DNA from: Chryseobacterium cucumeris
GTDB taxonomy: Bacteria; Bacteroidota; Bacteroidia; Flavobacteriales; Weeksellaceae
DNA length: 64,000 nucleotides
Assembly (NCBI RefSeq): GCF_001593385.1
Contig: NZ_LUVZ01000047.1
Coordinates: forward strand, 124,001 to 188,000
Direction: 5' to 3'
The translations under genes were made by a program, and so were the position numbers. Position 1 is the first letter of the stretch; each line of letters starts with the position of its first letter. The notes under the pieces were generated by a model. That model saw only the letters and a list, made by a program, of their open reading frames with translations. It searched no databases and was not told the origin of the DNA. Positions 1 to 64,000 of the stretch are shown piece after piece.

Positions 1-142
1 ACTTTCTTTTGATCGTAGGTTCATTACCTGCCAAGGGTACAAAAGCATATTGCAAAACCCCAGAGAGTTTTGCAATAATAAAAAGAGTTACAATAAAGCT
101 GCCTGTTAAAAGGACTCTATTAAATATTTTACTTTTAAACAC
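1..142 (-). CDS. S26-family signal peptidase paralogue, N-terminal fragment (runs off window start)
   Basis: This reading frame starts at a GTG whose G is the last base of the lepB stop codon (TAGTG), so the two genes are translationally coupled. The 47 visible codons encode a short basic start, one hydrophobic segment (about residues 9-25), then VPLAGNEPTIKRK. That last stretch aligns with the region of LepB around its catalytic serine (IPTGSMERT). In the alignment the nucleophilic Ser becomes Gly and the following Met becomes Asn. Tandem S26 genes are common in this group. If the alignment is right, this copy may not be an active serine-lysine peptidase. The rest of the protein lies outside the window, so the family call rests on position, topology and this short motif. 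Confidence 0.6.
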   Translation of the reverse strand, partial: MFKSKIFNRVLLTGSFIVTLFIIAKLSGVLQYAFVPLAGNEPTIKRK

Positions 143-1785
143 TATTCTTCAGTTTTTTTCTTTCTGAATAATTTCATGAAATAATCCCATCCGAAGAATA
201 AAATCAGGATCATCGCTGCAATCCACCAGTAAGAAGTTTTATTGGCTTCTCCTGTATTGGTAGCTTTGAACATTCTTTCCCAACGGATTTTAAATGGTGC
301 CTGATAAGTAGAGCTGCTGTCCGAGAATGCACCCTGAAGACTCATCCATGTAAACATTGGTTTTCCAACAATATTTTCTTCCGGAACGAAACCAAAGAAT
401 CTTGCATCTAATGAAGCATCACGGTTGTCACCAATCATCATATAATAATCCTGCTGAATAGTATACTGATTCGCTTCCTTACCATTAATGAAGATCTTTC
501 CGTTCTTTTTCTCCAAGCTGTTGTGTTCATATTCAGAAATAATCCACTGGTACATTGGCAGTGTTTCCTGATTGATCACTACTACATCTCCTTTTTTAGG
601 AATTCTAACCGGGCCGTACCAATCCTGATTCCAAGGTTTATTGATTGGGAAAATAGATTGTGTCGTATCGATTTTAGTTTTAGCTTCGTCTCTGTAATAT
701 ACTGCTGCTTCTCCTTTTGGTGAAACTTCTTCCTTCATATCAATAACGTGAGGAAGTTCTTTAATTTCTTTAGCCGTTTTATCCGTTAAACCCTGAAATC
801 CATAAAGGAAACCTCCGTTATTCTGCTGCACTTCCTGAACCGGTAAGAATCCATAAGCTTTATATAAAGTAGGGATGTCTAATTGAGCATCCGTCGTTAC
901 AAGGTATCTGTGCTGTACTTCCTGATCTCCTAAAACAGTTTCCGGTTTTCCGTTAACGAAAAGTCTTCCGGCTCTCATTTCAAAAGTATCTCCTGCTGTA
1001 GCCACACATCTTTTTACGTAAGGGTCTTTTCTGTCAATAGCAGTATGTACTGAATCCTGAGGATAGTTGAAAACAACTACATCATTTTTCTGTGGTTTAT
1101 TGAATTGTAAAATTCTTGTATAAGGAAGCTTTACTCCATCTACATAAGATTTAGGATCATCTTTAGGATTTCCTTTCTGGCCTGTATCCATAATAGTTCC
1201 CTGAAGGAAAGGTATTGCTACCGGACGCATTGGAAGCCTGTAACCATAACTCCATTTGTTTACGAAAAGGAAGTCACCTACCAATAAAGTTCTTTCCATA
1301 GATCCTGTAGGAATCCCGAAAGGCTGTGTTACAAAAACGTGAATAATGGTAGCAAAGACTACGGCAAAGGTAATAGAACCAATGAATGTATCTTTCTTCT
1401 TATCATTTTTCTCTTCATCCGTAAGAAACAGATCGTTTGCATTTTCATCTTCTAACTCTACATCTTTAGAATAGTTGATGACCGCCATATAAATAAACGG
1501 CAGAATCACGGTAAGAATCTGATCTTTGAAAAGTGTTTTGCCGAACTTCTTCACTAAGTAAAGGTGGAAAACCGACATCATGATTGGTCCTACTATCGGA
1601 AGATAAGAAAGGATTGCCCACCATTTCGGATGTTTTGTTTCTTTAAGAATAATGAAATAGTTGTAGAAAGGGATAAAAGCAAATAAAGGGCTATATCCCA
1701 TTTTTTTGAACAGTTTCCAAGATGAAATCCCCATCAACACGGATAGTATGATGACATATACTGTATAAGTTAAAAAATAATTCAT
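142..1785 (-). CDS. lepB: Signal peptidase I, long Bacteroidetes form with N-terminal DUF5684-like membrane domain
   Basis: This is the membrane serine protease that removes signal peptides from exported proteins. The protein has 547 residues, well above the roughly 320 of E. coli LepB. Residues 1-105 contain three or four hydrophobic segments resembling the DUF5684 domain. A charged linker (about 106-132) and another membrane span (about 134-152) follow, and then the catalytic core. Ser162 in GSMERTL and Lys258 in YVKRC form the Ser/Lys dyad. The conserved GDNRDAS box lies near residues 454-460. A final hydrophobic helix (about 518-535) is followed by a basic tail, so the C-terminus is probably membrane anchored. 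It lies downstream of dapB in the order parA-parB-DUF5683-dapB-lepB. Confidence 0.93.
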   Translation of the reverse strand: MNYFLTYTVYVIILSVLMGISSWKLFKKMGYSPLFAFIPFYNYFIILKETKHPKWWAILSYLPIVGPIMMSVFHLYLVKKFGKTLFKDQILTVILPFIYMAVINYSKDVELEDENANDLFLTDEEKNDKKKDTFIGSITFAVVFATIIHVFVTQPFGIPTGSMERTLLVGDFLFVNKWSYGYRLPMRPVAIPFLQGTIMDTGQKGNPKDDPKSYVDGVKLPYTRILQFNKPQKNDVVVFNYPQDSVHTAIDRKDPYVKRCVATAGDTFEMRAGRLFVNGKPETVLGDQEVQHRYLVTTDAQLDIPTLYKAYGFLPVQEVQQNNGGFLYGFQGLTDKTAKEIKELPHVIDMKEEVSPKGEAAVYYRDEAKTKIDTTQSIFPINKPWNQDWYGPVRIPKKGDVVVINQETLPMYQWIISEYEHNSLEKKNGKIFINGKEANQYTIQQDYYMMIGDNRDASLDARFFGFVPEENIVGKPMFTWMSLQGAFSDSSSTYQAPFKIRWERMFKATNTGEANKTSYWWIAAMILILFFGWDYFMKLFRKKKTEE

Positions 1786-1800
1786 AAATTTTTGTGCCTA

Positions 1801-1870
1801 TTCTTATGATATAAAGATAAATGATGAGTAATAAATGATAAAAGCAGTCCGCTGTTACAATTCACTATTC
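1801..1870. repeat. Degenerate ATGAT/AATGAT-rich intergenic tract
   Basis: The lepB-dapB spacer carries imperfect copies of a short word (ataaatgatgagtaataaat) and a nearby reverse-complement-like stretch (attcactattcatcatttt). Similar wording occurs downstream of aspA (32290-32378) and just upstream of parB (4211-4240). No gene or RNA is evident. It looks like low-information intergenic filler able to form weak hairpins. Confidence 0.3.
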
Positions 1871-1916
1871 ATCATTTTCTGCTTATTGGTCTGCAATTTA
1901 CAGAATTTGTTACAAA

Positions 1917-2618
1917 TTAAAGCCCCAAAACGTCTTTCATTGCGAAGTTTCCTTTTTTATCTTTAATCCACTCGGCAGCGACTACCGCTCCCAGCGCAAA
2001 ACCGTTTCTGTTGAAAGCGGTATGCTTGATCTCGATTTCGTCTACTTCGCTTCTATAATATACGCTGTGTGTTCCAGGAACTTCGTCTTCGCGTACCGCA
2101 AAAATTCCCAGCTGCTTGCCTTCTGTTTCTTCCAGTTTCCATGCATCGAATTTCGGGTTGTTTTGAATGATTCCTTCTGCTATGGAAATGGCTGTTCCAC
2201 TTGGAGCATCTTTCTTGTGGATGTGGTGAATTTCTTCCAGCTGGCAAGAGTATTCATCTACGTTCTTCATCAGGTCCGCAAGCTTTTCGTTGAGAGCAAA
2301 GAATAAATTCACGCCTAAACTAAAGTTAGAACCATATAGGAAAGCAGTATCATTATCTATCGCTAATTTTTCAATTTCAGCTTTTTGGTCAAGCCATCCT
2401 GTTGTTCCGCAGATCACCGGAATTTTATTTTCAAGACAAGCTTTGATGTTTTCAAATGCTACTTCCGGCAGTGAAAATTCAATCACAACATCCGGATTAT
2501 TAAGATTCTCAGCAGTTGGGGTTTCCTTCAGACGGGCAACTACTTCATGACCTCTCTTCTGTGCGATCTCATCAATGATCTTACCCATTTTACCGTAACC
2601 GACTAATGCTATTTTCAT
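1917..2618 (-). CDS. dapB: 4-hydroxy-tetrahydrodipicolinate reductase
   Basis: DapB reduces 4-hydroxy-tetrahydrodipicolinate with NAD(P)H in the diaminopimelate/lysine pathway, which feeds lysine and peptidoglycan synthesis in the cytoplasm. The 233-residue protein starts with the Rossmann nucleotide loop GYGKMGK (residues 7-13). The family active-site signature HHIHKKDAPSGTA begins at residue 131; His131 corresponds to the catalytic His and Lys135 to the catalytic Lys. The GTTGW motif at 71-75 belongs to the dinucleotide-binding half. At 233 residues it is shorter than the E. coli enzyme (273), as is usual in Bacteroidetes. It lies 61 bp after the DUF5683 gene. Confidence 0.95.
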   Translation of the reverse strand: MKIALVGYGKMGKIIDEIAQKRGHEVVARLKETPTAENLNNPDVVIEFSLPEVAFENIKACLENKIPVICGTTGWLDQKAEIEKLAIDNDTAFLYGSNFSLGVNLFFALNEKLADLMKNVDEYSCQLEEIHHIHKKDAPSGTAISIAEGIIQNNPKFDAWKLEETEGKQLGIFAVREDEVPGTHSVYYRSEVDEIEIKHTAFNRNGFALGAVVAAEWIKDKKGNFAMKDVLGL

Positions 2619-2679
2619 ATAATCTTTTTATTTTTTAATCTGCATCTGATCCTCAGAACTTCTGCAGGTGTATTGTCTT

Positions 2680-3318
2680 TTAAAATCTGTAACTTAAACT
2701 GAATCCTGTTTTTGGTGCGCTGTAGCCATACTGATCCTGAATAACCGATGGTTTAAAAACCAAATCCGGATCATGGCGGCTTTCGTAAAGGTGTGCATCT
2801 ACTACAGCATCTACAATATTCAGGATATAGATCAACCCTGTAATGGCGATGGCATAATCCCTTTGTCTTTTGGCTCTGTCCTGTGCGTTACCTAAAGCTT
2901 TTTTGTCCAGCCACGGGTGACTGTCTACAAATTCATTAGGAGTTCCATTCAGTTTTGCCACGTAATACTCACGGTATTTTTTGTATTGATTATCATTCCA
3001 TACGGCAATACCAACCCCAGCACCTACGGCTCCCCAGACAATGGGAATTTTCCAGTACTTTTTGTTATAAAACTGTCCTAATCCAGGTAAAACTGCGGAA
3101 TATAATCCCGCTCTGGTAGGGTTTAGCTTTATGGTTTTTGCTGTGGGACCGTTCGCTTTTTCAAGATCTTCAATAATCTTTGCTTCTGTTTTGCTTGGTT
3201 TTACCACACGAGGTTCTTCTTTCGGAAGAGTCTGCATCCGAACGGTATCTATAGGTTTTACTTGTGAGTAAGCCATTGCAGCGATACACAAGAAAAATGT
3301 GAAAAATATTTTCTTCAT
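2680..3318 (-). CDS. DUF5683 domain protein, exported
   Basis: The 212-residue protein has a cleavable-looking signal peptide (MKKIFFTFFLCIAAMAYS) and a Lys/Pro/Thr-rich linker. A conserved block then begins about residue 66 with the RAGLYSAVLPGLGQFYNKKYWKIP-like stretch (GLGQ at 76-79), and further hydrophobic segments follow at about 91-107 and 155-170. This matches DUF5683, a Bacteroidetes family with no assigned biochemical role that is regularly encoded beside parB and dapB. Its start codon directly follows the parB stop codon with no gap, so the two are probably translated from one message. I infer envelope location from the signal peptide; the function is unknown. Confidence 0.8.
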   Translation of the reverse strand: MKKIFFTFFLCIAAMAYSQVKPIDTVRMQTLPKEEPRVVKPSKTEAKIIEDLEKANGPTAKTIKLNPTRAGLYSAVLPGLGQFYNKKYWKIPIVWGAVGAGVGIAVWNDNQYKKYREYYVAKLNGTPNEFVDSHPWLDKKALGNAQDRAKRQRDYAIAITGLIYILNIVDAVVDAHLYESRHDPDLVFKPSVIQDQYGYSAPKTGFSLSYRF

Positions 3319-4209
3319 TTATTTAATATGGGATAAAATATATTCCAGCTCTTCTTCATTTTTGAAGTCCAGAACAATTTTACCTTTTTTACCATTTCCA
3401 GAAGATTTGATCTCTACTTTTACGTCTAAGATATCTGCTATGGTCTTCTGGGCTTTTTTATAGTTATTGGAAAGCTCCACTTTTGCTTTTTTGGCAGCAG
3501 GAGACTTCGGGTTCTTCAATGCAGCAGCAGCCTGTTCAGCCTGACGAACGTTTAATTTTTCTTTGATAATAAGATCAAATAAAACCTGCTGATCTTCTTC
3601 ACTCTCAAGACTGATAATTGCTCTTCCGTGTCCTGCAGAAATCTCACCGCTTCTGATAGCATTCTGAATATCCGGATTTAATCTTAACAGTCTGATAGAA
3701 TTGGTAATCGTACTTCTGTCCTTTCCTATTCTCTGGCTCAGGTTTTCCTGAGTAAGACCGATTTCTTCAAGAAGCCTGTGATAAGTCAGGGCAATTTCGA
3801 TAGCATCCAGGTCTTCTCTCTGGATATTTTCAACAAGAGCCATCTCAAGAAGCTCCTGGTCATTTACTAAACGGATATAGGCAGGAATAGTTGTTAACCC
3901 TGCAATTTTAGTTGCCCTGTAACGTCTTTCCCCGGAAATGATTTCAAACTTTTCACCGTCTTTTCTAAGGGTAATCGGCTGGATTACGCCTAAGTTTTTA
4001 ATGGACTGTGCAAGTTCGTTTAATGCTTTTTCATCAAAATAAGTTCTCGGCTGCGTTGGGTTCGGATAGATATCTTCAAGCGCAACTTCCACAATATTTC
4101 CCACAAACTTATCTGCTCCTTCATCAGTAGCGGAATTGATAGTTGCTTTGGATTCTGCACTTAAAATGGCGCCCAAGCCGCGTCCCATAGCTCTTTTTTT
4201 GTCCTTCAT
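3319..4209 (-). CDS. parB: ParB/Spo0J-family chromosome partition protein
   Basis: ParB loads at parS sites, spreads as a CTP-dependent clamp and works with ParA to segregate the replicated origin region. The 296-residue protein has the short conserved N-terminus with RGLGAIL (10-16). The ParB/sulfiredoxin-like domain carries the GERRYRA nucleotide-binding motif at 93-99. A helix-turn-helix follows (about 150-180, including LSQRIGKDRSTITNSIRLL), and a C-terminal dimerisation segment covers about 250-296. It lies 69 bp downstream of parA and is immediately followed by the DUF5683 gene. A parS-like sequence lies about 550 bp upstream of parA, inside the TonB gene. Confidence 0.95.
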   Translation of the reverse strand: MKDKKRAMGRGLGAILSAESKATINSATDEGADKFVGNIVEVALEDIYPNPTQPRTYFDEKALNELAQSIKNLGVIQPITLRKDGEKFEIISGERRYRATKIAGLTTIPAYIRLVNDQELLEMALVENIQREDLDAIEIALTYHRLLEEIGLTQENLSQRIGKDRSTITNSIRLLRLNPDIQNAIRSGEISAGHGRAIISLESEEDQQVLFDLIIKEKLNVRQAEQAAAALKNPKSPAAKKAKVELSNNYKKAQKTIADILDVKVEIKSSGNGKKGKIVLDFKNEEELEYILSHIK

Positions 4210-4278
4210 AGATATAATTGATAAATGATGTTTGAAAAGTGATGTCTAGCACTCACTTGTTGGCCATTTATTATTAAT

Positions 4279-5052
4279 TTAATTCTTTATTAAGTTTTCA
4301 TTCTTCAAAAGAACTTCTTCAGCTAACTGAATATACTGAACAGCTCCCTTACTTTCTGCATCATAATTCAGGATACTTTCTCCAAAACTTGGTGCTTCAC
4401 TCAATCTTACGTTTCTACTGATAATGGTTTCAAAAACCATTTCAGGGAAATGTAAATTTACTTCTTCCACAACCTGATTGGATAATCTCAATCGGCTGTC
4501 ATACATGGTTAAAAGAAGACCTTCTATTCCAAGATCTTTATTGTGAATTTTCTGAACATTTTTAACGGTATTCAACAATTTACCAAGCCCTTCTAATGCA
4601 AAATACTCACACTGGATTGGAATGATTACAGAGTCTGCAGCTGTAAGCGCATTGACGGTAATAAGACCTAAACTCGGTGCACAGTCGATGATAATATAAT
4701 CATAATCATCTCTTACACTTGCCAGCGCTTTTTTCAGCATATACTCACGATCTTCCTTGTCTACCAATTCAATTTCCGCTGCTACCAGATCGATATGTGA
4801 CGGAATAATATCCAGGTTCGGAGTTGCAGTTCTCTTGATACAAACTCTTGTATCTGCACTGTGCTCCAGAAGATTATAGGTAGAATACTGAACATCCTCA
4901 ACACCCAGACCGGATGTTGCATTCGCCTGAGGGTCAGCATCAATGATTAATATTCTTTTTTCCAATACTCCTAATGCTGCTGCCAAATTTACAGCGGTGG
5001 TAGTTTTACCAACACCTCCTTTTTGATTAGCAATACCTATGATTTTTGCCAT
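4279..5052 (-). CDS. parA: ParA/Soj-family partition ATPase
   Basis: ParA is a deviant Walker-type ATPase that binds the nucleoid nonspecifically and moves ParB-parS complexes. In the 257-residue frame starting MAKIIG, the KGGVGKTT Walker A loop with its signature lysine is at residues 11-18. The DADPQ motif (about 39-43) and DCAPSLG (Walker B region) follow. A longer frame exists from a TTG at 5073, but that TTG lies inside a good TAnnTTTG -7 promoter element (5071-5078), so the ATG at 5052 is the better start. It is transcribed with parB. Confidence 0.95.
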   Translation of the reverse strand: MAKIIGIANQKGGVGKTTTAVNLAAALGVLEKRILIIDADPQANATSGLGVEDVQYSTYNLLEHSADTRVCIKRTATPNLDIIPSHIDLVAAEIELVDKEDREYMLKKALASVRDDYDYIIIDCAPSLGLITVNALTAADSVIIPIQCEYFALEGLGKLLNTVKNVQKIHNKDLGIEGLLLTMYDSRLRLSNQVVEEVNLHFPEMVFETIISRNVRLSEAPSFGESILNYDAESKGAVQYIQLAEEVLLKNENLIKN

Positions 5053-5070
5053 TATTAGAACTTTAAGTTT

Positions 5071-5078
5071 CAAAAATA
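5071..5078 (-). promoter_or_regulatory. -7 promoter element for parA
   Basis: On the minus strand this reads TATTTTTG, matching the Bacteroidetes -7 consensus TAnnTTTG, and it ends about 18 bases before the parA ATG. No clear -33 TTTG is visible at the expected spacing. It decides the parA start against the upstream TTG. Confidence 0.5.
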
Positions 5079-5216
5079 CACTTTTTTCTTTGCTCTCGGT
5101 GAGTGGGGAAAATCAAAATTGAGTTAAAATATTGTTAATAAGCAATTTAACGATAAAAAAAATTATCCACAAAAAAAAATCTTTGTGGATAACTATTTGA
5201 AATTTACTTTTCCGTA

Positions 5217-6062
5217 TTAATTCTCAAATTTCATGGAGATAGGAAATTTGAAATAACTTCTTACGTATTCTCCTTTTTTGTTTTTGGCAGGGATCCATTT
5301 TCCTTTATTGGAAATCATTTTAATTGTTCTCATTGCCTCATTATTAAAATCGGCGTTGGTTCCGTTAGCTTTTACCCCTGAGATCGTTCCGTCCATTTCT
5401 ACAATAAAGGTAACTGTCGTCTTTACAACATCTTCTGATTCAAATCCTGAACCATCGAAGCTGTTCATTACTTTATTTCTGAAGGAGTCTATTCCTCCTG
5501 CAAAACTAGCTTCTACACTAGGATCCTTATCAATAATTGTAGGATCTGTCTTTTCCACTACCGGATCAGCCTTTACAGCGGGTGGCCCATCTCCTCCGAT
5601 AACACGTGGAACAATTGGAATATAGGTTGTATTTGGTACTTCTTTGCCTTCCGATGTTTCTGTGCTTGCTACTGCATTCGTTTTATCTACAACTTGTTTT
5701 TCATTGGTAACAATTGCTTTAGGCTCTGGCAATCTTTCATCGTATGTTTTTACTGCGGGAGCTGGCGGCGTTGGTTTTACAATTTGTACCGGCGGATCTT
5801 TCGGTTTTTCTATCTCCTGAATTTCAACAACTCTCGGAAGTTCATATACCGTTCCTACAGGCTCGTCCACAGGTTTCATTGCAGAAATCACAAACGGTGT
5901 AATGGATACTGCAGCCATTAAACTTGCTCCGATAAAAAGCGCTTTGGTTAATATTCTATCTGATTCGTTTCTTAATACATAGGCACCATAGTCTTTATTG
6001 CGGTGCTCGAACAGGACCTCGTTGAACCGAAATTCCTGGTTTTGGTTATGTTGTTTCATCAC
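5217..6062 (-). CDS. Energy transducer TonB-family protein
   Basis: This is a TonB-like protein that would couple the inner-membrane proton-motive force to outer-membrane receptors. The first 40 residues are cytoplasmic and contain the FNEVLFEHRNKDYGAYVLR motif common to Bacteroidetes TonB proteins. One transmembrane helix follows (about 42-62), then a Pro/Glu/Lys/Val-rich periplasmic spacer (about 65-180). The C-terminal TonB domain (about 190-281) contains TVTFIVEMDGTISGVK and ends FPISMKFEN. The 281-residue length is normal. No exbB or exbD gene is next to it, so it probably uses energising proteins encoded elsewhere. It is separated from parA by 164 bp. Confidence 0.85.
   Translation of the reverse strand: MMKQHNQNQEFRFNEVLFEHRNKDYGAYVLRNESDRILTKALFIGASLMAAVSITPFVISAMKPVDEPVGTVYELPRVVEIQEIEKPKDPPVQIVKPTPPAPAVKTYDERLPEPKAIVTNEKQVVDKTNAVASTETSEGKEVPNTTYIPIVPRVIGGDGPPAVKADPVVEKTDPTIIDKDPSVEASFAGGIDSFRNKVMNSFDGSGFESEDVVKTTVTFIVEMDGTISGVKANGTNADFNNEAMRTIKMISNKGKWIPAKNKKGEYVRSYFKFPISMKFEN
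5598..5613 (-). other. parS-like sequence inside the TonB gene
   Basis: On the minus strand this 16-mer reads TGTTCCACGTGTTATC. The left half and the central CACGTG match the widespread parS consensus TGTTnCACGTGnAACA exactly; the right arm has decayed. It lies about 550 bp upstream of parA. A half-matching site inside a coding sequence may be chance. Confidence 0.25.
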
Positions 6063-6381
6063 TACTACTATTTAAACTGTTAAAAATTTTGATTATTAGT
6101 TTTATTATTCTTATCGATAAGTAGTGTTTCAATATCAAAACATCTGCCAAAATTTTATCAAAACAACATAATATTAGAAAATTTTATGATAAAGTTTAAA
6201 TTTTAACATTTACAAGTAAAAAGTTTATAGAAGAAAAAGGAGTTATTTCTTCTCAAGTAAATGAGGAATAAACTTAATGACCTCTTACCCACATCAAGGT
6301 TTAAAAACTTGACAAGGCTCATAAAAACAAAAAAAGAGACCATCAATGATGATCTCTTTTTATTGTATGTTCTAAGAAATA
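6063..6381. other. Intergenic region between purA and the TonB gene
   Basis: This AT-rich stretch of 319 bp holds the purA terminator (6329-6361) at its right end and presumably the TonB gene promoter at its left. I found no convincing TAnnTTTG match near the TonB start, no RNA gene and no ORF of note. Confidence 0.5.
6329..6361 (-). terminator. Rho-independent terminator of purA
   Basis: A palindrome at 6335-6357 (AGAGACCATCA paired with TGATGATCTCT, one G-U pair) is flanked by an A-run on its left and a T-run on its right. On the minus strand the stem is followed by at least six T, just downstream of the purA stop. It is symmetrical enough to work in both directions. Confidence 0.8.
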
Positions 6382-7668
6382 TTAGAATAATTCTTTTCTG
6401 ATGATGTTCTGACTTCTTTCAGGACCTACAGAAACTAAGTATACGTTGATTCCTAAGTATTTCTCAATAAACTCGATGTATTTTTGCGCAGTATCAGGAA
6501 GTTCATCATAGCTTCTTGCTTTGGTAATATCTTCGCTCCAGCCTGGTAAATCCTGGTAAATTGGCTCGTAGTTGTATAGCTTTTCTGTTGACGAAGTGAA
6601 ATAATCGATGATTTTTCCGTCTTCAGTTTTGTAATGGGTTACAACTTTCAGGTTCTCAATTCCTGTAAGAACGTCAAGCTTAGTGATCACAAGGTTGTTG
6701 ATTCCGTTGATCATACAAGCATGCTTTAAGGAAACAAGGTCTAACCAACCTGTTCTTCTTGGTCTACCTGTAGTTGCTCCGAATTCACCCCCGATCTGTC
6801 TGATTTTTTCACCCAGTTCGTTATCCAGTTCAGAAGGGAAAGGTCCGTTTCCTACTCTTGTACAGTAAGCTTTTGCTACCCCGATAAGGTTCTGAAGTGA
6901 AGTTGGCGGAACACCTGCTCCTGAACAAACACCTCCTGTAGATGGAGAAGATGAAGTTACGTATGGATAAGTACCGAAGTCAATATCAAGCATTAATGCC
7001 TGTGCTCCTTCGAATAAAACGTTTTTACCGTCTCTGATTGCTTCGTTCAGTTCCAGTTCAGTATCAACAATTCTGTCCTGAAGCTGTTTTCCGATTGCTA
7101 AATATTCGTTGTAGATTTCTTCAACGTCTAACGTTGGTTTTCCGTAATATTTTTCAAAAAGAGAGTTCTTAACCTTTAAGTTTTTCTCAATTTTATCTCT
7201 TAAAATCTCAGGATTTAAAAGGTCTACCATTCTGATCCCGACTCTTGCAATTTTATCTTCATAACAAGGTCCGATTCCTTTTTTGGTAGTTCCGATCTGA
7301 GTTCCTCCGTGTTCCTCTTCACGATAAGTATCCAAAAGGATGTGGTAAGGCATGATGACATGCGCTCTTCTGCTGATAAAGATGTGATCTGTTCTCAAGC
7401 CTTTGCTCTCGATCTGACCAACTTCTTTAATGAAAGACTTAGGGTTTACCACTACTCCGTTCGCAATGATACATTTCCCTTTGCATTGAAGAACTCCTGA
7501 AGGAAGAAGGTGTAGAACGAATTTCTCATCACCCACATAAACCGTGTGACCAGCGTTGTCTCCACCCTGGAAACGTACTACATAGTCCGATTTTGCTGAT
7601 AAAACATCCGTGATTTTTCCTTTGCCTTCATCTCCGTACTGAAGACCTACAACTACATAAGTTGACAT
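6382..7668 (-). CDS. purA: Adenylosuccinate synthase
   Basis: PurA condenses IMP with aspartate, using GTP, in the first committed step from IMP to AMP. The 428-residue protein has standard length. It begins with the GTP-binding loop YGDEGKGK (11-18), which includes the catalytic Asp13, and has the catalytic His41 in GGDNAGHTV (35-43). The signature GIGPCYEDK-x-ARVGIRM lies near 131-147. The TGRPRRTGWLD stretch belongs to the IMP/GTP site. The gene is monocistronic, with a full Bacteroidetes promoter upstream and a strong hairpin terminator downstream. Confidence 0.97.
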   Translation of the reverse strand: MSTYVVVGLQYGDEGKGKITDVLSAKSDYVVRFQGGDNAGHTVYVGDEKFVLHLLPSGVLQCKGKCIIANGVVVNPKSFIKEVGQIESKGLRTDHIFISRRAHVIMPYHILLDTYREEEHGGTQIGTTKKGIGPCYEDKIARVGIRMVDLLNPEILRDKIEKNLKVKNSLFEKYYGKPTLDVEEIYNEYLAIGKQLQDRIVDTELELNEAIRDGKNVLFEGAQALMLDIDFGTYPYVTSSSPSTGGVCSGAGVPPTSLQNLIGVAKAYCTRVGNGPFPSELDNELGEKIRQIGGEFGATTGRPRRTGWLDLVSLKHACMINGINNLVITKLDVLTGIENLKVVTHYKTEDGKIIDYFTSSTEKLYNYEPIYQDLPGWSEDITKARSYDELPDTAQKYIEFIEKYLGINVYLVSVGPERSQNIIRKELF

Positions 7669-7694
7669 ATTTTACTTTTGTTTTTAGATTCGTG

Positions 7695-7726
7695 CAAAAT
7701 TACTCTGAAAAAAAATGACGACCAAA
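7695..7726 (-). promoter_or_regulatory. purA promoter (-33 TTTG and -7 TAATTTTG)
   Basis: On the minus strand TTTG (7726-7723) is followed after exactly 20 bp by TAATTTTG (7702-7695). This fits the Bacteroidetes TTTG/TAnnTTTG architecture. Transcription would start about 20 bases before the purA ATG. It is one of the two complete promoters of this type that I found here. Confidence 0.75.
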
Positions 7727-7846
7727 TTATAGAGGATATTTATTTTGAGTTGGGGTGAAAATCATGAGGTTGAATATTACTTCATTTCTACCTTTTTACT
7801 TTCACACCTATATAAAATGGATTATATTTACTATAAATTTATACAA

Positions 7847-8431
7847 ATGAAAATTAAAATTCTGATTCTACTTTTAATAATCCCTCTTATTTATGTGAAC
7901 GCTCAAAATAAAGTAAATGATTATCTAAATATACGTGGTCCCATTAAGCTAAATCAAAAGGAATATAATCTCGTATGGAGTTCGCATCCTAATGAAAATT
8001 ATTTTAAACAGGAATATGTAAGCTCACATGATAACATCCATAAATACAACAGTATGGTATTGGTCGATTTTATAAAAGGTGATTTTAATATCAAGGATGT
8101 TGTGGATCAAAAAGTAGCTGAACTGCAGGAAATGAAAAAGACCAACCCAGTCGTCAATTACCAGATTTTTGAAAATAAGGAAGAATATATTTTAGATTTT
8201 CTTATCAGTGAAAATTCAAAGGACGGCAAGGAAATACTTATTGCAGAAAGAAATATTTATCGCTACAAAATCATTAGTAATGGAAAGAATAAAGGCGTTC
8301 TTCTTTTTGCACTGAGTGAAAGAGGGTATCCGGAAAATATTGATTCTTTTTTTAATAATTTAAAAACCAATTCTTCAAAATTAATTGAAACGGTTGGAAA
8401 TTATAAACTTCCAGATATTGAAATAAAATAA
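7847..8431 (+). CDS. Hypothetical secreted protein
   Basis: I do not recognise this family. From the ATG at 7847 the 194-residue protein opens with a clear signal peptide (MKIKILILLLIIPLIYVNAQ). The open frame extends 34 codons upstream, but that part would bury the signal peptide, so the internal start is preferred. The mature part is soluble, rich in Asn, Lys and Glu, with no Cys cluster or repeats. It mentions no catalytic motif I can name. It lies 14 bp before the alpha/beta hydrolase gene on the same strand, so they may be co-transcribed. Confidence 0.65.
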   Translation: MKIKILILLLIIPLIYVNAQNKVNDYLNIRGPIKLNQKEYNLVWSSHPNENYFKQEYVSSHDNIHKYNSMVLVDFIKGDFNIKDVVDQKVAELQEMKKTNPVVNYQIFENKEEYILDFLISENSKDGKEILIAERNIYRYKIISNGKNKGVLLFALSERGYPENIDSFFNNLKTNSSKLIETVGNYKLPDIEIK

Positions 8432-8444
8432 TATTCCAATTACT

Positions 8445-9368
8445 ATGAACCCATCACAAAAGTCTACCTTTTTACCATCAAAAATAAACAGCAGCTCACA
8501 ACTTTTCTATACCTTGTTTTCTCCGAAAACAGCAAAAGCCACCCTTCTCATTGTTCATGGTATGCAGGAACACAGCGGAAGATATGCAGAGATTGCAGAA
8601 TATTTTACGTCTCATGGAATTGCTGTATTGACCTATGATCACCTGGGACATGGAAAATCGGTAAAGGACAAAAAAGACATTGGTTTCTTTCAGCTTGAAA
8701 AACCGGATGAAAGGCTTGTAGCAGACGCAGAAATGATGGCAGATTATCTTGCAGAACAATATCCGGATGTTCCTCATTTTATTCTGGGACATTCTATGGG
8801 ATCTTTTATTACACGATGTCTTCTTCAAAAAGAAAGCAGTAAATTTTCCGGAGCTATCATTACAGGAACCGGCGGACCTTTACCGGGAATCGATATATTG
8901 AGAGGTTATTTGTCATTAGCCACAGCTATCGCTCCTCGTCACCGTACTTTTTTGAATTCTGTTTTTACGAGCGTCAATAACAAACATTTTAAAAAGGATC
9001 AAGATTTCAGTGATACCAGCTGGCTCAGTGTAAATCCTAAAAACCGACAAGCTTTTGAAAAGGATGAACTTTGTGGAATTCCGTTTACCCATAATGCTTT
9101 TTATACTTTATTTACCATTTATAAAAAAGCGACAGCGAGAAACTGGGCTGCACCTATTTCTAAATCATTTCCTTTTTTATTCGTAAGCGGGCAGAAGGAT
9201 CCGATCGGTGATTTTGGAAAAGGTGTCATGCAAACCGTCAACAACTTAAAAATTGATGGTTTTCAAAATGTGGACTTAAAAATCTATCCTGATATGCGTC
9301 ATGAGATTTTAAACGAATCCATAAGAGAACAGGTTCTGAAGGAAATCCATAACTGGATCTTAAAATAA
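8445..9368 (+). CDS. Alpha/beta hydrolase, monoacylglycerol lipase / lysophospholipase type
   Basis: The 307-residue cytosolic protein has the serine aminopeptidase S33 (Hydrolase_4) layout. HGMQEHSGRY (about 38-47) forms the oxyanion region, YDHLGHGKS follows, and the nucleophile elbow GHSMGS is near residues 115-120. A late aspartate (SGQKDPIGDFG, about 250) and a final histidine (MRHEILNE, about 287) complete the expected Ser-Asp-His triad. The HG..EHS..Y and GHG motifs are typical of enzymes that cleave monoacylglycerols or lysophospholipids. The true substrate cannot be told from sequence. It has no signal peptide. Confidence 0.85.
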   Translation: MNPSQKSTFLPSKINSSSQLFYTLFSPKTAKATLLIVHGMQEHSGRYAEIAEYFTSHGIAVLTYDHLGHGKSVKDKKDIGFFQLEKPDERLVADAEMMADYLAEQYPDVPHFILGHSMGSFITRCLLQKESSKFSGAIITGTGGPLPGIDILRGYLSLATAIAPRHRTFLNSVFTSVNNKHFKKDQDFSDTSWLSVNPKNRQAFEKDELCGIPFTHNAFYTLFTIYKKATARNWAAPISKSFPFLFVSGQKDPIGDFGKGVMQTVNNLKIDGFQNVDLKIYPDMRHEILNESIREQVLKEIHNWILK

Positions 9369-9420
9369 TAAGAACAAAATAAAAATTCCAGATAGCATTG
9401 ATCTGGAATTTCTGTATAAG

Positions 9421-9484
9421 TTTCGGCTAAAGCCGATGGAGTTGTTTTGATGTTGAAGGCGGGCTAAAGCCCACCCCTATTGAA
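9421..9484 (+). repeat. Dispersed palindromic repeat, copy A
   Basis: This intergenic element has a left palindrome CGGCTAAAGCCG (9424-9435) followed by ATGGA, a spacer of about 23 bp, a right palindrome around GGGCTAAAGCCC (9461-9472), and the tail CCTATTGAA. Related copies occur at 31341-31405, 57245-57310 (opposite strand) and, as a right half only, 57405-57430. All are between genes. Confidence 0.8.
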
Positions 9485-9524
9485 TATCTAAAGGATTTTG
9501 TCTGATTTGTAAGAAATATAATAA

Positions 9525-11114
9525 TTACCCCAGCATCAATTCTCTGTCAATTCCAATCTCCTGAAGAAAAACTTCATCATGGGAAATCACCAGTAGAGTT
9601 CCATGATAATCTTTTATAGAATTGGTGAGAATTTCCACATTCTGGAGATCTAAATTATTCGTAGGTTCATCAAGGATAATCATATCGGGTGCTTTATTTC
9701 TGATGGAAAGCCCGCAGAGAAGTAACCGTAAACGCTCTCCTCCACTCAGCATACCGCATTTTTTATCCCAGGTATCTTTTCCAAACAAAAATCTGGACAG
9801 TAATGTTTTGACTTCTGATTCCTGCATGGCACAGTCATTGAAAGTCTGTACAAAATCGTAAAGCGTTGAATCATTATCAATAAGGGAATATTCCTGGTCA
9901 ATATAGATACTGTTGAATTCTGTCTTATTTATTTTTCCTTCCGAAGGTTTAATATTTTCCAACAGAAGCTTTATCAGGGTAGTTTTTCCGGAACCGTTTG
10001 AGCCTTTCACTGATATTCGGTCTCCGCTTCGCACCTCCATACTGATGTTTTCTTTCCAGAGTTTTTCTTTTCCGTAAGTGAAATTAATATCTTCAACGGT
10101 AACAAGGATCTTTCCTGAATGTAGATTGGAATCATTAAAATTAACTTTCATCTGATCAGAATTCTTTAAGGAGGAACGCAGATCTCTTAAGTCACCGGAA
10201 ATCCCACTAATTTTCTCTGCGTGTACACTTTTAAGTTTTGAACTGTTTTTTTCAGCATTATTCCGAAGCGTATTCATCATAATTCTGGCTACTCCGGATT
10301 TTTCCTGCTTCCCTTTACCTCTTGCATCCAGTTTTTGCTTTCGTTCCAGAGTTTCCCGCTCCTTTTCTTTTGCTTTTTTCAGAGCACGTTCTTTGGAATG
10401 GATATCATTTTGCAATGCTTCCTCCTCCACTTCTTTCTGTTTGGCATAAAAGTCATAGTTTCCACCATAAGTTGCAATTCCCTGATTGCTTAATTCGAAT
10501 ATGGTATCCACAAGATTGAGCAAAATACGGTCGTGGCTTACGATAACCACTGTTGCATCTGTTTTGTCAATAAGATCATACAAGAGTTTTCTTCCTTCCC
10601 TGTCCAGGTGATTGGTCGGTTCATCCAATACGATAATATCAGGTTGGTTGATCTGAATTCCAGCGAGAAAAACTTTAGTCTTCTGTCCTCCGCTCAGGTC
10701 TTCCAGTTTTTGAGTTAATTCAAAATTTTCGAGCCTCCAATGCTCCAAAGCATTCTGGCATCTTTCTTCAATATCCCAGTCGTCATTGAGCGTTTCAAAA
10801 TATATTTCGTCCACCTCTCCATTGGTAATTTTTTGAAGAGCATGGAGTTTCTGATCTATCCTCAGGCATTCTGCAATGGTAAGATCATTTAAATTTCCAA
10901 ACATCTGCGGTACATAAAAGATATTACCCCGGATATTAGTATTGCCGTTTAGAGGCTGTATTTCTCCCGCGATTATTTTCAGCAGGGTTGATTTTCCCAC
11001 TCCATTACTCCCTACCAGAGCAGATTTGGTATGAGACTGTATTGTTAAATTGATATGATTAAATAGAAGATTTCCTCCCGGAAACCCAAAGGATATATTT
11101 TGCAGTAAAATCAT
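9525..11114 (-). CDS. ABC-F family ATPase (ribosome-acting, possible antibiotic resistance type)
   Basis: The 529-residue protein has two ABC ATPase domains and no membrane span, the ABC-F plan of proteins that bind the ribosomal E site. Walker A loops are GSNGVGKST (35-43) and GSNGSGKTT (about 372-380). Signatures are LSGGQ (about 149) and LSGGE. Walker B regions read VLDEPTNHLD and ILDEPTNNLD. A charged, coiled-coil interdomain linker of roughly 80-90 residues (about 215-305) separates them; linker length and sequence decide whether such a protein protects against antibiotics. The gene stands alone behind a leader of about 100 bases holding a tiny ORF, an arrangement known for drug-inducible ABC-F genes. 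Housekeeping EttA/Uup-type roles remain possible. Confidence 0.85.
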   Translation of the reverse strand: MILLQNISFGFPGGNLLFNHINLTIQSHTKSALVGSNGVGKSTLLKIIAGEIQPLNGNTNIRGNIFYVPQMFGNLNDLTIAECLRIDQKLHALQKITNGEVDEIYFETLNDDWDIEERCQNALEHWRLENFELTQKLEDLSGGQKTKVFLAGIQINQPDIIVLDEPTNHLDREGRKLLYDLIDKTDATVVIVSHDRILLNLVDTIFELSNQGIATYGGNYDFYAKQKEVEEEALQNDIHSKERALKKAKEKERETLERKQKLDARGKGKQEKSGVARIMMNTLRNNAEKNSSKLKSVHAEKISGISGDLRDLRSSLKNSDQMKVNFNDSNLHSGKILVTVEDINFTYGKEKLWKENISMEVRSGDRISVKGSNGSGKTTLIKLLLENIKPSEGKINKTEFNSIYIDQEYSLIDNDSTLYDFVQTFNDCAMQESEVKTLLSRFLFGKDTWDKKCGMLSGGERLRLLLCGLSIRNKAPDMIILDEPTNNLDLQNVEILTNSIKDYHGTLLVISHDEVFLQEIGIDRELMLG

Positions 11115-11124
11115 GATTTCTTTC

Positions 11125-11151
11125 TTAATAAAGGTTGAACACCAGCAACAT
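11125..11151 (-). CDS. Candidate leader peptide of the ABC-F gene (MLLVFNLY)
   Basis: Within the inferred ABC-F leader an ATG opens an eight-codon frame encoding MLLVFNLY and ends with TAA 10 bases before the ABC-F ATG. The ATG sits in a small hairpin (GTAACA-AGAA-TGTTGC). Short hydrophobic leader peptides that stall ribosomes control several macrolide, lincosamide and ABC-F resistance genes. That this ORF is translated or regulatory is inference from position only. Confidence 0.4.
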   Translation of the reverse strand: MLLVFNLY

Positions 11152-11222
11152 TCTTGTTACCGTTTTATTGAGTCTGAAAGAAATGATATCCTACATGTCT
11201 GTTTTTTTGGGTTTTGAAAGAA

Positions 11223-11230
11223 CAAAGATA
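11223..11230 (-). promoter_or_regulatory. -7 promoter element for the ABC-F gene
   Basis: The minus strand reads TATCTTTG, matching TAnnTTTG. Transcription would begin near 11216 and give a leader of about 100 bases, unusually long compared with the 10-30 bases inferred for other genes here. The -33 element is not clear. Confidence 0.5.
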
Positions 11231-11483
11231 CTCATTTTTCTGAATATTTGTTTTCATCAATAATCAGGACATTTATCATTATCCTTTTCTTCCTTATTTC
11301 AAACACCTGCTTTTCAAAAGTATTTTTAAATCTATTTTTTGAGGCTATACCATTCTATCTCATTAAAAAGCTTGTTGTTATGAATGTTTAAACAGACTTC
11401 ATCAGGATATTGAATTTTGTGATCCGGAAAACATCAAACTTTCAAACTGATAAAAACAGGAAAGTATTTTAATCAAAAATCCG

Positions 11484-11491
11484 TAACTTTG
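11484..11491 (+). promoter_or_regulatory. -7 promoter element for hpt
   Basis: TAACTTTG matches the TAnnTTTG consensus and lies 18 bp before the ATG at 11510. It overlaps the upstream alternative start at 11489, which argues against that longer frame. No -33 TTTG at the ideal spacing. Confidence 0.5.
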
Positions 11492-11509
11492 CCAACTACT
11501 AAAAATTTT

Positions 11510-12064
11510 ATGGAAAGCATTAAAGTTCACGACAAAACTTTCGTTCCTTATTTAAAGGATGCCGAAATTCAGGAAATTGTAAAAGAGACAGCGTTAAGAA
11601 TTTATGAAGATTACAAGGATGAAGTTCCTGTTTTCATAGGGGTGTTAAATGGAGTGGTGATGTTCTTCTCTGATCTTTTAAAATATTACCCGGGAGAATG
11701 CGAAATTGCCTTCATTCAAATGAGTTCTTATGTAGGAACAGAATCTACAGGGATCGTTTATCAGAAAATGGAGCTTACTAAAGACGTAAGAGACCGTCAT
11801 ATTATTCTTGTGGAAGACATTGTAGATACAGGAAATACCGTTGAAAGTCTTTTCAAATATTTCAAAGAAACACAACGTCCAAAATCTGTAAAACTGGCTA
11901 GTTTCTTATTGAAACCTGAGATTTACAAGAAAGATTTCAAACTGGATTATATCGGAAAAGAAATCCCGAACAAATTTGTACTTGGATACGGGCTGGATTA
12001 TGATGAATTAGGAAGAAACCTTCCGAATCTATATCAGTTGGAAGACGGACAAATCAACCATTAA
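11510..12064 (+). CDS. hpt: Hypoxanthine phosphoribosyltransferase
   Basis: This purine salvage enzyme converts hypoxanthine (and usually guanine) plus PRPP to IMP or GMP. The 184-residue protein from the ATG at 11510 contains the PRPP-binding signature in HIILVEDIVDTGNT (about 98-111), with acidic residues E-D followed by DTGNT. It also has GVLNGVVMF near residue 45 and the late GYGLDYDELGRNLP region typical of bacterial HPRTs. The open frame runs seven codons further upstream, but that start falls in the -7 element. It is followed on the same strand by adk and obgE, so purine and nucleotide genes are grouped. Confidence 0.93.
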   Translation: MESIKVHDKTFVPYLKDAEIQEIVKETALRIYEDYKDEVPVFIGVLNGVVMFFSDLLKYYPGECEIAFIQMSSYVGTESTGIVYQKMELTKDVRDRHIILVEDIVDTGNTVESLFKYFKETQRPKSVKLASFLLKPEIYKKDFKLDYIGKEIPNKFVLGYGLDYDELGRNLPNLYQLEDGQINH

Positions 12065-12065
12065 A

Positions 12066-12206
12066 TGCTGTTGGCTATTAGCTGATAGCTTTTAGCTTAA
12101 AATTATATAAAGAAATAAATTTAATAATAACTTAAAAAAGCTGAAAGCAAAAAAGCAAGCCGCCAAAAGCCACAAGCCCGAAGCAAAATGCCCATTGCTG
12201 GAAGCG
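12066..12206. repeat. Degenerate AGCT/AAAGC-type intergenic repeat tract
   Basis: The hpt-adk spacer is built from imperfect short words such as ggctattagctgatagc, gctgaaagcaaaaagc and gccaaaagccacaagcc, in both orientations. No ORF or RNA is seen. It resembles the cryptic filler in other spacers of this window, not a defined mobile repeat. Confidence 0.45.
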
Positions 12207-12216
12207 TATCAACATT

Positions 12217-12795
12217 ATGATAAACATTGTTCTGTTCGGCCCTCCAGGAAGTGGAAAAGGAACACAAGCTCAGAATCTAATCGAGAAATTCAATTTAAAA
12301 CAGGTTTCAACAGGTGATCTTTTCAGATACAATATGAAAAATGACACTGAACTTGGAAAACTGGCTAAGTCATACATCGATAAGGGAGAATTGGTTCCGG
12401 ATCAGGTAACAACAGATATGCTGATCGACGAGATCAAAAAACCTACTGATACCAACGGTTTTATTTTTGACGGATATCCAAGAACAACTGCTCAGACAGA
12501 AGCTTTGGAAACCATCGTTAAAGAAGTACTGAATGATGAGATTGACATCTGTCTTTCATTGGTAGTAGAGGACAAAATTTTGGTTGAAAGACTTCTGAAA
12601 AGAGGTGAAACCAGCGGAAGATCAGACGACAGCAATGTAGAGATCATCGAAAACAGAATTAAAGAATATTATACCAAAACAGCAGAAGTTGCCGAGCTTT
12701 ATAAGCAGCAGGGTAAATATGTAGAGGTAAACGGTGTTGGAGAAATTGATGAGATTTCCCAAAAACTTTTCGCTGAGGTAGAGAAAATTAAATAA
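12217..12795 (+). CDS. adk: Adenylate kinase
   Basis: Adk interconverts ATP + AMP and 2 ADP. The 192-residue protein has the P-loop GPPGSGKGT at residues 8-16. The AMP-binding part contains STGDLFR (about 32-38), and the [13 protein letters not shown] motif is the family signature. The lid is of the short type ([20 protein letters not shown] region, about 127-147), without the four-Cys zinc site found in long-lid forms. The gene is followed 56 bp later by obgE and preceded by hpt, separated by the repeat tract. Confidence 0.96.
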
Positions 12796-12851
12796 TCGGG
12801 ATATGGCAAGGGATAAGAAGTTTCATCCCTTCAACCCGCAACACAAACTAT

Positions 12852-13835
12852 ATGTCTAACTTTGTAGATTACGTAAAGATCCATTGTAAAAGCGGACACG
12901 GAGGTGCTGGTTCTGCCCACCTTCGCCGTGAAAAGTATATTCCTAAAGGTGGTCCTGACGGTGGCGACGGAGGTCGTGGCGGACACGTCATCATGAGAGG
13001 AAATGCTAATGAATGGACTTTGCTTCCACTCCGATACACTCGTCACATAAAAGCTGAACGAGGTGAAAACGGAGCGAAAAACCAGCTGACAGGAGCTGAC
13101 GGTTCTGATATTTATATTGATGTTCCAATTGGGACTATCGCTAAAAATGAAGAAGGTGAAATTATCGGAGAAATCCTTGAAGATAAGCAGGAAATCATTT
13201 TGATGCAGGGAGGAAAAGGAGGAAAAGGAAACGAACATTTCAAATCCTCTACCAACCAAACTCCAAGATATGCTCAACCCGGAATGGATGGTGAAGAAGG
13301 CTATGTGGTTTTCGAACTTAAAATTTTGGCCGATGTAGGACTTGTTGGATTTCCAAACGCTGGAAAATCTACACTTTTAGCATCTGTTTCTGCGGCAAAA
13401 CCAAAAATTGCCAATTATGCTTTTACCACTTTAACTCCTAACCTTGGGATTGTAGATTACAGAAATTACAAATCATTTGTAATGGCTGATATTCCCGGGA
13501 TTATTGAAGGAGCAGCAGAAGGAAAAGGCTTAGGACACAGATTCCTCAGACATATTGAAAGAAACTCTATCCTTTTATTCTTAATTCCGGCTGACTCTGA
13601 AAATCATTTCCAGGAGTTTAAAATTCTTGAAAATGAATTGAAAGAATATAACCCAGAATTACTGGATAAAGATTTCATTGTTTCTGTTTCAAAATCTGAT
13701 CTTTTGGATGAAGAACTGAAGAAGGAAATTGCAGCAGAGTTCCCGGAAAACAAACAGCCTCTGTTCTTCTCAGGTGTTACCGGAGAAGGTCTTATGGAGC
13801 TGAAAGATGCTATCTGGAAACAATTGCACGGATAG
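12852..13835 (+). CDS. obgE: Obg-family GTPase (50S assembly / stress GTPase)
   Basis: Obg is an essential ribosome-associated GTPase acting in 50S maturation and stringent signalling. The 327-residue protein has the glycine-rich Obg fold at residues 1-157 ([20 protein letters not shown] and DGGRGGHV type glycine runs). The G domain then has GFPNAGKST (G1, about 165-173), DIPGIIEGA (G3, about 212-220) and SKSD (G4, about 280). It lacks the variable C-terminal OCT domain of Bacillus-type Obg. The downstream hairpin at 13888-13917 ends the hpt-adk-obgE group. Confidence 0.96.
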
Positions 13836-13887
13836 AAATACATTGATTTATCAGTTTTATTTTGAAAATAGAACTGCATCATAAAAC

Positions 13888-13917
13888 AACAGCCTTAGGA
13901 AAACCTGAGGCTGTTTT
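13888..13917 (+). terminator. Rho-independent terminator of obgE
   Basis: AACAGCCTTAGG (13888-13899), a four-base AAAA loop and CCTGAGGCTGTT (13904-13915) form a 12-bp stem with one G-U pair, ending in a short T-run. Confidence 0.8.
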
Positions 13918-14132
13918 CATTTATACAATTTCTTCCATTCAATATTTTAAACCATTAAGAATGGATATAAGAAATGAAGTAAAGTTAAGATGAATCATCC
14001 TGATTTCTTAAGCATACGGCAAAGCTTATCTTTATATTCTTAACACCTTAATACAATCTTAATGGTTCAAAAAAGCAAAGGCTTAAACAACTTTCCTTTT
14101 CTATATTTAACATAAAAACATAGTAAGATGAA

Positions 14133-14140
14133 TACTTTTG
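14133..14140 (+). promoter_or_regulatory. -7 promoter element for the DUF6438 gene
   Basis: TACTTTTG matches TAnnTTTG. Transcription would start near 14147, downstream of the first in-frame ATG (14128). This favours the ATG at 14179, which also gives a lipoprotein signal. Confidence 0.45.
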
Positions 14141-14178
14141 GAACAATTATTGGGAGACCTTTTCAAATTGAAAAAACT

Positions 14179-14670
14179 ATGAAATATTTGTTAGCCATTT
14201 GTGCATTTGTGTTGTTGACATCGTGTATAACGTCTCAAAAAGTAAATTCAAAATATACTAAAATTGAATATGAGGCTACTCCATGTTTTGGATTCTGCCC
14301 TGTTTTTACAATGACAATCAATCCGGACAGAACTGCAGTTTTTGAAGCGGAACATTTTAATTTTAATGATAAGCCTTCAAAAGATGAGTTTTCAAAGCCC
14401 CGTGAAGGTACTTTTAAAGGAACCATTAAAGAAGAAGATTACAATAAATTAATCAGTTTACTTGATGACTTACATGTAAAAAGTTTGAATGATAAATACG
14501 GTGAACACAATATTACCGATCTTCCAACGTCTTATTTAAGAATCAAATTTGCTGACGGAACTTCAAAAAATGTGGAAGATTATGGAAAACGTGGAAGTGA
14601 AAAGCTTTCGGAAGTGTATCAGTTTTTTGAAAACTTAAGAAAGAATCAACAATGGGATAAAGTGAAATAG
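14179..14670 (+). CDS. DUF6438-type lipoprotein
   Basis: From the ATG at 14179 the 163-residue protein starts with a lipoprotein signal MKYLLAICAFVLLTSC, with the lipidated Cys at residue 16. The mature part opens with YEATPCFGFCPVFTMTI (about 32-48), the CFGxCP motif that marks DUF6438, a Bacteroidetes domain without known function. The second half (EEDYNKLISLL, then DLPTSYLRIKFADGTSKNV) fits the same domain. The frame can be extended to an ATG at 14128, but that would precede the likely transcription start and hide the signal peptide. It is monocistronic, with a hairpin downstream. Confidence 0.8.
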   Translation: MKYLLAICAFVLLTSCITSQKVNSKYTKIEYEATPCFGFCPVFTMTINPDRTAVFEAEHFNFNDKPSKDEFSKPREGTFKGTIKEEDYNKLISLLDDLHVKSLNDKYGEHNITDLPTSYLRIKFADGTSKNVEDYGKRGSEKLSEVYQFFENLRKNQQWDKVK

Positions 14671-14705
14671 CTTCACTAAAATATTTAAATTATATTTGTA
14701 AAAGT

Positions 14706-14736
14706 AATTCCTTCCTTTGGAGGAATTATTTTTTTA
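14706..14736 (+). terminator. Terminator of the DUF6438 gene
   Basis: AATTCCT (14706-14712) pairs with AGGAATT (14721-14727) across an eight-base loop and is followed by an AT-only run with seven T. Confidence 0.65.
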
Positions 14737-14765
14737 TAAAAACTTTTAATCATTTAAAAATAAAT

Positions 14766-15404
14766 ATGAAGAAGAACATTTTCTTTATCACAGTATTTGC
14801 TTTCTCAGCAATATTTAATGCACAAGAAAACACAAAAGATCAGGCATCTATGAGCTTTGGCGTCAAGGGAGGATATTCATTATCCAATATGAAGTTTTTT
14901 GGAACCGGGCTGGATTCAAAATCCTATTTTTATTTAGGTATTGCAGCAGAGCAGCCTTTATCTTCTAAATTTGGCTTACAGGCTGAATTACTATATACTC
15001 AATTGGGTGGTAAAGACGCTTATCCCTGGTATGAGTTGGTAGGCAATGAAGTAGTAGACGTGGGTGATATGCACTTTGATTACAAGTTCAACCAGATACA
15101 GGTTCCCATTTCAGTAAAATATTATATTGTTCCAGAGCTTTCTGCTTCTGTAGGGATGAACTTAGGATTTAATATATCATCCAAAGTAAAAATGAATACT
15201 GTTTTTGATGAGGCTGAAACCCACAATTACGAATCTTTAAAAACCTTGAACTTATTTCCTTTTCTGGGTGCAGAATATAAGATTAATCAAAAGTTTTTTG
15301 TTGACGCCAGATACAATTTCAATTTTATAGAAATGAATAGAAGCAATGCTGTTCCTACTAAAATTGGATTTCTTCAGGCTGGTGTAGGATATAGATTTAA
15401 ATAA
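14766..15404 (+). CDS. Outer membrane beta-barrel protein (porin / PorT-like family)
   Basis: The 212-residue protein has a signal peptide (MKKNIFFITVFAFSAIFNAQ). Alternating amphipathic strands typical of small eight-strand barrels follow: SFGVKGGYSLSN, KFGLQAELLYTQLGG, YKFNQIQVPISVKYYI, LSASVGMNLGFNIS, FLGAEYKINQKFFVDARYNF. It ends with the aromatic C-terminal strand QAGVGYRFK expected by the BAM machinery. This is the OMP_b-brl_2/PorT-like group, which covers many barrels of unknown role; nothing ties this one to T9SS PorT. It is preceded by the DUF6438 terminator and followed by a hairpin of its own. Confidence 0.8.
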   Translation: MKKNIFFITVFAFSAIFNAQENTKDQASMSFGVKGGYSLSNMKFFGTGLDSKSYFYLGIAAEQPLSSKFGLQAELLYTQLGGKDAYPWYELVGNEVVDVGDMHFDYKFNQIQVPISVKYYIVPELSASVGMNLGFNISSKVKMNTVFDEAETHNYESLKTLNLFPFLGAEYKINQKFFVDARYNFNFIEMNRSNAVPTKIGFLQAGVGYRFK

Positions 15405-15424
15405 ACTGCGGATATGTAACAGAA

Positions 15425-15464
15425 AAAAATGGCGGCTCACATTCGGGTTGCCATTTCTATTTTT
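15425..15464 (+). terminator. Terminator of the beta-barrel gene
   Basis: AAATGGC (15427-15433) pairs with GCCATTT (15450-15456), with additional partial pairing inside a 16-base loop, then a T-rich tail. Confidence 0.55.
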
Positions 15465-15583
15465 CAATAAGCAATAAGTCTAAAAAAAGTGGAATAAGAT
15501 ACTTAAAAATATTTAGACTACCTTTGCAGAATGTAATTCTTTCAGACTGAAGGAATTTTTATTTAAATTTTAAAATAATTCAT

Positions 15584-16888
15584 TTGAATTTTACAGACTT
15601 AAACTTAATAGAACCTATTGCAAAAGCAATTCAGGAACAGGGATACACGACTCCTACTCCTATCCAGGAAAGATCTATTCCTGATATCCTGGAAGGCAGA
15701 GACTTTTTAGGTTGTGCGCAAACAGGAACAGGAAAGACAGCAGCTTTTTCTATCCCTATTTTACAGAATTTATCTAAAAATAAAATTCCCAATAAACATA
15801 TAAAAGCGTTAATCCTTACTCCCACCAGAGAACTGGCGATTCAGATTGAGGAAAATATTAATGCTTACGGTAAATATCTTCCCTTAAAGCAACTTGTTAT
15901 TTTCGGAGGAGTAAAACAAGGAAATCAGGAAGCAGCTTTGAGAAAGGGTGTTGATATTCTGGTAGCAACTCCGGGAAGACTTCTGGATTTTATTGCACAA
16001 GGAATCATCAGCCTGAAAAATCTTGAGATTTTTGTTCTTGATGAGGCAGACAGAATGCTGGATATGGGTTTTGTACATGATGTAAAAAGAATCATTAAAC
16101 TTTTACCTCAGAGAAGACAGACTTTATTCTTTTCAGCAACAATGCCGACTGAAATTCAGAAACTGGCTAATTCGATCCTGAATAATCCGGTAAAGGTAGA
16201 GGTAACTCCGGTTTCTTCTACTGCAGATACTATCAAACAATCTGTGTATTTCGTAGAAAAAGACAACAAACTGAATTTGCTTTCTCATATTCTTCAAAAT
16301 GATATTTCAGACTCTGTATTGGTTTTTGCAAGAACAAAACACGGTGCAGATAAGATTTCCAGAAAGCTTCAGAAGGACAATATCTCCGCAGAAGCGATTC
16401 ATGGTAATAAATCTCAGAATGCGAGACAAAATGCGTTGAATAATTTTAAATCCGGAAAAACAAGAGTTCTTGTAGCGACTGATATTGCTGCCAGAGGGAT
16501 TGATATTGATGAGCTGAAATTCGTGATCAATTTTGAGCTTTCTGATGTTTCTGAAACCTATGTACACAGAATCGGAAGAACAGGAAGAGCAGGAGCCGAA
16601 GGTAATTCTATATCTTTTGTAGACGGACTTGATCTTTTGAACTTAAAGAATACTGAAAAACTAATTGGAAAGAAAATTCCTGTAATCAAGGATCATCCGT
16701 TCCATACTGATGACCTGGTAGCACAGAAAAGGGATTCTAATAACAAACCTGTAGCTGCAGGGGGCGGAAAACCTAAAACAGGTAATGGTAATAATTCAAG
16801 GCCAAATAATAACCGTAAAAAGCCTGCAGCGGGAGCTTCAGTAGGGTTTAAAAAACCTAAGAATAAGAATTTCACCAGAAAAAAATAA
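15584..16888 (+). CDS. DEAD-box RNA helicase, RhlE-like
   Basis: This is an ATP-dependent RNA helicase that probably acts in ribosome assembly or RNA turnover. The 434-residue protein has the Q motif region ([10 protein letters not shown]), AQTGTGKT (motif I, 45-52), PTRELA (Ia), DEAD (153-156), SAT (III) and [10 protein letters not shown] (VI). The basic, Asn/Gly/Lys-rich C-terminal tail (about 370-434) is an RNA-binding extension as in RhlE. The only workable start is a TTG at 15584: no in-frame ATG exists between it and the upstream stop. Monocistronic, with a strong downstream hairpin. A second, larger DEAD-box gene lies at 24730-26430. Confidence 0.9.
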
Positions 16889-16922
16889 AAAAAAGTCCTT
16901 TTCAAAGAAAAGGACTTTTTTT
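16889..16922. terminator. Bidirectional terminator between the helicase and the convergent membrane-protein gene
   Basis: AAAAGTCCTTTTC (16891-16903) and GAAAAGGACTTTT (16907-16919) form a 13-bp perfect stem flanked by A and T runs. It sits between two convergent genes and can serve both. Confidence 0.85.
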
Positions 16923-16934
16923 ATTGATCGTTTA

Positions 16935-18080
16935 TTATTCCATTCTTTGCTTTGTATAGCAGTAACCTATAATACAAAATGGTAAACAGGCTGCCAGATA
17001 GGTAGTAGAAAAGAAATTATTCTGGTAAGAAAATCCTAAAGTTACATACTGCTCACTTACAAAACTCAACATCACAAAAAAAAGAATATAGGCTGAAAAG
17101 TAAAATACTGTTTCTATTTTTTTAACATAGAAGGAAAGGATAACCGACAGTATCATAAAGAACAGCATAACAAATTTATTGCTTTGTCCCTGAAGATTAA
17201 GAGGATTATATTGCAGCACATGCTCAATACTTTTGGCAGGCAGCAGAACGGATGCCAATAAGATTGCTACCGTTAATAAAAAGCTTAATCCAAATTTTAT
17301 TTTATTATTCCAGCTGGTTTTTAAAAAGGGATTTAATAAAAAGATGATCAAAGGAATGATCACTACGCTTCTTGTAAGACATAGAATTCCTATGCATATT
17401 CCTAACAGAAAGGATCTTTTAAAATAATCATCTTTAAACATTCTGTTCCAAAAGACAATAAAGGCTGCCACTGCAATAAAGGAAGAGATAAAATCACTCT
17501 TACAGACCACTTCATAAATATAAGCCAGGGAAATACCTAACATTCCTATTGCAAGAAATCTATGAAAATTGCTCTTAAATTCTAAAAAAACAACATAGGA
17601 AAATAGTAAAAAGGCAACAACCTGTAGGTAGCCAACATTCCCTAAAAAATAAAAAACACTTGACAAAAGTAATTGCCCAGGAAGATATGATGATAAATTT
17701 CCCATGAAATTTGGAGTATCATAGATGTATTCTCCTTTTGCCCAATGTTGCACAGAAAATTCTAACGTTGCCCATCTGTCAATATTCATTTTATAAGGAT
17801 CTTTCATCACATGGCACATCGCAATGTAAGCAATCGTGATAAAAACGATAAGAAGATATACGGATTTCCTGGTCCATACTTTTTCCAACCAGGACCACTT
17901 TCCTAAAGAAAATAACAATAAATTTCCCCCTGAAAAAAAAATAATTAAAATCGTAAGAGGAACAAAAGACTGTCTGATTCCATATTTCGTCAGAAATAAA
18001 AGATTAACTATGAAATAAATGGCAAACAGCAATATGCCATTCAATTTGTTGCTCCTAATAAAATTTAACAGGGCACTCAT
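16935..18080 (-). CDS. Polytopic membrane protein, possible GT-C/DUF2029-type glycosyltransferase
   Basis: The 381-residue protein has about ten hydrophobic helices. The first long loop after helix 3 carries DRWATLEFSVQHWAKGEYIYD (about 120-140), an acidic, aromatic loop like the catalytic loop of GT-C enzymes such as GT87/DUF2029 mannosyltransferases. PNFMGNLSSYLPGQLLLSS follows. If so it would transfer sugars from lipid-linked donors on the periplasmic side. No DxD or exact family signature is decisive, and an unclassified membrane protein remains possible. It is the last of a minus-strand run starting at the polyprenyl synthase, three bases after tatD, which would fit a lipid-sugar role. 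Confidence 0.55.
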   Translation of the reverse strand: MSALLNFIRSNKLNGILLFAIYFIVNLLFLTKYGIRQSFVPLTILIIFFSGGNLLLFSLGKWSWLEKVWTRKSVYLLIVFITIAYIAMCHVMKDPYKMNIDRWATLEFSVQHWAKGEYIYDTPNFMGNLSSYLPGQLLLSSVFYFLGNVGYLQVVAFLLFSYVVFLEFKSNFHRFLAIGMLGISLAYIYEVVCKSDFISSFIAVAAFIVFWNRMFKDDYFKRSFLLGICIGILCLTRSVVIIPLIIFLLNPFLKTSWNNKIKFGLSFLLTVAILLASVLLPAKSIEHVLQYNPLNLQGQSNKFVMLFFMILSVILSFYVKKIETVFYFSAYILFFVMLSFVSEQYVTLGFSYQNNFFSTTYLAACLPFCIIGYCYTKQRME

Positions 18081-18083
18081 TAA

Positions 18084-18851
18084 TTATGGTATTTGAAAAA
18101 TGTTTTTAGCATTTTCTGTCGTGATGCGGTCTATCTCAGAAAAATCTTTTCCATAGATATTCACCAGCTTTCCGGCAACCAGGTCCAGATAAGAGCTTTC
18201 ATTCCTTTTTCCTCTGTGGGGAACCGGTGCCAGGTATGGAGAATCTGTTTCTAAAACAATTTTATCCAACGGAACTTCATTCAGAAACTGGTCTATTTTT
18301 CCGTTTTTAAAGGTCACTACTCCACCGATTCCTAAAATGAAGTTAAGGTCAATAGCATGCTGCGCCTGTTCGAGATTCCCTGAAAAACAATGGAAAATTC
18401 CTCTTAGTTTCGGATGCTTTTTTCGTTCTAAAACTTCAAAGGTCTCATCAAAGCTTTCTCTGGTGTGGATCACAATCGGAAGGTCTCTTTCTATTGCCCA
18501 GTCAATCTGCTGTTCAAAAGCTTTTACCTGAATATCCAATGTGGTCTTATCCCAGTACAAGTCAATTCCGATCTCTCCAATTGCTGGAAAATGTCTTTGA
18601 TCAAGATATTTTTTTACAATTTCAAGTTCTTTTTCCCAGGATTCCGGTTTTACATAGCAAGGATGTAATCCCATCATTGAAAAAATCTGTCCCGGATATT
18701 CTGTTTCCAGCTTCAGCATTTTTTCATGTGATTCAGAATCAATAGCAGGAAGATAAAATTCTGTAATTCCTTTATCTACTGCTCTTTGAATAGCTTCTTT
18801 TCTGTCTTCATCAAATTCTTCTGCGTATAAGTGTGTATGTGTATCAATCAT
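18084..18851 (-). CDS. TatD-family metal-dependent hydrolase
   Basis: The 255-residue protein is a TIM-barrel amidohydrolase relative of TatD DNases. Metal ligands are visible as DTHTHL at the N-terminus (His5, His7), a glutamate in GEIGIDLYWD (about residue 92), a histidine in PIVIHTRES (about 128) and HCFSG (about 153). The late aspartate is in ETDSPYLAP (about 204). Family members act as 3'-5' exonucleases or D-aminoacyl-tRNA deacylases, so the substrate is left open. It is packed between the DUF4269 gene (5 bp) and the membrane-protein gene (3 bp). Confidence 0.9.
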   Translation of the reverse strand: MIDTHTHLYAEEFDEDRKEAIQRAVDKGITEFYLPAIDSESHEKMLKLETEYPGQIFSMMGLHPCYVKPESWEKELEIVKKYLDQRHFPAIGEIGIDLYWDKTTLDIQVKAFEQQIDWAIERDLPIVIHTRESFDETFEVLERKKHPKLRGIFHCFSGNLEQAQHAIDLNFILGIGGVVTFKNGKIDQFLNEVPLDKIVLETDSPYLAPVPHRGKRNESSYLDLVAGKLVNIYGKDFSEIDRITTENAKNIFQIP

Positions 18852-18856
18852 TTTAT

Positions 18857-19378
18857 TTAAAATTTCAATAGATCTTCGTAAGGATTTTCAAGTCCCAGCA
18901 ATATTCCGAAAGCGGGCTCCGTTTTTATTCCCTGTTTTTTAAGTTCTATTATTCTTTGTTTAAATTCTTCTCCTTTTTCTTTTAATATTTTGTATTCGGC
19001 CATCATATGAAGATAAGCGTTCTGCTGTTTTGTAGGCTTATTCTGTCCAAAGATCTCAATGGGAAACCCTTCCAGCATAAAATTTAAAGTCATGCATTTT
19101 TCCCCGTTTACAATAGGATATTCCACTTCTACATCGTGAGGAATAAGCTGACAAAATAGTAAATCATCCAGAAAATCCTGTTCATATTTTAAATCCACCT
19201 CGAAAATAAGATCCAGATCACTTCCTTTGATATCAATCTCTATAGGAACAGTTCCTGCTAAAATAGGAGAATAGTCCTTCAATTTATCAAAAACACGATG
19301 TTTTGTAAGAATTTCGTAAGCTTTTTTCTGTCTTTCATTTCCATCTTTCAGATAGTCAATTCTGGTGAAATCAAGCAT
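18857..19378 (-). CDS. DUF4269 family protein, nucleotidyltransferase-like fold
   Basis: The 173-residue cytosolic protein matches DUF4269. The diagnostic stretch is LAGTVPIEIDIKGSDLDLIFEV (about 41-62), which resembles the G-S...DxD region of polymerase-beta nucleotidyltransferases. NAYLHMMAEYKIL near 123-135 and the GLENPYEDLL ending are also conserved. Function is not established; nucleotidyl transfer is inferred from the GSDLD motif. Its stop/start junction with GSCFA has no gap, so it is co-transcribed with that gene. Confidence 0.8.
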   Translation of the reverse strand: MLDFTRIDYLKDGNERQKKAYEILTKHRVFDKLKDYSPILAGTVPIEIDIKGSDLDLIFEVDLKYEQDFLDDLLFCQLIPHDVEVEYPIVNGEKCMTLNFMLEGFPIEIFGQNKPTKQQNAYLHMMAEYKILKEKGEEFKQRIIELKKQGIKTEPAFGILLGLENPYEDLLKF

Positions 19379-20329
19379 TTAAAATATTTTATGTTTTACT
19401 TTTTTACGCTGTACTTCAATTCTCTGATCCAGTTTTTCTCTGAACTCGATAAACTTAGGATCTTTCTTATCACTGGTTTTATGTTCCAAGGCTCTCATAA
19501 TCTTAAAGTTTTCTTTGATAAAATTCTGAGTTTCTTCTGAAAAATAAGATTTTCCAAACTTCTCAAAAATATAATTTACCGCCTGTGTACTAGGATGAAT
19601 CATATCTTCTTTATAGAAACGATAGTCCCGGAGGTCATCCATCAAAATCTCATAGACAGGCAGATAATGACAGTCTTCAAAGAGAGAAATAGACTCGTGG
19701 ATAGCAGTGATTAATTTGGACTTACTTAACTGATTTTCTACCATTCCATCTTTGGTATGCCTTACAGGTGAAACAGTAAATAAGATTTGTACTCCTTCTT
19801 TACAAATATCTTTAAGATCCAGAATCGTCTGGTAAATTGAAGTGGTGAGTTCCTGATGAGATAGCAGTCTTTTCTCAAAAAACTTTTGCGGAATTTTATG
19901 ACAGTTGGCTACCAGCTTTTTCTTGGGAAGGAATTCATAAATAAATGAGGACCCGTAGGTAATAATAATCCAGTCGGCTTCCTGAAGAAAGGCATTTCCT
20001 GCTTCAATAGCTCCATTAATTTTATCTAGGGTCTGATGAATATAACGGGTATCAAAACTGGTATGATGATCCAGAGAGATATATTCTTCATTGTAAGTGA
20101 TTAGTTCCTCTTCTGCGTAAAATGCAGAGTCATGTAATCTGTTGACTGCATTATTGATAGAAAAAGGGTTAAAAATAGTCCCAAAAGGATTATTAAGGGT
20201 CTGAAGTTGTCCGTCCTGGAGTAAATCCGTCATTTCAGAGGCAAAACATGAGCCTATTGAAAATATTCTATCTTCAATTTCAATCTTCTTTTCTGATGCG
20301 GGAATATCAACTTCTGTTCTGAATTTCAT
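19379..20329 (-). CDS. GSCFA domain protein (SGNH/GDSL-like)
   Basis: The 316-residue protein has the family name motif GSCFA at about residues 26-30, where the Ser is the presumed nucleophile of an SGNH-type hydrolase. WIIITYGSSFIYEF (about 129-142), SPVRH (about 190) and the late DMIHPS (about 244, Asp/His pair) complete the pattern. The substrate is unknown; related folds are esterases and carbohydrate acyl-esterases. I chose the ATG at 20329, because the longer frame begins at a TTG and adds only an unconserved stretch of 13 residues. No signal peptide is visible. Confidence 0.85.
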   Translation of the reverse strand: MKFRTEVDIPASEKKIEIEDRIFSIGSCFASEMTDLLQDGQLQTLNNPFGTIFNPFSINNAVNRLHDSAFYAEEELITYNEEYISLDHHTSFDTRYIHQTLDKINGAIEAGNAFLQEADWIIITYGSSFIYEFLPKKKLVANCHKIPQKFFEKRLLSHQELTTSIYQTILDLKDICKEGVQILFTVSPVRHTKDGMVENQLSKSKLITAIHESISLFEDCHYLPVYEILMDDLRDYRFYKEDMIHPSTQAVNYIFEKFGKSYFSEETQNFIKENFKIMRALEHKTSDKKDPKFIEFREKLDQRIEVQRKKVKHKIF

Positions 20330-20405
20330 TGTATAAGGGTTAGGCTGCAGGAAATAAGTAGCGGGCAAATTACTGTTACCTGCTACCTATCATCTGCTGC
20401 CTATA

Positions 20406-21377
20406 TTAACTTTCTCTTCTCAACAAATAATTGGCCAGTTCAATAAAAGGTTTTTTCTTTTCTTCCGGCACATCAATTTTCTGAAGATAACTTTGTCCAA
20501 TCTCATTATGTTTTTCAATCAGACGTAATGCTTTTTCATCTACTTTTGTTCTTCTGAAGATCTTTTCTACTCCATATACTTTATCAACATTTTCAGTCTT
20601 CTTAGAATACCAGTAGTCCAATTCTTTTCTTTCTTCGTCTGTAGCGTGTTCTCTTGCTAGCAGATACAGAACAGTTTTCTTGTTTTCGTAGATGTCTCCG
20701 GCATGTTTTTTACCAAACTGCGCCTGATCTCCAAATACATCAAGATAATCATCCATAATCTGGAAGGCAATTCCGATATGTTTTCCGAAATTGAAAATAG
20801 CTTTGGCATCTTTAAAATCTGCTCTTGCAATCAAAGCTCCGATTTCAAATGAAGAAGCACTTAATACCCCGGTTTTATAAGTAATCATTCTGATATAGTC
20901 ATCAAAAGTAACATTTTCCTGAGTTTCAAAATTAATATCGTACTGTTGACCTTCGCATAACAGAAGTCCTGTATGGGTAAATATTCTGATACATGCCTTG
21001 AATATTTCAGGTTCCAGATCCTCAAAAAACTTATACGCTTTCAACATCAGTCCGTCTCCGGAAAGAATTCCTACATTAAGCCCGTGTAAAGTATGAATAG
21101 TAGGCTTGTTCCTTCTTAAAGGAGCCTCATCCATAATATCATCATGGATCAGGGTGAAGTTATGGAAAAACTCGATAGCCAATGCCGGCTTGATTGCCTG
21201 CTTAAGATCTCCACCGAACATATCACATGCCATTAACACCATAATAGGACGAAGGCGTTTTCCACCATGGGAAATAATATAGTTCATCGGATCATAGAGC
21301 TCCGAAGGTTTATCTTTAAAAGTATATTTAGTGATGGCATCTGCAACAATCTGCTGGTATCTGTCTAAAAATTCCAT
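20406..21377 (-). CDS. Polyprenyl (geranylgeranyl/farnesyl-type) diphosphate synthase
   Basis: This is a trans-isoprenyl diphosphate synthase that condenses IPP with allylic diphosphates. The 323-residue protein has the first aspartate-rich motif DDIMD (79-83), GGKRLRP (38-44) and the second motif DDYLD (209-213). The fifth residue before the first motif is Phe74, which in this family tends to cap the product near C20, but product length cannot be settled from sequence. It heads a five-gene minus-strand run (GSCFA, DUF4269, TatD, membrane protein). Confidence 0.88.
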   Translation of the reverse strand: MEFLDRYQQIVADAITKYTFKDKPSELYDPMNYIISHGGKRLRPIMVLMACDMFGGDLKQAIKPALAIEFFHNFTLIHDDIMDEAPLRRNKPTIHTLHGLNVGILSGDGLMLKAYKFFEDLEPEIFKACIRIFTHTGLLLCEGQQYDINFETQENVTFDDYIRMITYKTGVLSASSFEIGALIARADFKDAKAIFNFGKHIGIAFQIMDDYLDVFGDQAQFGKKHAGDIYENKKTVLYLLAREHATDEERKELDYWYSKKTENVDKVYGVEKIFRRTKVDEKALRLIEKHNEIGQSYLQKIDVPEEKKKPFIELANYLLRRES

Positions 21378-21395
21378 AAAATCTTATAATTTGAA

Positions 21396-21403
21396 CAAAA
21401 ATA
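21396..21403 (-). promoter_or_regulatory. -7 promoter element for the polyprenyl synthase run
   Basis: The minus strand reads TATTTTTG, ending about 18 bases before the ATG. A TTTG lies 23 bp further upstream, slightly more than the usual spacing. Confidence 0.45.
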
Positions 21404-21467
21404 CGATTTTTCAAGGCTTTATAAAACAAAAAAACATCGTTTTGATGAGGATTTTTATGATTATTCG

Positions 21468-22237
21468 CTATTCTAAAAAATTATTAAATTTCTTCTTATT
21501 TTCTTCAATTCTTTTTCTGTACTCTGGAGTATTAATTTTACCCTGGGAAGGGTCATTAATGTATTCTTTACGCTTTTCTATGTATTGAGCTTGAGTAATC
21601 AACAATCCTTTTTTATATTCTATAGGTAAATTCGTTTTAGTTATAGAAAGAAACTCAAAATTAAAATATTTTTTTCATCGCTGACCTCTAAAATCAATCC
21701 GGGAAGACCTTTAAACTTATAAGGACCATCATTAACAGGTATTTCATGAGTAAACCATGCTATATATATTCTCTTTCCAACTTTAGCAACAGCTTTTGTA
21801 CATTTATATCCTTGAATAACTTTAGTTATCAAGTTATCAATCTTCCAATGAATGTTTTCTGTACGAAAGGTATAAAAGTCATTACCTAAGTGATTTGATA
21901 TGTAGATAGAATCATTATCCTTATAAACACAATGTCTTACTTTCGATTGTAGTAATTTACCTGGTTCTACAATACTGCCAGTCTTTATTGCAGTTTCCAG
22001 CTGTTTCTTAAAACCATCAGAAAATGCTTTATAATTCTCACTATAATAAACAGATTTGTTACTATTAGCCAGGAGTATCATTGGTTCTGAAACAACGCTT
22101 TCTATATTCAAAGTATCCGTTATATATGAAAAGTTGTATCTGACTTCCAGTATAGAAATATCTCTTTCTAATTTAGGAGATTGACTTTTAATAAAGATTA
22201 AAAGAAAATAAAAAAATATACCTAATTTTTTTTTCAT
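21468..22237 (-). pseudogene. GLPGLI family protein, frameshifted in a poly(A) tract
   Basis: The open frame from 22237 ends at 21641 after 198 residues. It has a signal peptide (MKKKLGIFFYFLLIFIKSQS) and the family motif KFKGLPGLILEVSD near its end. Just after this, on the coding strand, a run of seven A leads into a frame that stops within 10 codons (ILILSFFL). Adding one A restores DEKKYFNFEFLSITK and opens the reading frame for another 58 codons down to a TAG at 21468. That tail (ending KKKFNNFLE) has the charged composition expected of GLPGLI C-termini. GLPGLI proteins are exported Bacteroidetes proteins of unknown role. The change may be a true mutation, a slippage site or a sequencing error. 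Confidence 0.75.
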
Positions 22238-22279
22238 AAAAAAATAAATACAAGGTAGGTCAAACAGCTTCAGACAACA

Positions 22280-22537
22280 TTAAACAGGCGGATTCTCATA
22301 GCTGGCATGGCCACAATCCTGTTGATTATACATTTCCCATTCATTATTTACACAATTATACGTATCGAAATCAGTATCTAGAACAGTTTGATAAGTAGTT
22401 CCACAAACAGTCTTTAGTGTTATTAAATAACGTGTAAATAAAACGGCTTGGGCTGTTTTTTCATTCTTAAAATTAAAATTATTGGCTTTAATAAGTGCTG
22501 CCAACATAAATGCTGAAAGAAGTAATAGTTTTTTCAT
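22280..22537 (-). CDS. Small secreted cysteine-containing protein
   Basis: I do not recognise this 85-residue protein. It has a signal peptide (MKKLLLLSAFMLAALIKA) followed by a mature part of about 67 residues with three Cys (in VCGTTY, YNCVN and QDCGH) and no repeats. It lies 42 bp upstream of the GLPGLI pseudogene on the same strand and has its own -7 element, so the two may form one unit. Exported location is inferred from the signal peptide; function unknown. Confidence 0.65.
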   Translation of the reverse strand: MKKLLLLSAFMLAALIKANNFNFKNEKTAQAVLFTRYLITLKTVCGTTYQTVLDTDFDTYNCVNNEWEMYNQQDCGHASYENPPV

Positions 22538-22566
22538 TGTAATTTGTATTAATAAACTTTTTTGTT

Positions 22567-22574
22567 CAAAAGTA
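22567..22574 (-). promoter_or_regulatory. -7 promoter element for the small secreted protein
   Basis: The minus strand reads TACTTTTG (TAnnTTTG). The start of transcription would be near 22560, about 20 bases before the ATG. Confidence 0.45.
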
Positions 22575-22728
22575 TTGCAAAGTGTTTATCTAATGTATAA
22601 AACAAATAAACTATAAAACAATAGAAATCAACAAAATAAGAAACTTATTTTAAACAAAACACAAAAACATGGATCACAACAATAAATATCTGTTCGTTGA
22701 TTAATAATTTAAATTTCAACATTGCACA

Positions 22729-22760
22729 ATAAAAAAACTTTGCCCAAATGGACAAAGTTT
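22729..22760 (-). terminator. Terminator of the pit operon
   Basis: On the minus strand AAACTTTGTCC (22760-22750), loop ATTT and GGGCAAAGTTT (22745-22735) form an 11-bp stem with one G-U pair, followed by a T-run. It lies 24 bp after the pit stop codon. Confidence 0.8.
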
Positions 22761-22783
22761 ATATAATTGTATGATTTGTTTTT

Positions 22784-23926
22784 TTAGAAAAGGAAGGTTA
22801 CTGCAAGATAAGTAATTGCTGCTACTATTGCAGAGATTGGAATGGTAAGAACCCAAGCCCAAAGTAAGCTTACAGTGATTCCCCATCTTACCGCTGAAAT
22901 TCTTTTCGTTAATCCTACCCCGATGATAGAACCTGTAATCGTGTGTGTAGTAGATACAGGAATACCGAAGTGGTCTGTGATGAATAAGGTAATAGCACCT
23001 GCCGTTTCTGCACTTACTCCTTCTAATGAAGTTACCTTCGTAATCTTTGTTCCCATTGTTTTGATGATCTTCCAACCACCACTCATTGTACCTAAACCAA
23101 TAGCAAGGAAGGAAACCAAAGGAACCCAGATATAATGCTGTGCAAAATAATCAAAACGTTCTGCAGAAGGAATATTCAAATACTGCGCATCCTGAAGCAT
23201 ATTTACGTGATAATAGATTACTGCTGCACCAATGATCCCCATTACTTTCTGAGCATCATTCAAACCGTGTCCCAAGCTGAATAAAGCTGAAGAAGCCAGC
23301 TGTAATCTTTTGAAAGACTGGTCTGCTTTGTGGGGGTTTGATCTTTTATAAAGATGTACAATAATCAGAGTTATAATGATCGAGATAATCATCCCTATGA
23401 TTGGTGCCATGAAAATGAACAGGAAGATAGGAATTACTTTATCAAACTTTACGACACCCTGTTGTGTTACCTGGCTGAAAGCTTCTTTAATGGTATCCCA
23501 CATCCCAAGCCCGGGTTGTGCTGCAGCTACATCATGATAATCCATCATGAAGGCATGCATAAGAGCCGCTCCTAAGAAACCTCCGATCAGCGTGTGTGAA
23601 GATGATGAAGGGATCCCGAACCACCATGTCAAAAGGTTCCAGGCAATTGCGGCGATAAGGCCGGAAAATATAACCTCAAGAGTGATAAAATTCTCATTAA
23701 CTGTTTTGGCAATTGTATTACCAATTTTGAATTCTCCAATAATATAAGCAGCAATAAAGAACGCTGCAAAGTTCCAAAGTGCCGCCCAAAGTACAGCCTG
23801 GAATGGAGTTAAAACTTTTGTAGAAACTATAGTTGCAATTGAGTTGGCTGCATCATGGAAACCATTGATATAATCGAAGATCAGGGCCAGCGCAATAATA
23901 ACTACAAGTAAAATCGGAAATTCCAT
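22784..23926 (-). CDS. pit: Inorganic phosphate transporter, PiT family
   Basis: PiT proteins are inner-membrane symporters for phosphate or metal-phosphate. The 380-residue protein has about ten to eleven transmembrane helices and the two inverted PiT signature repeats. The first contains DYINGFHDAANSIAT (about 18-32). The equivalent site in the second half is GHGLNDAQKVMGIIG (about 219-233). FGIPVSTTHTITG near 321-333 mirrors FGIPSSSSHTLIGG near 122-135. Directly upstream lies its DUF47 partner, separated by 13 bp, an arrangement that usually marks a regulated phosphate uptake pair. Confidence 0.93.
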   Translation of the reverse strand: MEFPILLVVIIALALIFDYINGFHDAANSIATIVSTKVLTPFQAVLWAALWNFAAFFIAAYIIGEFKIGNTIAKTVNENFITLEVIFSGLIAAIAWNLLTWWFGIPSSSSHTLIGGFLGAALMHAFMMDYHDVAAAQPGLGMWDTIKEAFSQVTQQGVVKFDKVIPIFLFIFMAPIIGMIISIIITLIIVHLYKRSNPHKADQSFKRLQLASSALFSLGHGLNDAQKVMGIIGAAVIYYHVNMLQDAQYLNIPSAERFDYFAQHYIWVPLVSFLAIGLGTMSGGWKIIKTMGTKITKVTSLEGVSAETAGAITLFITDHFGIPVSTTHTITGSIIGVGLTKRISAVRWGITVSLLWAWVLTIPISAIVAAITYLAVTFLF

Positions 23927-23939
23927 TTTTTGCTATGTA

Positions 23940-24578
23940 TTAGGCGTATTTAATCATGATGTTCTCAATCGTATTGGCAACATCTTCTGCTTTGTCTGTT
24001 ACAATTTCAAGGTAGTTTAATACAGATGAAACTTTAATAATGTTGATGGCATCATTAGTTTCAAATAATTCTACCATTGAGTTGGAAAGCAAATCGTCAG
24101 CAATATTCTCAATAGAGTTCACCTTAATACAAGCTTCTTTCACCTGTTCCATATTTTTGAACCCTTTAAGGTTTTTCATTGCATTCTGAATTTCAAGACA
24201 TGCTTTGTGGATTAATAAAGAGAAGTCTGAATAAGCCTTCATCTCCGGTGATTTGTAAAGGAAAATATATTTTGTGGATGCGTAGATATAATCAGCGATA
24301 TCATCAAGTCCTGTTGCCAGTGTGTGAATGTCTTCACGGTCAAAAGGTGTAATGAAGTTCTTCCCTAATTCTACGAAAATTTCGTGAGTAAGTTCATCAT
24401 TCTTGTGTTCAAAGTCGCTCATTTTCTTCAACATTGAATCGTCATTAAGATCGAAATCCTTGATTCCTGTGTTGAATTCTTCTGACATTGCAACTAGATT
24501 TTCAGTTACTTTTTCGAAAAGTACAAAGAAGATTTTATCTTTTGGTTGAAAAGCGTGGAAAATATTACCAATTCCCAT
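23940..24578 (-). CDS. DUF47 / PhoU-like accessory protein of Pit
   Basis: The 212-residue all-helical cytosolic protein matches DUF47 (PhoU_div), distant relatives of PhoU. The E-x(2-4)-D metal-binding pattern of this group is visible in DFEHKNDELTHEI (about 50-62) and in TGLDDIADYIY (about 88-98), and a further acidic stretch is TDKAEDVANTIENI near the C-terminus. Such proteins are regularly encoded next to PiT transporters and are thought to gate them. It is first in the two-gene unit. Confidence 0.88.
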   Translation of the reverse strand: MGIGNIFHAFQPKDKIFFVLFEKVTENLVAMSEEFNTGIKDFDLNDDSMLKKMSDFEHKNDELTHEIFVELGKNFITPFDREDIHTLATGLDDIADYIYASTKYIFLYKSPEMKAYSDFSLLIHKACLEIQNAMKNLKGFKNMEQVKEACIKVNSIENIADDLLSNSMVELFETNDAINIIKVSSVLNYLEIVTDKAEDVANTIENIMIKYA

Positions 24579-24684
24579 TTTTTAGTATTTATAATTCGTG
24601 TGCAAATTTCTTAAAAAAGGATTGTACGTGAAACTATATAACATTAAGTTTTGTTAACATTCGCTTAACTACTGATTATCAAAC

Positions 24685-24712
24685 AAAAAAACCGGCATCA
24701 ATGCCGGTTTTG
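24685..24712 (-). terminator. Terminator of the DEAD-box/DbpA-domain helicase gene
   Basis: AACCGGCAT (24690-24698) and ATGCCGGTT (24701-24709) form a 9-bp perfect stem with a tiny loop. On the minus strand it is followed by at least six T. Confidence 0.8.
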
Positions 24713-24729
24713 TATGGTATAAGAAGAGA

Positions 24730-26430
24730 TTAGTTTGCTACTTCAGCTCTCATATCTTTTCCTTTGAACTTCATCGATTGAATATTGCTCAATACATTGT
24801 CTTTGAACGATTTTTCAACTTCGAAGAAAGAGAATTTCTCTAAGATTTCAATATCACCGATTTCAGCTCTTTTTTTGGTTTTTCCGCCAGCAGTAGCTTT
24901 GTTGATAATATCTAAAACATCAAGTTTCTTCAAATGGTCTTTTTTACCAAGGTTGAAGAAAAATCTTACCATGTTTTCATCTCTTCTTCTTGGCTTTCCA
25001 CCACGATCTCTGTCTCTTCCACGGTCTCCACGATCTCTGTCGCGACCTCTATCTCTGTCTCTGTCACGTCCGCGATCTCTTCTAGAATAGTCATCGTCTC
25101 TGCTGCTTAATTTCTGCTCAACAAGGTCATGCTTGTCTTTGTAGTATAAAGCAAGATCTTTCAACTGAAACTGTAGAAGCTGGTGTACCAGTTCTTCTTT
25201 TGTAAAGTTGCTCAGATCCGGGATTAAGCTATCATCAAATTCAAAAAGATCTTCGTGTTCCGTTAATAATTTCTCGAATACACCACCTACCTGAGCTTTG
25301 ATAATATCTTCACCTGTAGGAATGAATTTTTCGTTAATTTCAATTTTCGTTGCAGATTTGATCTGTTTCAGTTTTCTGCTTTCTTCAGGCTTTATTAAAG
25401 CCATAGAAATACCATCTTTTCCAGCTCTACCTGTTCTACCGCTTCTGTGAACGAATACTTCAGGATCATCTGGTAAAGAGAAGTGAATAACGTGAGTTAA
25501 AGAGTTTACATCCAATCCTCTTGCTGCAACGTCTGTCGCTACAAGAATATCAATATTTTTCAATCTGAATTTCTTCATTACCGTATCTCTCTGTGCCTGA
25601 GAAAGATCACCATGAAGAGCATCAGCTGCATATCCGTTCTGCATTAAGAAATCAGCAACCTCCTGAGTTTCCATTCTCGTTCTACAGAAGATAATGGAGT
25701 ACTGGTTAGGGTTAGCATCAATTAATCTTTTTAATGCTTCTTTTTTCTGACGGTATCCTACAACATAGTATTCGTGAGTAATGTTCTTCTTCACTTCGTT
25801 GATAGAACCTACTGAAATACGATGCGGCTTTGTAAGATAATTTTTGGAAATTCTTTCCACCTCTTTATTCATCGTTGCAGAGAATAAGAAAGTTTGTTTA
25901 GTTTCCGGAGTTTCGCTTAGAATGGTTTCCAATTCGTCTTTGAAGCCCATAGAAAGCATTTCATCAGCTTCGTCTAATACTAACCAATGAATCGCAGAAA
26001 AGTCTAATGCTTTTCTGTTGATAAGATCAATTACTCTTCCCGGAGTTCCCACAATAATCTGTGGTTTGTCCTTCAAAGATCTCATCTGCTCTACAATACT
26101 ACTTCCACCATAAACCGCAGTTGTCTTGATGTCTTTCATATACTTAGAGTAATTCTTTATGTCCTTCGAAATCTGAAGACATAATTCCCGTGTCGGACAA
26201 AGCACCAATAATTGGATTTTGCGACTCGTATCGTCAATCATATCCAAAATCGGAAGCGAAAACGCTGCTGTTTTGCCTGTCCCTGTCTGCGCAAGTGCGA
26301 TCAAGTCGCGAATATCTGAAAGAATAAAAGGGATAGTCTGTTTTTGGATTTCTGTTGGGCTTTCGTAACCCAGTTCGCCAATTGCCTTAAGGATATCAGG
26401 ACTTAAATTGGTTTCCGTAAATAAATTCAT
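24730..26430 (-). CDS. DEAD-box RNA helicase with DbpA-type RNA-binding domain
   Basis: The 566-residue protein has a full helicase core: Q motif (SPTEIQKQTIP), AQTGTGKT (47-54), PTRELC, DEAD (about 154-157), SAT and [11 protein letters not shown] tract of Arg-Asp-Gly dipeptide repeats (about 437-475) links to a C-terminal domain (about 480-566, FFFNLGKKDHLKK through RAEVAN) that matches the DbpA/CsdA RNA-binding fold. This is the DeaD/CsdA architecture used in ribosome assembly and cold adaptation. The gene is monocistronic, with a -7 element close upstream and a strong terminator. At DNA level the Arg-Asp-Gly tract is a degenerate short tandem repeat. Confidence 0.92.
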   Translation of the reverse strand: MNLFTETNLSPDILKAIGELGYESPTEIQKQTIPFILSDIRDLIALAQTGTGKTAAFSLPILDMIDDTSRKIQLLVLCPTRELCLQISKDIKNYSKYMKDIKTTAVYGGSSIVEQMRSLKDKPQIIVGTPGRVIDLINRKALDFSAIHWLVLDEADEMLSMGFKDELETILSETPETKQTFLFSATMNKEVERISKNYLTKPHRISVGSINEVKKNITHEYYVVGYRQKKEALKRLIDANPNQYSIIFCRTRMETQEVADFLMQNGYAADALHGDLSQAQRDTVMKKFRLKNIDILVATDVAARGLDVNSLTHVIHFSLPDDPEVFVHRSGRTGRAGKDGISMALIKPEESRKLKQIKSATKIEINEKFIPTGEDIIKAQVGGVFEKLLTEHEDLFEFDDSLIPDLSNFTKEELVHQLLQFQLKDLALYYKDKHDLVEQKLSSRDDDYSRRDRGRDRDRDRGRDRDRGDRGRDRDRGGKPRRRDENMVRFFFNLGKKDHLKKLDVLDIINKATAGGKTKKRAEIGDIEILEKFSFFEVEKSFKDNVLSNIQSMKFKGKDMRAEVAN

Positions 26431-26997
26431 TAACTATTTTAAAATTTTTGCAAAGATACAATAAATATTTGATTTGTTTTTGAATAAAGTTTTAAATATA
26501 CAATCTTAAATTCAGAATCTTTTAATATTTCTTTGATTTTTTGAAAATTAAATGTAAAAAAAACAGCCTTAAACTAAGGACTTGTTAAACATTATTTTTT
26601 TTTATTAAATTGGATTGATTTTTTCTGTGATATTAATGAATTTTCAAAAATAAAACCATAGAACATATATTTTTCTCTTTTTATATTATTATGCAAAACA
26701 TTAAATCTATCACAAAAGACCACTTAAAATAACATAAAAATTTCTTCAAAAGAATAATGAGAGCTTCAGGCATCCGGTACCTGGCAGCACCTTACTTATC
26801 AACCTGTTTTGATTCCCAATCTGCCACTGCAAATTCCTTTATCATCTAATATCCGTCTATTATCCCTACTGAAAGTTTAAAACCTAAATAGATTTTGTAC
26901 ATTTGAATTGTGGTATGAATTTCCAATTCTAAATTTCGGGATTGAATAGCCTACCCAAATCTGACTTAGCAACAACACTAAAAATACCTCACATAAT
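26431..26997. other. Long AT-rich intergenic region between divergent genes
   Basis: The 567-bp gap holds the helicase -7 element (26451-26458), a possible -7 for the DUF2461 gene (TACATTTG at 26898-26905), and near 26760-26830 a degenerate tract with words such as catccggtacctggcagcac. I see no RNA gene. A 72-codon frame on the minus strand at 26877-27095 overlaps the DUF2461 start and lacks features of a real gene. Confidence 0.5.
26451..26458 (-). promoter_or_regulatory. -7 promoter element for the DbpA-domain helicase
   Basis: The minus strand reads TATCTTTG, matching TAnnTTTG, about 20 bases upstream of the ATG, so the leader would be short. The long untranslated leader usual for some cold-shock genes is not indicated. 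Confidence 0.5.
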
Positions 26998-27663
26998 ATG
27001 TCTGCAAGCATTTCTTCTAAAACATTTGATTTTTTAAACAAATTAAATAAAAACAATAACCGCGAATGGTTTACTGAAAATAAAAACCTGTACACAGAAT
27101 CTCAGCAAAATGTTGTGTCATTTCTTGATGAACTGATTAAGGAGATGTCTGGTTTTGATGAAGAACTTGCTAAAATAGACAGTAAAAAGGCCTTATTCAG
27201 AATTTACAGAGATACCCGCTTTTCAAAGGACAAATCGCCTTATAAAACCAATTTCGGAGCTTCTCTGGGGATGGGAAAAGGAAATCAGAAAGGAGGTTAT
27301 TATCTTCACATGGAACCTGGAAAGTCCTTTTTAGCAGGAGGAATCTACATGCCGGAATCTTCTGTCCTGAAAGAAGTCCGCAAAGAGATTTCTTTGTATG
27401 GAGACGATTTTCTAAAAATTCTCAATAATAAAGATTTCAAAAAACATTTTCCGGAGCTTGACCAGGACGATAAACTAAAGAAAATACCTCAGGGTTTTGA
27501 AAAAGAAGATCCTATGGGAGAATATCTCAAACTTAAAAATTTTATTGTAGTATATTCTCTGAAAGATGAGGAAGTGCTGGACAAAAATGCTGTAAAAAAC
27601 ATGACCAAAGTTTTCAAACTGATGAAACCTTTCAATGATTTTCTAAATACACCTTTTCTCTAG
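26998..27663 (+). CDS. DUF2461 family protein
   Basis: The 221-residue protein matches DUF2461 (TIGR02453). The opening FDFLNKLNKNNNREWFTENK (about 10-29) is the family signature of an LxxNNxxxWF type. The conserved RIYRDTRFSKDKSPYKTNFG (about 67-86) and GGYYLHMEPGKSFLAGGIYMP (about 97-117) follow. Function is unknown; there is no signal peptide or membrane span. It is on its own, upstream of the glycan cluster, with no close partner. Confidence 0.88.
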   Translation: MSASISSKTFDFLNKLNKNNNREWFTENKNLYTESQQNVVSFLDELIKEMSGFDEELAKIDSKKALFRIYRDTRFSKDKSPYKTNFGASLGMGKGNQKGGYYLHMEPGKSFLAGGIYMPESSVLKEVRKEISLYGDDFLKILNNKDFKKHFPELDQDDKLKKIPQGFEKEDPMGEYLKLKNFIVVYSLKDEEVLDKNAVKNMTKVFKLMKPFNDFLNTPFL

Positions 27664-27902
27664 ATAGTTTTACTTTTTCAACTACCGATCACTCGTTTTT
27701 CACAGATCATTGGGTGCATTCTGGTTGAAGTTCTATTTCTACAGAATGTCATAATCAGATGTTCAGGGGGATACAGGTGTCTCTGTGACAAATCAAAATT
27801 ATAGTAAAACTCCCCAGGTTACAAAAACAAATTTCAGAAATCCATCCTGAAAATCAAGCCATTATAATTAACATTTTTTAAGAAAAGTTTTACATTTTTA
27901 CG

Positions 27903-27910
27903 TATCTTTG
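27903..27910 (+). promoter_or_regulatory. -7 promoter element for the glycan cluster
   Basis: TATCTTTG matches TAnnTTTG and lies 21 bp before the FkbM ATG at 27932. It overlaps the alternative TTG start at 27908, which is therefore rejected. Confidence 0.55.
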
Positions 27911-27931
27911 CTGTTCGCCAAAAAGCCAAAG

Positions 27932-28726
27932 ATGTCTTTATACCAAAAAATTGCAGAGAAACTACAATACATAAGCCCGAATTTCTACAAAAAAAGATAT
28001 TTTAAAGCTCTAAATAATCTTAATAAAAATAACTTTTCGGAACGTAATGTAGAACCGGAATTGGTATGGATCAAAGAATACCTTCCTAAAAATGCTGTGA
28101 TACTGGATATTGGTGCCAATGTGGGAACTTTCCTTTATCAGCTGGAAAATACATTGAAGCATGAGCATATTTATGGTTTTGAACCTAATAAAAAGCTTTA
28201 CAGAAGACTGAAAAGACTGTTTTCTGACATGCATATTCTCCCTCTTGCTCTTTCGGATGAAAACAGGATTGCAGAATTCAAAGTACCCATCATTAATGGT
28301 AAAACTATTGCTTCCCGTGGTACTTTAAACACTTCTTACAAAGAAAAAGGAGAAGAGAAAAGCTATACGGAACAAGTAAAAGTTATTAAACTTGACGAAT
28401 GGGCAGCACTGGAACATTTCAACAGACTTGATTTTATCAAAATAGATGTTGAAGGAAACGAAATAAAAACTCTTTCCGGAGCGAGAGAAACCATTAGACA
28501 ATTTAAGCCGACCTTAATGGTTGAAATGGAGCAAAGACACCATGAAACTCCTATATGGAATGAAATATCCGAAGTGATGAGCTGGGGATATGATGCCAGA
28601 TATCTAAACAGAAACAGCTTTACGCTGGAAAATCTTACAGAAGATATTATAACACAAAATACAAACGACGAAAAAAATAAAACTCAGTACATCAACAATA
28701 TTATTTTTATACCTAAAAACATTTAA
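27932..28726 (+). CDS. FkbM-family SAM-dependent methyltransferase
   Basis: The 264-residue cytosolic protein has the class I methyltransferase SAM motif VILDIGANVGTF (about 57-68), an acidic residue at the end of strand 2 (YGFEPNK, about 80-86), and the FkbM-type FIKIDVEGNEIKTLSGA (about 166-182). FkbM enzymes O-methylate sugars or secondary metabolites. It lies 8 bp before the flippase gene, so methylation of a surface glycan sugar is the likely role; the acceptor is not known. Confidence 0.85.
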   Translation: MSLYQKIAEKLQYISPNFYKKRYFKALNNLNKNNFSERNVEPELVWIKEYLPKNAVILDIGANVGTFLYQLENTLKHEHIYGFEPNKKLYRRLKRLFSDMHILPLALSDENRIAEFKVPIINGKTIASRGTLNTSYKEKGEEKSYTEQVKVIKLDEWAALEHFNRLDFIKIDVEGNEIKTLSGARETIRQFKPTLMVEMEQRHHETPIWNEISEVMSWGYDARYLNRNSFTLENLTEDIITQNTNDEKNKTQYINNIIFIPKNI

Positions 28727-28734
28727 AACAACTT

Positions 28735-30234
28735 ATGAGTGTAGTAGCGAGACAAGGCTTCAAATATTCCATTATCGGTTATATTGGTTTTTTGCTGGGC
28801 ACCGTTTCCGCAATATTTATATTTCCGAATGATTTTGAATTTTACGGAAAGCTACGCTACATTCTTCCCACAGCTGAAATGCTGGTTCCTTTTGTTGTTT
28901 TGGGTATTTCTTATTCGAATGTGAAATTTTTTCACAAAGTAGAAAAAGATGGTAAAAAACAGAATATGCTGTCACTGTCACTACTGACGGTTTTTATCAA
29001 CTTTATTATTTTCACGGCTGTATTTTTTATACTTCCCTATTTTTATCCGAAATTCAGACATTCAGAAGCATGGAAGATCAAGGAAATGATTCTGCCATTG
29101 ATTTTAATCCTTTCATTCTGTGCTATTTTCAATAAATACACATCCAATTACAAAAGAATTGTAGTTTCCAATATCTTCGACAATCTGTTTCCGAAAATAG
29201 CGAACCTGGGAGCATTCTGTCTTTTTTTCTTTGCTTTATCACAGAATGTTACAGCTTCTACGTCACAGATCATTGCATATGCTTTCTTTTTTGGAATTTT
29301 CTTTTTAATGCTTTTGGGATATATTTATTACACCAACAAACTGGAAAAAATTCAGCTGGATTTTAATACCGATTATTTCAAAAAGAATAATTTCTGGAAA
29401 GAGTTTTTCAATTACAGTTTCTTTGGATTCCTGGGAACTTTTGGAAATTATCTGGCGATCAACAGCTTTATGATCGGAGAATTTATGGGAATGGAAGAGG
29501 TTGGAATTTATTCTGTTCTGTATGCTCTGATCTCGTTAATTTCTATTCCCCAGCTTGGATTATTTAATATTTCAGCACCTATCATCAACAAAACTCTGGC
29601 AGACGGAGATATGGTGGAACTGGACAGGTTCCATAAGAAGACATCCTTAACCTTATATTTCCTTGGAGCCGTTTTATTCTCCTGTATTATGGTAGGATTT
29701 CCTTATCTGACGCAATTTATGCCAAAAAACGGAACCATGCTCAGAGAATATGAACCCGTAGTCTGGATCTGGGGTTCTGCAGTATTAATAGATCTTGCTA
29801 CCGGATTCAACGGGAATATTATTTCACTCTCAAAATATTACAGATTCAATATTCTGGTGATGCTTTTGCTGGCCGGACTGACTATCGGACTGAATTATTA
29901 TTTCATTAAAAACACGGATCTGAAGCTGATCGGAATTGCTTTATCTACGGCTATTTCACTTACTATTTACAATGTTGTGAAAATTGTTTTCAATTATATT
30001 GTATTTAAGGTTTCGCCGTTGAGTATTGAAATGATTTTCGTCTCTATTATCTGTACTTTAGCCATTACAGTAGCCATTGTTCTTCCCAACTTCAACAGCA
30101 ATCTGCTCAATCTGATATACAAACCTGCAGTGGTCTTAATACTGATCTATGTCGGAAATTACTTCACCAGGATTTTCCCTGTTGAGGATTACCTGAATAT
30201 GAGATTTATTAAGAGTGTATTTAAGATAAAATAA
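28735..30234 (+). CDS. Polysaccharide flippase (Wzx/MATE-like)
   Basis: The 499-residue protein has 12-14 predicted hydrophobic helices spread evenly, without large loops, starting with the typical amphipathic N-terminus SVVARQGFKYSIIGYIGFLLG (written from residue 2). This is the oligosaccharide flippase/MVF-like plan of Wzx proteins that move undecaprenyl-linked repeat units across the inner membrane. The C-terminal half (about 350-490) resembles the polysaccharide biosynthesis C-terminal domain. It is co-transcribed with the FkbM gene. No Wzy polymerase is in the window. Confidence 0.8.
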   Translation: MSVVARQGFKYSIIGYIGFLLGTVSAIFIFPNDFEFYGKLRYILPTAEMLVPFVVLGISYSNVKFFHKVEKDGKKQNMLSLSLLTVFINFIIFTAVFFILPYFYPKFRHSEAWKIKEMILPLILILSFCAIFNKYTSNYKRIVVSNIFDNLFPKIANLGAFCLFFFALSQNVTASTSQIIAYAFFFGIFFLMLLGYIYYTNKLEKIQLDFNTDYFKKNNFWKEFFNYSFFGFLGTFGNYLAINSFMIGEFMGMEEVGIYSVLYALISLISIPQLGLFNISAPIINKTLADGDMVELDRFHKKTSLTLYFLGAVLFSCIMVGFPYLTQFMPKNGTMLREYEPVVWIWGSAVLIDLATGFNGNIISLSKYYRFNILVMLLLAGLTIGLNYYFIKNTDLKLIGIALSTAISLTIYNVVKIVFNYIVFKVSPLSIEMIFVSIICTLAITVAIVLPNFNSNLLNLIYKPAVVLILIYVGNYFTRIFPVEDYLNMRFIKSVFKIK

Positions 30235-30272
30235 TTGCTTTTAAGACAGAAAATAGAATAATCTAAAGCTTT

Positions 30273-31313
30273 TTATAGCAAGCCTTTGAGAAATTGCTCC
30301 AGTTTTTTCTGAACTTTTTTCCTGCTGTATGTTGTATAAAAATCAAATGGATTTTCAGAAACGGTTTTTAACTGTTCGAGAATATTTTCTTTTTCAGGAA
30401 TAATAAAATTCAGTTTTGAAGGATACTTTCCCGGAAAAACAGCCAGTTTTCCATAAGCTATGGCATCGCCAATGTTTCCTGTCATTTTAGTAAGTCCATA
30501 CGTTTCTTTCATACCAAAAAATTCTGTATCCTGTTGAATCGGACACCATAGAACATCTGCTTTTTGCATCCATTGTTCAAATTCTTCTGAAGAAACTCTT
30601 TCAGAAAAATAGGTGATTTTAATATTTTCAGGTAATTTTCCAGACAGATTTTCAAGTTGTTTTAACTCGTGTCCGGTTGCTTTTCCAAGGAAAACAAATT
30701 GGCAAGATTTATCCGGATTAAGTTTCCGAATGGTTTCGAAAATAGAATGATAATCTCTTCTTTTCTGTGAAACACCACCGGGAATCACCACCATAAGCTC
30801 TTCATTTTTTACTTTATCAAAATCTCTTGTGTAAAATAGTGGCAAATAATGATATCTCCCTGATATCAGAGCTTCATCCAGCACGAAAAGAGTTCTTGAA
30901 GTATTATACACTTTGGTTTTGTAGAACAAACCTTCTTTCAACCACAATTTTAGTCTGAAGATAACGTCTCCCTTGAAAACACTTTTCATCAGATCCAACT
31001 TGGATGCTTTTATGAAATTAAGATTATGGGAAATAACTGCCGTATTGTACCTTTTTGTGACTGCTAAAAATGTATTAAAATAACGGTGTACAGTACCTAT
31101 GATCACAAGATCATATCCTTTTCCCTTTAACTGATCCAGAATCATAGAACTATCTGATAAAAACACAGCTTCATGGCGGTGGCTTACCTGATCTTTGATT
31201 CTTTTTGAAAAATAATAGTCTACCGTAAAATCCTGAGAACCTTCCATAATATCCATGAAAGCCTGGGCGATTTCTGCGTGGGTATCTATTTCTATGTAAG
31301 CTATTTTTTTCAC
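30273..31313 (-). CDS. Glycosyltransferase, GT-B fold (GT4-like)
   Basis: The 346-residue cytosolic protein has a two-domain GT-B look. The N-terminal half contains Rossmann-like strands (KKIAYIEIDTHAEIAQAFMD; YDLVIIGTVHRYFN). The C-terminal half begins near VVIPGGVSQKRRDY and contains CQFVFLGKATG and ADVLWCPIQQDTEFFGMKETYG (about 255-276), where the late glutamates may be the E-x7-E-like donor site. GDAIAYGKLAVFPGKYPS is also typical. It is convergent with the flippase gene and belongs to the same glycan cluster. Donor and acceptor are unknown. Confidence 0.65.
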   Translation of the reverse strand: MKKIAYIEIDTHAEIAQAFMDIMEGSQDFTVDYYFSKRIKDQVSHRHEAVFLSDSSMILDQLKGKGYDLVIIGTVHRYFNTFLAVTKRYNTAVISHNLNFIKASKLDLMKSVFKGDVIFRLKLWLKEGLFYKTKVYNTSRTLFVLDEALISGRYHYLPLFYTRDFDKVKNEELMVVIPGGVSQKRRDYHSIFETIRKLNPDKSCQFVFLGKATGHELKQLENLSGKLPENIKITYFSERVSSEEFEQWMQKADVLWCPIQQDTEFFGMKETYGLTKMTGNIGDAIAYGKLAVFPGKYPSKLNFIIPEKENILEQLKTVSENPFDFYTTYSRKKVQKKLEQFLKGLL

Positions 31314-31340
31314 AGGTTAACGGGAGTTATATCTTAAATT

Positions 31341-31405
31341 TTGGCTAAAGCCAATGGAATCTTTACTTTTTTGATTAAACGGTTAAAACCCATTTCTATT
31401 GATGG
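31341..31405 (+). repeat. Dispersed palindromic repeat, copy B (degenerate right half)
   Basis: TTGGCTAAAGCCAA (31341-31354) followed by ATGGA is the left palindrome. The right half is decayed (cggttaaaacccatttctattgatgg), but keeps the CTATTGA tail. It lies between the two glycosyltransferase genes. Confidence 0.65.
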
Positions 31406-31432
31406 ACATTTACAACGTATAAAAATCACCTT

Positions 31433-32287
31433 CTACATTTTCAGCCATTTCTTTTTCAACATTCTCCAACGTTGATCATTAACGGCCTTCTGTTCTTCTT
31501 TGGTAATTTTCAGTTCTAATTTATTTGATCTGCAGTTTTCATAAGATGTAATAATATCAAAGAAAAATGAAACAGATTTACTTTTCATAGCTTCTTTTGA
31601 AGAGGCAATATAAGCCAGAAACCTGTTCAGTCCCAAGAAATAAAAATATCTTCCGTAATAATCAGCAGGGCGTATCGTGTAATCGGCTCCTTTTACTTTA
31701 ATCAGCTTTACATGGAGCTCCGGAAGTACAACTTCTTTCCATCCATGATTTTCCAACAGTATGGAATCAATATTATCCCAGCCCAATGTTTCCCTTAAAC
31801 CACCAATCTCTACAAAGCATTCTTTACGATAAGCCTTCATAGGCCCCCTCACGTGATGTTTATTGGAATTTCCTTCATACACCCAGTTCCCATCCTTTTC
31901 GATATACAAAAGTCCTCCCACAAGCCCATATTCAGGATGATTGATAAAAGCTGTTGCTACTTCCGCCAGATAATTTTCCGGAAGAATAATATCGGCATCA
32001 AATTTACAGATGATATCAAATTCATCCATAGCTTGAGTCTGAAGTCCGTTTTTAAAAGCGTGAACGACTTTAGATCCTGGCTGATGTTCAGATTTCTGTA
32101 GGTTGGTTGTTTCAAAACGGAAATCAGTTTCTGTATAGTTTCTGATGACCTCAGCTGTGCTGTCTGTAGAACCGTCATTCACTACCACTACTTTAAAATC
32201 TTTGCTGCTTTGCTGTTGCAGAGAGTTAAGAGTAAATGGGAGGTTGTCTTCTTCGTTATGGGCAGGAATTATGATTAAAAACCTCAC
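31433..32287 (-). CDS. Family 2 glycosyltransferase
   Basis: The 284-residue protein has a GT-A fold of family GT2. IIIPAHNEEDNLPFTL (4-19) and VVVNDGSTDST (about 34-44) are the nucleotide-sugar site; CKFDADIILPENYLAEV (about 92-108) holds the metal-binding DxD. RGPMKAYRKECFVEIGGL and the following GWDNIDSILLENHGWK contain the catalytic acidic region. There is no membrane helix, so it acts in the cytoplasm. It probably belongs with the neighbouring GT4-like enzyme, the flippase and the FkbM methyltransferase. Confidence 0.85.
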   Translation of the reverse strand: MRFLIIIPAHNEEDNLPFTLNSLQQQSSKDFKVVVVNDGSTDSTAEVIRNYTETDFRFETTNLQKSEHQPGSKVVHAFKNGLQTQAMDEFDIICKFDADIILPENYLAEVATAFINHPEYGLVGGLLYIEKDGNWVYEGNSNKHHVRGPMKAYRKECFVEIGGLRETLGWDNIDSILLENHGWKEVVLPELHVKLIKVKGADYTIRPADYYGRYFYFLGLNRFLAYIASSKEAMKSKSVSFFFDIITSYENCRSNKLELKITKEEQKAVNDQRWRMLKKKWLKM

Positions 32288-32289
32288 AA

Positions 32290-32378
32290 ATTATAGTATA
32301 AATGATGATGAATAAATGATCAATGATGAGAAGCTTTTGAGGGCATCAATTATCATTGATCATTTATCGTTGATAATT
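32290..32378. repeat. Degenerate ATGAT-type tract with hairpin potential downstream of aspA
   Basis: The spacer contains imperfect ATGATGAATAAATGATCA words and an AATTATCA...TGATAATT inverted repeat (within about 32348-32378). It may act as a weak terminator for aspA on the minus strand. It is the same kind of filler as at 1801-1870. Confidence 0.35.
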
Positions 32379-33779
32379 TTATTTGTTATGCGGTTTCAGC
32401 ATGTTTTTCGGATCAAGAATTTCATCCAGTTTTTCCTGAGAAAGAATTCCCTTCTCCAAAACAAGGTTGTATACGCTCTTTCCTGTTTCCAATGCTTCTT
32501 TTGCAATCTGTGTTGATTGTTTGTATCCGATGTAAGGGTTCAATGCTGTAACAATACCGATGCTGTGTTTCACCATATTCAGACAAACTTCTTTATTGGC
32601 AGTAATTCCAACCACACATTTGTCACGAAGCGTATCCAAAGCATTGCAAAGGAAGTTGATGTTTTCCATGATGGCATGTGAAAGTACCGGTTCCATTACA
32701 TTCAGCTGTAATTGTCCTGCTTCTGCGGCAAAAGTTACGGTAAGATCATTTCCAAATACTTTGAAACAAACCTGGTTGACTACTTCCGGAATTACAGGAT
32801 TTACTTTCCCTGGCATTATAGAAGATCCTGGCTGCATTGGCGGAAGATTGATTTCAAAAAGACCAGCTCTTGGACCTGATGAAAGTAATCTTAAGTCGTT
32901 ACAGATTTTGGATAACTTCACCGCAAGACGCTTTGTAGCTGAAGAATAAATTACATACGATCCCGTGTCAGGAGTAGCTTCTACTAAATCCGGTGCTGAA
33001 ACAATAGGGAATCCTGTAATCTGAGCTAAGTTTTTAGCACAAAGCGTGGCATATCCTACCGGAGCATTCAAGCCTGTTCCGATAGCTGTAGCTCCCATAT
33101 TTACTTCTACAAATAGGTTGGCGTTGTTATTCAGTTTGGAAATATCCTCTTCTAAAGTGGCAGCATATGCTTCAAATTCCTGTCCCAAAGTCATTGGAAC
33201 AGCATCCTGAAGTTGTGTACGTCCCATTTTAATAACATCATGGAACTCCTGTCCTTTTGCACGGAAAGCCGTGATAATTCTTTCCAGTTTTTCTACCAGC
33301 CCAATGTTCATCTGAAGCAATCCCATTTTGATTGCTGTAGGATAAGCATCGTTAGTAGACTGAGAAAGGTTGATATGGTCATTGGGTGAACAGAATTCGT
33401 ATTCTCCTTTATTTTTTCCTAATTTTTCCAACACGATATTGGCGATCACCTCATTCGCATTCATGTTGATGGAAGTTCCTGCACCTCCCTGAATCATATC
33501 TACCGGAAACTGCTCATGATATTTCCCTTCTACAATTTCATCACATGCTTCTGCTATTTTAAAATACAGGTTTTCGTCTAGAAGTCCAAGTTCATAATTG
33601 GTTTTAGCTGCTGCTTTTTTTACAAAAGCCAATCCTTTTATGAAGTCCGGATATGAAGACAAAAGCTGCCCTGAAATTTTGAAATTGTTAATAGCTCTTT
33701 GTGTCTGAACCCCATAATAAGCATCTAAAGGCACATTCAGTTCGCCTAATAAATCACTTTCTTTTCTGAAATTTTCCAT
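32379..33779 (-). CDS. aspA: Aspartate ammonia-lyase
   Basis: Aspartase interconverts aspartate and fumarate plus ammonia. The 466-residue protein has the fumarase/aspartase superfamily motifs: SQSTNDAYPTA (about 139-149), GRTQLQDAVPMTLGQEF (about 185-201), and the mobile catalytic loop GSSIMPGKVNPVIPE (about 317-331), whose Ser acts as the base. The start RKESDLLGELNVPLDAYYGVQTQRA-type region distinguishes the aspartase/class II fumarase group. Aspartase is preferred to fumarase because of the LLGELNVPxDAYYGVQT opening. Monocistronic. Confidence 0.92.
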   Translation of the reverse strand: MENFRKESDLLGELNVPLDAYYGVQTQRAINNFKISGQLLSSYPDFIKGLAFVKKAAAKTNYELGLLDENLYFKIAEACDEIVEGKYHEQFPVDMIQGGAGTSINMNANEVIANIVLEKLGKNKGEYEFCSPNDHINLSQSTNDAYPTAIKMGLLQMNIGLVEKLERIITAFRAKGQEFHDVIKMGRTQLQDAVPMTLGQEFEAYAATLEEDISKLNNNANLFVEVNMGATAIGTGLNAPVGYATLCAKNLAQITGFPIVSAPDLVEATPDTGSYVIYSSATKRLAVKLSKICNDLRLLSSGPRAGLFEINLPPMQPGSSIMPGKVNPVIPEVVNQVCFKVFGNDLTVTFAAEAGQLQLNVMEPVLSHAIMENINFLCNALDTLRDKCVVGITANKEVCLNMVKHSIGIVTALNPYIGYKQSTQIAKEALETGKSVYNLVLEKGILSQEKLDEILDPKNMLKPHNK

Positions 33780-33817
33780 TACAGATATTTTACTGTTTTT
33801 GATCGTTTAAAGATAGC

Positions 33818-33843
33818 AAAAACGCATCTAACCGATGCGTTTT
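33818..33843 (-). terminator. Terminator of the amidase gene
   Basis: AAAACGCATC (33819-33828), loop TAACC and GATGCGTTTT (33834-33843) form a 10-bp perfect stem just downstream of the amidase stop, between it and the aspA start. Confidence 0.75.
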
Positions 33844-33851
33844 AATTTGAA

Positions 33852-34877
33852 TTATTTTACTGGATATTTTTGATTTAAAGCCTGGAGTATTGCCCATGTT
33901 TCTCCATCCATAATTCCGTCATAATTCTGTGGACGGAAATGATATTGGAATGCTTCAATTGTTTTCTTCGTAGCATCATCCCATTTTCCGCTAAGATCAA
34001 GTGCATATCCGAATTTCTGCAATGACGTCTGAATAAGGAAAATAAAGCTGGAATCATTATATCTTGCTGTAATATCAGCCTGTGCTGCCTCAAGATAAGT
34101 CTGTTTAGCCGCTTCATCATACCACATTCCAATCTGGTACTCATCATAAAGCTTTTTCCATGGAAACATTGGCCCGGGATCCTGTTTTCTTGTAGGTGCA
34201 ATATCGGCATGTGCCAATACATTCGTAGGCTGGATCTGATATCTCGTCACAATATCTTTAACCAAAGCCGCTACTTTTTTCACCTGGTCATCGCTAAAAG
34301 GAGCAAAGGTTCTTTTCCCGGTAGCATCCGTGGTATACCCTGTATTTACAATTTCAATACCGATAGAATTATCGTTGAGATTTTTGTCATTTCTCCACGC
34401 GCTTACTCCTGCATGATAGGCTCGCTTATTTTCATCCACCAATTGATAGATCTCGTTATCTCCTGTATTATTTACCAGATAATGGGCACTCACCGCCTGT
34501 TGGGTAAGGACGGTAAGAGATTTATCGTCTGGAAGGGCTGTATAATGTAATATAAGATAACGTTGTCTGAAATTCTGGGCTACCGCAGGGAAATAAGTTT
34601 TCACCACTTTATATCCGGCTGGTTTCGCAGATACAATAGAACCATAACTTGCCGTATTATCATTTTTTGTTGGGTCTGCTATATTAGTAGTAAAAAAGTC
34701 TACTCCATGATCAGATACAACTTTTGGTTTTGAAGCCACCGGAGGAGTTGTTTGAACCGTCGGTTTCGCCTGTGTTATTGGGGTTTTCGGTTTGTAAGTA
34801 TTTTTTTTCACATTTTGTTGGGAAGTACATGAAAAAACAAAAGTGCTTAATCCGATGATATATAATGTTTTACGCAT
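33852..34877 (-). CDS. N-acetylmuramoyl-L-alanine amidase lipoprotein with peptidoglycan-binding domain
   Basis: From the ATG at 34877 the 341-residue protein carries a lipoprotein signal MRKTLYIIGLSTFVFSC (Cys17), then a Thr/Pro/Lys-rich linker. The Amidase_2/AmpD-type domain runs about 95-260; YLILHYTALPDD gives the first zinc His, AHADIAPTRKQDPGPMFPW the second His and the Asp/Cys-position Asp. The C-terminal 75 residues (LIQTSLQKFGYALDLSG to TWAILQALNQKY) are a PG_binding_1 domain. It would cleave MurNAc-L-Ala bonds or trim muropeptides at the outer membrane. The frame extends 37 codons further upstream but crosses the -7 element, so that start is rejected. Confidence 0.88.
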   Translation of the reverse strand: MRKTLYIIGLSTFVFSCTSQQNVKKNTYKPKTPITQAKPTVQTTPPVASKPKVVSDHGVDFFTTNIADPTKNDNTASYGSIVSAKPAGYKVVKTYFPAVAQNFRQRYLILHYTALPDDKSLTVLTQQAVSAHYLVNNTGDNEIYQLVDENKRAYHAGVSAWRNDKNLNDNSIGIEIVNTGYTTDATGKRTFAPFSDDQVKKVAALVKDIVTRYQIQPTNVLAHADIAPTRKQDPGPMFPWKKLYDEYQIGMWYDEAAKQTYLEAAQADITARYNDSSFIFLIQTSLQKFGYALDLSGKWDDATKKTIEAFQYHFRPQNYDGIMDGETWAILQALNQKYPVK

Positions 34878-34906
34878 CAGTTTGGTTTTTGAATGATTTA
34901 TTACCT

Positions 34907-34914
34907 CAAAAATA
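34907..34914 (-). promoter_or_regulatory. -7 promoter element for the amidase gene
   Basis: The minus strand reads TATTTTTG; transcription would start near 34900, about 23 bases before the ATG at 34877. Its expected -33 region overlaps the divergent tRNA promoter. Confidence 0.5.
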
Positions 34915-34936
34915 CACAAAAATTTCTTGAATTTTA

Positions 34937-34968
34937 TTTGGTAAATAAAGAAATCTGTTCTATATTTG
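34937..34968 (+). promoter_or_regulatory. Promoter of the tRNA-Ser/Pro/Arg operon
   Basis: TTTG (34937-34940) is followed after exactly 20 bp by TATATTTG (34961-34968), a complete match to the Bacteroidetes TTTG/TAnnTTTG pattern. The first tRNA begins at 35013. Confidence 0.75.
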
Positions 34969-35012
34969 CACTCGCAATAACGGAACAACGATCATTAAAA
35001 AATAAACAAAAA

Positions 35013-35097
35013 GGAGGGTTGCCGGAGTGGTTAACGGAGCAGTTTGCTAAACTGTCGACGCGAAAGTGTCGCAAGGGTTCGAATCCCTTACCCTCCG
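35013..35097 (+). tRNA. tRNA-Ser (anticodon GCT)
   Basis: The acceptor stem GGAGGGT pairs with ACCCTCC; discriminator G. The anticodon loop TTGCTAA carries GCT, reading AGC/AGU. The 85-base length with a long variable arm (cgacgcgaaagtgtcg) is typical for serine. The T arm is GGTTCGAATCC-like. CCA is not encoded. Confidence 0.97.
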
Positions 35098-35112
35098 CTC
35101 TTCTTATATATT

Positions 35113-35187
35113 CGGGGCGTAGCGTAGTCCGGTCATCGCGCCTGGTTTGGGACCAGGAGGTCGCAGGTTCGAATCCTGCCGCCCCGA
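35113..35187 (+). tRNA. tRNA-Pro (anticodon TGG), copy 1
   Basis: The acceptor CGGGGCG pairs with CGCCCCG; the anticodon loop TTTGGGA carries TGG. The T arm reads GCAGGTTCGAATCCTGC. The first C of the acceptor is typical of tRNA-Pro. The sequence is identical to the copies at 52496 and 52901. Confidence 0.97.
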
Positions 35188-35229
35188 CTTTTTAATGTGC
35201 TTATTTACTAAGCGAGAATCAACTTCTAA

Positions 35230-35303
35230 GGGTGCGTAGCTCAGCTGGATAGAGCATCTGCCTTCTAAGCAGACGGTCAAAGGTTCGAATCCTTTCGCGC
35301 TCA
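35230..35303 (+). tRNA. tRNA-Arg (anticodon TCT), copy 1
   Basis: The acceptor GGGTGCG pairs with CGCGCTC including two G-U pairs; the anticodon loop CTTCTAA carries TCT (AGA/AGG). The length is 74 bases. It is identical to the copies at 52583 and 52988. Confidence 0.97.
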
Positions 35304-35304
35304 C

Positions 35305-35340
35305 AAAGACCTCACAATTTTTATTGTGAGGTCTTTTGTT
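35305..35340 (+). terminator. Terminator of the first tRNA operon
   Basis: AAAGACCTCACAAT (35305-35318) and ATTGTGAGGTCTTT (35323-35336) form a 14-bp perfect stem followed by T-rich sequence. It begins one base after tRNA-Arg. Confidence 0.85.
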
Positions 35341-35424
35341 TTTAGAAGGCTACAGATCTTATTTTATAATCAAACAATATCACAGAGAAATCGTACTCTT
35401 AATTTAAAACTGAAAAACTTCTAT

Positions 35425-36558
35425 TTAATCCCTGATAAGCTGTTTAATTTCGTCATGATATTTCTTATTCTGCTTTCTGATTTTCATAACAAAATAGAAA
35501 AAGATACTCAGTACAAAAAGTCCAAGAATTATCATGCCAGCCATAAAATAATTATATCGGGTGGCTAGCTTTTTACTTTTCTTTTGAGTTTCCATATTGT
35601 GGACATCAATAGCGTGATTGATGGAGCTTAGTTCGCTCTGCTCTCTCTTAAATTTTGTTTCAAAGTATTTTCTGCTGTAGACCTGATAAAGATTAGGATT
35701 TCCCATCGCCAGATAATTTTCCGCCATTTCTTTATAAATCCCTTCATCGAGGGACAGATCACCTGCTTCCTTACCTAAGTTTTCAGCTTTTATTAACAGT
35801 TTCAGAGCTTCCTGATTCTGATGTTTTTGCTTGTTCATCTCTGCAAGGCCTTTTAAAGCAAACGCTTCAAGACTTTTTGCCTTGATCATACCTGCAAGAT
35901 TCATAGATTTCATAAAAGCCGTTCCGGCATTGTCCGGCTGGTTAAGATTGAGATAACAATGACCAATATTGTAATAAATGATACTCTGGTTGAAATAGGT
36001 TTTCTCTTTTTTCTCTTTTATTCTTTCAAAGTTTCTGATCGCGATTAAAAACTCCTGAAGAGCGATTTCCGGATTCGACTGACTTTTATAGATCATTCCG
36101 CGCAGGGCAAAGCTTCTGGCTGTTTCAAAATTTTTCAGATAGGAATCTTCAGGCAGTTTTACCAAATATTCGTCAGCTTCGTCCAATGTTTCAAGGCTTT
36201 TGCTGAAAAGTTCCATCTGTTGGTACTGCACAGCTGCTGCAATTAAAAAACTGGTTTGGATCTTGGGATCATTGGTTTTCTGAACCATTTCTCTTGCTTT
36301 CAGAATATATTGCAGAGATTCGTCAAAGTTTCTCTTGGCAATTCCTGCAGTAGATAGAATCAGATATATTTTAATGGATTTATTGAGGTCTCTTTCTTTT
36401 CGGAGCAGTTTCTTTCCAATGTTTATAGCATTGTCCGGATTATTATAAATTTCCAGATTGGCAATCTTCATCAGAGAATCATCAGAAATTTTCTGTCCGG
36501 CAAGAGTTGTCTGAAAAAGCAGAAGACTCATCAAAACAATATGGATCAAGAATTTCAT
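35425..36558 (-). CDS. TPR-repeat membrane-anchored sensor-like protein
   Basis: The 377-residue protein has a signal peptide (MKFLIHIVLMSLLLFQTTLA), then tetratricopeptide-like helical repeats through about 40-310 (for example INIGKKLLRKERDLNKS; IYYNIGHCYLNLNQPDNAG). One transmembrane helix (about 342-362) and a short basic cytoplasmic tail of about 15 residues follow. It looks like the sensor half of the neighbouring TPR/AraC protein without the DNA-binding part. Its ATG overlaps the TGA of that gene (TGATG), so the two are translationally coupled. The ligand and partner are unknown. Confidence 0.75.
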   Translation of the reverse strand: MKFLIHIVLMSLLLFQTTLAGQKISDDSLMKIANLEIYNNPDNAINIGKKLLRKERDLNKSIKIYLILSTAGIAKRNFDESLQYILKAREMVQKTNDPKIQTSFLIAAAVQYQQMELFSKSLETLDEADEYLVKLPEDSYLKNFETARSFALRGMIYKSQSNPEIALQEFLIAIRNFERIKEKKEKTYFNQSIIYYNIGHCYLNLNQPDNAGTAFMKSMNLAGMIKAKSLEAFALKGLAEMNKQKHQNQEALKLLIKAENLGKEAGDLSLDEGIYKEMAENYLAMGNPNLYQVYSRKYFETKFKREQSELSSINHAIDVHNMETQKKSKKLATRYNYFMAGMIILGLFVLSIFFYFVMKIRKQNKKYHDEIKQLIRD

Positions 36559-38159
36559 CAGTTTTTATTTTTTATAATTTCCTGGATGTAGGTATTGGGA
36601 GACATTCCTGTAATAGATTTGAATACGTTCGTAAATGCACCATGAGATGAAAATCCTGCATATTCTGCCAGATAGCTTACTTTATAATTAAGATAAGCAG
36701 GATCTGTTTTCAAAAGACGCGCAATATGATCAATTCTCAGCTCATTAATGTAGCCGTTAAAGTTCTTTCCTTTATTGTTATTGATGACTTCAGATAGATA
36801 TTTAGTATTTATCCCCGTCTGTGCGGAAAGAATAGCCAGTGACATGTTTTTATTCAGATAGCCGTCAGATTTTTCCCAGTCTTTAAGCTTCTGTAAAATT
36901 TCATCTTCTTTTTCTTTTGAGATTTTAGAAGGATCCTTTTCCTGATTTTTATTTTCTTTTACAGGATCTTCTCTCGGCCCGCCAACCTCTACAGCTGAAG
37001 GCTCTTCTTTTATTTTCAGTTTTTCAAAGAAATCAAGCTGTTTTTTGAGGTGTCTACTTCTTGATGATTCGCTCAGGAGATAAGCAACCATTCCCGCAAT
37101 AAGAATCAAGATAGCAATACCGGCAGTTTTAAGCTGCTTTTCTTTCTTCTGTTCCTGGAATTCAAGGTTTTTGTGATGGTAGGTTTCAAGCAATTTCACA
37201 ACATATTGTATTCCTTCCTTTTTATTGGAATCCAGTTTTGCTTTTAAACCGGTGTATAAATTATTGTAATAATAGTATTTCTCATCATTATTAAGGGCCA
37301 GATAGCTCCGTGCAAACAATTCATAAAATATGATTTTCAGATCATTATAAGGAAGATTTTCAATTTGAGCAAATCCTTTTTCCAATTGTTTTACAGCTTC
37401 GTTGTAATCTCCTTTTAAAAAGTAATATCGTGACATACTTTCATAGGCAAATGCAGAGATAAAGGCATTATTTTCATATTTTTCAACGTCCTGAATAACA
37501 TCATCAAGTAATTTCTTTGATTCTCCCAGCCTGTTCTGCCGCATCAGAAATGTAGACCGGAAAATGATATTTTCCCATTTGATAATCATGTTTTCTGCGT
37601 TATGACTGTTCAGGTAGGAGTTACTTTTATCTATATTCTGTAAAGCAGAATTATAGTTCCTCACAATCCCTGCATTTATAGCCTGAAGCTGGAATAGTTT
37701 TGCAAGCACCATCCGTTCTTTGGGATTATTGGTTTTTAACAATTCTGAATCCTTTAAAATATCTGCAATGATTTTCTTCGACTGTCCGTACAACCCTAAA
37801 TTCTGATACTGATCAGCCAGATTATAATCATCAAACAACTGAATAAAATGGGAAAGACTTCCTTTTTTATCATCATCCTCTTTCTGATTGGAAATACTCA
37901 CAGACTGCACATAGTTTCCCTGAAGGGCATAAGCCTGGGAAATAATGTTCCGCAGAATGACTTTATGCTCCACATTTTTATCACTGATCAGAAGGCTCTG
38001 TGAGTAGCTGATACACTCTTCGGGATTCTGATATAATTTCTGAAAAGCTTTGTCGGTTAAAATACTGAAATCCGGAATCGCCTGCCCCTTTATAAAAACC
38101 GGGCACCACAGAATGAAAAACAATATTGCTATATTACTTTTCAGTATTTTTTTGAACAT
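36558..38159 (-). CDS. TPR membrane protein with cytoplasmic AraC-type HTH (one-component regulator)
   Basis: From the ATG at 38159 the 533-residue protein has a signal/anchor segment (MFKKILKSNIAILFFILWC), periplasmic TPR-like repeats (about 40-330) and one transmembrane helix (AGIAILILIAGMVAYLL, about 347-363). A charged linker leads to a C-terminal AraC/XylS helix-turn-helix (about 430-533; GINTKYLSEVINNNKGKNF and YAGFSSHGAFTNVFKSITGMSP are the two recognition regions). This combination is a common Bacteroidetes regulator design. It would sense something outside the membrane and bind DNA inside. The frame can start 23 codons earlier, but this start gives a clean N-terminal segment. The nearest large target genes are the T9SS proteins. 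Confidence 0.8.
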   Translation of the reverse strand: MFKKILKSNIAILFFILWCPVFIKGQAIPDFSILTDKAFQKLYQNPEECISYSQSLLISDKNVEHKVILRNIISQAYALQGNYVQSVSISNQKEDDDKKGSLSHFIQLFDDYNLADQYQNLGLYGQSKKIIADILKDSELLKTNNPKERMVLAKLFQLQAINAGIVRNYNSALQNIDKSNSYLNSHNAENMIIKWENIIFRSTFLMRQNRLGESKKLLDDVIQDVEKYENNAFISAFAYESMSRYYFLKGDYNEAVKQLEKGFAQIENLPYNDLKIIFYELFARSYLALNNDEKYYYYNNLYTGLKAKLDSNKKEGIQYVVKLLETYHHKNLEFQEQKKEKQLKTAGIAILILIAGMVAYLLSESSRSRHLKKQLDFFEKLKIKEEPSAVEVGGPREDPVKENKNQEKDPSKISKEKEDEILQKLKDWEKSDGYLNKNMSLAILSAQTGINTKYLSEVINNNKGKNFNGYINELRIDHIARLLKTDPAYLNYKVSYLAEYAGFSSHGAFTNVFKSITGMSPNTYIQEIIKNKN

Positions 38160-38588
38160 AAGGATCATTTCCCCACTGTTTTTATCTGATATTTCTATCA
38201 TTACTCCTTTTAAAACACTCAAATACAAATTACTGATTTACAGTATTTTATTTTTCAAATTCTTGTAAATTCAACGAATTATGCAAGCGTATTCCTTGAC
38301 GAAGGGCAAATATAACGCTAATATTGTTCAAACCTTTAAGTTGATTCAAAATATTAGACTTATTCTCAAATTTCAATGAAGCCATCATACTTATTAAGCA
38401 TTATCATTATAAAAAATTAAAGATAATCTTCTAATCATCTAAGATATGATTTTTAAGATATAATTCAATGAATCAATATTTACTGATGTAGAAAAAAGAA
38501 GTAAAAAAAAATACACTGCGCAATTAAGTCTACCGCCCAAAATCTGATGATAAAGCCGGTACATCTAACCCTTAAAAATAGAAATAAA
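38160..38588. other. Divergent intergenic region upstream of the T9SS cargo genes
   Basis: It separates the AraC-type regulator from the plus-strand T9SS cargo genes. It is AT-rich and probably holds both promoters. I found no exact TAnnTTTG element for either gene and no RNA gene. Confidence 0.45.
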
Positions 38589-40880
38589 ATGAGAAAACAC
38601 TACTTATTATGGATGATTTTCCTATTTTCAGTTCTTCAACTGAATGCACAGACCTACTGTGTTCCTACAGCCGGCACTTCCAGCCAGTCTAACTATTTAA
38701 AGAATGCCATATTTTCTGATCAGGGAGCTTTATACTATACAGCATCTTCATATCAGGCTTATGTTGACAATTCTTCCAGCCAAACAGTATCTTCATATCC
38801 TGGAGGGACAGTGAACGTTCATCTGGATTTTGCAGGATCGGGAGTAAAGTCTTATGTCTGGATCGACTGGAATAATGATGGAGATTTTGATGATTTTTAT
38901 GAAAATCCACTAGGACCTTCAAGCTATTCAGTTGTGGATGATCTGTTTTTTATTCCACCTTCTCAGGCCGCTGGAATATATAGAATCAGGGTACAGAGCG
39001 GCACTTCATTCCCGAACCCTGTAACCCCATGCGGGCCTAACAATTATGGAAATTTTGTAGATTTCAGTTTGAAGATCGATGCTTCACCAACCTGTTTTGT
39101 TCCTTCAACACTTACTTCTTCCAATATAACCAACAATTCTGCAATGATTTCCTGGACTGCTCCTGCAACAGCACCGGGAAGCTATGAATATTATTATACT
39201 TCTTCCACCACTATTCCGGATACCTCTACGCCAATATCAGGGACAAGTAATACAATCTCAGCACCCATCAGCGGACTTTCACCTTTTACAACTTACTATT
39301 ATTATGTAAGATCAGTTTGCGGTACATCTAATAAAAGTGCATGGTCTTTAAGGGGGATATTTAAAACCAAGTGCGATGCTAAAACTTCAATGTTTGAAGA
39401 CTTCGAAAGTGCAGTAAACGGGCCTAATAATGCTGACTGCTGGGATAGAATTATTTTAGGATCAGGATACCAGACAATTGGTTCCGGTAGTGGTGTGAAC
39501 AGTAGCAAAGCGATGTATCAGAGTGCCAATGGTGCAGCTAACACAGTAATTGCTGTACTTCCGATGTTCAGTAATGTAAATGCGGGAACCCACTGGTTAA
39601 GATTTAAAGCAAAAGTAAGCAGTACTGCCGGTGTATTAGATATTGGTTACGTAACCAATGATACGGATGCTTCTTCTTTTGTGAATATCCAATCTGTGAA
39701 TATCAGTAATACTGTTTTCGATGGATTTGAATATAGTGTTGTAATTCCCAATACCATTCCTGCCAATGCAAGGCTGGCCATAAGACATGGAGGTGTTCCT
39801 TCTGTAAATATTTACTGGGATAATGTATATTGGGAGCCTAAACCAACGTGCTTTACTCCAACAAATATCGTTTTATCCAATGTAACCAGCGCAACAGCGA
39901 ATATAGCATGGACAGCTCCTTCACCAGCACCAGCAATGGGGTACGACATTTATTACAGTACCAACAACACCGCGCCAACCTCATCTACCGTACCTAATAT
40001 AACAGGGGTAACAGCTAATCCTTATACTATCCAGGGATTAAACTCTGCAACAACCTATTATATATGGATAAGATCAAGATGTAGTGCTTCAGATCAGAGT
40101 CTATGGAGCAATATTGCATCGGTACAGACTCTTTGTGCACCAGTTGCAACACTTTTAGAAAATTTTGATTCTTATGCTACGGGATTATTAACCAATGCTC
40201 CATGCTGGGGAAGAATTGTGACAGGAATAGCAAGCTTAAATATTAATGGAAATGGTGCTCTATCCGGAACGAAACATATTTTACAACGCAGTATTTCTGC
40301 AGGAGATATATCCATTGCTGTATTACCTGAGTTTACCAACATCAATGCAGGAACTCATTCTCTGAAGCTGAATGCTTATTGCAGTGTGAATACAGGAAAA
40401 TTAGAGGTGGGATATATGACCAATCCTACTGATGCTTCTACTTTCACATTGATCCAGCAATTGAATATTACCAATACCTCGTATACTCCAGCTACAGGAA
40501 GTGAGTACACTATTGTCATTCCTAATACCGTTCCGGCAGGGGCAAGACTGGCTATCCGGGATACATATGCAACCTCAGGGAATGCATTGTATTACTGGGA
40601 TAATGTTTCATGGGCTCCCACACAAACAATGAATGTACAGGACAACGCAGTGAAATCAAAAGCAAGCATTTCCCCTAATCCTTTCACTGATGTAATTATG
40701 ATGACTGACCATAAAAACATGCAATCCGTTATGATATATGATACTTCGGGTAAATCCGTCACTGAGATCAGGAATCCTGACCATACAATTTCATTAAAAG
40801 ATCTGGCATCAGGAATATATTTAATAAAAATGATCATGAAAGACGGTACTTCTCACACCGTAAAAGCCATAAAGAAATAA
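38589..40880 (+). CDS. T9SS type A sorting protein with GEVED and fibronectin III domains
   Basis: From the ATG at 38589 the 763-residue protein has a signal peptide (MRKHYLLWMIFLFSVLQLNAQ) and a GEVED-type domain (about 55-150; YVWIDWNNDGDFDD is the diagnostic acidic loop). Two copies of a module follow, each a fibronectin III domain (SSNITNNSAMISWTAP near 180; LSNVTSATANIAWTAP near 435) plus a beta-sandwich segment starting with a Cys and E-(D/N)-F-(E/D)-S/D motif. The last 75 residues are a T9SS type A sorting signal (SPNPFTDVIMMTD, GIYLIKM). It is therefore exported through the type IX system to the cell surface or medium. Function beyond adhesion or matrix binding cannot be told. Confidence 0.88.
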   Translation: MRKHYLLWMIFLFSVLQLNAQTYCVPTAGTSSQSNYLKNAIFSDQGALYYTASSYQAYVDNSSSQTVSSYPGGTVNVHLDFAGSGVKSYVWIDWNNDGDFDDFYENPLGPSSYSVVDDLFFIPPSQAAGIYRIRVQSGTSFPNPVTPCGPNNYGNFVDFSLKIDASPTCFVPSTLTSSNITNNSAMISWTAPATAPGSYEYYYTSSTTIPDTSTPISGTSNTISAPISGLSPFTTYYYYVRSVCGTSNKSAWSLRGIFKTKCDAKTSMFEDFESAVNGPNNADCWDRIILGSGYQTIGSGSGVNSSKAMYQSANGAANTVIAVLPMFSNVNAGTHWLRFKAKVSSTAGVLDIGYVTNDTDASSFVNIQSVNISNTVFDGFEYSVVIPNTIPANARLAIRHGGVPSVNIYWDNVYWEPKPTCFTPTNIVLSNVTSATANIAWTAPSPAPAMGYDIYYSTNNTAPTSSTVPNITGVTANPYTIQGLNSATTYYIWIRSRCSASDQSLWSNIASVQTLCAPVATLLENFDSYATGLLTNAPCWGRIVTGIASLNINGNGALSGTKHILQRSISAGDISIAVLPEFTNINAGTHSLKLNAYCSVNTGKLEVGYMTNPTDASTFTLIQQLNITNTSYTPATGSEYTIVIPNTVPAGARLAIRDTYATSGNALYYWDNVSWAPTQTMNVQDNAVKSKASISPNPFTDVIMMTDHKNMQSVMIYDTSGKSVTEIRNPDHTISLKDLASGIYLIKMIMKDGTSHTVKAIKK

Positions 40881-40958
40881 ATGTTGTCTCTGTCATCAAA
40901 AGCGGTGGAAACTTGTTCATCGCTTTTATGACAGTTTTATCCTCCTTAAACTTATTCA

Positions 40959-43900
40959 ATGAAAGATTTTTACTTCGTTTATAAGCCTGCTTCCGAAACA
41001 GGAAAGCACTGGCTTTTATTGCTCAGAAAGCTTCTTTTTGCAGTGTTCATTTTATCATTTGGAAGCAATATGCTTTTTTCCCAGAGAGATACGGAACATT
41101 GGTTTGCCCCGATGATGTCCAGACTTAATGATTCCAATAAACAGGCTTTATTTTTATCGACAGATTCTACAACTCCATTTCCCGTCACGATCTATAACAA
41201 TAATACAGCCATTGGAAATGTAACAATCAGCAAAGGCAATCCCCAATCTTTTGACATTCCTATGGATAAAATGATTACGGGGTCACAATCAGAAGTTTTT
41301 AAGGTAACCGGACGAGGCATTTATGTTAAAGGAGAAAAACCTTTTTTCTGTACTTTCAGATTCTCTACAAAAAATCATGGAGAAATCCTTACATCCAAAG
41401 GAAAAGCTGGTATTGGAAACAAATTTTATGTTGCTTATGGGCCTATTGCTACAGCTTCTTCCAATAACAATTTCACCTGTGGAGTACTTGCTACTGAAGA
41501 TAATACAATGGTAACAGTATCTAATTATGGAGCTTCCGTTCAATTCTCCAATGGGACTACTGGTACCAATACGCCTTCAATGACTTTTACCTTACAAAAA
41601 GGGCAGTCGTATATTATAGAAGGTACAGGAAACCAGACAGGAAACCAAAGCGGTTTTATTGGAGCTAAAATTGAGTCTAATAAACCTGTAACTGTTACTA
41701 ACGGAAATTTCAACGGTCAGATTGTTAACTCCAATAATGGCGGTGATATTTTAATGGACCAGTCGATACCGGTAGAACGTTTAGGGGATGATTTTGTCCT
41801 TGTCAAAGGCATGGCTCCGATCGCATCAAATGTAGAGGGTGCTGTAGTAACCGCTACAGAGAATAATACACAGGTATATCTCAATGATGATGTGAACCCG
41901 ATTGCCACTCTTAATGAAGGGCAGTTCTATCGGATCGGCTCTTCTTCTTATATGAATCAAAATAGTACCGGACATTATAACATGCACATCCGGACTACCA
42001 AAAAAGCCTATGTTTATCAATTGATGGCTGGAACAGCAACATCATTTGTTGAAATTACCATCGGGGCTAATTATATTCCTCCTCTCAACTGTTTTCTTCC
42101 TAAGAAGATTGATGAAATAGGTATGATCAATGTATTACCTTATTATACTGCTATCACTCCTGCAGTAAAACTCAATATCATCACTGAGACAGGAGCTACA
42201 GTAACTGTTAACGGAATACCTTTACCTCCTGCACAAGGACCGTTCCCCGTAACCGGAAATACTAATTGGGTTACTTATTCTGTACCGAATGTTACAGGTA
42301 ATATTACCGTAGAATCTACTAAAGCTGTGACGGCTGGTATTGCTGCCGGTGAAGGAAATGTAGGCTACGGTGGTTATTTTGCCGGATTTTCTTCTATCCC
42401 TGTTATTGCCAAGAAAAACGGAACCTGTATTCCGGGAATGTCACTGGAAGTAGATGATAGCTATACAACTTATCAATGGAATTTTAACGGAAATGCTATT
42501 CCGGGAGCGAATACCAACACATATACTCCTACTCAACCGGGAAATTACACCGTTACCGTATCTGTGGGTGGAAGCTGTCCCTCTGTCACAACACCGGTTT
42601 ATAAGGCATTTTCATGTCTAGCTCATACCACAAAAGCATTAACGGTGTGTTCAACAGGAACCCCGGTAAACATAACGCCTTCATTTACGAATTCATCCCA
42701 AACTCCGGTTCCGGGAACGGTACAAATCATCAGTCCGCCTGCCAATGGTACACTCACAGTAAACCCTACAACAGGAATACTTACTTATACAGCCACTACC
42801 GGAGCTGCAGATACTTTCACCTACAAATTCTGCGGCAATGTTCCTGAATTTACAGATTGCGAAGAAGTAAAAGTCAATATCACTGTCCAAACAGTCACAG
42901 TAACGAATACCTCCATTAAAGCATGCAGCAATAACGGAAGCGGACTTTTTGATCTCACTTCTGCCAATGTGGGAGGACCATCGGGAAGTAGTAAGAAATA
43001 TTATCCCACCGCCGCAGATCTAGCTGCCGGTACTAATGAAATTATTCCAGCCAATGCTTATGTATCATCTGTTCCTAAAGACATTTATGTAAAAGTAACA
43101 ACCCTTGAAGGGTGTTCTGCCCAGGCAAAGATCAGTCTCCTGTTTAATCCTTCCCCGCAGGTTCGGAATACATCTTTAACGTCATGTTATATTGCTTCCG
43201 CTCCGGATAAAGGAAGCTTTGATCTCACCCAGGCATCTGTTACCAGCGAAACAGGTATTACAAAAGAATATTATAAAACACTACAGGATGCTGGAGCAGG
43301 TATCAATGCTATCCTGAATCCCAGTGTTTACATTTCCTCCGGCGGAACGGTATACATTAAAATCATCAATGCTACAGGATGTTACACTATTGCGACAGTA
43401 ACTCTTACCGTCACACTGCCTCATCCTTCTCCATTGCTTAAAGATCAATTCATATGTTTTAATGCTACAACAACACTGGATGCAGGATCCGGCTATGAGT
43501 CTTATGAATGGAGCACAGGAGATACAACATCTTCTATTTCTAATGTAGGAGTAGGAAATTACTGGGTGATTTTAGGACATGACAACTGCTTTACAAAGCA
43601 GCATGTTTCTGTAAAAAAAGCACCTGACGCTGTTATCAGGCAAATTGATTTCGACAATAATAAAGCAACACTTACTGTAATAGGAGGAAATCCACCCTAC
43701 TTATATTCCATTGATGGGATTAAATGGCAAAATTCAAATGTGTTTACAGGCCTGCCTAATGGTCAGAATAAGTTTTATGTAAAGGATTCTTACAACTGCG
43801 AGCCCATACAGGTAGAACTGACAGTGATGAACATCATCAATGCCATTACACCTAATGGGGATAATGTTAATGATAGCATTTCTTACGCAGAATTTGCTTA

Positions 43901-44105
43901 CAAGAAAGAGTTATCCTTTACGGTACATGACAGATATGGAAACAATGTTTTTACAGGTACACGTTTTAACAATTATACTTGGGATGGCATGTTCAATAAT
44001 AAAAAACTGTTCACCGGAACTTACTGGTATGTAATCACCTGGAAAGAACCCACCCTGAAAGACACCATCATCAAATACACAGGATGGATCTTACTGAAAA
44101 ATTAA
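40959..44105 (+). CDS. T9SS type B cargo with IgGFc-binding-like N-terminal domain (paralogue 1)
   Basis: The 1048-residue protein has an N-terminal signal/anchor segment (about 20-41), then [10 protein letters not shown] and a beta-rich region (about 45-480) matching IgGFc-binding-type domains ([31 protein letters not shown]). Further modules are an Ig/PKD-like domain ([16 protein letters not shown] near 505), a cadherin-like domain ([17 protein letters not shown] near 595), two Cys-starting repeats, another Ig-like domain ([12 protein letters not shown] near 845) and an SprB-like repeat ([20 protein letters not shown] near 920). The last 90 residues are a gliding-motility-type C-terminal (T9SS type B) signal ([13 protein letters not shown]). 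A giant surface adhesin is the likeliest role. Confidence 0.85.
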
Positions 44106-44196
44106 AGATTAATCTAAAAACAACCAATCAACTGTAACAAAGCTGGCTTTCATGAAAAGCTGTCTGCCTCATTTAATCTAATCTTCCTTAAAGCTT

Positions 44197-47100
44197 ATGA
44201 AAAGGATCTTATTTATCTTTATATTACTATTTGTATCATCATCTGTTTTTGCACAAAGGGATACAGAGCATTGGTTTGCTCCTATGGTGGCGAGTTCTTC
44301 GAATGGTTCACCCAAACAGGCATTGTATCTTTCTACAGACAATACAACACCGTTTCCTGTCAGTATTTATAATAATAACACTGTAATAGGAACAGTGACT
44401 ATCAGCAAAGGAAATCCGCAGACATTTGATGTCCCGATGAATCTGATGATAGGACAAAATACAACCGATGCAATGAGTGTAAAAACAAGAGGGCTTTATC
44501 TTCATGGAGACCTTCCTTTTTTTGCCACCTACAGGTTTTCGGAAGTTAATCATGGAGAAATTCTGACGTCCAAGGGAAAAGCCGGTATTGGTAATAAATT
44601 CTATGCAGTATATGCTCCATTGATGAATAACCAGTCTTCACAAAATTTTTCCTGTGGTATCCTGGCAACTGAAGACAATACCCAGGTCAAAGTTTCAGGA
44701 TATGGTATGACAACGTGGTTCTACAATAATTTTAACGGACTTACCCATCCCAGTATTACAATCACTCTGAATAAAGGACAGTCTTATATTTTTGCAGGCT
44801 ACGCCAATAAGCCCGGAAATAAAGATGGTTTTATCGGAGCTAAAATAGAATCTACAAAACCTGTATCTGTTACCAATGGAAATTATCATGGTCAGTTTGG
44901 AATGACACCTCCTTATAACGGGGAGGATATTATCATGGATCAGTCTGTTCCCGTTGAACGTTTAGGACAAGAGTTTGTTCTCATTAAAGGAATGGGAAAT
45001 CTCCTTCCTGAAATTGAAGGAGCCATTATTGTTGCGACAGAGAACAATACAGAAATCAGGCTTAACAACAACCCTGCACCTGTAATAACACTCAATGAAG
45101 GGCAATATTACAGAGTAAGTGCAATGAATTATGTACTCAATGGGCCTTCTCATCATAATATGTATATCAAAGCATCAAAGAATGTTTATGTCTATCAATT
45201 ATTATCAGGTATTGCAGACAATGATGCTACGGAAGGTTTCAATTATATACCGCCTCTTAACTGTTTTCTGCCTACTGTTATTGATGAAATAGGAAAAATA
45301 GGAGAACTTCCTTATTATACCACGTTCAATCCGCCTCTTTCTGTAAAGCTTAATATTCTTACCCAAACCGGGGCCGGAGTCGCAGTAAACGGCGTAGCTC
45401 CCACCGCAGCAGAAGGGCCATTTCCTGTCACCGGAACTCCAAACTGGGTTTCATACTCAATTCCCAATATCACTGGAAATATAACAGTAACTTCTACCAA
45501 AGCCGTTACAGCCGGGATTATCGGAGGTAGTGGAAATCTTGGCTACGGAGGATATTTTGCAGGTTTCAATTCCATTCCGGTAATCAGCAAATCCGCCGGA
45601 GAATGTATTCCGGGAATTGTGTTAGAAGTGGAAAGCGGTTTTGACCATTATCAATGGAATCTTAACGGCACTCCTATTCAGGGTGCGAACAATAATACCT
45701 ATACTCCTACCCAGGCAGGAAATTATACCGTATCAATTACTAAAAGCACCTGTAATCCTCTCACAACATATCCCTACAAAGTATACACCTGCCTTGTCAA
45801 TACTGTAAAATCAATGAATGTCTGCAGCGCCGGTACTCCTACCGCCATCACTCCTGCATTCTCCAACTCTACACAGACTCCGGTCCCGGGAACAGTACAG
45901 ATCATTGCTGCTCCGGTGAACGGGACTTTAACAGTAAATCCTGCAACAGGAATTCTTACTTATACAGCCAATACTGGAACAAGCACCGATACTTTCATTT
46001 ATAAATTCTGTGGAAACGACCCGGATTTTATAGATTGTGAACAGGTAAAAGTCAATATAACAGTACAGCCTCTGATTTTAACGGATACGACTGTAAAAAC
46101 CTGCGAGACCAACGGAACAGGTATTTTCAATCTTACTACAGCTGCTGTAGGAGGACCAACCAATGCCATCCGAAAATATTATCCTACCATGGCTGACTTA
46201 AATGCAGGAACCAATGAAATTATTCCTGCCAATGCATATTCATCAGTTGCTCCTGCGACAGTATTCGTAAAAGTAACTACAGTGGAAGGCTGTACGGCCA
46301 ATGCTAAAATTACCCTTCAGTTTTATCCTGCTCCTAATGTGCAGAATGCAACCCTCAACGGATGCTTTGTTCCAGACAATCCTAATACTGGAACTTTCGA
46401 TTTAACCACAGCCCTTGTTACAAGCACTGCTCCTGTGACAAAAAAGTATTATCCTACTTTAACGGATGCCACAAACGGGACGAATGAAATAACTACTCCT
46501 ACCGCTTATATTTCTTCAAATACAACAGTATATGTAAAGGTAATTACTGGCAATGGTTGTTTTGATTTTGCCCAAATTACTTTAACTGTGATTCCTCCCA
46601 AGCCTTCTGCTCTTCTGGTGGATCAGTACATATGTCCGGATGCACGCGTTACATTGGATGCCGGGCCGGGCTATACCTCTTATTTATGGAACACAGGAGC
46701 AACTACTCCATCTATCACCGCTACCATAGGTAATTATTGGGTAATCCTGACTTCCAATGGATGTGAAACGAAACAGTTTGTAAAAGTACTATCTGTTCCT
46801 GTTCCAAAAATTAAAAAGATAGAAACTAGAGGAAATACAGTTACCCTTACTGTGGAAGGCGGTACACCGCCTTATCAATATTCAAGGGATGGAATGATAT
46901 GGCAGGATTCTAATATATTTACAGGTCTTCCGAGAGGTAAAAATATTTTCTACGTAAAAGATTCCAATAATTGCCGTCCTGTGGAGACTCAGATCCTGGT
47001 TCCAAATCTCATCAATGCAATTACACCAAACAGTGACGGCATCAATGATAGTCTGGATTATTCAGAGCTTGGATTTTTGAAAGATCTGAAGTTTGGTATT

Positions 47101-47283
47101 TTCAACCGATACGGACAGCTTATTCATTCATCCGATAAAAATAATAACTTAAAATGGGATGGCACCATCGGTGGTACTCCAGTGAGCAGTGGTACTTATT
47201 GGTATGAAATAAAGTGGACAGATCCGGATACCCAAAAGCTCATTTCCTATACCGGATGGATCATGGTCAAAAATAGGAATTAA
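44197..47283 (+). CDS. T9SS type B cargo with IgGFc-binding-like N-terminal domain (paralogue 2)
   Basis: The 1028-residue protein has a cleavable signal peptide (MKRILFIFILLFVSSSVFAQ) and aligns along its whole length with the preceding gene product, domain by domain: [10 protein letters not shown], the IgGFc-like region (to about 465), Ig-like [33 protein letters not shown], two Cys-starting repeats, YLWNTGATTPS, the SprB-like YSRDGMIWQDSN, and the type B signal NAITPNSDGINDS. It is a tandem duplicate, 91 bp downstream. Divergence is clear throughout, so the duplication is not recent. A strong terminator follows, so the three T9SS genes may form one transcript. Confidence 0.87.
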   Translation: MKRILFIFILLFVSSSVFAQRDTEHWFAPMVASSSNGSPKQALYLSTDNTTPFPVSIYNNNTVIGTVTISKGNPQTFDVPMNLMIGQNTTDAMSVKTRGLYLHGDLPFFATYRFSEVNHGEILTSKGKAGIGNKFYAVYAPLMNNQSSQNFSCGILATEDNTQVKVSGYGMTTWFYNNFNGLTHPSITITLNKGQSYIFAGYANKPGNKDGFIGAKIESTKPVSVTNGNYHGQFGMTPPYNGEDIIMDQSVPVERLGQEFVLIKGMGNLLPEIEGAIIVATENNTEIRLNNNPAPVITLNEGQYYRVSAMNYVLNGPSHHNMYIKASKNVYVYQLLSGIADNDATEGFNYIPPLNCFLPTVIDEIGKIGELPYYTTFNPPLSVKLNILTQTGAGVAVNGVAPTAAEGPFPVTGTPNWVSYSIPNITGNITVTSTKAVTAGIIGGSGNLGYGGYFAGFNSIPVISKSAGECIPGIVLEVESGFDHYQWNLNGTPIQGANNNTYTPTQAGNYTVSITKSTCNPLTTYPYKVYTCLVNTVKSMNVCSAGTPTAITPAFSNSTQTPVPGTVQIIAAPVNGTLTVNPATGILTYTANTGTSTDTFIYKFCGNDPDFIDCEQVKVNITVQPLILTDTTVKTCETNGTGIFNLTTAAVGGPTNAIRKYYPTMADLNAGTNEIIPANAYSSVAPATVFVKVTTVEGCTANAKITLQFYPAPNVQNATLNGCFVPDNPNTGTFDLTTALVTSTAPVTKKYYPTLTDATNGTNEITTPTAYISSNTTVYVKVITGNGCFDFAQITLTVIPPKPSALLVDQYICPDARVTLDAGPGYTSYLWNTGATTPSITATIGNYWVILTSNGCETKQFVKVLSVPVPKIKKIETRGNTVTLTVEGGTPPYQYSRDGMIWQDSNIFTGLPRGKNIFYVKDSNNCRPVETQILVPNLINAITPNSDGINDSLDYSELGFLKDLKFGIFNRYGQLIHSSDKNNNLKWDGTIGGTPVSSGTYWYEIKWTDPDTQKLISYTGWIMVKNRN

Positions 47284-47327
47284 TTCAAATACAAAGCCTA
47301 ATCAGGATTGTAATACTTTTTGTTTAA

Positions 47328-47364
47328 AGAAACTGTCTCAAAAAAATGAGACAGTTTCTGTTTT
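47328..47364 (+). terminator. Terminator of the T9SS cargo genes
   Basis: AGAAACTGTCTCA (47328-47340), a six-A loop and TGAGACAGTTTCT (47347-47359) form a 13-bp perfect stem followed by a T-run. Confidence 0.85.
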
Positions 47365-47437
47365 TCTTCTATCCTTAGATATATACTGGCGTTTAATTAT
47401 TAACACCCTCTCCTATCTTCAAGCTTCCGTCAGAATA

Positions 47438-47962
47438 TTATGCAGCTCCTTTTATTTTTGTACCGTTCTTTGCCGCTTCGATTTTCTTATTATTTCTAAG
47501 CTCGCGTTTCATTTTACGGTAGTCCCAGGGAGCAAGAGCATTACTATCCTGCCAAAGTCCCATTTTTTTAAGCTTTGCAGTTTCCTGAATTTTGCCCAGA
47601 GACGCATCTTTTGAGTAGGAAAAATACCACCATCCTAATCCTGCTTTGATAAGCTCTTTGGAAAGATATTTCCCGTCATCATAATATACTTTCGCAATGG
47701 ATCTTCCATAACGATCTGTAGTTGTTTCAAAAAAGTTTACCGTTTTCCCGAATACCTGAGCAGAAGTAAACTGTTTCGCATTTTTACCAAATGCCTGCCC
47801 GCTTTCCGGACAATCAACTTCGGCAAGTCTAATTTTCTTTTGCTGATTTCCTTTTAAGAGTAAAGTAATGGTATCTCCGTCTGAAATTTTGATCACTTTT
47901 CCGGTAGTCTGTGAGAATAGAAATAAAGGGAAAAGTACATACAGCAGCATTAGTCGTTTCAT
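47438..47962 (-). CDS. Thermonuclease-family (SNase-like) secreted nuclease
   Basis: The 174-residue protein has a signal peptide (MKRLMLLYVLFPLFLFSQ) and one staphylococcal nuclease domain. ISDGDTITLLL (about 24-34) supplies the calcium-binding Asp. KKIRLAEVDCPESGQAFG (about 41-58) holds the catalytic Arg and Glu, and DRYGRSIAKVYYDDG (about 82-96) the second catalytic Arg. It would cut DNA or RNA in a calcium-dependent way outside the cytoplasm. A -7 element ends only 4 bp before the ATG, so the message may be nearly leaderless, or translation may begin at the second ATG (47950). Confidence 0.87.
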   Translation of the reverse strand: MKRLMLLYVLFPLFLFSQTTGKVIKISDGDTITLLLKGNQQKKIRLAEVDCPESGQAFGKNAKQFTSAQVFGKTVNFFETTTDRYGRSIAKVYYDDGKYLSKELIKAGLGWWYFSYSKDASLGKIQETAKLKKMGLWQDSNALAPWDYRKMKRELRNNKKIEAAKNGTKIKGAA

Positions 47963-47966
47963 GGAG

Positions 47967-47974
47967 CAAATATA
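47967..47974 (-). promoter_or_regulatory. -7 promoter element just upstream of the nuclease gene
   Basis: The minus strand reads TATATTTG, matching TAnnTTTG. The expected start of transcription would coincide with the annotated ATG at 47962. Confidence 0.4.
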
Positions 47975-47999
47975 GGGATTAGAAAGACTTGTTTAATTA

Positions 48000-48030
48000 C
48001 AAAAACCTCGCGTTTTGCGAGGTTTTTTAT
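48000..48030 (-). terminator. Terminator at the end of the orphan gene array
   Basis: AAAACCTCGC (48002-48011), loop GTTTT and its complement GCGAGGTTTT (48017-48026) form a 10-bp stem; on the minus strand it ends in a T-run, about 60 bp after the last gene of the array. Confidence 0.75.
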
Positions 48031-48088
48031 ATTGAATTAAGTTATTTCATTTTTTTAGCCTCAAAGTCGGGAGACTTTGCGGAGCAAA

Positions 48089-48694
48089 CTATTCAACATC
48101 CAATACTTTATGAACATCGTTAAAATTATACCAGCGTTCTTTTTTACCGGGATAATAGTAGTACAATTCATCCAAGTATGTATCTTCTTTAAGAAAGGTA
48201 GTCCCTTTATTTAGCGGTAATATATAATTGTCTAAATTGTTAATGAAACTAATGTATTGACTGTAATTATATTTAGTTTGTGAAGAAATGGTTTCGCATA
48301 GTATATCTTTATTATCAATTCTATTACCATCATCGCTGATACGTCCACTACTTGAAACATATTCATCAATCAGTTTATTACTAAAAAAAGAGGCTATTTT
48401 TTGAGCATCAATTGCTACGAAGAATAAATATCCTCCATTTTTTAAAACTTGAAATAATTCATTTAAGTCTTTAGTAGAATGATTAGTTTTTTTTACAGCC
48501 CTACGCTCATTAAGAGTCAAAAAATTCTCTCTGCAAAAACATTTTTTAGCCATTAAAAACTGTTGAAATGCCAAACTATCTTTTTTTAAAAATATCTTTA
48601 ACTTTTCGTATTTGGTATTTCCGACAGGAGTTTGTCCCCAAATGATCACATTAAATAGCAAAAAAACTATAACAATGAATATTTTTTTCATCAC
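48089..48694 (-). CDS. Hypothetical secreted protein
   Basis: I do not recognise this 201-residue protein. It has a signal peptide (MKKIFIVIVFLLFNVIIWGQ, from the second Met) and a lysine-, asparagine- and tyrosine-rich mature part. Two adjacent Cys sit at KKCFCREN (about 49-56), and the C-terminal part is aromatic (YYYYPGKKERWYNF). It is the last gene of a six-gene minus-strand array of unrelated small genes. Composition is AT-rich, with a gap of about 120 bp to the next gene. Function is unknown. Confidence 0.6.
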   Translation of the reverse strand: MMKKIFIVIVFLLFNVIIWGQTPVGNTKYEKLKIFLKKDSLAFQQFLMAKKCFCRENFLTLNERRAVKKTNHSTKDLNELFQVLKNGGYLFFVAIDAQKIASFFSNKLIDEYVSSSGRISDDGNRIDNKDILCETISSQTKYNYSQYISFINNLDNYILPLNKGTTFLKEDTYLDELYYYYPGKKERWYNFNDVHKVLDVE

Positions 48695-48816
48695 TTACTT
48701 TGTTTATTATTTTTATCTGCAACGTACAAGTAAACTGCTTGAGCATACTTTAGATACACATGGTTGTTTCCCTTATTGTTTTTCTCAAAGAGGGAAAACT
48801 ACCATAAGTGAAGCAA

Positions 48817-49560
48817 TTAATCCTGAAAGACTAAATGATCTATGTAAATATTAAGACCTGTTCTTTTTAAGAGCTCCAGAGATGTTGCAAAATAATTAAC
48901 TCCTAAGGCATCTTCTATTGCTTGTGCAGAATTGATATATAGATGAAAATCTTTCATATTATTATTCTTACTTACGTCTATAGTATGATCATGAAGTGAA
49001 TCCAACCCACTTCCCATAAAACCTTTTTTTCCAAAGAACAATTCACCTAAATAACAGAAAAAATCTTTGTTGTCTTTAACAAGATCTCCCTCCATTTTCA
49101 TGATATTATTCTCTTTACTCATTGTATAAAGACCGTTATTCCAAATAAAACAAGCCTGGAGATAAGAGTTTTTAAGTTCACTGTTCTCAGTTTTCCGCCA
49201 GTTAAATTCTGAATGATTGAACCAATCGTAAAAAAATTTCATGAGATATTGATCATATCCACTTCCCGTAATACTCATTTTATTAATCATAGTTCCATAA
49301 AGAACAATTCCATCTGGCTCATTATAGTCTTCTTCAGTTAAAACATAGTCTATGATAAATCGGGTTTTATATAATATTCCTTTTTTACCTGCTTTATTGT
49401 AAATTTTTACAGTTAGTTTGATTTCAGGCTTTTCTAATTCATCTAAAATAATGGATTTAGCTTCAGGCTTAACTTTCAGTAATAATTTATCATTAACAAT
49501 TTTCTCATCTCTAGTAAGATCTAGATAATCTATTTTAATATTATTTAAGAATATCTCCAT
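48817..49560 (-). CDS. Hypothetical protein with barstar-like C-terminal region (candidate immunity protein)
   Basis: The 247-residue cytosolic protein has an unassigned N-terminal part (about 1-130). In the C-terminal 90 residues, MEGDLVKDNKDFFCYLGELFF and KGFMGSGLDSLHDHTIDV follow the barstar pattern: an initial strand, a helix with aromatic residues, then G..LD.L.D. ending before an acidic turn. Barstar-family proteins inhibit nucleases and serve as immunity proteins of toxins. The match is by eye and the usual Asn in the G-N-x-D-A stretch is replaced. No toxin gene is next to it. It may equally be an unrelated family. Confidence 0.45.
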   Translation of the reverse strand: MEIFLNNIKIDYLDLTRDEKIVNDKLLLKVKPEAKSIILDELEKPEIKLTVKIYNKAGKKGILYKTRFIIDYVLTEEDYNEPDGIVLYGTMINKMSITGSGYDQYLMKFFYDWFNHSEFNWRKTENSELKNSYLQACFIWNNGLYTMSKENNIMKMEGDLVKDNKDFFCYLGELFFGKKGFMGSGLDSLHDHTIDVSKNNNMKDFHLYINSAQAIEDALGVNYFATSLELLKRTGLNIYIDHLVFQD

Positions 49561-49676
49561 TTTTATTTACTAAATTATTCTATTCATAAACGGACTTTAC
49601 TTCTATGATCTTATCCGGCAAAGTCTGTAAGTTTGTATAAGTTTGTTGATATTAGGGAAAAACCAAATATATTAAG

Positions 49677-50024
49677 TTATTGCCCCTCTAAACCAAATTG
49701 ATTTTCATAATCCAGTTTTTCAATTTTATCAGAATTTTTTATAATCACTTCTAAAGATCCTTTTGGTTTTATTATCGAGTCTCCAACCACAACTTTATCC
49801 CACCAATCTCTGTAAACTACAATACTATCTTGATGGCCATACACCAGAAATGGTATATTGTGATTATCATGATTCATATACTTTTTTCTAACTATTGATT
49901 TTATATCCTTTTCTCTAATTTCATCAATAAAACTGCCTTCATTTTTTGAAGAAAATATCAGTTTGTATAGGAATACTATAGCAATAATAACCAACAGGAT
50001 TACAAAGCTCTTATTTCTATTCAT
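49677..50024 (-). CDS. Small membrane-anchored hypothetical protein
   Basis: The 115-residue protein has a basic start and one N-terminal transmembrane helix (FVILLVIIAIVFLYKLIF, about 7-24), and then a soluble outer domain of about 90 residues with alternating beta-like strands (VYGHQDSIVVYRDWWDKVVVGDSI). I do not recognise the family. It is separated from its neighbours by about 90-115 bp, AT-rich, in the minus-strand orphan array. Confidence 0.55.
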   Translation of the reverse strand: MNRNKSFVILLVIIAIVFLYKLIFSSKNEGSFIDEIREKDIKSIVRKKYMNHDNHNIPFLVYGHQDSIVVYRDWWDKVVVGDSIIKPKGSLEVIIKNSDKIEKLDYENQFGLEGQ

Positions 50025-50116
50025 TTTTCCTAATTAAAAAAACAATTAATATTCAAAAAACCAATCATAAGGTTAAAAGCAATATCAAAAATACCATCAT
50101 CAGCAGAATTGTAGTT

Positions 50117-50755
50117 TTACCAATTAAATGGCATCGCCACATAGGTGTTTTCAAAAATAGGTAAGGACAAAACTTCCTTTGTTTTTAAGCCGGTTTCTCC
50201 CTTCTTCACAATGCAAACTTTAAGTAATTCTCCCCGATGATGGTAACCATTTAAGATGAGCGCCTGAATACCATCAGTATCCAGAATCCTGATCAACGCT
50301 CGAAATTTATCTGCTGTATCTGTTACTTCCAGAAAACTTAAATCAATATCAGTAAAGGAGATATTTTCATCGGCTACAATCTGAACAAAGCGTTGTCCGA
50401 TATCATATGCAGTCAGGTCTTTAAATTTTCCATCTGCCGTTACAAGACTGGTTTCCAGGCAATCCAGATATACTTTTCGCTCTTGTGACAAATAGTTTCG
50501 GATATGCAACTTAGCTTCTTGCACTATCTCAATAGCATTTCTTCTGAAAGCTCTTTTCCACTCATCAATTTTTATTAAAATATCTGTATCCGCATACTCC
50601 CACAAAAAAGAATAAACCTTCTGATCAGGAAAAAAAGTTTCCATTTGGATTCCGTCTTCATAGTTATAAAACAACCACAAGCTATCATAGTTCAATTCAC
50701 TGTGTTTAAAAAAATTGGAAAGGTAATAATGATGGGTATCTCTATATTTCTTCAT
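50117..50755 (-). CDS. Hypothetical cytosolic protein (orphan array)
   Basis: The 212-residue protein has no signal peptide or membrane segment. It is rich in Tyr, Leu, Asp and Glu and appears mixed alpha/beta. Its N-terminus is HHYYLSNFFKHSELNYDS-like and it ends ENTYVAMPFNW. No catalytic signature is visible. Acidic composition, small size and isolation in an array of unrelated genes resemble immunity proteins, but that is inference from context only. Confidence 0.55.
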   Translation of the reverse strand: MKKYRDTHHYYLSNFFKHSELNYDSLWLFYNYEDGIQMETFFPDQKVYSFLWEYADTDILIKIDEWKRAFRRNAIEIVQEAKLHIRNYLSQERKVYLDCLETSLVTADGKFKDLTAYDIGQRFVQIVADENISFTDIDLSFLEVTDTADKFRALIRILDTDGIQALILNGYHHRGELLKVCIVKKGETGLKTKEVLSLPIFENTYVAMPFNW

Positions 50756-50802
50756 AAAACACTAATGCTTTTTTGGAGATATTTCAGTTTTCGCCGGAAT
50801 AA

Positions 50803-51138
50803 TTATAAATTCCAACAGCCAATATTGACAGGTAGAGAAGAATAATTTTCAATAAAAAAATCATGATCAAAACGATAAAAATAAAAATCTTCTATATCAA
50901 TCTCAATTTTCTGGATCGTAATTTCCAGGTGTAAAAAAAATTCAACAAATTCTTTCACAAAATCATTGATATTAATTATTATATTCTCATCAGTATATAA
51001 TCCTCCATTGATCTGATTATCAGAACAGCCACCACCCCAATATACTAAACAACCTTCAATAAAAGCAATGAAACGGTCTACCAGATTCTCCGGCATATCT
51101 TCATGAATTACAATTTTAAATTCAAATATATCTTTCAT
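50803..51138 (-). CDS. Small protein resembling YggL/DUF469
   Basis: The 111-residue acidic protein follows the order of the YggL (DUF469) family by eye: an opening strand FEFKIVIHED, a helix LVDRFIAFIEGCLVYWGGG with the characteristic Gly run (about 35-37), a turn, and a terminal strand-helix IQKIEIDIEDFYF. YggL binds the 50S subunit in Proteobacteria, and related domains occur as stand-alone proteins near toxin loci. The assignment is tentative. It lies between two orphan array genes with short spacing. Confidence 0.45.
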   Translation of the reverse strand: MKDIFEFKIVIHEDMPENLVDRFIAFIEGCLVYWGGGCSDNQINGGLYTDENIIININDFVKEFVEFFLHLEITIQKIEIDIEDFYFYRFDHDFFIENYSSLPVNIGCWNL

Positions 51139-51171
51139 TAATTCTTGTTTTAGTCAGTAACTGCCTGCTTT

Positions 51172-51564
51172 CTACAAATCTCTATCCTGACATGTATATA
51201 GTGTTGAAATATCAACAGGAAGCATAATCGTTCTGATATCTGAATTTCTCACTTTACTAAAAGTAATATCCAAACCCACGGATAATGATAATGTTCTCAA
51301 TAAAAATACATTATCACTTTTGTTATTCCCTTCAAAAATACGATTTATGGTACTCCAATCCCTTTTAGTAAAAGTCTTTTTCCCTATGATATTCTGCATC
51401 TCTTTAGATGATTTTTCATCTGTTTTTACACCATAATATGTTTTCTCTCCATCTGTAAAATCCTTCTGAACACAAGTAAAAATATAGGAATCATTTTCCA
51501 GTGAAACCCATGATGTTATAATATCATCATACCAGTCAAGTATATGTAATTGAATAATGGTCAC
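51172..51564 (-). CDS. Hypothetical protein (orphan array)
   Basis: The 130-residue cytosolic protein has a beta-rich N-terminus (IIQLHILDWYDDIITSWVSLENDSYIF is typical of small beta-sheet domains; key residues W11, W19) and a Ser/Thr/Asp-rich second half. No signal peptide or membrane helix is visible and I do not recognise the family. It starts 34 bp before the YggL-like gene on the minus strand, so these two could be co-transcribed. Confidence 0.5.
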   Translation of the reverse strand: MTIIQLHILDWYDDIITSWVSLENDSYIFTCVQKDFTDGEKTYYGVKTDEKSSKEMQNIIGKKTFTKRDWSTINRIFEGNNKSDNVFLLRTLSLSVGLDITFSKVRNSDIRTIMLPVDISTLYTCQDRDL

Positions 51565-51717
51565 TTCTATTTTATTTATTTTTCGTCAAAATTAATGGTA
51601 AACCGGGCTGATCAATTTTCATGATTTTATCAAATCCAACCTTCATGTACTATCTCTGGTGGGTAATATAATTGATAAAAAAATTCATCACGATAGTAAA
51701 CTTTGCATATTGGGTAT

Positions 51718-52332
51718 TTACGGATTGAATTTAATAGTTTTAAAAACTTTTAAAAATAATTCTTTATTCTCTTCACTTAAATCATTGATAATTATTGCCA
51801 TTTTATTTTGATGAATATCTACACTGTCAAAATAAATCCCAATAAGTCCTTTATCCGTTTTTTTCGGCATCATAATCTGAGTTCTGTGCTTATTGATTGT
51901 ATCATAGTAATAATAATTAACATTATAAATTCCGTTTCTGTAATCTCTATCAGAATTATCAGAAAAATAAGCTTTTAACTCTCTGTTTTTATATTTTCCA
52001 TATAATTCTTTATCATCTGTAATGAAAAAAGAATTTTCCTCAAAAGGTTTATAATCACCATAGTAAATATAGCCAACATGCCTATTTCCAGCATTAATGC
52101 TGTATATCTGAGAATCTTCGGCCCTTTCTTTTTTAATGCTCATTGATTTGGGTAAACTCAGTGATGCATTAGCAATAGTGTAATTAACAAATTCATGATC
52201 CTTACAGCAAGAATACAGCATCATCAAAAAACAGAACAGAAGAAAACGAACTTCTGTTTTCAAGGTTATTTTTCTATATTTTGGGGTAAGAATGTTTAAT
52301 GTGAACAAAAAAAAAGAAAATTCTTTCATCAT
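51718..52332 (-). CDS. Hypothetical lipoprotein (orphan array)
   Basis: The 204-residue frame contains a hydrophobic segment ending in a lipobox-like LYSC (FLLFCFLMMLYSCC, about 31-44). Counting from the first ATG this is too far in for a usual signal peptide. A TTG at 52263 would give a standard lipoprotein signal of about 20 residues; the frame as annotated starts at 52332. The mature part is aromatic and charged (YYYYDTINKHR). The family is unknown. It is the first gene of the array, about 160 bp from the duplicated tRNA genes on the other strand. Confidence 0.5.
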   Translation of the reverse strand: MMKEFSFFLFTLNILTPKYRKITLKTEVRFLLFCFLMMLYSCCKDHEFVNYTIANASLSLPKSMSIKKERAEDSQIYSINAGNRHVGYIYYGDYKPFEENSFFITDDKELYGKYKNRELKAYFSDNSDRDYRNGIYNVNYYYYDTINKHRTQIMMPKKTDKGLIGIYFDSVDIHQNKMAIIINDLSEENKELFLKVFKTIKFNP

Positions 52333-52446
52333 TTTTAAGAGGGCTAAATCAATGGTTATTAATAGGGTAAAGGTAATAAAAAAGAGTTCATAAAAAATTA
52401 ATTAAAAATTATACCTCATTTTCTTTTTTTATTCCAAAAAGAATTG

Positions 52447-52454
52447 CAACTTTG
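52447..52454 (+). promoter_or_regulatory. Imperfect -7 element of tRNA pair 2
   Basis: CAACTTTG differs from TAnnTTTG only in the first base. The corresponding position of the next copy (52852-52859) reads TACCTTTG. Flanking bases are also similar in both copies. Confidence 0.35.
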
Positions 52455-52495
52455 CAGCCCTAAAAACGATGTAAAATTCGTTATCGATGATCCTT

Positions 52496-52570
52496 CGGGG
52501 CGTAGCGTAGTCCGGTCATCGCGCCTGGTTTGGGACCAGGAGGTCGCAGGTTCGAATCCTGCCGCCCCGA
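52496..52570 (+). tRNA. tRNA-Pro (anticodon TGG), copy 2
   Basis: The sequence is identical to the copy at 35113-35187, with acceptor CGGGGCG/CGCCCCG and anticodon loop TTTGGGA. The spacer to the following tRNA-Arg is 12 bases and identical in copy 3. Confidence 0.97.
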
Positions 52571-52582
52571 CTTATAAATTTA

Positions 52583-52656
52583 GGGTGCGTAGCTCAGCTG
52601 GATAGAGCATCTGCCTTCTAAGCAGACGGTCAAAGGTTCGAATCCTTTCGCGCTCA
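52583..52656 (+). tRNA. tRNA-Arg (anticodon TCT), copy 2
   Basis: The sequence is identical to 35230-35303, with anticodon loop CTTCTAA, 74 bases. It is followed directly by a hairpin terminator. Confidence 0.97.
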
Positions 52657-52659
52657 CTT

Positions 52660-52691
52660 AAAGACTTACTGGAAACAGTGAGTCTTTTTTG
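52660..52691 (+). terminator. Terminator of tRNA pair 2
   Basis: AAGACTTACTG (52660-52670), loop GAAA and CAGTGAGTCTT form an 11-bp stem with one G-U pair and a T-run. The same hairpin follows copy 3. Confidence 0.75.
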
Positions 52692-52851
52692 TTTTTGCTC
52701 AGATCCTGATAAAAGTTCTCCATTTTAGTGAGGAATAATAAAAATAATATAAGAATATGATTATTAAACAGGTACAACGAATCAAAGAGCGTTCACGAAA
52801 AAATAATTAAAAATTATCTCTAATTTTATTTTTTTATTCCAAAAAGTATTG

Positions 52852-52859
52852 TACCTTTG
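52852..52859 (+). promoter_or_regulatory. -7 element of tRNA pair 3
   Basis: TACCTTTG is an exact TAnnTTTG match about 42 bp before tRNA-Pro copy 3. Confidence 0.5.
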
Positions 52860-52900
52860 CAACCGCAAAAACAAAGTAAAAATCGTTACTGATGACACCT

Positions 52901-52975
52901 CGGGGCGTAGCGTAGTCCGGTCATCGCGCCTGGTTTGGGACCAGGAGGTCGCAGGTTCGAATCCTGCCGCCCCGA
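52901..52975 (+). tRNA. tRNA-Pro (anticodon TGG), copy 3
   Basis: The sequence is identical to copies 1 and 2. It starts 405 bp after copy 2, in a tandem unit made of promoter, two tRNAs and terminator. Confidence 0.97.
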
Positions 52976-52987
52976 CTTATAAATTTA

Positions 52988-53061
52988 GGGTGCGTAGCTC
53001 AGCTGGATAGAGCATCTGCCTTCTAAGCAGACGGTCAAAGGTTCGAATCCTTTCGCGCTCA
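52988..53061 (+). tRNA. tRNA-Arg (anticodon TCT), copy 3
   Basis: The sequence is identical to copies 1 and 2, with the same 12-base spacer after tRNA-Pro as in copy 2. Confidence 0.97.
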
Positions 53062-53064
53062 CTT

Positions 53065-53096
53065 AAAGACTTACTGGAAACAGTGAGTCTTTTTTG
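53065..53096 (+). terminator. Terminator of tRNA pair 3
   Basis: The hairpin sequence is the same as after copy 2 (AAGACTTACTG, GAAA loop, CAGTGAGTCTT, T-run). Confidence 0.75.
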
Positions 53097-53767
53097 TTAT
53101 ATTCAGAATCTTTGAAACTCATACTCGTAGTCACTCATTCTGGCATCCTGCTGAAGAAGTTATTATTCTTAGTATTAAATATCACTAGGAAAACCCGTAT
53201 CTGCTACTTAGATATTTCTACATCATAATTAAGAAACTCCCATTTAACAGTATAAAATACGATAAGATACTGAAGCTTTTATTTTCATTCGTATGCCGAT
53301 TTACATCTAATAGATTGGAAAAACATTGGTAAAGAAAAAGACATACCGAACATTAAAATTATTTTTTCTTTTCTTTTTTTAAACTTCATGCAAAGTAAGC
53401 ATAAACACAACATCCATTACAAAACCACTATACAATGTATGCACGCAATGAACCTACACCATACATACAACCTAATAACAACCCTTACAGATAAAGTAAA
53501 ACAACATGATGTACCTATGATGTATTCTATAATTTTCTTATTTCCTTTCTTTTCTTGAAATTGCAGCAAATTATCGATTCTAAAACACAAAATTGATCAA
53601 AAAACCTTTATGATGCCTAACGGGTGGGGTTAATAATCCCACCTGTTTTTTGTGGATATTAGTCATAATTACAAGAGTTAATAAACAGTAGTTTATATTA
53701 TAATGAATTCACTTTTATCTTGCATTATATTTAATTTTTGTATTATTCTCAATATAGTATTTATTCT
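53097..53767. other. Long AT-rich region with an A/C-rich stretch and an orphan hairpin
   Basis: No convincing gene is present in about 670 bp. From about 53395 to 53500 the plus strand is rich in A and C and poor in G. A 56-codon frame (from an ATG at about 53388 to a TGA) covers it but has no recognisable features. A terminator-like hairpin follows at 53621. A small RNA is possible. Confidence 0.4.
53621..53651 (+). terminator. Orphan terminator-like hairpin
   Basis: CGGGTGGG (53621-53628) pairs with CCCACCTG (53638-53645), with one G-U pair, and is followed by six T. No gene ends just upstream on the plus strand. Confidence 0.6.
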
Positions 53768-55246
53768 ATGATGATGAAATCTTTGAAAAATTTTAATAGA
53801 ATAATCTATTGTCTTGTTTTTACATGCGGTTGTTCAAAACTATTTCCACAACACTATAGTATACAGCAAATAGATACTTTACTCATAAAAACAAATGAAG
53901 AACTCAGAACCCAAATATCTAACAAGGATCTGATCATTTGGAATCAAAAAATTATAAAAGAAGCGCAGCAAAATAATTACCCTAAAGGAGAAGCTTGGGG
54001 ATATGCCAATATTGCGAATCGTCTATGGCTTACAGGAGAATTTAAAAAGGCCATAGAATATCTGAATGATGCTGAGGAAAAATCAAAAGATATCAATGAT
54101 GATTTTCTTGCCGGTAAAATCAATCAGGAATATTCACAGGTCTACAACAGGATGAATCTCCCTAAAATGGCTTTAGGTTATAATTCAAAGGCCATGAAAT
54201 TTGCTTTAAGATTGAAAAAAGATAATCAGGACTGCCGATTTTTTTTACGGTATGTTTATTCAACCCGGGCATCGTATTTCGACGGAGTTGAACAGTCTGA
54301 TTCATCACTCGTCTACCTTCATAAAGCAATGAAAATAGATCTGAATCCTTTAGATATAGCACTTATAGCATATCATTATACAAAGTATGATCGAAATTTA
54401 GATTCAGCCAATTATTATTTTAAAAAAAGCCTTAACCTGATAGAAACCAAAAGGTTTAAACATAATAAATACCAGAGAGCGGTTATTTTATATAATTATG
54501 GCTTTTTTCTGTATGTTCAGAAAAAAAATGATGAGGCTATTGATATCTATCAACAATCCCTTGAACTGGCAAAGGAAGTAAACAGACCTTATCTGGTCTT
54601 AGATAATTACAGATGGCTGGCCACAGTTTATAAAGACCTTAAAGAATCTGAGAAAGAATCTGAATATTTAAGCAAGGCCACCTCACTGAAAGACAGCTTA
54701 GACAATGACCAAAGCAAAGCTATCACATTAGCTTTTAATAAAATTTCAAAGAAAGAAGAAGAAAAACAAAAAAACAAATTCCTGTCATTTTTCTGGTATG
54801 GAGGGGTTCTGTTTGTACTTATTTTTTTACTATCTCTTTATTTTTATCTACAGTTTAAAAGAAAGAAAAAAAGGCTTATTGAAAGTAAAACAATTATTCT
54901 TCGGCAGGAAGAAGAAGCAAAAATTCTAAAAAGAAAGCTCAATGAAAATCATGAGCAGATCATTCAACTGGCAAAAAAAAACGATGTTGGCTTTTTAGCA
55001 TTATTTCAGGAAACATATCCTGAGGTCTGCCAGCAACTTTTAAAAATCAACGCTAATCTTTCCCCCTCTGACTTATCTTTCTGTGCTATGATATGGCTGG
55101 GGTTCTCTTCAAAAGAAATGGCACAGTATTCTTCTATGGAGCACAGATCTGTACAAACGAAGAAATACCGATTACGCAAAAAACTACACCTTGAAGCACA
55201 GACTGATCTCTATCAATTTATAAGATCAATATCTGAGGTTAAATAA
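53768..55246 (+). CDS. TPR protein with transmembrane helix and LuxR-type HTH
   Basis: From the ATG at 53768 the 492-residue protein opens with an N-terminal hydrophobic segment (IIYCLVFTCGC, about 12-22). TPR-like repeats cover about 45-320 (YANIANRLWLTGEFKKAIEYLNDAEEKS is one; key N, W, A positions). One transmembrane helix follows (FFWYGGVLFVLIFLLSLYFYL, about 340-360), then a coiled linker. The C-terminal helix-turn-helix (ANLSPSDLSFCAMIWLGFSS to KKYRLRKKLHL, about 430-480) resembles LuxR/GerE-like regulators common in this phylum. Like the AraC-type protein at 36558, it would be a membrane-spanning one-component regulator. A TTG ten codons earlier is the only alternative. The target is unknown. 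Confidence 0.78.
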   Translation: MMMKSLKNFNRIIYCLVFTCGCSKLFPQHYSIQQIDTLLIKTNEELRTQISNKDLIIWNQKIIKEAQQNNYPKGEAWGYANIANRLWLTGEFKKAIEYLNDAEEKSKDINDDFLAGKINQEYSQVYNRMNLPKMALGYNSKAMKFALRLKKDNQDCRFFLRYVYSTRASYFDGVEQSDSSLVYLHKAMKIDLNPLDIALIAYHYTKYDRNLDSANYYFKKSLNLIETKRFKHNKYQRAVILYNYGFFLYVQKKNDEAIDIYQQSLELAKEVNRPYLVLDNYRWLATVYKDLKESEKESEYLSKATSLKDSLDNDQSKAITLAFNKISKKEEEKQKNKFLSFFWYGGVLFVLIFLLSLYFYLQFKRKKKRLIESKTIILRQEEEAKILKRKLNENHEQIIQLAKKNDVGFLALFQETYPEVCQQLLKINANLSPSDLSFCAMIWLGFSSKEMAQYSSMEHRSVQTKKYRLRKKLHLEAQTDLYQFIRSISEVK

Positions 55247-55325
55247 TCTTCACGAGCATAAAACATAATGAATATGATGGTTATTTTCCTCAAAAGTAAT
55301 AAGAGTTTACCCCTGACACTATATA

Positions 55326-55358
55326 TAAAATCCCTCATTCTTAAGTGAGGGATTTTTA
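55326..55358. terminator. Bidirectional terminator between convergent genes
   Basis: AAATCCCTCA (55328-55337) pairs with TGAGGGATTT (55346-55355) as a 10-bp perfect stem flanked by A- and T-rich sequence. It lies between the TPR regulator and the SH3-domain gene. Confidence 0.8.
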
Positions 55359-55377
55359 ATTTTCGTCAATACTGATT

Positions 55378-56217
55378 TTATTTCAGTTTGTAGGTATTTC
55401 CATTCCAAAGGTAAGTTCTGAAAGAATGTTTTTTCTTCTCTCTATCTCTTTCATCTACTTCCATATCTTCCACTTTTAAGATAAATGCATTGGGAATTCC
55501 TCCTTTATCATTGGGAAAAATAAATTCTTCGCTATGATAAAAAACACCGGCATCCCCTACGTTTGTCAATTGCGGAAGGGCAATTAACTTTTTACCTTTA
55601 AAAAGAACATACTGATCATAACTTGCTATTCCACAAGCTTCTCCCGAAACCATTGCTTTTAAGGTGAATTCAACATTTTGCAGTTTATGATTGCTTTCTA
55701 TATTGAATGCTGCTGAACTCAACTCCTCTGCTCTTCCGGTATCAAAATACACCTCATCAATAAGTGTATTTCCTTCCAGTACTTTTATTCCTGCAATATT
55801 CTGCTTTTCAATCTCATTGATTTCTTTATTCTTCCGGTCAATTGTTTTGGAAAGCCCAAAGAGGAAGTCATACCCATTCTTATTACGGTAGCCTACACAA
55901 AGATTGCCACCCCAGATATATCCTTCCAATGTATTCTCTCCTTTCTGATAAGAGATTTTATACCAGTTAGCATTTCTTTCTCCCAGTTTCAGGACTGCAT
56001 TTTCTTTTTTAAGAATCATTACCTGTTGGTTCACCTGCAATGAATCTACAATCTGAGCATTCACTCCGGGATCTAATCTCACACGCGTCCAATCTGTAAA
56101 GATTTTTTGAGTTTTATTTTCTTCAAAGCTAAAGATACCATCTGCATACACTTCATTTTCCTGTGCTGTAAAAAACTGCAGCATCAGTAAAAATAAAGCT
56201 GTCCATAAAGTTTTCAT
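55378..56217 (-). CDS. Secreted SH3-like domain protein
   Basis: The 279-residue protein has a signal peptide (MKTLWTALFLLMLQFFTAQ). A bacterial SH3-type domain follows (about 42-110): WTRVRLDPGVNAQIVDSL, then NANWYKISYQKG and LEGYIWGGNLCVGY, the usual RxxPS..S.V...L and W..V....G..GWV pattern. The remaining 160 residues (YDQYVLFKGKKLIALPQLTNVGDAG) are unassigned. It is probably an envelope protein that binds peptidoglycan or a peptide ligand. It begins 26 bp after prmA and is likely co-transcribed with it. Confidence 0.72.
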   Translation of the reverse strand: MKTLWTALFLLMLQFFTAQENEVYADGIFSFEENKTQKIFTDWTRVRLDPGVNAQIVDSLQVNQQVMILKKENAVLKLGERNANWYKISYQKGENTLEGYIWGGNLCVGYRNKNGYDFLFGLSKTIDRKNKEINEIEKQNIAGIKVLEGNTLIDEVYFDTGRAEELSSAAFNIESNHKLQNVEFTLKAMVSGEACGIASYDQYVLFKGKKLIALPQLTNVGDAGVFYHSEEFIFPNDKGGIPNAFILKVEDMEVDERDREKKKHSFRTYLWNGNTYKLK

Positions 56218-56243
56218 ATTCGTATTTTGTTTTTGGTGTGTTA

Positions 56244-57068
56244 TTATTCAAGCAGAAGGCTTACCCACTCTTCACGCTGTAATTTCTTTTTAAGCTCCAG
56301 ACCACTTTCTTTGCATACTTCCAGAATATCATCTACATCAAAGAAGCAAAGGCCTGAAAGTAATAATTTTCCACCGTCATTCAGTACTGAAACATAGGTT
56401 GGGATATCTGAAATCAGGATATTTCTGTTGATATTGGCTAAAATGATATCGTAATTCTCTTTCCCTAAGTTTTCTGCAGTTCCCTGTTCAATATCCAGTT
56501 CTACATTATTTCTTACTGCATTTTCTTTTGAATTTTCTACTGACCATTCATCAATATCGATAGCTTTGGTATCTCCTGCGCCCTGCTGTTTTGCATAAAT
56601 AGCTAATACAGAAGTTCCGCATCCCATATCCAATACTTTTTTACCCTTGAAATCAATATCCATCATTTGCTGGATCATTAAATGGGTTGTAGGGTGATGA
56701 CCTGTTCCGAAAGACATTTTAGGTTGAATGATAATTTCATGCATTCCCGGTACAGATTCATGGAACTCTGCTCTGATCAGTACTTTATCATCGATATTAA
56801 TTGGAGAAAAATTCTTTTCCCATTCTTCATTCCAGTTGATGTTCGGCATTTCTTCGAAAGAATATTCGATTTTTACGTTTTCGTTTTCAAAGATCGGAAG
56901 TCCTTTCAACTGATCTTCGTGAAACAAATCTGTCTGAATATATCCTAAAATTCCGTCAATTTCTTCTGTAAAGCTGTCAAAACCTATTTCTATAAGCTCT
57001 GCCATTAATATCTCATTCCAGGGTTGTAATGGAGAAATTTTGAAATTGAATTCTAAATAATTTTGCAT
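56244..57068 (-). CDS. prmA: Ribosomal protein L11 methyltransferase
   Basis: PrmA trimethylates ribosomal protein L11 using SAM. The 274-residue protein has the class I methyltransferase motif VLDMGCGTSVLAIYA (about 145-159) after the family's PGMHEIIIQPKMSFGTGHHPTT-type stretch (GTGHHPTT at about 121-128). ANINRNIL (about 210-217) corresponds to the N-I-N/DPP-like motif IV. The N-terminal about 110 residues are the L11-binding domain. A -7 element lies close upstream, and an SH3-domain gene follows in the same transcript. Confidence 0.93.
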   Translation of the reverse strand: MQNYLEFNFKISPLQPWNEILMAELIEIGFDSFTEEIDGILGYIQTDLFHEDQLKGLPIFENENVKIEYSFEEMPNINWNEEWEKNFSPINIDDKVLIRAEFHESVPGMHEIIIQPKMSFGTGHHPTTHLMIQQMMDIDFKGKKVLDMGCGTSVLAIYAKQQGAGDTKAIDIDEWSVENSKENAVRNNVELDIEQGTAENLGKENYDIILANINRNILISDIPTYVSVLNDGGKLLLSGLCFFDVDDILEVCKESGLELKKKLQREEWVSLLLE

Positions 57069-57082
57069 GTGAATAATTTCTG

Positions 57083-57090
57083 CAAAAATA
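57083..57090 (-). promoter_or_regulatory. -7 promoter element for prmA
   Basis: The minus strand reads TATTTTTG (TAnnTTTG), with its end 15 bases before the prmA ATG. Confidence 0.5.
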
Positions 57091-57244
57091 CTAATGTTAT
57101 TACGGTAAAAAAAATGATGGAGTCATTTTTGGCTGAAACCGTGGAGTTTTATGTTTTTTTAAATTGTGGATGTGGTAAAAAAGTTTATTTGTTAATTTTT
57201 TCTCCCACAAATTATACGGATGACATAGATGATTGCATCGTATT

Positions 57245-57310
57245 TTCAATAGAGGCAGGTTTTAGCCCGTCTTCAAATCATGACAAATTTCCATTGGCTT
57301 CAGCCAAAAC
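57245..57310 (-). repeat. Dispersed palindromic repeat, copy C (minus orientation)
   Basis: Read on the minus strand it starts TTTTGGCTGAAGCCAATGGA, continues through a 22-base spacer to GACGGGCTAAAACCTGCC and ends CTATTGAA. The layout and tail match copy A at 9421. Confidence 0.75.
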
Positions 57311-57404
57311 TTATTTTTTCTATCCTAAAGACAATGTAGATTTTTTTGAAAAGCGAAAGATTACAAATTTTCACTAAAGTCATATAATACTGATTAAAAG
57401 AAAA

Positions 57405-57430
57405 GCGGACTAAAGCCCGCTCCTATTGAA
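57405..57430 (+). repeat. Dispersed palindromic repeat, copy D (right half only)
   Basis: GCGGACTAAAGCCCGC (57405-57420) followed by TCCTATTGAA is the right palindrome and tail without a left half. It lies 95 bp from copy C in opposite orientation. Confidence 0.7.
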
Positions 57431-57519
57431 TTTTATTGTTCAAGTTAGATTAAAATGTCCTTTGCCGAAAGCTTTAAACATTAAACTCTCAACCTTGAAC
57501 TTTAAATTTTAAAACCTTA

Positions 57520-58233
57520 TTAAGGATTTGTAGAGAATATAGAACCGTTTGCAATCAGCGCTCTTCTGTTCATTTTCAGGATATCTCTTACCCATTCTGC
57601 AAAATCTTCCGGCTGTAATACTTTATCAGGATTTCCATCTGTAAGACCGCCCTGGATGCTCATATCAGAAGCAATAGTACTTGGAGTCAGCGTAATGACA
57701 CGGATATTTTGTTTTCTCCATTCTGCCATCATAGATTGAGAAAGAGATACTACGGCTGCTTTTGAAGCGGCGTATGCAGACATATTAGGACCTCCTTTCA
57801 GACCTGCAGTAGAGGCTACGTTGACGATATCACCTTCTCCTTTTGCTTTCATGAAGGGATAAGCTGCTTTGGCTGCATAGTATACTCCGAAAAGATTGGT
57901 TTTAATAACCTGCTCCCAAGTTTCAGAAGGCATTTCTTCGATAGAACCAAAGTCTCCGATTCCTGCATTATTGATCAGAATATCAATTCCTCCCAATTGT
58001 TCTGCTAAAGATTCTATTCCAGCTTTTACCTGAATTTCATTGTCTACAGAAAATACTGCGTAGGCTGAGTGTACTCCTAATTTTTTGATTTCTTCAACCG
58101 TCATTTTAAGGTTCTCTTCGTTTCTTCCTGTAATGGCAACGTTTACTCCTTCATTGGCTAAAGCTAACGCTACAGCTTTTCCTAGTCCTCTTCCACCACC
58201 TGTTACAATGGCATTTTTTCCGTTTATATTCAT
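57520..58233 (-). CDS. Short-chain dehydrogenase/reductase, 3-ketoacyl-ACP reductase-like
   Basis: The 237-residue protein has the classical SDR layout. The cofactor loop TGGGRGLGK is at 11-19, NNAG at 88-91, and the catalytic Ser141, Tyr154 and Lys158 sit in NVASTAG and SAYAASKAA. It resembles FabG, but SDR substrates vary and there is no fab cluster here, so the reductase may act on other ketones. A TAnnTTTG element lies close upstream. It is monocistronic. Confidence 0.85.
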   Translation of the reverse strand: MNINGKNAIVTGGGRGLGKAVALALANEGVNVAITGRNEENLKMTVEEIKKLGVHSAYAVFSVDNEIQVKAGIESLAEQLGGIDILINNAGIGDFGSIEEMPSETWEQVIKTNLFGVYYAAKAAYPFMKAKGEGDIVNVASTAGLKGGPNMSAYAASKAAVVSLSQSMMAEWRKQNIRVITLTPSTIASDMSIQGGLTDGNPDKVLQPEDFAEWVRDILKMNRRALIANGSIFSTNP

Positions 58234-58255
58234 AGTAATGATACTTTTCTTGATA

Positions 58256-58263
58256 CAAAGTTA
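58256..58263 (-). promoter_or_regulatory. -7 promoter element for the SDR gene
   Basis: The minus strand reads TAACTTTG, matching TAnnTTTG, about 22 bases before the ATG at 58233. Confidence 0.5.
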
Positions 58264-58500
58264 CGAAAGAACATTTTTATGAGGCCGCGAAAACACAGAT
58301 TTAACTTATATTTTATACAACCACAAAAATCACAAAAGATGATTACTACAGATAATATTTAAAAGTTACAATCATCCCGTATAAAAGTTAACATAAGATG
58401 AAAACTTAGATTTTTATAAAACTTAAGTGCGCTTCTTATATCCAAAGTATAGCTTAAAAACTTTTGTGACTTTTGTCGTTTATCTAAACCTCGATAACAA

Positions 58501-58529
58501 TTAAAACCGGCTCATAAGAACCGGTTTCA
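58501..58529 (-). terminator. Terminator of the SusC/SusD/phosphoesterase operon
   Basis: GAAACCGG (58528-58521 on the minus strand), a ten-base loop and CCGGTTTT (58510-58503) form a compact stem about 35 bp after the phosphoesterase stop. Confidence 0.6.
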
Positions 58530-58564
58530 AAATCTAAAAAAGGTATAGTAAAAAAATAAAAAGC

Positions 58565-60151
58565 TTAAGGAATCTGGATGGCGTTCTGAACTTCAAATTC
58601 TTCTGAAGCTGAGAATTCATTTCCATACATGTCTACAGCTTTCACCTCAACTTTGTGTTTTCCTAATGCTAATTTCTTAGGAAAATCCGCTTCCCAGATA
58701 TGCTTTGACATTTCAGGATTAGAAGGTCTTCTGCCCGGAAGAATTTTCTCTGTAGAATCCCATTTGAAAACAGAAAGAGCAAAATTCGGGTCGATGGTTT
58801 CATCGTACTTCATTTCTTCCCATTTTCCACCGTCTATTCTGTATTCTACCTTGTCTTTTTTGCTTCCCATGAAGAAGTTAGCCAGTACTTTGGCAGAGGT
58901 TCTTGACGAAGAAATCACTTTCGGAACATATAATTTGATCTGATAGTCTTCCGGTTTTCCGGCTGTTCTGTACTTAACTTTATACTGATTGTCTGTAAAA
59001 CTGATGAAAGAGTAACCTTTTGCAGTCCCGTCTCTCATGGTTGAGGTAGGAAGTCCGGCTTCATCCGGTGTTCCTGAATACCAGTCGCCACAAGTAGTTC
59101 CTACGTTATATTCGTGTAATTCTTTGATTCCGTTCCAGCCTGCTTTTTTGCCATAGAAAATCTGTTGCTGGATATGGGTATGTGCTGACAAAAGCAATAC
59201 ATTCTGGAAAGGATTCAGAAAATCAAATAATTTCTGACGGTCCGCATTTCTGAAGTTGTCTTCGTTATTATGTTCCAATGGAATATGGAAAGAAATGACG
59301 ATCAGTTTATTTTTATCAACCAGTTTCAGATCATTTTCGATAAACTGAAGCTGGTCATCACGGAATCCGCCCCAATACCCTTTGCCGTCTCTCGGGTCCG
59401 GATAAAGAATATCATCTAAAATGATGAAGTGTACATTACCGTAGTTGAACGAGTAATTGGCAGGACCAAAATTAGATTCAAATGTTTCATCGGAAAGCCT
59501 GTCTTCCTTTGCATCATAGTTCATGTCATGATTTCCCATCACATTATACCAGGGTAGTCCGACTTCTTTCATCACATCTGCGTAAGGTTTCTGAAGACTT
59601 AGGTTGTCTCCTACCAGATCTCCCAGACTGATACCCAATACTGCATTTTTCTTTGTATTCTTTACTTCGTTTACGATTCCTCTTTTGAAGTAATCCAGTT
59701 CTTTTTCTGTGTAAGGCTGTGGATCACCAAAAACAAGGATATCAAAATTTTTATTTTCGTTTTGTTGATAAAGCGGGAAATTCATTTCTTTTGGAAGATC
59801 ACCTGTGGGAGCTACTCCTTTGTATTTAAAATCTGTAGGAGATCCATTAGGTTTATGATGATAATAGAACTGTGGAAGATTGTTTGCATTTAAAGCAGTA
59901 TGATACCCTGAAGGCTTGATCACAAAAATAGTTTGATCTTCGTGAACCGGAAGACTGTATCTACCGTTTTTATCCGTAAGAACTACCTGCACTCCATTAG
60001 AGACAGCTACGCCTTCAATTCCTTTTTCACGGTTTTCTTTCTTTTGATTTTTGTTGAGGTCTTCGAATACATATCCTGAGACAGAAGTCTGTGCGAGTGC
60101 CATTGCTGAAACCAGCATACAAGGCATGATATATTTTATATTGATAGTCAT
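58565..60151 (-). CDS. Secreted calcineurin-like metallophosphoesterase with N- and C-terminal accessory domains
   Basis: The 528-residue protein has a signal peptide (about 1-20) and an N-terminal beta domain (about 24-125; SVSGYVFEDLNKNQKKENREK). The calcineurin core covers about 135-345: FGDPQPYT, SLGDLVGDN, VMGNHDMNYD, SFHIPLEHNN and SAHTHIQQQ supply the Asp/His/Asn metal ligands. A C-terminal beta domain (about 375-528) completes it. This three-part design is the MetallophosN/MetallophosC family. It would hydrolyse an extracytoplasmic phosphoester. It lies 48 bp after the SusD gene, suggesting that it processes the substrate bound by that pair. Confidence 0.87.
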   Translation of the reverse strand: MTINIKYIMPCMLVSAMALAQTSVSGYVFEDLNKNQKKENREKGIEGVAVSNGVQVVLTDKNGRYSLPVHEDQTIFVIKPSGYHTALNANNLPQFYYHHKPNGSPTDFKYKGVAPTGDLPKEMNFPLYQQNENKNFDILVFGDPQPYTEKELDYFKRGIVNEVKNTKKNAVLGISLGDLVGDNLSLQKPYADVMKEVGLPWYNVMGNHDMNYDAKEDRLSDETFESNFGPANYSFNYGNVHFIILDDILYPDPRDGKGYWGGFRDDQLQFIENDLKLVDKNKLIVISFHIPLEHNNEDNFRNADRQKLFDFLNPFQNVLLLSAHTHIQQQIFYGKKAGWNGIKELHEYNVGTTCGDWYSGTPDEAGLPTSTMRDGTAKGYSFISFTDNQYKVKYRTAGKPEDYQIKLYVPKVISSSRTSAKVLANFFMGSKKDKVEYRIDGGKWEEMKYDETIDPNFALSVFKWDSTEKILPGRRPSNPEMSKHIWEADFPKKLALGKHKVEVKAVDMYGNEFSASEEFEVQNAIQIP

Positions 60152-60199
60152 AATTTTTTAAATCTTTAAATTATTTTTTAATCTTTCAATTGACACTTT

Positions 60200-61648
60200 T
60201 TATTTATTCCACCACATTTTCACGTTGATATTGTCTCCTCCCATCGATTGTACAGCTGCGTTATAATTATCTGTATTCATCACTTTTGTAGCCGTAGGAT
60301 ACATGAATCTCACAGGCATTTGCCCTCCGTTCTGAAGCCCTCCGTTATTAGGGAGTACAGGAAGTTTTGTACGTCTGTATTCATACCATTGCTGATGGTC
60401 AATAAAAAACAGGGATATGTATTTCTGAAGCATAATTTTTTCCAGAGAGCCGTCATACGCCACTTTAGGATTACTAAAGTAATTGGCAGGAACTGTTGCT
60501 CCCCACTGTTCAATAATAGATTTCACCCCGGTTTCGTAATAGGTTTGCTGGTTTCCCGCGATGATTCCTTTATTGACTAATTCTGCAAGGATAAACTGAA
60601 CTTCAGAATAAGTCATGATTAAAATCTTTAAAGGTGCTTTCGCCAGATTCTGATTAAGGTTGGAAGGCTGATAGTTGAAAGATGTTCCCAAAGCGTATCC
60701 TGAAGGAGCTCCTTTATAACCAAGATCTTCTCCTGTTCCTGCTTTCGCTTTTGTGAAAAATAGGCTCAGTCTTGGGTCATTATTATCTTTCATGGCATTC
60801 ACAAAGAATTCACCTGCAGCCCTGGAAGCGGTAAAATCCTGTGGGCGGGCTATTGGCGGCAGGTAGGGAGATATTCCGGAAAGCGGCAGCACTGCACTGT
60901 CTGTATTATTCTGAAAAATGGGATATTGAGCCGGATTATTGATAATTTCCTGAATTCTTTCATAGACATTTACTTCTCCGTTTCGGCTTAGAATTCTGGT
61001 TAATAATCTTAATGAAAGAGAATTACAGAATTTTTTCCATCCTAAAATTCCGGTCTGGCTGTTGGTATTGGCATTATAAAACAGATCGGTTTCCGTTAAT
61101 ACCTGATTGGTATTGAATAACGAGTTGGCTGTTTTCAGATCATTTAACAGCTGAATGTAGATATCTTTCTGCTTATCATATTTTGGTCTTAAAATATTTT
61201 CTTCAACTTTAAGCGCTTCAGAAAAAGGTATATCTCCGAAAGCATCAGTAAGGTTGGAGGCAATCCATGCATTCAGGACCATTGAAATAGCAAGGTAATT
61301 ATTATTCTGTTCTTTGTCTGCATATTTTCTGAGATCATTTACCTGCTTAAGCCATCTGTAAGAAGTATTCCAGTATCCGTTACCACTTTTTTCATCCATA
61401 TAATATCTGCTGTAGGAATTTCCTTCATTGGGAAAGTCTAAAGCAATCTGCATCATATCAAAAGTGAAATCATCTGCTCTGTTATAGCCGTAACTCGCCA
61501 TTTCATACTGAATGGGAGCAAGAAGGCTTCCAACGGAAGGGTCTTTAATCCTGCTGGTATCTGTATTGAACTCCTCGAAAGTTCTGTCACAGGATTGAAG
61601 CATGAAAACCGAAACTGCCAATGTCAGATTTATAATTATTTTTTTCAT
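60200..61648 (-). CDS. SusD/RagB-family outer-membrane lipoprotein
   Basis: The 482-residue protein has a lipoprotein signal with Cys20 (VSVFMLQSC). SusD-like_2 features follow: NTDTSRIKDPSVGSLLAPIQYEM near 30-52, helix pairs typical of TPR-like scaffold (WLKQVNDLRKYADKE; AISMVLNAWIASNLTDAFGDIPFSEAL, which includes the DxxGDxPFSEA motif), and a C-terminal substrate cap. SusD proteins lie over the SusC channel and capture nutrients. Ten bases upstream is the SusC-like gene, and the metallophosphoesterase follows. No glycosidase is next to it. Confidence 0.93.
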   Translation of the reverse strand: MKKIIINLTLAVSVFMLQSCDRTFEEFNTDTSRIKDPSVGSLLAPIQYEMASYGYNRADDFTFDMMQIALDFPNEGNSYSRYYMDEKSGNGYWNTSYRWLKQVNDLRKYADKEQNNNYLAISMVLNAWIASNLTDAFGDIPFSEALKVEENILRPKYDKQKDIYIQLLNDLKTANSLFNTNQVLTETDLFYNANTNSQTGILGWKKFCNSLSLRLLTRILSRNGEVNVYERIQEIINNPAQYPIFQNNTDSAVLPLSGISPYLPPIARPQDFTASRAAGEFFVNAMKDNNDPRLSLFFTKAKAGTGEDLGYKGAPSGYALGTSFNYQPSNLNQNLAKAPLKILIMTYSEVQFILAELVNKGIIAGNQQTYYETGVKSIIEQWGATVPANYFSNPKVAYDGSLEKIMLQKYISLFFIDHQQWYEYRRTKLPVLPNNGGLQNGGQMPVRFMYPTATKVMNTDNYNAAVQSMGGDNINVKMWWNK

Positions 61649-61657
61649 TTTTAAAAT

Positions 61658-64000
61658 TTAGAATTTAAGATTTAACTGAAAACCAACTGTTCTTGCTGCC
61701 GGGAGTTGTCCCATTTCCACTCCGGGAGTAATGGTTGCATTATCCAACGTAGCCACTTCGGGGTCAAACATTGGAAATTTGGTCCACATCCACAGGTTCT
61801 TTCCGAAAATGGCAATGGTAAGATCATCCAGACCTATTGATTGTATGGTTTCTTTCGGGAATGAATAGGCAATTCTTGCGTCTCTCAGCTTAATAAAGTC
61901 TGTGCTGAAGCTGTTGGTTTCCACATTGGCCCTTCTATAATAATCTCCGTAATAAGAAGATACCAGTACTCCTTTTGTATTCGTACTGAACGATCCGTCA
62001 GGATTTTGGACAACACCGTCTCCTACAATCATTCCGCCAGGATTATCTCTTCCCGGAAGGGTAGATTTCAGCTTACCCTGTTCAGACATTTTATGATGTG
62101 ACTGAGAATAAGCAATACCACCGTACTGACCGTCAAATGAGAAACTGATCGTAAAGTTCTTGATTCGGAAATCATTCTGAAGACCGGCTCTCCATTTTGG
62201 GAACGCATTTCCTACTTTTTCAATATCTGCTGGTCTTGCAGGAAGTCCGTTATCGCCATAAATTACTTTTCCATCCGGAGTCCTTAGTAGTTTAAAGCCA
62301 TACATATCGCCCAATGAACCTCCTACTTCCATTTTATAGAATACTACATCTCCTACGTTGGAAACAATACCATCGAATCCTTCCGGTAAGGTCATCACTC
62401 TGTTTTCGTTGGTAGACCAGTTTCCACCAACTTTCCATGAGAAGTCTTTACCTTTTATGGCTAAGATATCCGCTGAAAGTTCAAGGCCTCTGTTTCGGAT
62501 TTTTCCGGCATTGATGATCCTTTTGGAATATCCGCTTTCTGTAGGCATCGATACCGGAATAATCTGGTTTTCACTGAAATTTTGATAGGCAGTAAGATTA
62601 AGGTTCAATCTGTTTTTGAAAAGGCTAAAATCCATACCGGCTTCAATATTGGTATTTTTTTCAGGTTTAAGAGATGGATTATTAAAAGTGGTAGGCGCCA
62701 CTACACTCCCTGTAATATTACTTGCTGTATAATAGTTATCCAAAAGATAAGGATCACTGTCTATCCCTACTTTTGCCCATGAAGCTCTCAGTTTCCATAG
62801 GTTCAGATTATTGCTTTTCAGATTAAAAATATCTGATAAAATGAAACTGGTACTCACCGAAGGATAAAAGAATGATCTGTTTTGCTTCGGAAGCGTAGAG
62901 CTCCAGTCGTTTCTTCCGGTAATATCCACAAATATTTTATTGTCATATCCCAGAGTAAGCAATCCGTACACACTGTCTACATGTTTATCTCTGGGTGCCG
63001 GATATTTAACCGGAATAGAAAGTGCGTTGGTAAGGCTGTATTCTCCTGCTGTTTTCAGTCCGATGGCCTGATAATCATTAAGCAGGTATTCATTATAACG
63101 AATGCTTCCCCCTGCTGACGCTGAAATGCTGAATTTATTCCAGTCTGCTTTATAAGAAAATAAAAGGTCGTTATTATATTCCTGGTTTTTGATAAACTGT
63201 TCTCTGTAGAGACCTTTCAGGTAATTGGCAGAGCTCCAGGGTCTTTTGGTCGTTCTTTTTTCGTTCAGGATTTCAATTCCTGACCTCAGCATTACACTGA
63301 AATTCTTATTAAACTGATAATCCGCTGTGATATTTCCTGTAATAGTCTTCTTTCTAACTCCATTCAGCATTTCATAAGCAATCATATATGGATTGTCAAT
63401 ATAGGAGCTGAACGGATGGATTTGGTCAACCTGCTCCTGCCCCGGCTTCCAGATAGGCTTATACCACTCCAGATCTACATTGGGATTCTGGAAGATCATG
63501 AAATAGGAAATCGACTGGTTGTTGTATCCTGTTGCAGGAAGATTATCACTGGTAGTAGTGTTATAGGCAAATTTTGTTGATATTTTTAATTTTTGGGTAA
63601 GCTGATGGGCAAATGACAAAGCAAAATTGAACCTGTCGAAGCCTGTATTTGGCATCATCCACTCATTATTAAGGTAAGTAAGTGAAGATCTGAAGCTGGT
63701 TTTCTCGTTGGAGCTTTCTACGGAAATACTGTTCGAGTAGGTAGAACCTGTTCTCCAGAAACCTTTAATGTTATTTTCATAAGGTCTCCACAATTGTCTT
63801 TCCTTGCTCTGCCCCATTACGTTAGGATCGTATTGGAAATAATACTGTCCGGCGAATTTAGGACCAAAAGCACTACTGGTTCCTCCGGTATTTGGTCCAT
63901 CCGGAGAAAGGCCATAAGAATAGTAGAAGTTTCCTGCTGTATTGGTTGCCAGTGTTCCCTGCCCGTATTCGTATTGCCAGTCCGGCCATTTCAATACAGA
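61658..64000 (-). CDS. SusC/RagA-family TonB-dependent receptor (partial, continues beyond window)
   Basis: The visible C-terminal part (780 codons) is a TonB-dependent beta-barrel: repeated amphipathic strands with aromatic ends (ISVESSNEKTSFRSSLTYLNN; VDITGRNDWSSTLPKQNRSF; NIEAGMDFSLFKNRLNLNLTAY) and the conserved late part (VGNAFPKWRAGLQNDF, then LRDARIAYSFPKETIQSIG). The ending PAARTVGFQLNLKF is the C-terminal strand signature. The N-terminal plug, CarboxypepD_reg-like domain and signal peptide lie outside the window. The open frame runs through the last base. The SusD gene begins nine bases later. Confidence 0.93.
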   Translation of the reverse strand, partial: SVLKWPDWQYEYGQGTLATNTAGNFYYSYGLSPDGPNTGGTSSAFGPKFAGQYYFQYDPNVMGQSKERQLWRPYENNIKGFWRTGSTYSNSISVESSNEKTSFRSSLTYLNNEWMMPNTGFDRFNFALSFAHQLTQKLKISTKFAYNTTTSDNLPATGYNNQSISYFMIFQNPNVDLEWYKPIWKPGQEQVDQIHPFSSYIDNPYMIAYEMLNGVRKKTITGNITADYQFNKNFSVMLRSGIEILNEKRTTKRPWSSANYLKGLYREQFIKNQEYNNDLLFSYKADWNKFSISASAGGSIRYNEYLLNDYQAIGLKTAGEYSLTNALSIPVKYPAPRDKHVDSVYGLLTLGYDNKIFVDITGRNDWSSTLPKQNRSFFYPSVSTSFILSDIFNLKSNNLNLWKLRASWAKVGIDSDPYLLDNYYTASNITGSVVAPTTFNNPSLKPEKNTNIEAGMDFSLFKNRLNLNLTAYQNFSENQIIPVSMPTESGYSKRIINAGKIRNRGLELSADILAIKGKDFSWKVGGNWSTNENRVMTLPEGFDGIVSNVGDVVFYKMEVGGSLGDMYGFKLLRTPDGKVIYGDNGLPARPADIEKVGNAFPKWRAGLQNDFRIKNFTISFSFDGQYGGIAYSQSHHKMSEQGKLKSTLPGRDNPGGMIVGDGVVQNPDGSFSTNTKGVLVSSYYGDYYRRANVETNSFSTDFIKLRDARIAYSFPKETIQSIGLDDLTIAIFGKNLWMWTKFPMFDPEVATLDNATITPGVEMGQLPAARTVGFQLNLKF

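Follow-up and report, generated by a model that had tools for sequence, protein, structure and literature searches.

A conserved start-stop leader upstream of an ABC-F gene of Chryseobacterium: a candidate translational attenuator with a minimal open reading frame

Background

ABC-F genes of Gram-positive bacteria, namely vmlR, cplR, vmlR2 and lsa(A), are preceded by very short upstream open reading frames (uORFs) that encode MIN, MR[I/M], MK[L/Q] and MAGN (PMC10201436, PMC9226507), and lincomycin induction of vmlR requires the start codon of its uORF (PMC9226507). Here we analyze the leader of an ABC-F gene located in a 64,000-nucleotide stretch of the Chryseobacterium cucumeris genome (hereinafter, the window). 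The layout of this leader is that of the four Gram-positive ones, with the ABC-F gene placed under a very short uORF and the Shine-Dalgarno sequence hidden in a stem, but the Gram-positive uORFs consist of 3 to 4 codons, with sense codons after the AUG, whereas here no elongation codon separates the start from the stop. Furthermore, the vmlR and cplR leaders contain intrinsic terminators, in contrast to the Chryseobacterium leader, for which a scan of positions 11050-11520 detected none, the sole terminator-like site being inside the gene (11087-11068). The AUG-stop is the limiting case of the short ABC-F uORFs.

In Escherichia coli, arrest of the ribosome at the start codon of the toiL uORF frees the topAI ribosome-binding site (PMC12121999). 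As proposed for the leader described here, a hairpin that is opened by start-codon arrest pairs the uORF with the downstream ribosome-binding site; the arrest is caused by tetracycline and, by the inference made in that paper, by retapamulin, but toiL is longer and additionally responds to drugs at points further downstream, and it controls a toxin-antitoxin pair (PMC12121999). Within Bacteroidota, the tetQ leader of the Bacteroides element CTnDOT is cited as a case of translational attenuation of a ribosome-protection gene, via a four-codon uORF (PMC5418344, PMC12121999), although the drug is tetracycline, the controlled gene, which encodes TetQ, is unrelated, and the uORF is not a start-stop. 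Start-stop sites with possible regulatory roles have been reported in E. coli and Campylobacter (PMC11955535). Among the matches listed in our literature search, which covered few subscription journals and preprints, we found neither a start-stop attenuator of a bacterial resistance gene nor the leader described here. In plants, the AUG-stop of NIP5;1, reportedly characterized by Tanaka in 2016, is said to be a minimal ORF on which a small molecule causes ribosomes to stall; it differs in being eukaryotic, in responding to boron and, reportedly, in its link to mRNA degradation.

The ABC-F gene and its leader

The gene is encoded on the minus strand of the window (9525..11114, with the ATG at 11114) as an ORF of 529 amino acids. 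Judging from sequence similarity, the product is an ABC-F protein and the gene is likely an antibiotic-protection gene: the protein scores 371.5 bits against the NCBIfam model NF000355 (ribosomal protection-like ABC-F), just under the cut-off of 380, ribosome-protection types are among its best NCBIfam and PDB matches, and the PDB sequence matches include PoxtA, VmlR2 (listed as ExpZ), LsaA and VgaL. The AlphaFold model (pTM of 0.43, with pLDDT below 50 in the linker) is too poor for the antibiotic-resistance domain to be judged from it, and the Foldseek list for this model confirms the ABC-F class only.

A preliminary description of this locus reported a -7 element followed by a leader of about 100 bases and an ATG-TAG pair near position 11195; both observations are confirmed. 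The sequence TATCTTTG (11230-11223, minus strand), a putative Bacteroidota-type -7 element, matches TAnnTTTG, and transcription would be expected to start near 11217, which implies a leader of about 103 nt. The start-stop, ATG TAG, is located at 11196-11191 on the minus strand, and 122 of 125 leaders (91 from the genus and 34 from other genera) have a TAnnTTTG motif at a distance of 30-37 nt on its 5' side. The predicted fold of the window leader has a minimum free energy of -21.5 kcal/mol (z of -2.0), with 7 of 200 shuffled sequences folding equally well. A search of the window and four relatives against Rfam yielded no family for the leader at the gathering score, the window giving tRNAs only, and at E-values up to 1 there was a single sub-threshold match, inside the ABC-F gene. 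The tRNA genes, seven in all, form two clusters on the plus strand of the window (35013-35303 and 52496-53061), and several of them score equally, as if a gene pair were repeated.

Conservation of the start-stop in Chryseobacterium

A protein-similarity search of genome contigs identified 80 loci, all in records titled Chryseobacterium, and the ATG at the site is directly followed by a stop codon in 80 of the 80 (78 ATGTAG and one ATGTAA identified by script, and ATGTAG read by eye in L080, where the ABC-F frame is broken). Thus, these loci share a conserved upstream start codon with a short ORF, as expected of an attenuator, and none has the sense codons that follow the start in the Gram-positive uORFs. 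The alignment of 91 distinct leaders from the genus (A1), from which L080 was left out because of its broken frame, has a mean column identity of 76%, whereas ATGTA is invariant and the stop codon is TAG in 90 leaders; an early, pattern-based tally lacked L021, L030, L060, L070 and L110, which the pattern missed.

The presence of an ATG-stop in a leader is not, in itself, rare enough within one genome to be informative: of the 49 mechanically defined ORFs of at least 150 amino acids in the window, two have an ATG-stop at -120 to -20, and the ABC-F gene can be one of these two. The signal, therefore, lies in conservation rather than in presence. A covariance model built from A1 (hereinafter R1) matches 147 of the 173 genomes of the genus, in one place each, and the ABC-F gene was found in 144 of the 173 (E-value of 1e-150); the three genomes with an R1 match but without a gene match (G128, G135 and G136) are 73-87% complete. 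The conserved start-stop leader is almost certainly a real functional element.

Distribution beyond the genus

Across the family, R1 matches 172 of 320 genomes, in 9 of 33 genera; in the order and class samples, it matches 34 of 296 and 7 of 295 genomes, respectively. Matches from the family outside the genus (25 loci, L142-L166), from another family (eight loci, L167-L174) and L175 are all located before an ABC-F frame. Loci found with R1 are a biased set because the model contains ATGTAG and the matches were then filtered for ATG-stop. The following sets of orthologues were found by protein similarity. Among 80 chosen genomes outside the genus (33 of them model-positive), 39 encode an orthologue, at 41 places, and an ATG-stop is present at 40 of these, four of which share the same leader; the exception, L177, has a two-codon ORF, ATG CAA TAA, at the site. 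In the order sample, the orthologue was detected in 37 of 296 genomes, namely 23 genomes of the genus, judged by the R1 match, and 14 others, which were read directly and of which 13 have an ATG-stop and one (L196) has a three-codon ORF, ATG TTA GTA TAA. In the class sample, the orthologue was found in 11 of 305 genomes, with an ATG-stop in eight, GTG-TAG in one (L191) and no start-stop in two, L194 and L195, the most distant orthologues (48 and 46% identity). Upstream of the gene in L194, on the minus strand, there is a five-codon ORF, MKISK.

The stop codon after the ATG is TAA or TAG in other members of the family and TGA in L167-L175. In a rapidly built tree of 77 proteins, comprising 32 of the 91 rows from the genus, the 34 others and 11 more, the codon after the ATG is TAG in 39, TAA in 25 and TGA in 9, and the state changes 10 times, with at least three changes concerning non-stop states, so that at most seven are changes between stops; this count is approximate because the tree has long branches and was built without a mixture model. 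All three stop codons occur across genera, which indicates that the start-stop itself is kept and not just its letters. The A of the ATG, which is outside the tested pairs, is invariant in A1, and across those leaders that were read and have a start-stop, its only change is to G (L191), again yielding a start codon.

Base pairing between the leader and the ABC-F start

The most important stem of the leader, missing from the preliminary description, is P1, in which the region of the start-stop pairs with the beginning of the ABC-F gene. Its outer part, P1a, joins TGTAG (11195-11191, overlapping the start-stop) to CTGCA (11105-11101, ABC-F codons 4-5), and its inner part, P1b, joins ATTTCTTTC (11184-11176, just after the start-stop) to GAAAGAAAT (11124-11116, the ABC-F ribosome-binding region just 5' of the ATG). 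Enclosed by P1 is the hairpin P2, CGGTAAC-loop-GTTGCTG (11162-11143); all these elements are on the minus strand.

All five pairs of P1a form in 84 of the 91 genus loci, in 20 of 24 other ATG-TAA loci, in 4 of 7 other ATG-TAG loci and in the one GTG-TAG locus; P1a is mostly lost in the ATG-TGA loci, where one of nine has all five pairs. An uninterrupted P1b helix of at least 7 pairs is found in 90 of 91, 34 of 34 and 6 of 7 loci, but 7 pairs are also reached by shuffled arms (640 of 1820, 190 of 680 and 34 of 140, respectively), so helix length alone is weak evidence. P1b is rebuilt with other letters in L178, L179, L185 and L192, and in some other genera (e.g. L142 and L148) the helix extends into the ATG itself. 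Codon usage in the 3' arm of P1a is skewed as well: codon 4 is CTA in 40 of the 91 genus loci and CTA or CTG in 74, compared to 4.0% and 31.7%, respectively, of the Leu codons (5834 in all) in the rest of these genes, keeping in mind that the genus loci are related and do not represent 91 independent draws.

Taken together, P1a, P1b and P2 are paired in 98.3% of 1911 cells of A1, with both sides changed at 7 pairs versus 3.7 in shuffles (2 of 500 shuffles as high), and pairing drops to 33-65% when the same structure is slid along the alignment; these values are favoured by the fact that the structure was drawn after inspection of the same sequences. RNAalifold, when applied to A1 alone, did not choose P1 and gave P2 with a small local hairpin. 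Covariation rests mostly on P2, where both-sided changes occur at 5 of 7 pairs, compared to 2 of 14 in P1, because P1 is A+U-rich and nearly invariant within the genus. P2 keeps its place and not its letters: other genera fold a hairpin of unrelated sequence there, and z for the fold of this region is below -1 in 58 leaders out of 64, a set that combines all 34 from other genera with 30 of the 91 from the genus. The stem masking the ABC-F start thus shows compensatory changes. We set aside A4, an alignment of the model matches, in which 11 of the 61 rows were second or off-target matches.

The effect of a ribosome on this structure was modelled by computing how much energy is needed to open the ABC-F start (-14 to +8) with and without a footprint of -12 to +15 on the start-stop; published footprint edges of +16 to +18 agree with the one modelled (PMC9226507, PMC12121999). 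Over 125 leaders, the mean opening cost falls from 8.66 kcal/mol in the free leader to 4.07 kcal/mol with the ribosome on the start-stop; within this model, the drop is at least 2 kcal/mol in 117 leaders and smaller in eight. In the shuffled control (200 shuffles of 40 leaders), the cost goes from 5.75 to 5.32 kcal/mol, and 19 of the 200 drop by at least 2 kcal/mol. When the ribosome was slid over 24 leaders, the drop was 4.5 kcal/mol at the start-stop, 4.0-4.7 from 0 to +25, 3.5 at +30 and 0.2 at +45, the position of the AUG of the eight-codon ORF in the window; the modelled ribosome opens P1 anywhere from 0 to +30, so that the start-stop is part of a plateau and not a sharp optimum.

Proposed mechanism

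We propose that this leader acts as a translational attenuator: arrest of a ribosome on the AUG-stop would free the ABC-F start. To this reading we assign a probability of about 0.7. In unstressed cells, P1 would pair the stretch after the start-stop with the ribosome-binding region and the first codons of the ABC-F gene, keeping its translation low, while ribosomes that start on AUG-UAG would release formyl-methionine and leave. A drug that captures ribosomes at initiation, or prevents release at the peptidyl-transferase center, would hold the 70S ribosome on AUG-UAG, and the footprint of this ribosome, extending to about +16, would cover TGTAG and the start of ATTTCTTTC, so that P1 would be blocked and the ABC-F start set free. 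Clearance of ribosomes by the ABC-F protein would then close the loop. The same reaction takes place in the classic release assay, where AUG is combined with a stop triplet, and it is blocked by peptidyl-transferase inhibitors. Pleuromutilins, lincosamides and streptogramin A are, we infer, the probable inducers.

Since arrest of this kind would depend neither on a nascent peptide nor on codon context, the switch would respond to every drug that prevents the peptidyl-transferase center from carrying out its first reaction. We lean, by a small measure, towards the view that the sensor is free of peptide and consists of the ribosome as it waits on the AUG-stop, after initiation but before termination, and, jointly with it, towards a family of minimal-ORF attenuators that spans several Bacteroidota families and has already reached resistance plasmids. 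The attenuator suggested in the preliminary description is, in its general idea, strengthened by the conservation, the covariation and the modelled opening; the start-stop replaces the eight-codon peptide that was seen there as the sensor.

Alternative explanations

That peptide would be the sensor if drug-dependent arrest on the eight-codon ORF controlled the ABC-F gene. The ORF (ATG TTG CTG GTG TTC AAC CTT TAT TAA, MLLVFNLY) is indeed present at 11151-11125 on the minus strand, ends 10 nt before the ABC-F ATG, as previously noted, and its start, described as lying in a stem, is partly in a hairpin. An eight-codon ORF occupies the same place in 12 of the 91 genus leaders, but it is absent from the other 79 and from all 34 leaders of other genera, so that the conservation on which the preliminary description made its case depend is wanting. 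Under a looser count, ATG-initiated ORFs of at least three codons with the same end (-10) occur in 21 of 91 leaders of the genus and 1 of 34 others, or in 43 and 8, respectively, if GTG and TTG starts are included; 40 of the 91 have no ATG-initiated ORF of at least three codons between the start-stop and the gene, and in 10 of the 91 an ATG in this interval reads past the ABC-F ATG. Moreover, a ribosome modelled on the AUG of the eight-codon ORF leaves the ABC-F start closed (8.27 to 8.71 kcal/mol). On the grounds of poor conservation and the lack of modelled opening, the peptide was rejected as the sensor, we give almost no credence to control by its arrest, and the ORF is judged to be incidental; with the start-stop as the conserved element, no drug-sensing peptide is needed.

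Two further explanations accept the conserved elements and assign them other roles. Under one, the start-stop is a fixed damper: ribosomes that both start and terminate there open P1 for a short time and set a constant low ABC-F output, or else they move past the closed stem and re-initiate at the ABC-F AUG, in either case without a drug response. The same conserved parts would serve, but the preservation of P1 and P2 across genera would hardly be required for an output that is constantly low, and the 76 nt from the stop to the ABC-F AUG is a long distance for re-initiation. In E. coli, start-stop overlaps have been described as sites of termination-reinitiation (PMC9841429), whereas those Gram-positive ABC-F genes with a short uORF that have been studied are induced (PMC10201436, PMC9226507), and we regard the two variants, taken jointly, as unlikely. 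Under the other explanation, which appears decidedly improbable, ATGTAG is kept only as a pairing arm of a structure that is sensed by a ligand, a protein or temperature and not by a ribosome on the start-stop. The formation of the P1a pairs in most loci, the skew at codon 4 and the very constant primary sequence of P1b are compatible with such a role; however, the unpaired A of the ATG is invariant in A1, the nine ATG-TGA loci keep the start-stop though P1a is mostly lost, and there is no Rfam family at the gathering score.

Implications and plasmid-borne relatives

If the leader is indeed an attenuator that operates through the start-stop, it would contain the shortest possible sensory ORF, a bacterial attenuator could work without a leader peptide, Bacteroidota would gain inducible ABC-F control, and the question of whether a start-stop can be regulatory in bacteria would become directly testable. 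Searches that impose a minimum ORF length would miss such elements.

Relatives of the ABC-F protein, 61-62% identical and annotated with the NF000355 name, are encoded on three Empedobacter plasmids of about 10 kb (L197, L198 and L202), and the leader reads identically, with ATG-TAA, on each. Because the same kind of leader precedes the ABC-F gene on these small plasmids, its expression in drug tests may depend on induction. In three of three Bacteroidales homologues on plasmid records (L199-L201), a recognizable start-stop leader is absent from the sequence upstream of the gene. The neighbors of the Empedobacter gene include tet(X) on one of the three plasmids and estT with floR on two, one of which also carries aadS.

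Two further arrangements of the leader are of note. L176 (around 2940-3180 of its reverse complement) has a leader-like match in front of what looks like a decayed ABC-F frame, and an intact orthologue (L185) is present elsewhere in that genome. Four copies (L179, L180, L181 and L184) with the same leader and gene start are present in three genomes of two genera, two of the copies sharing one genome, and possibly represent a mobile element that carries a leader variant of its own.
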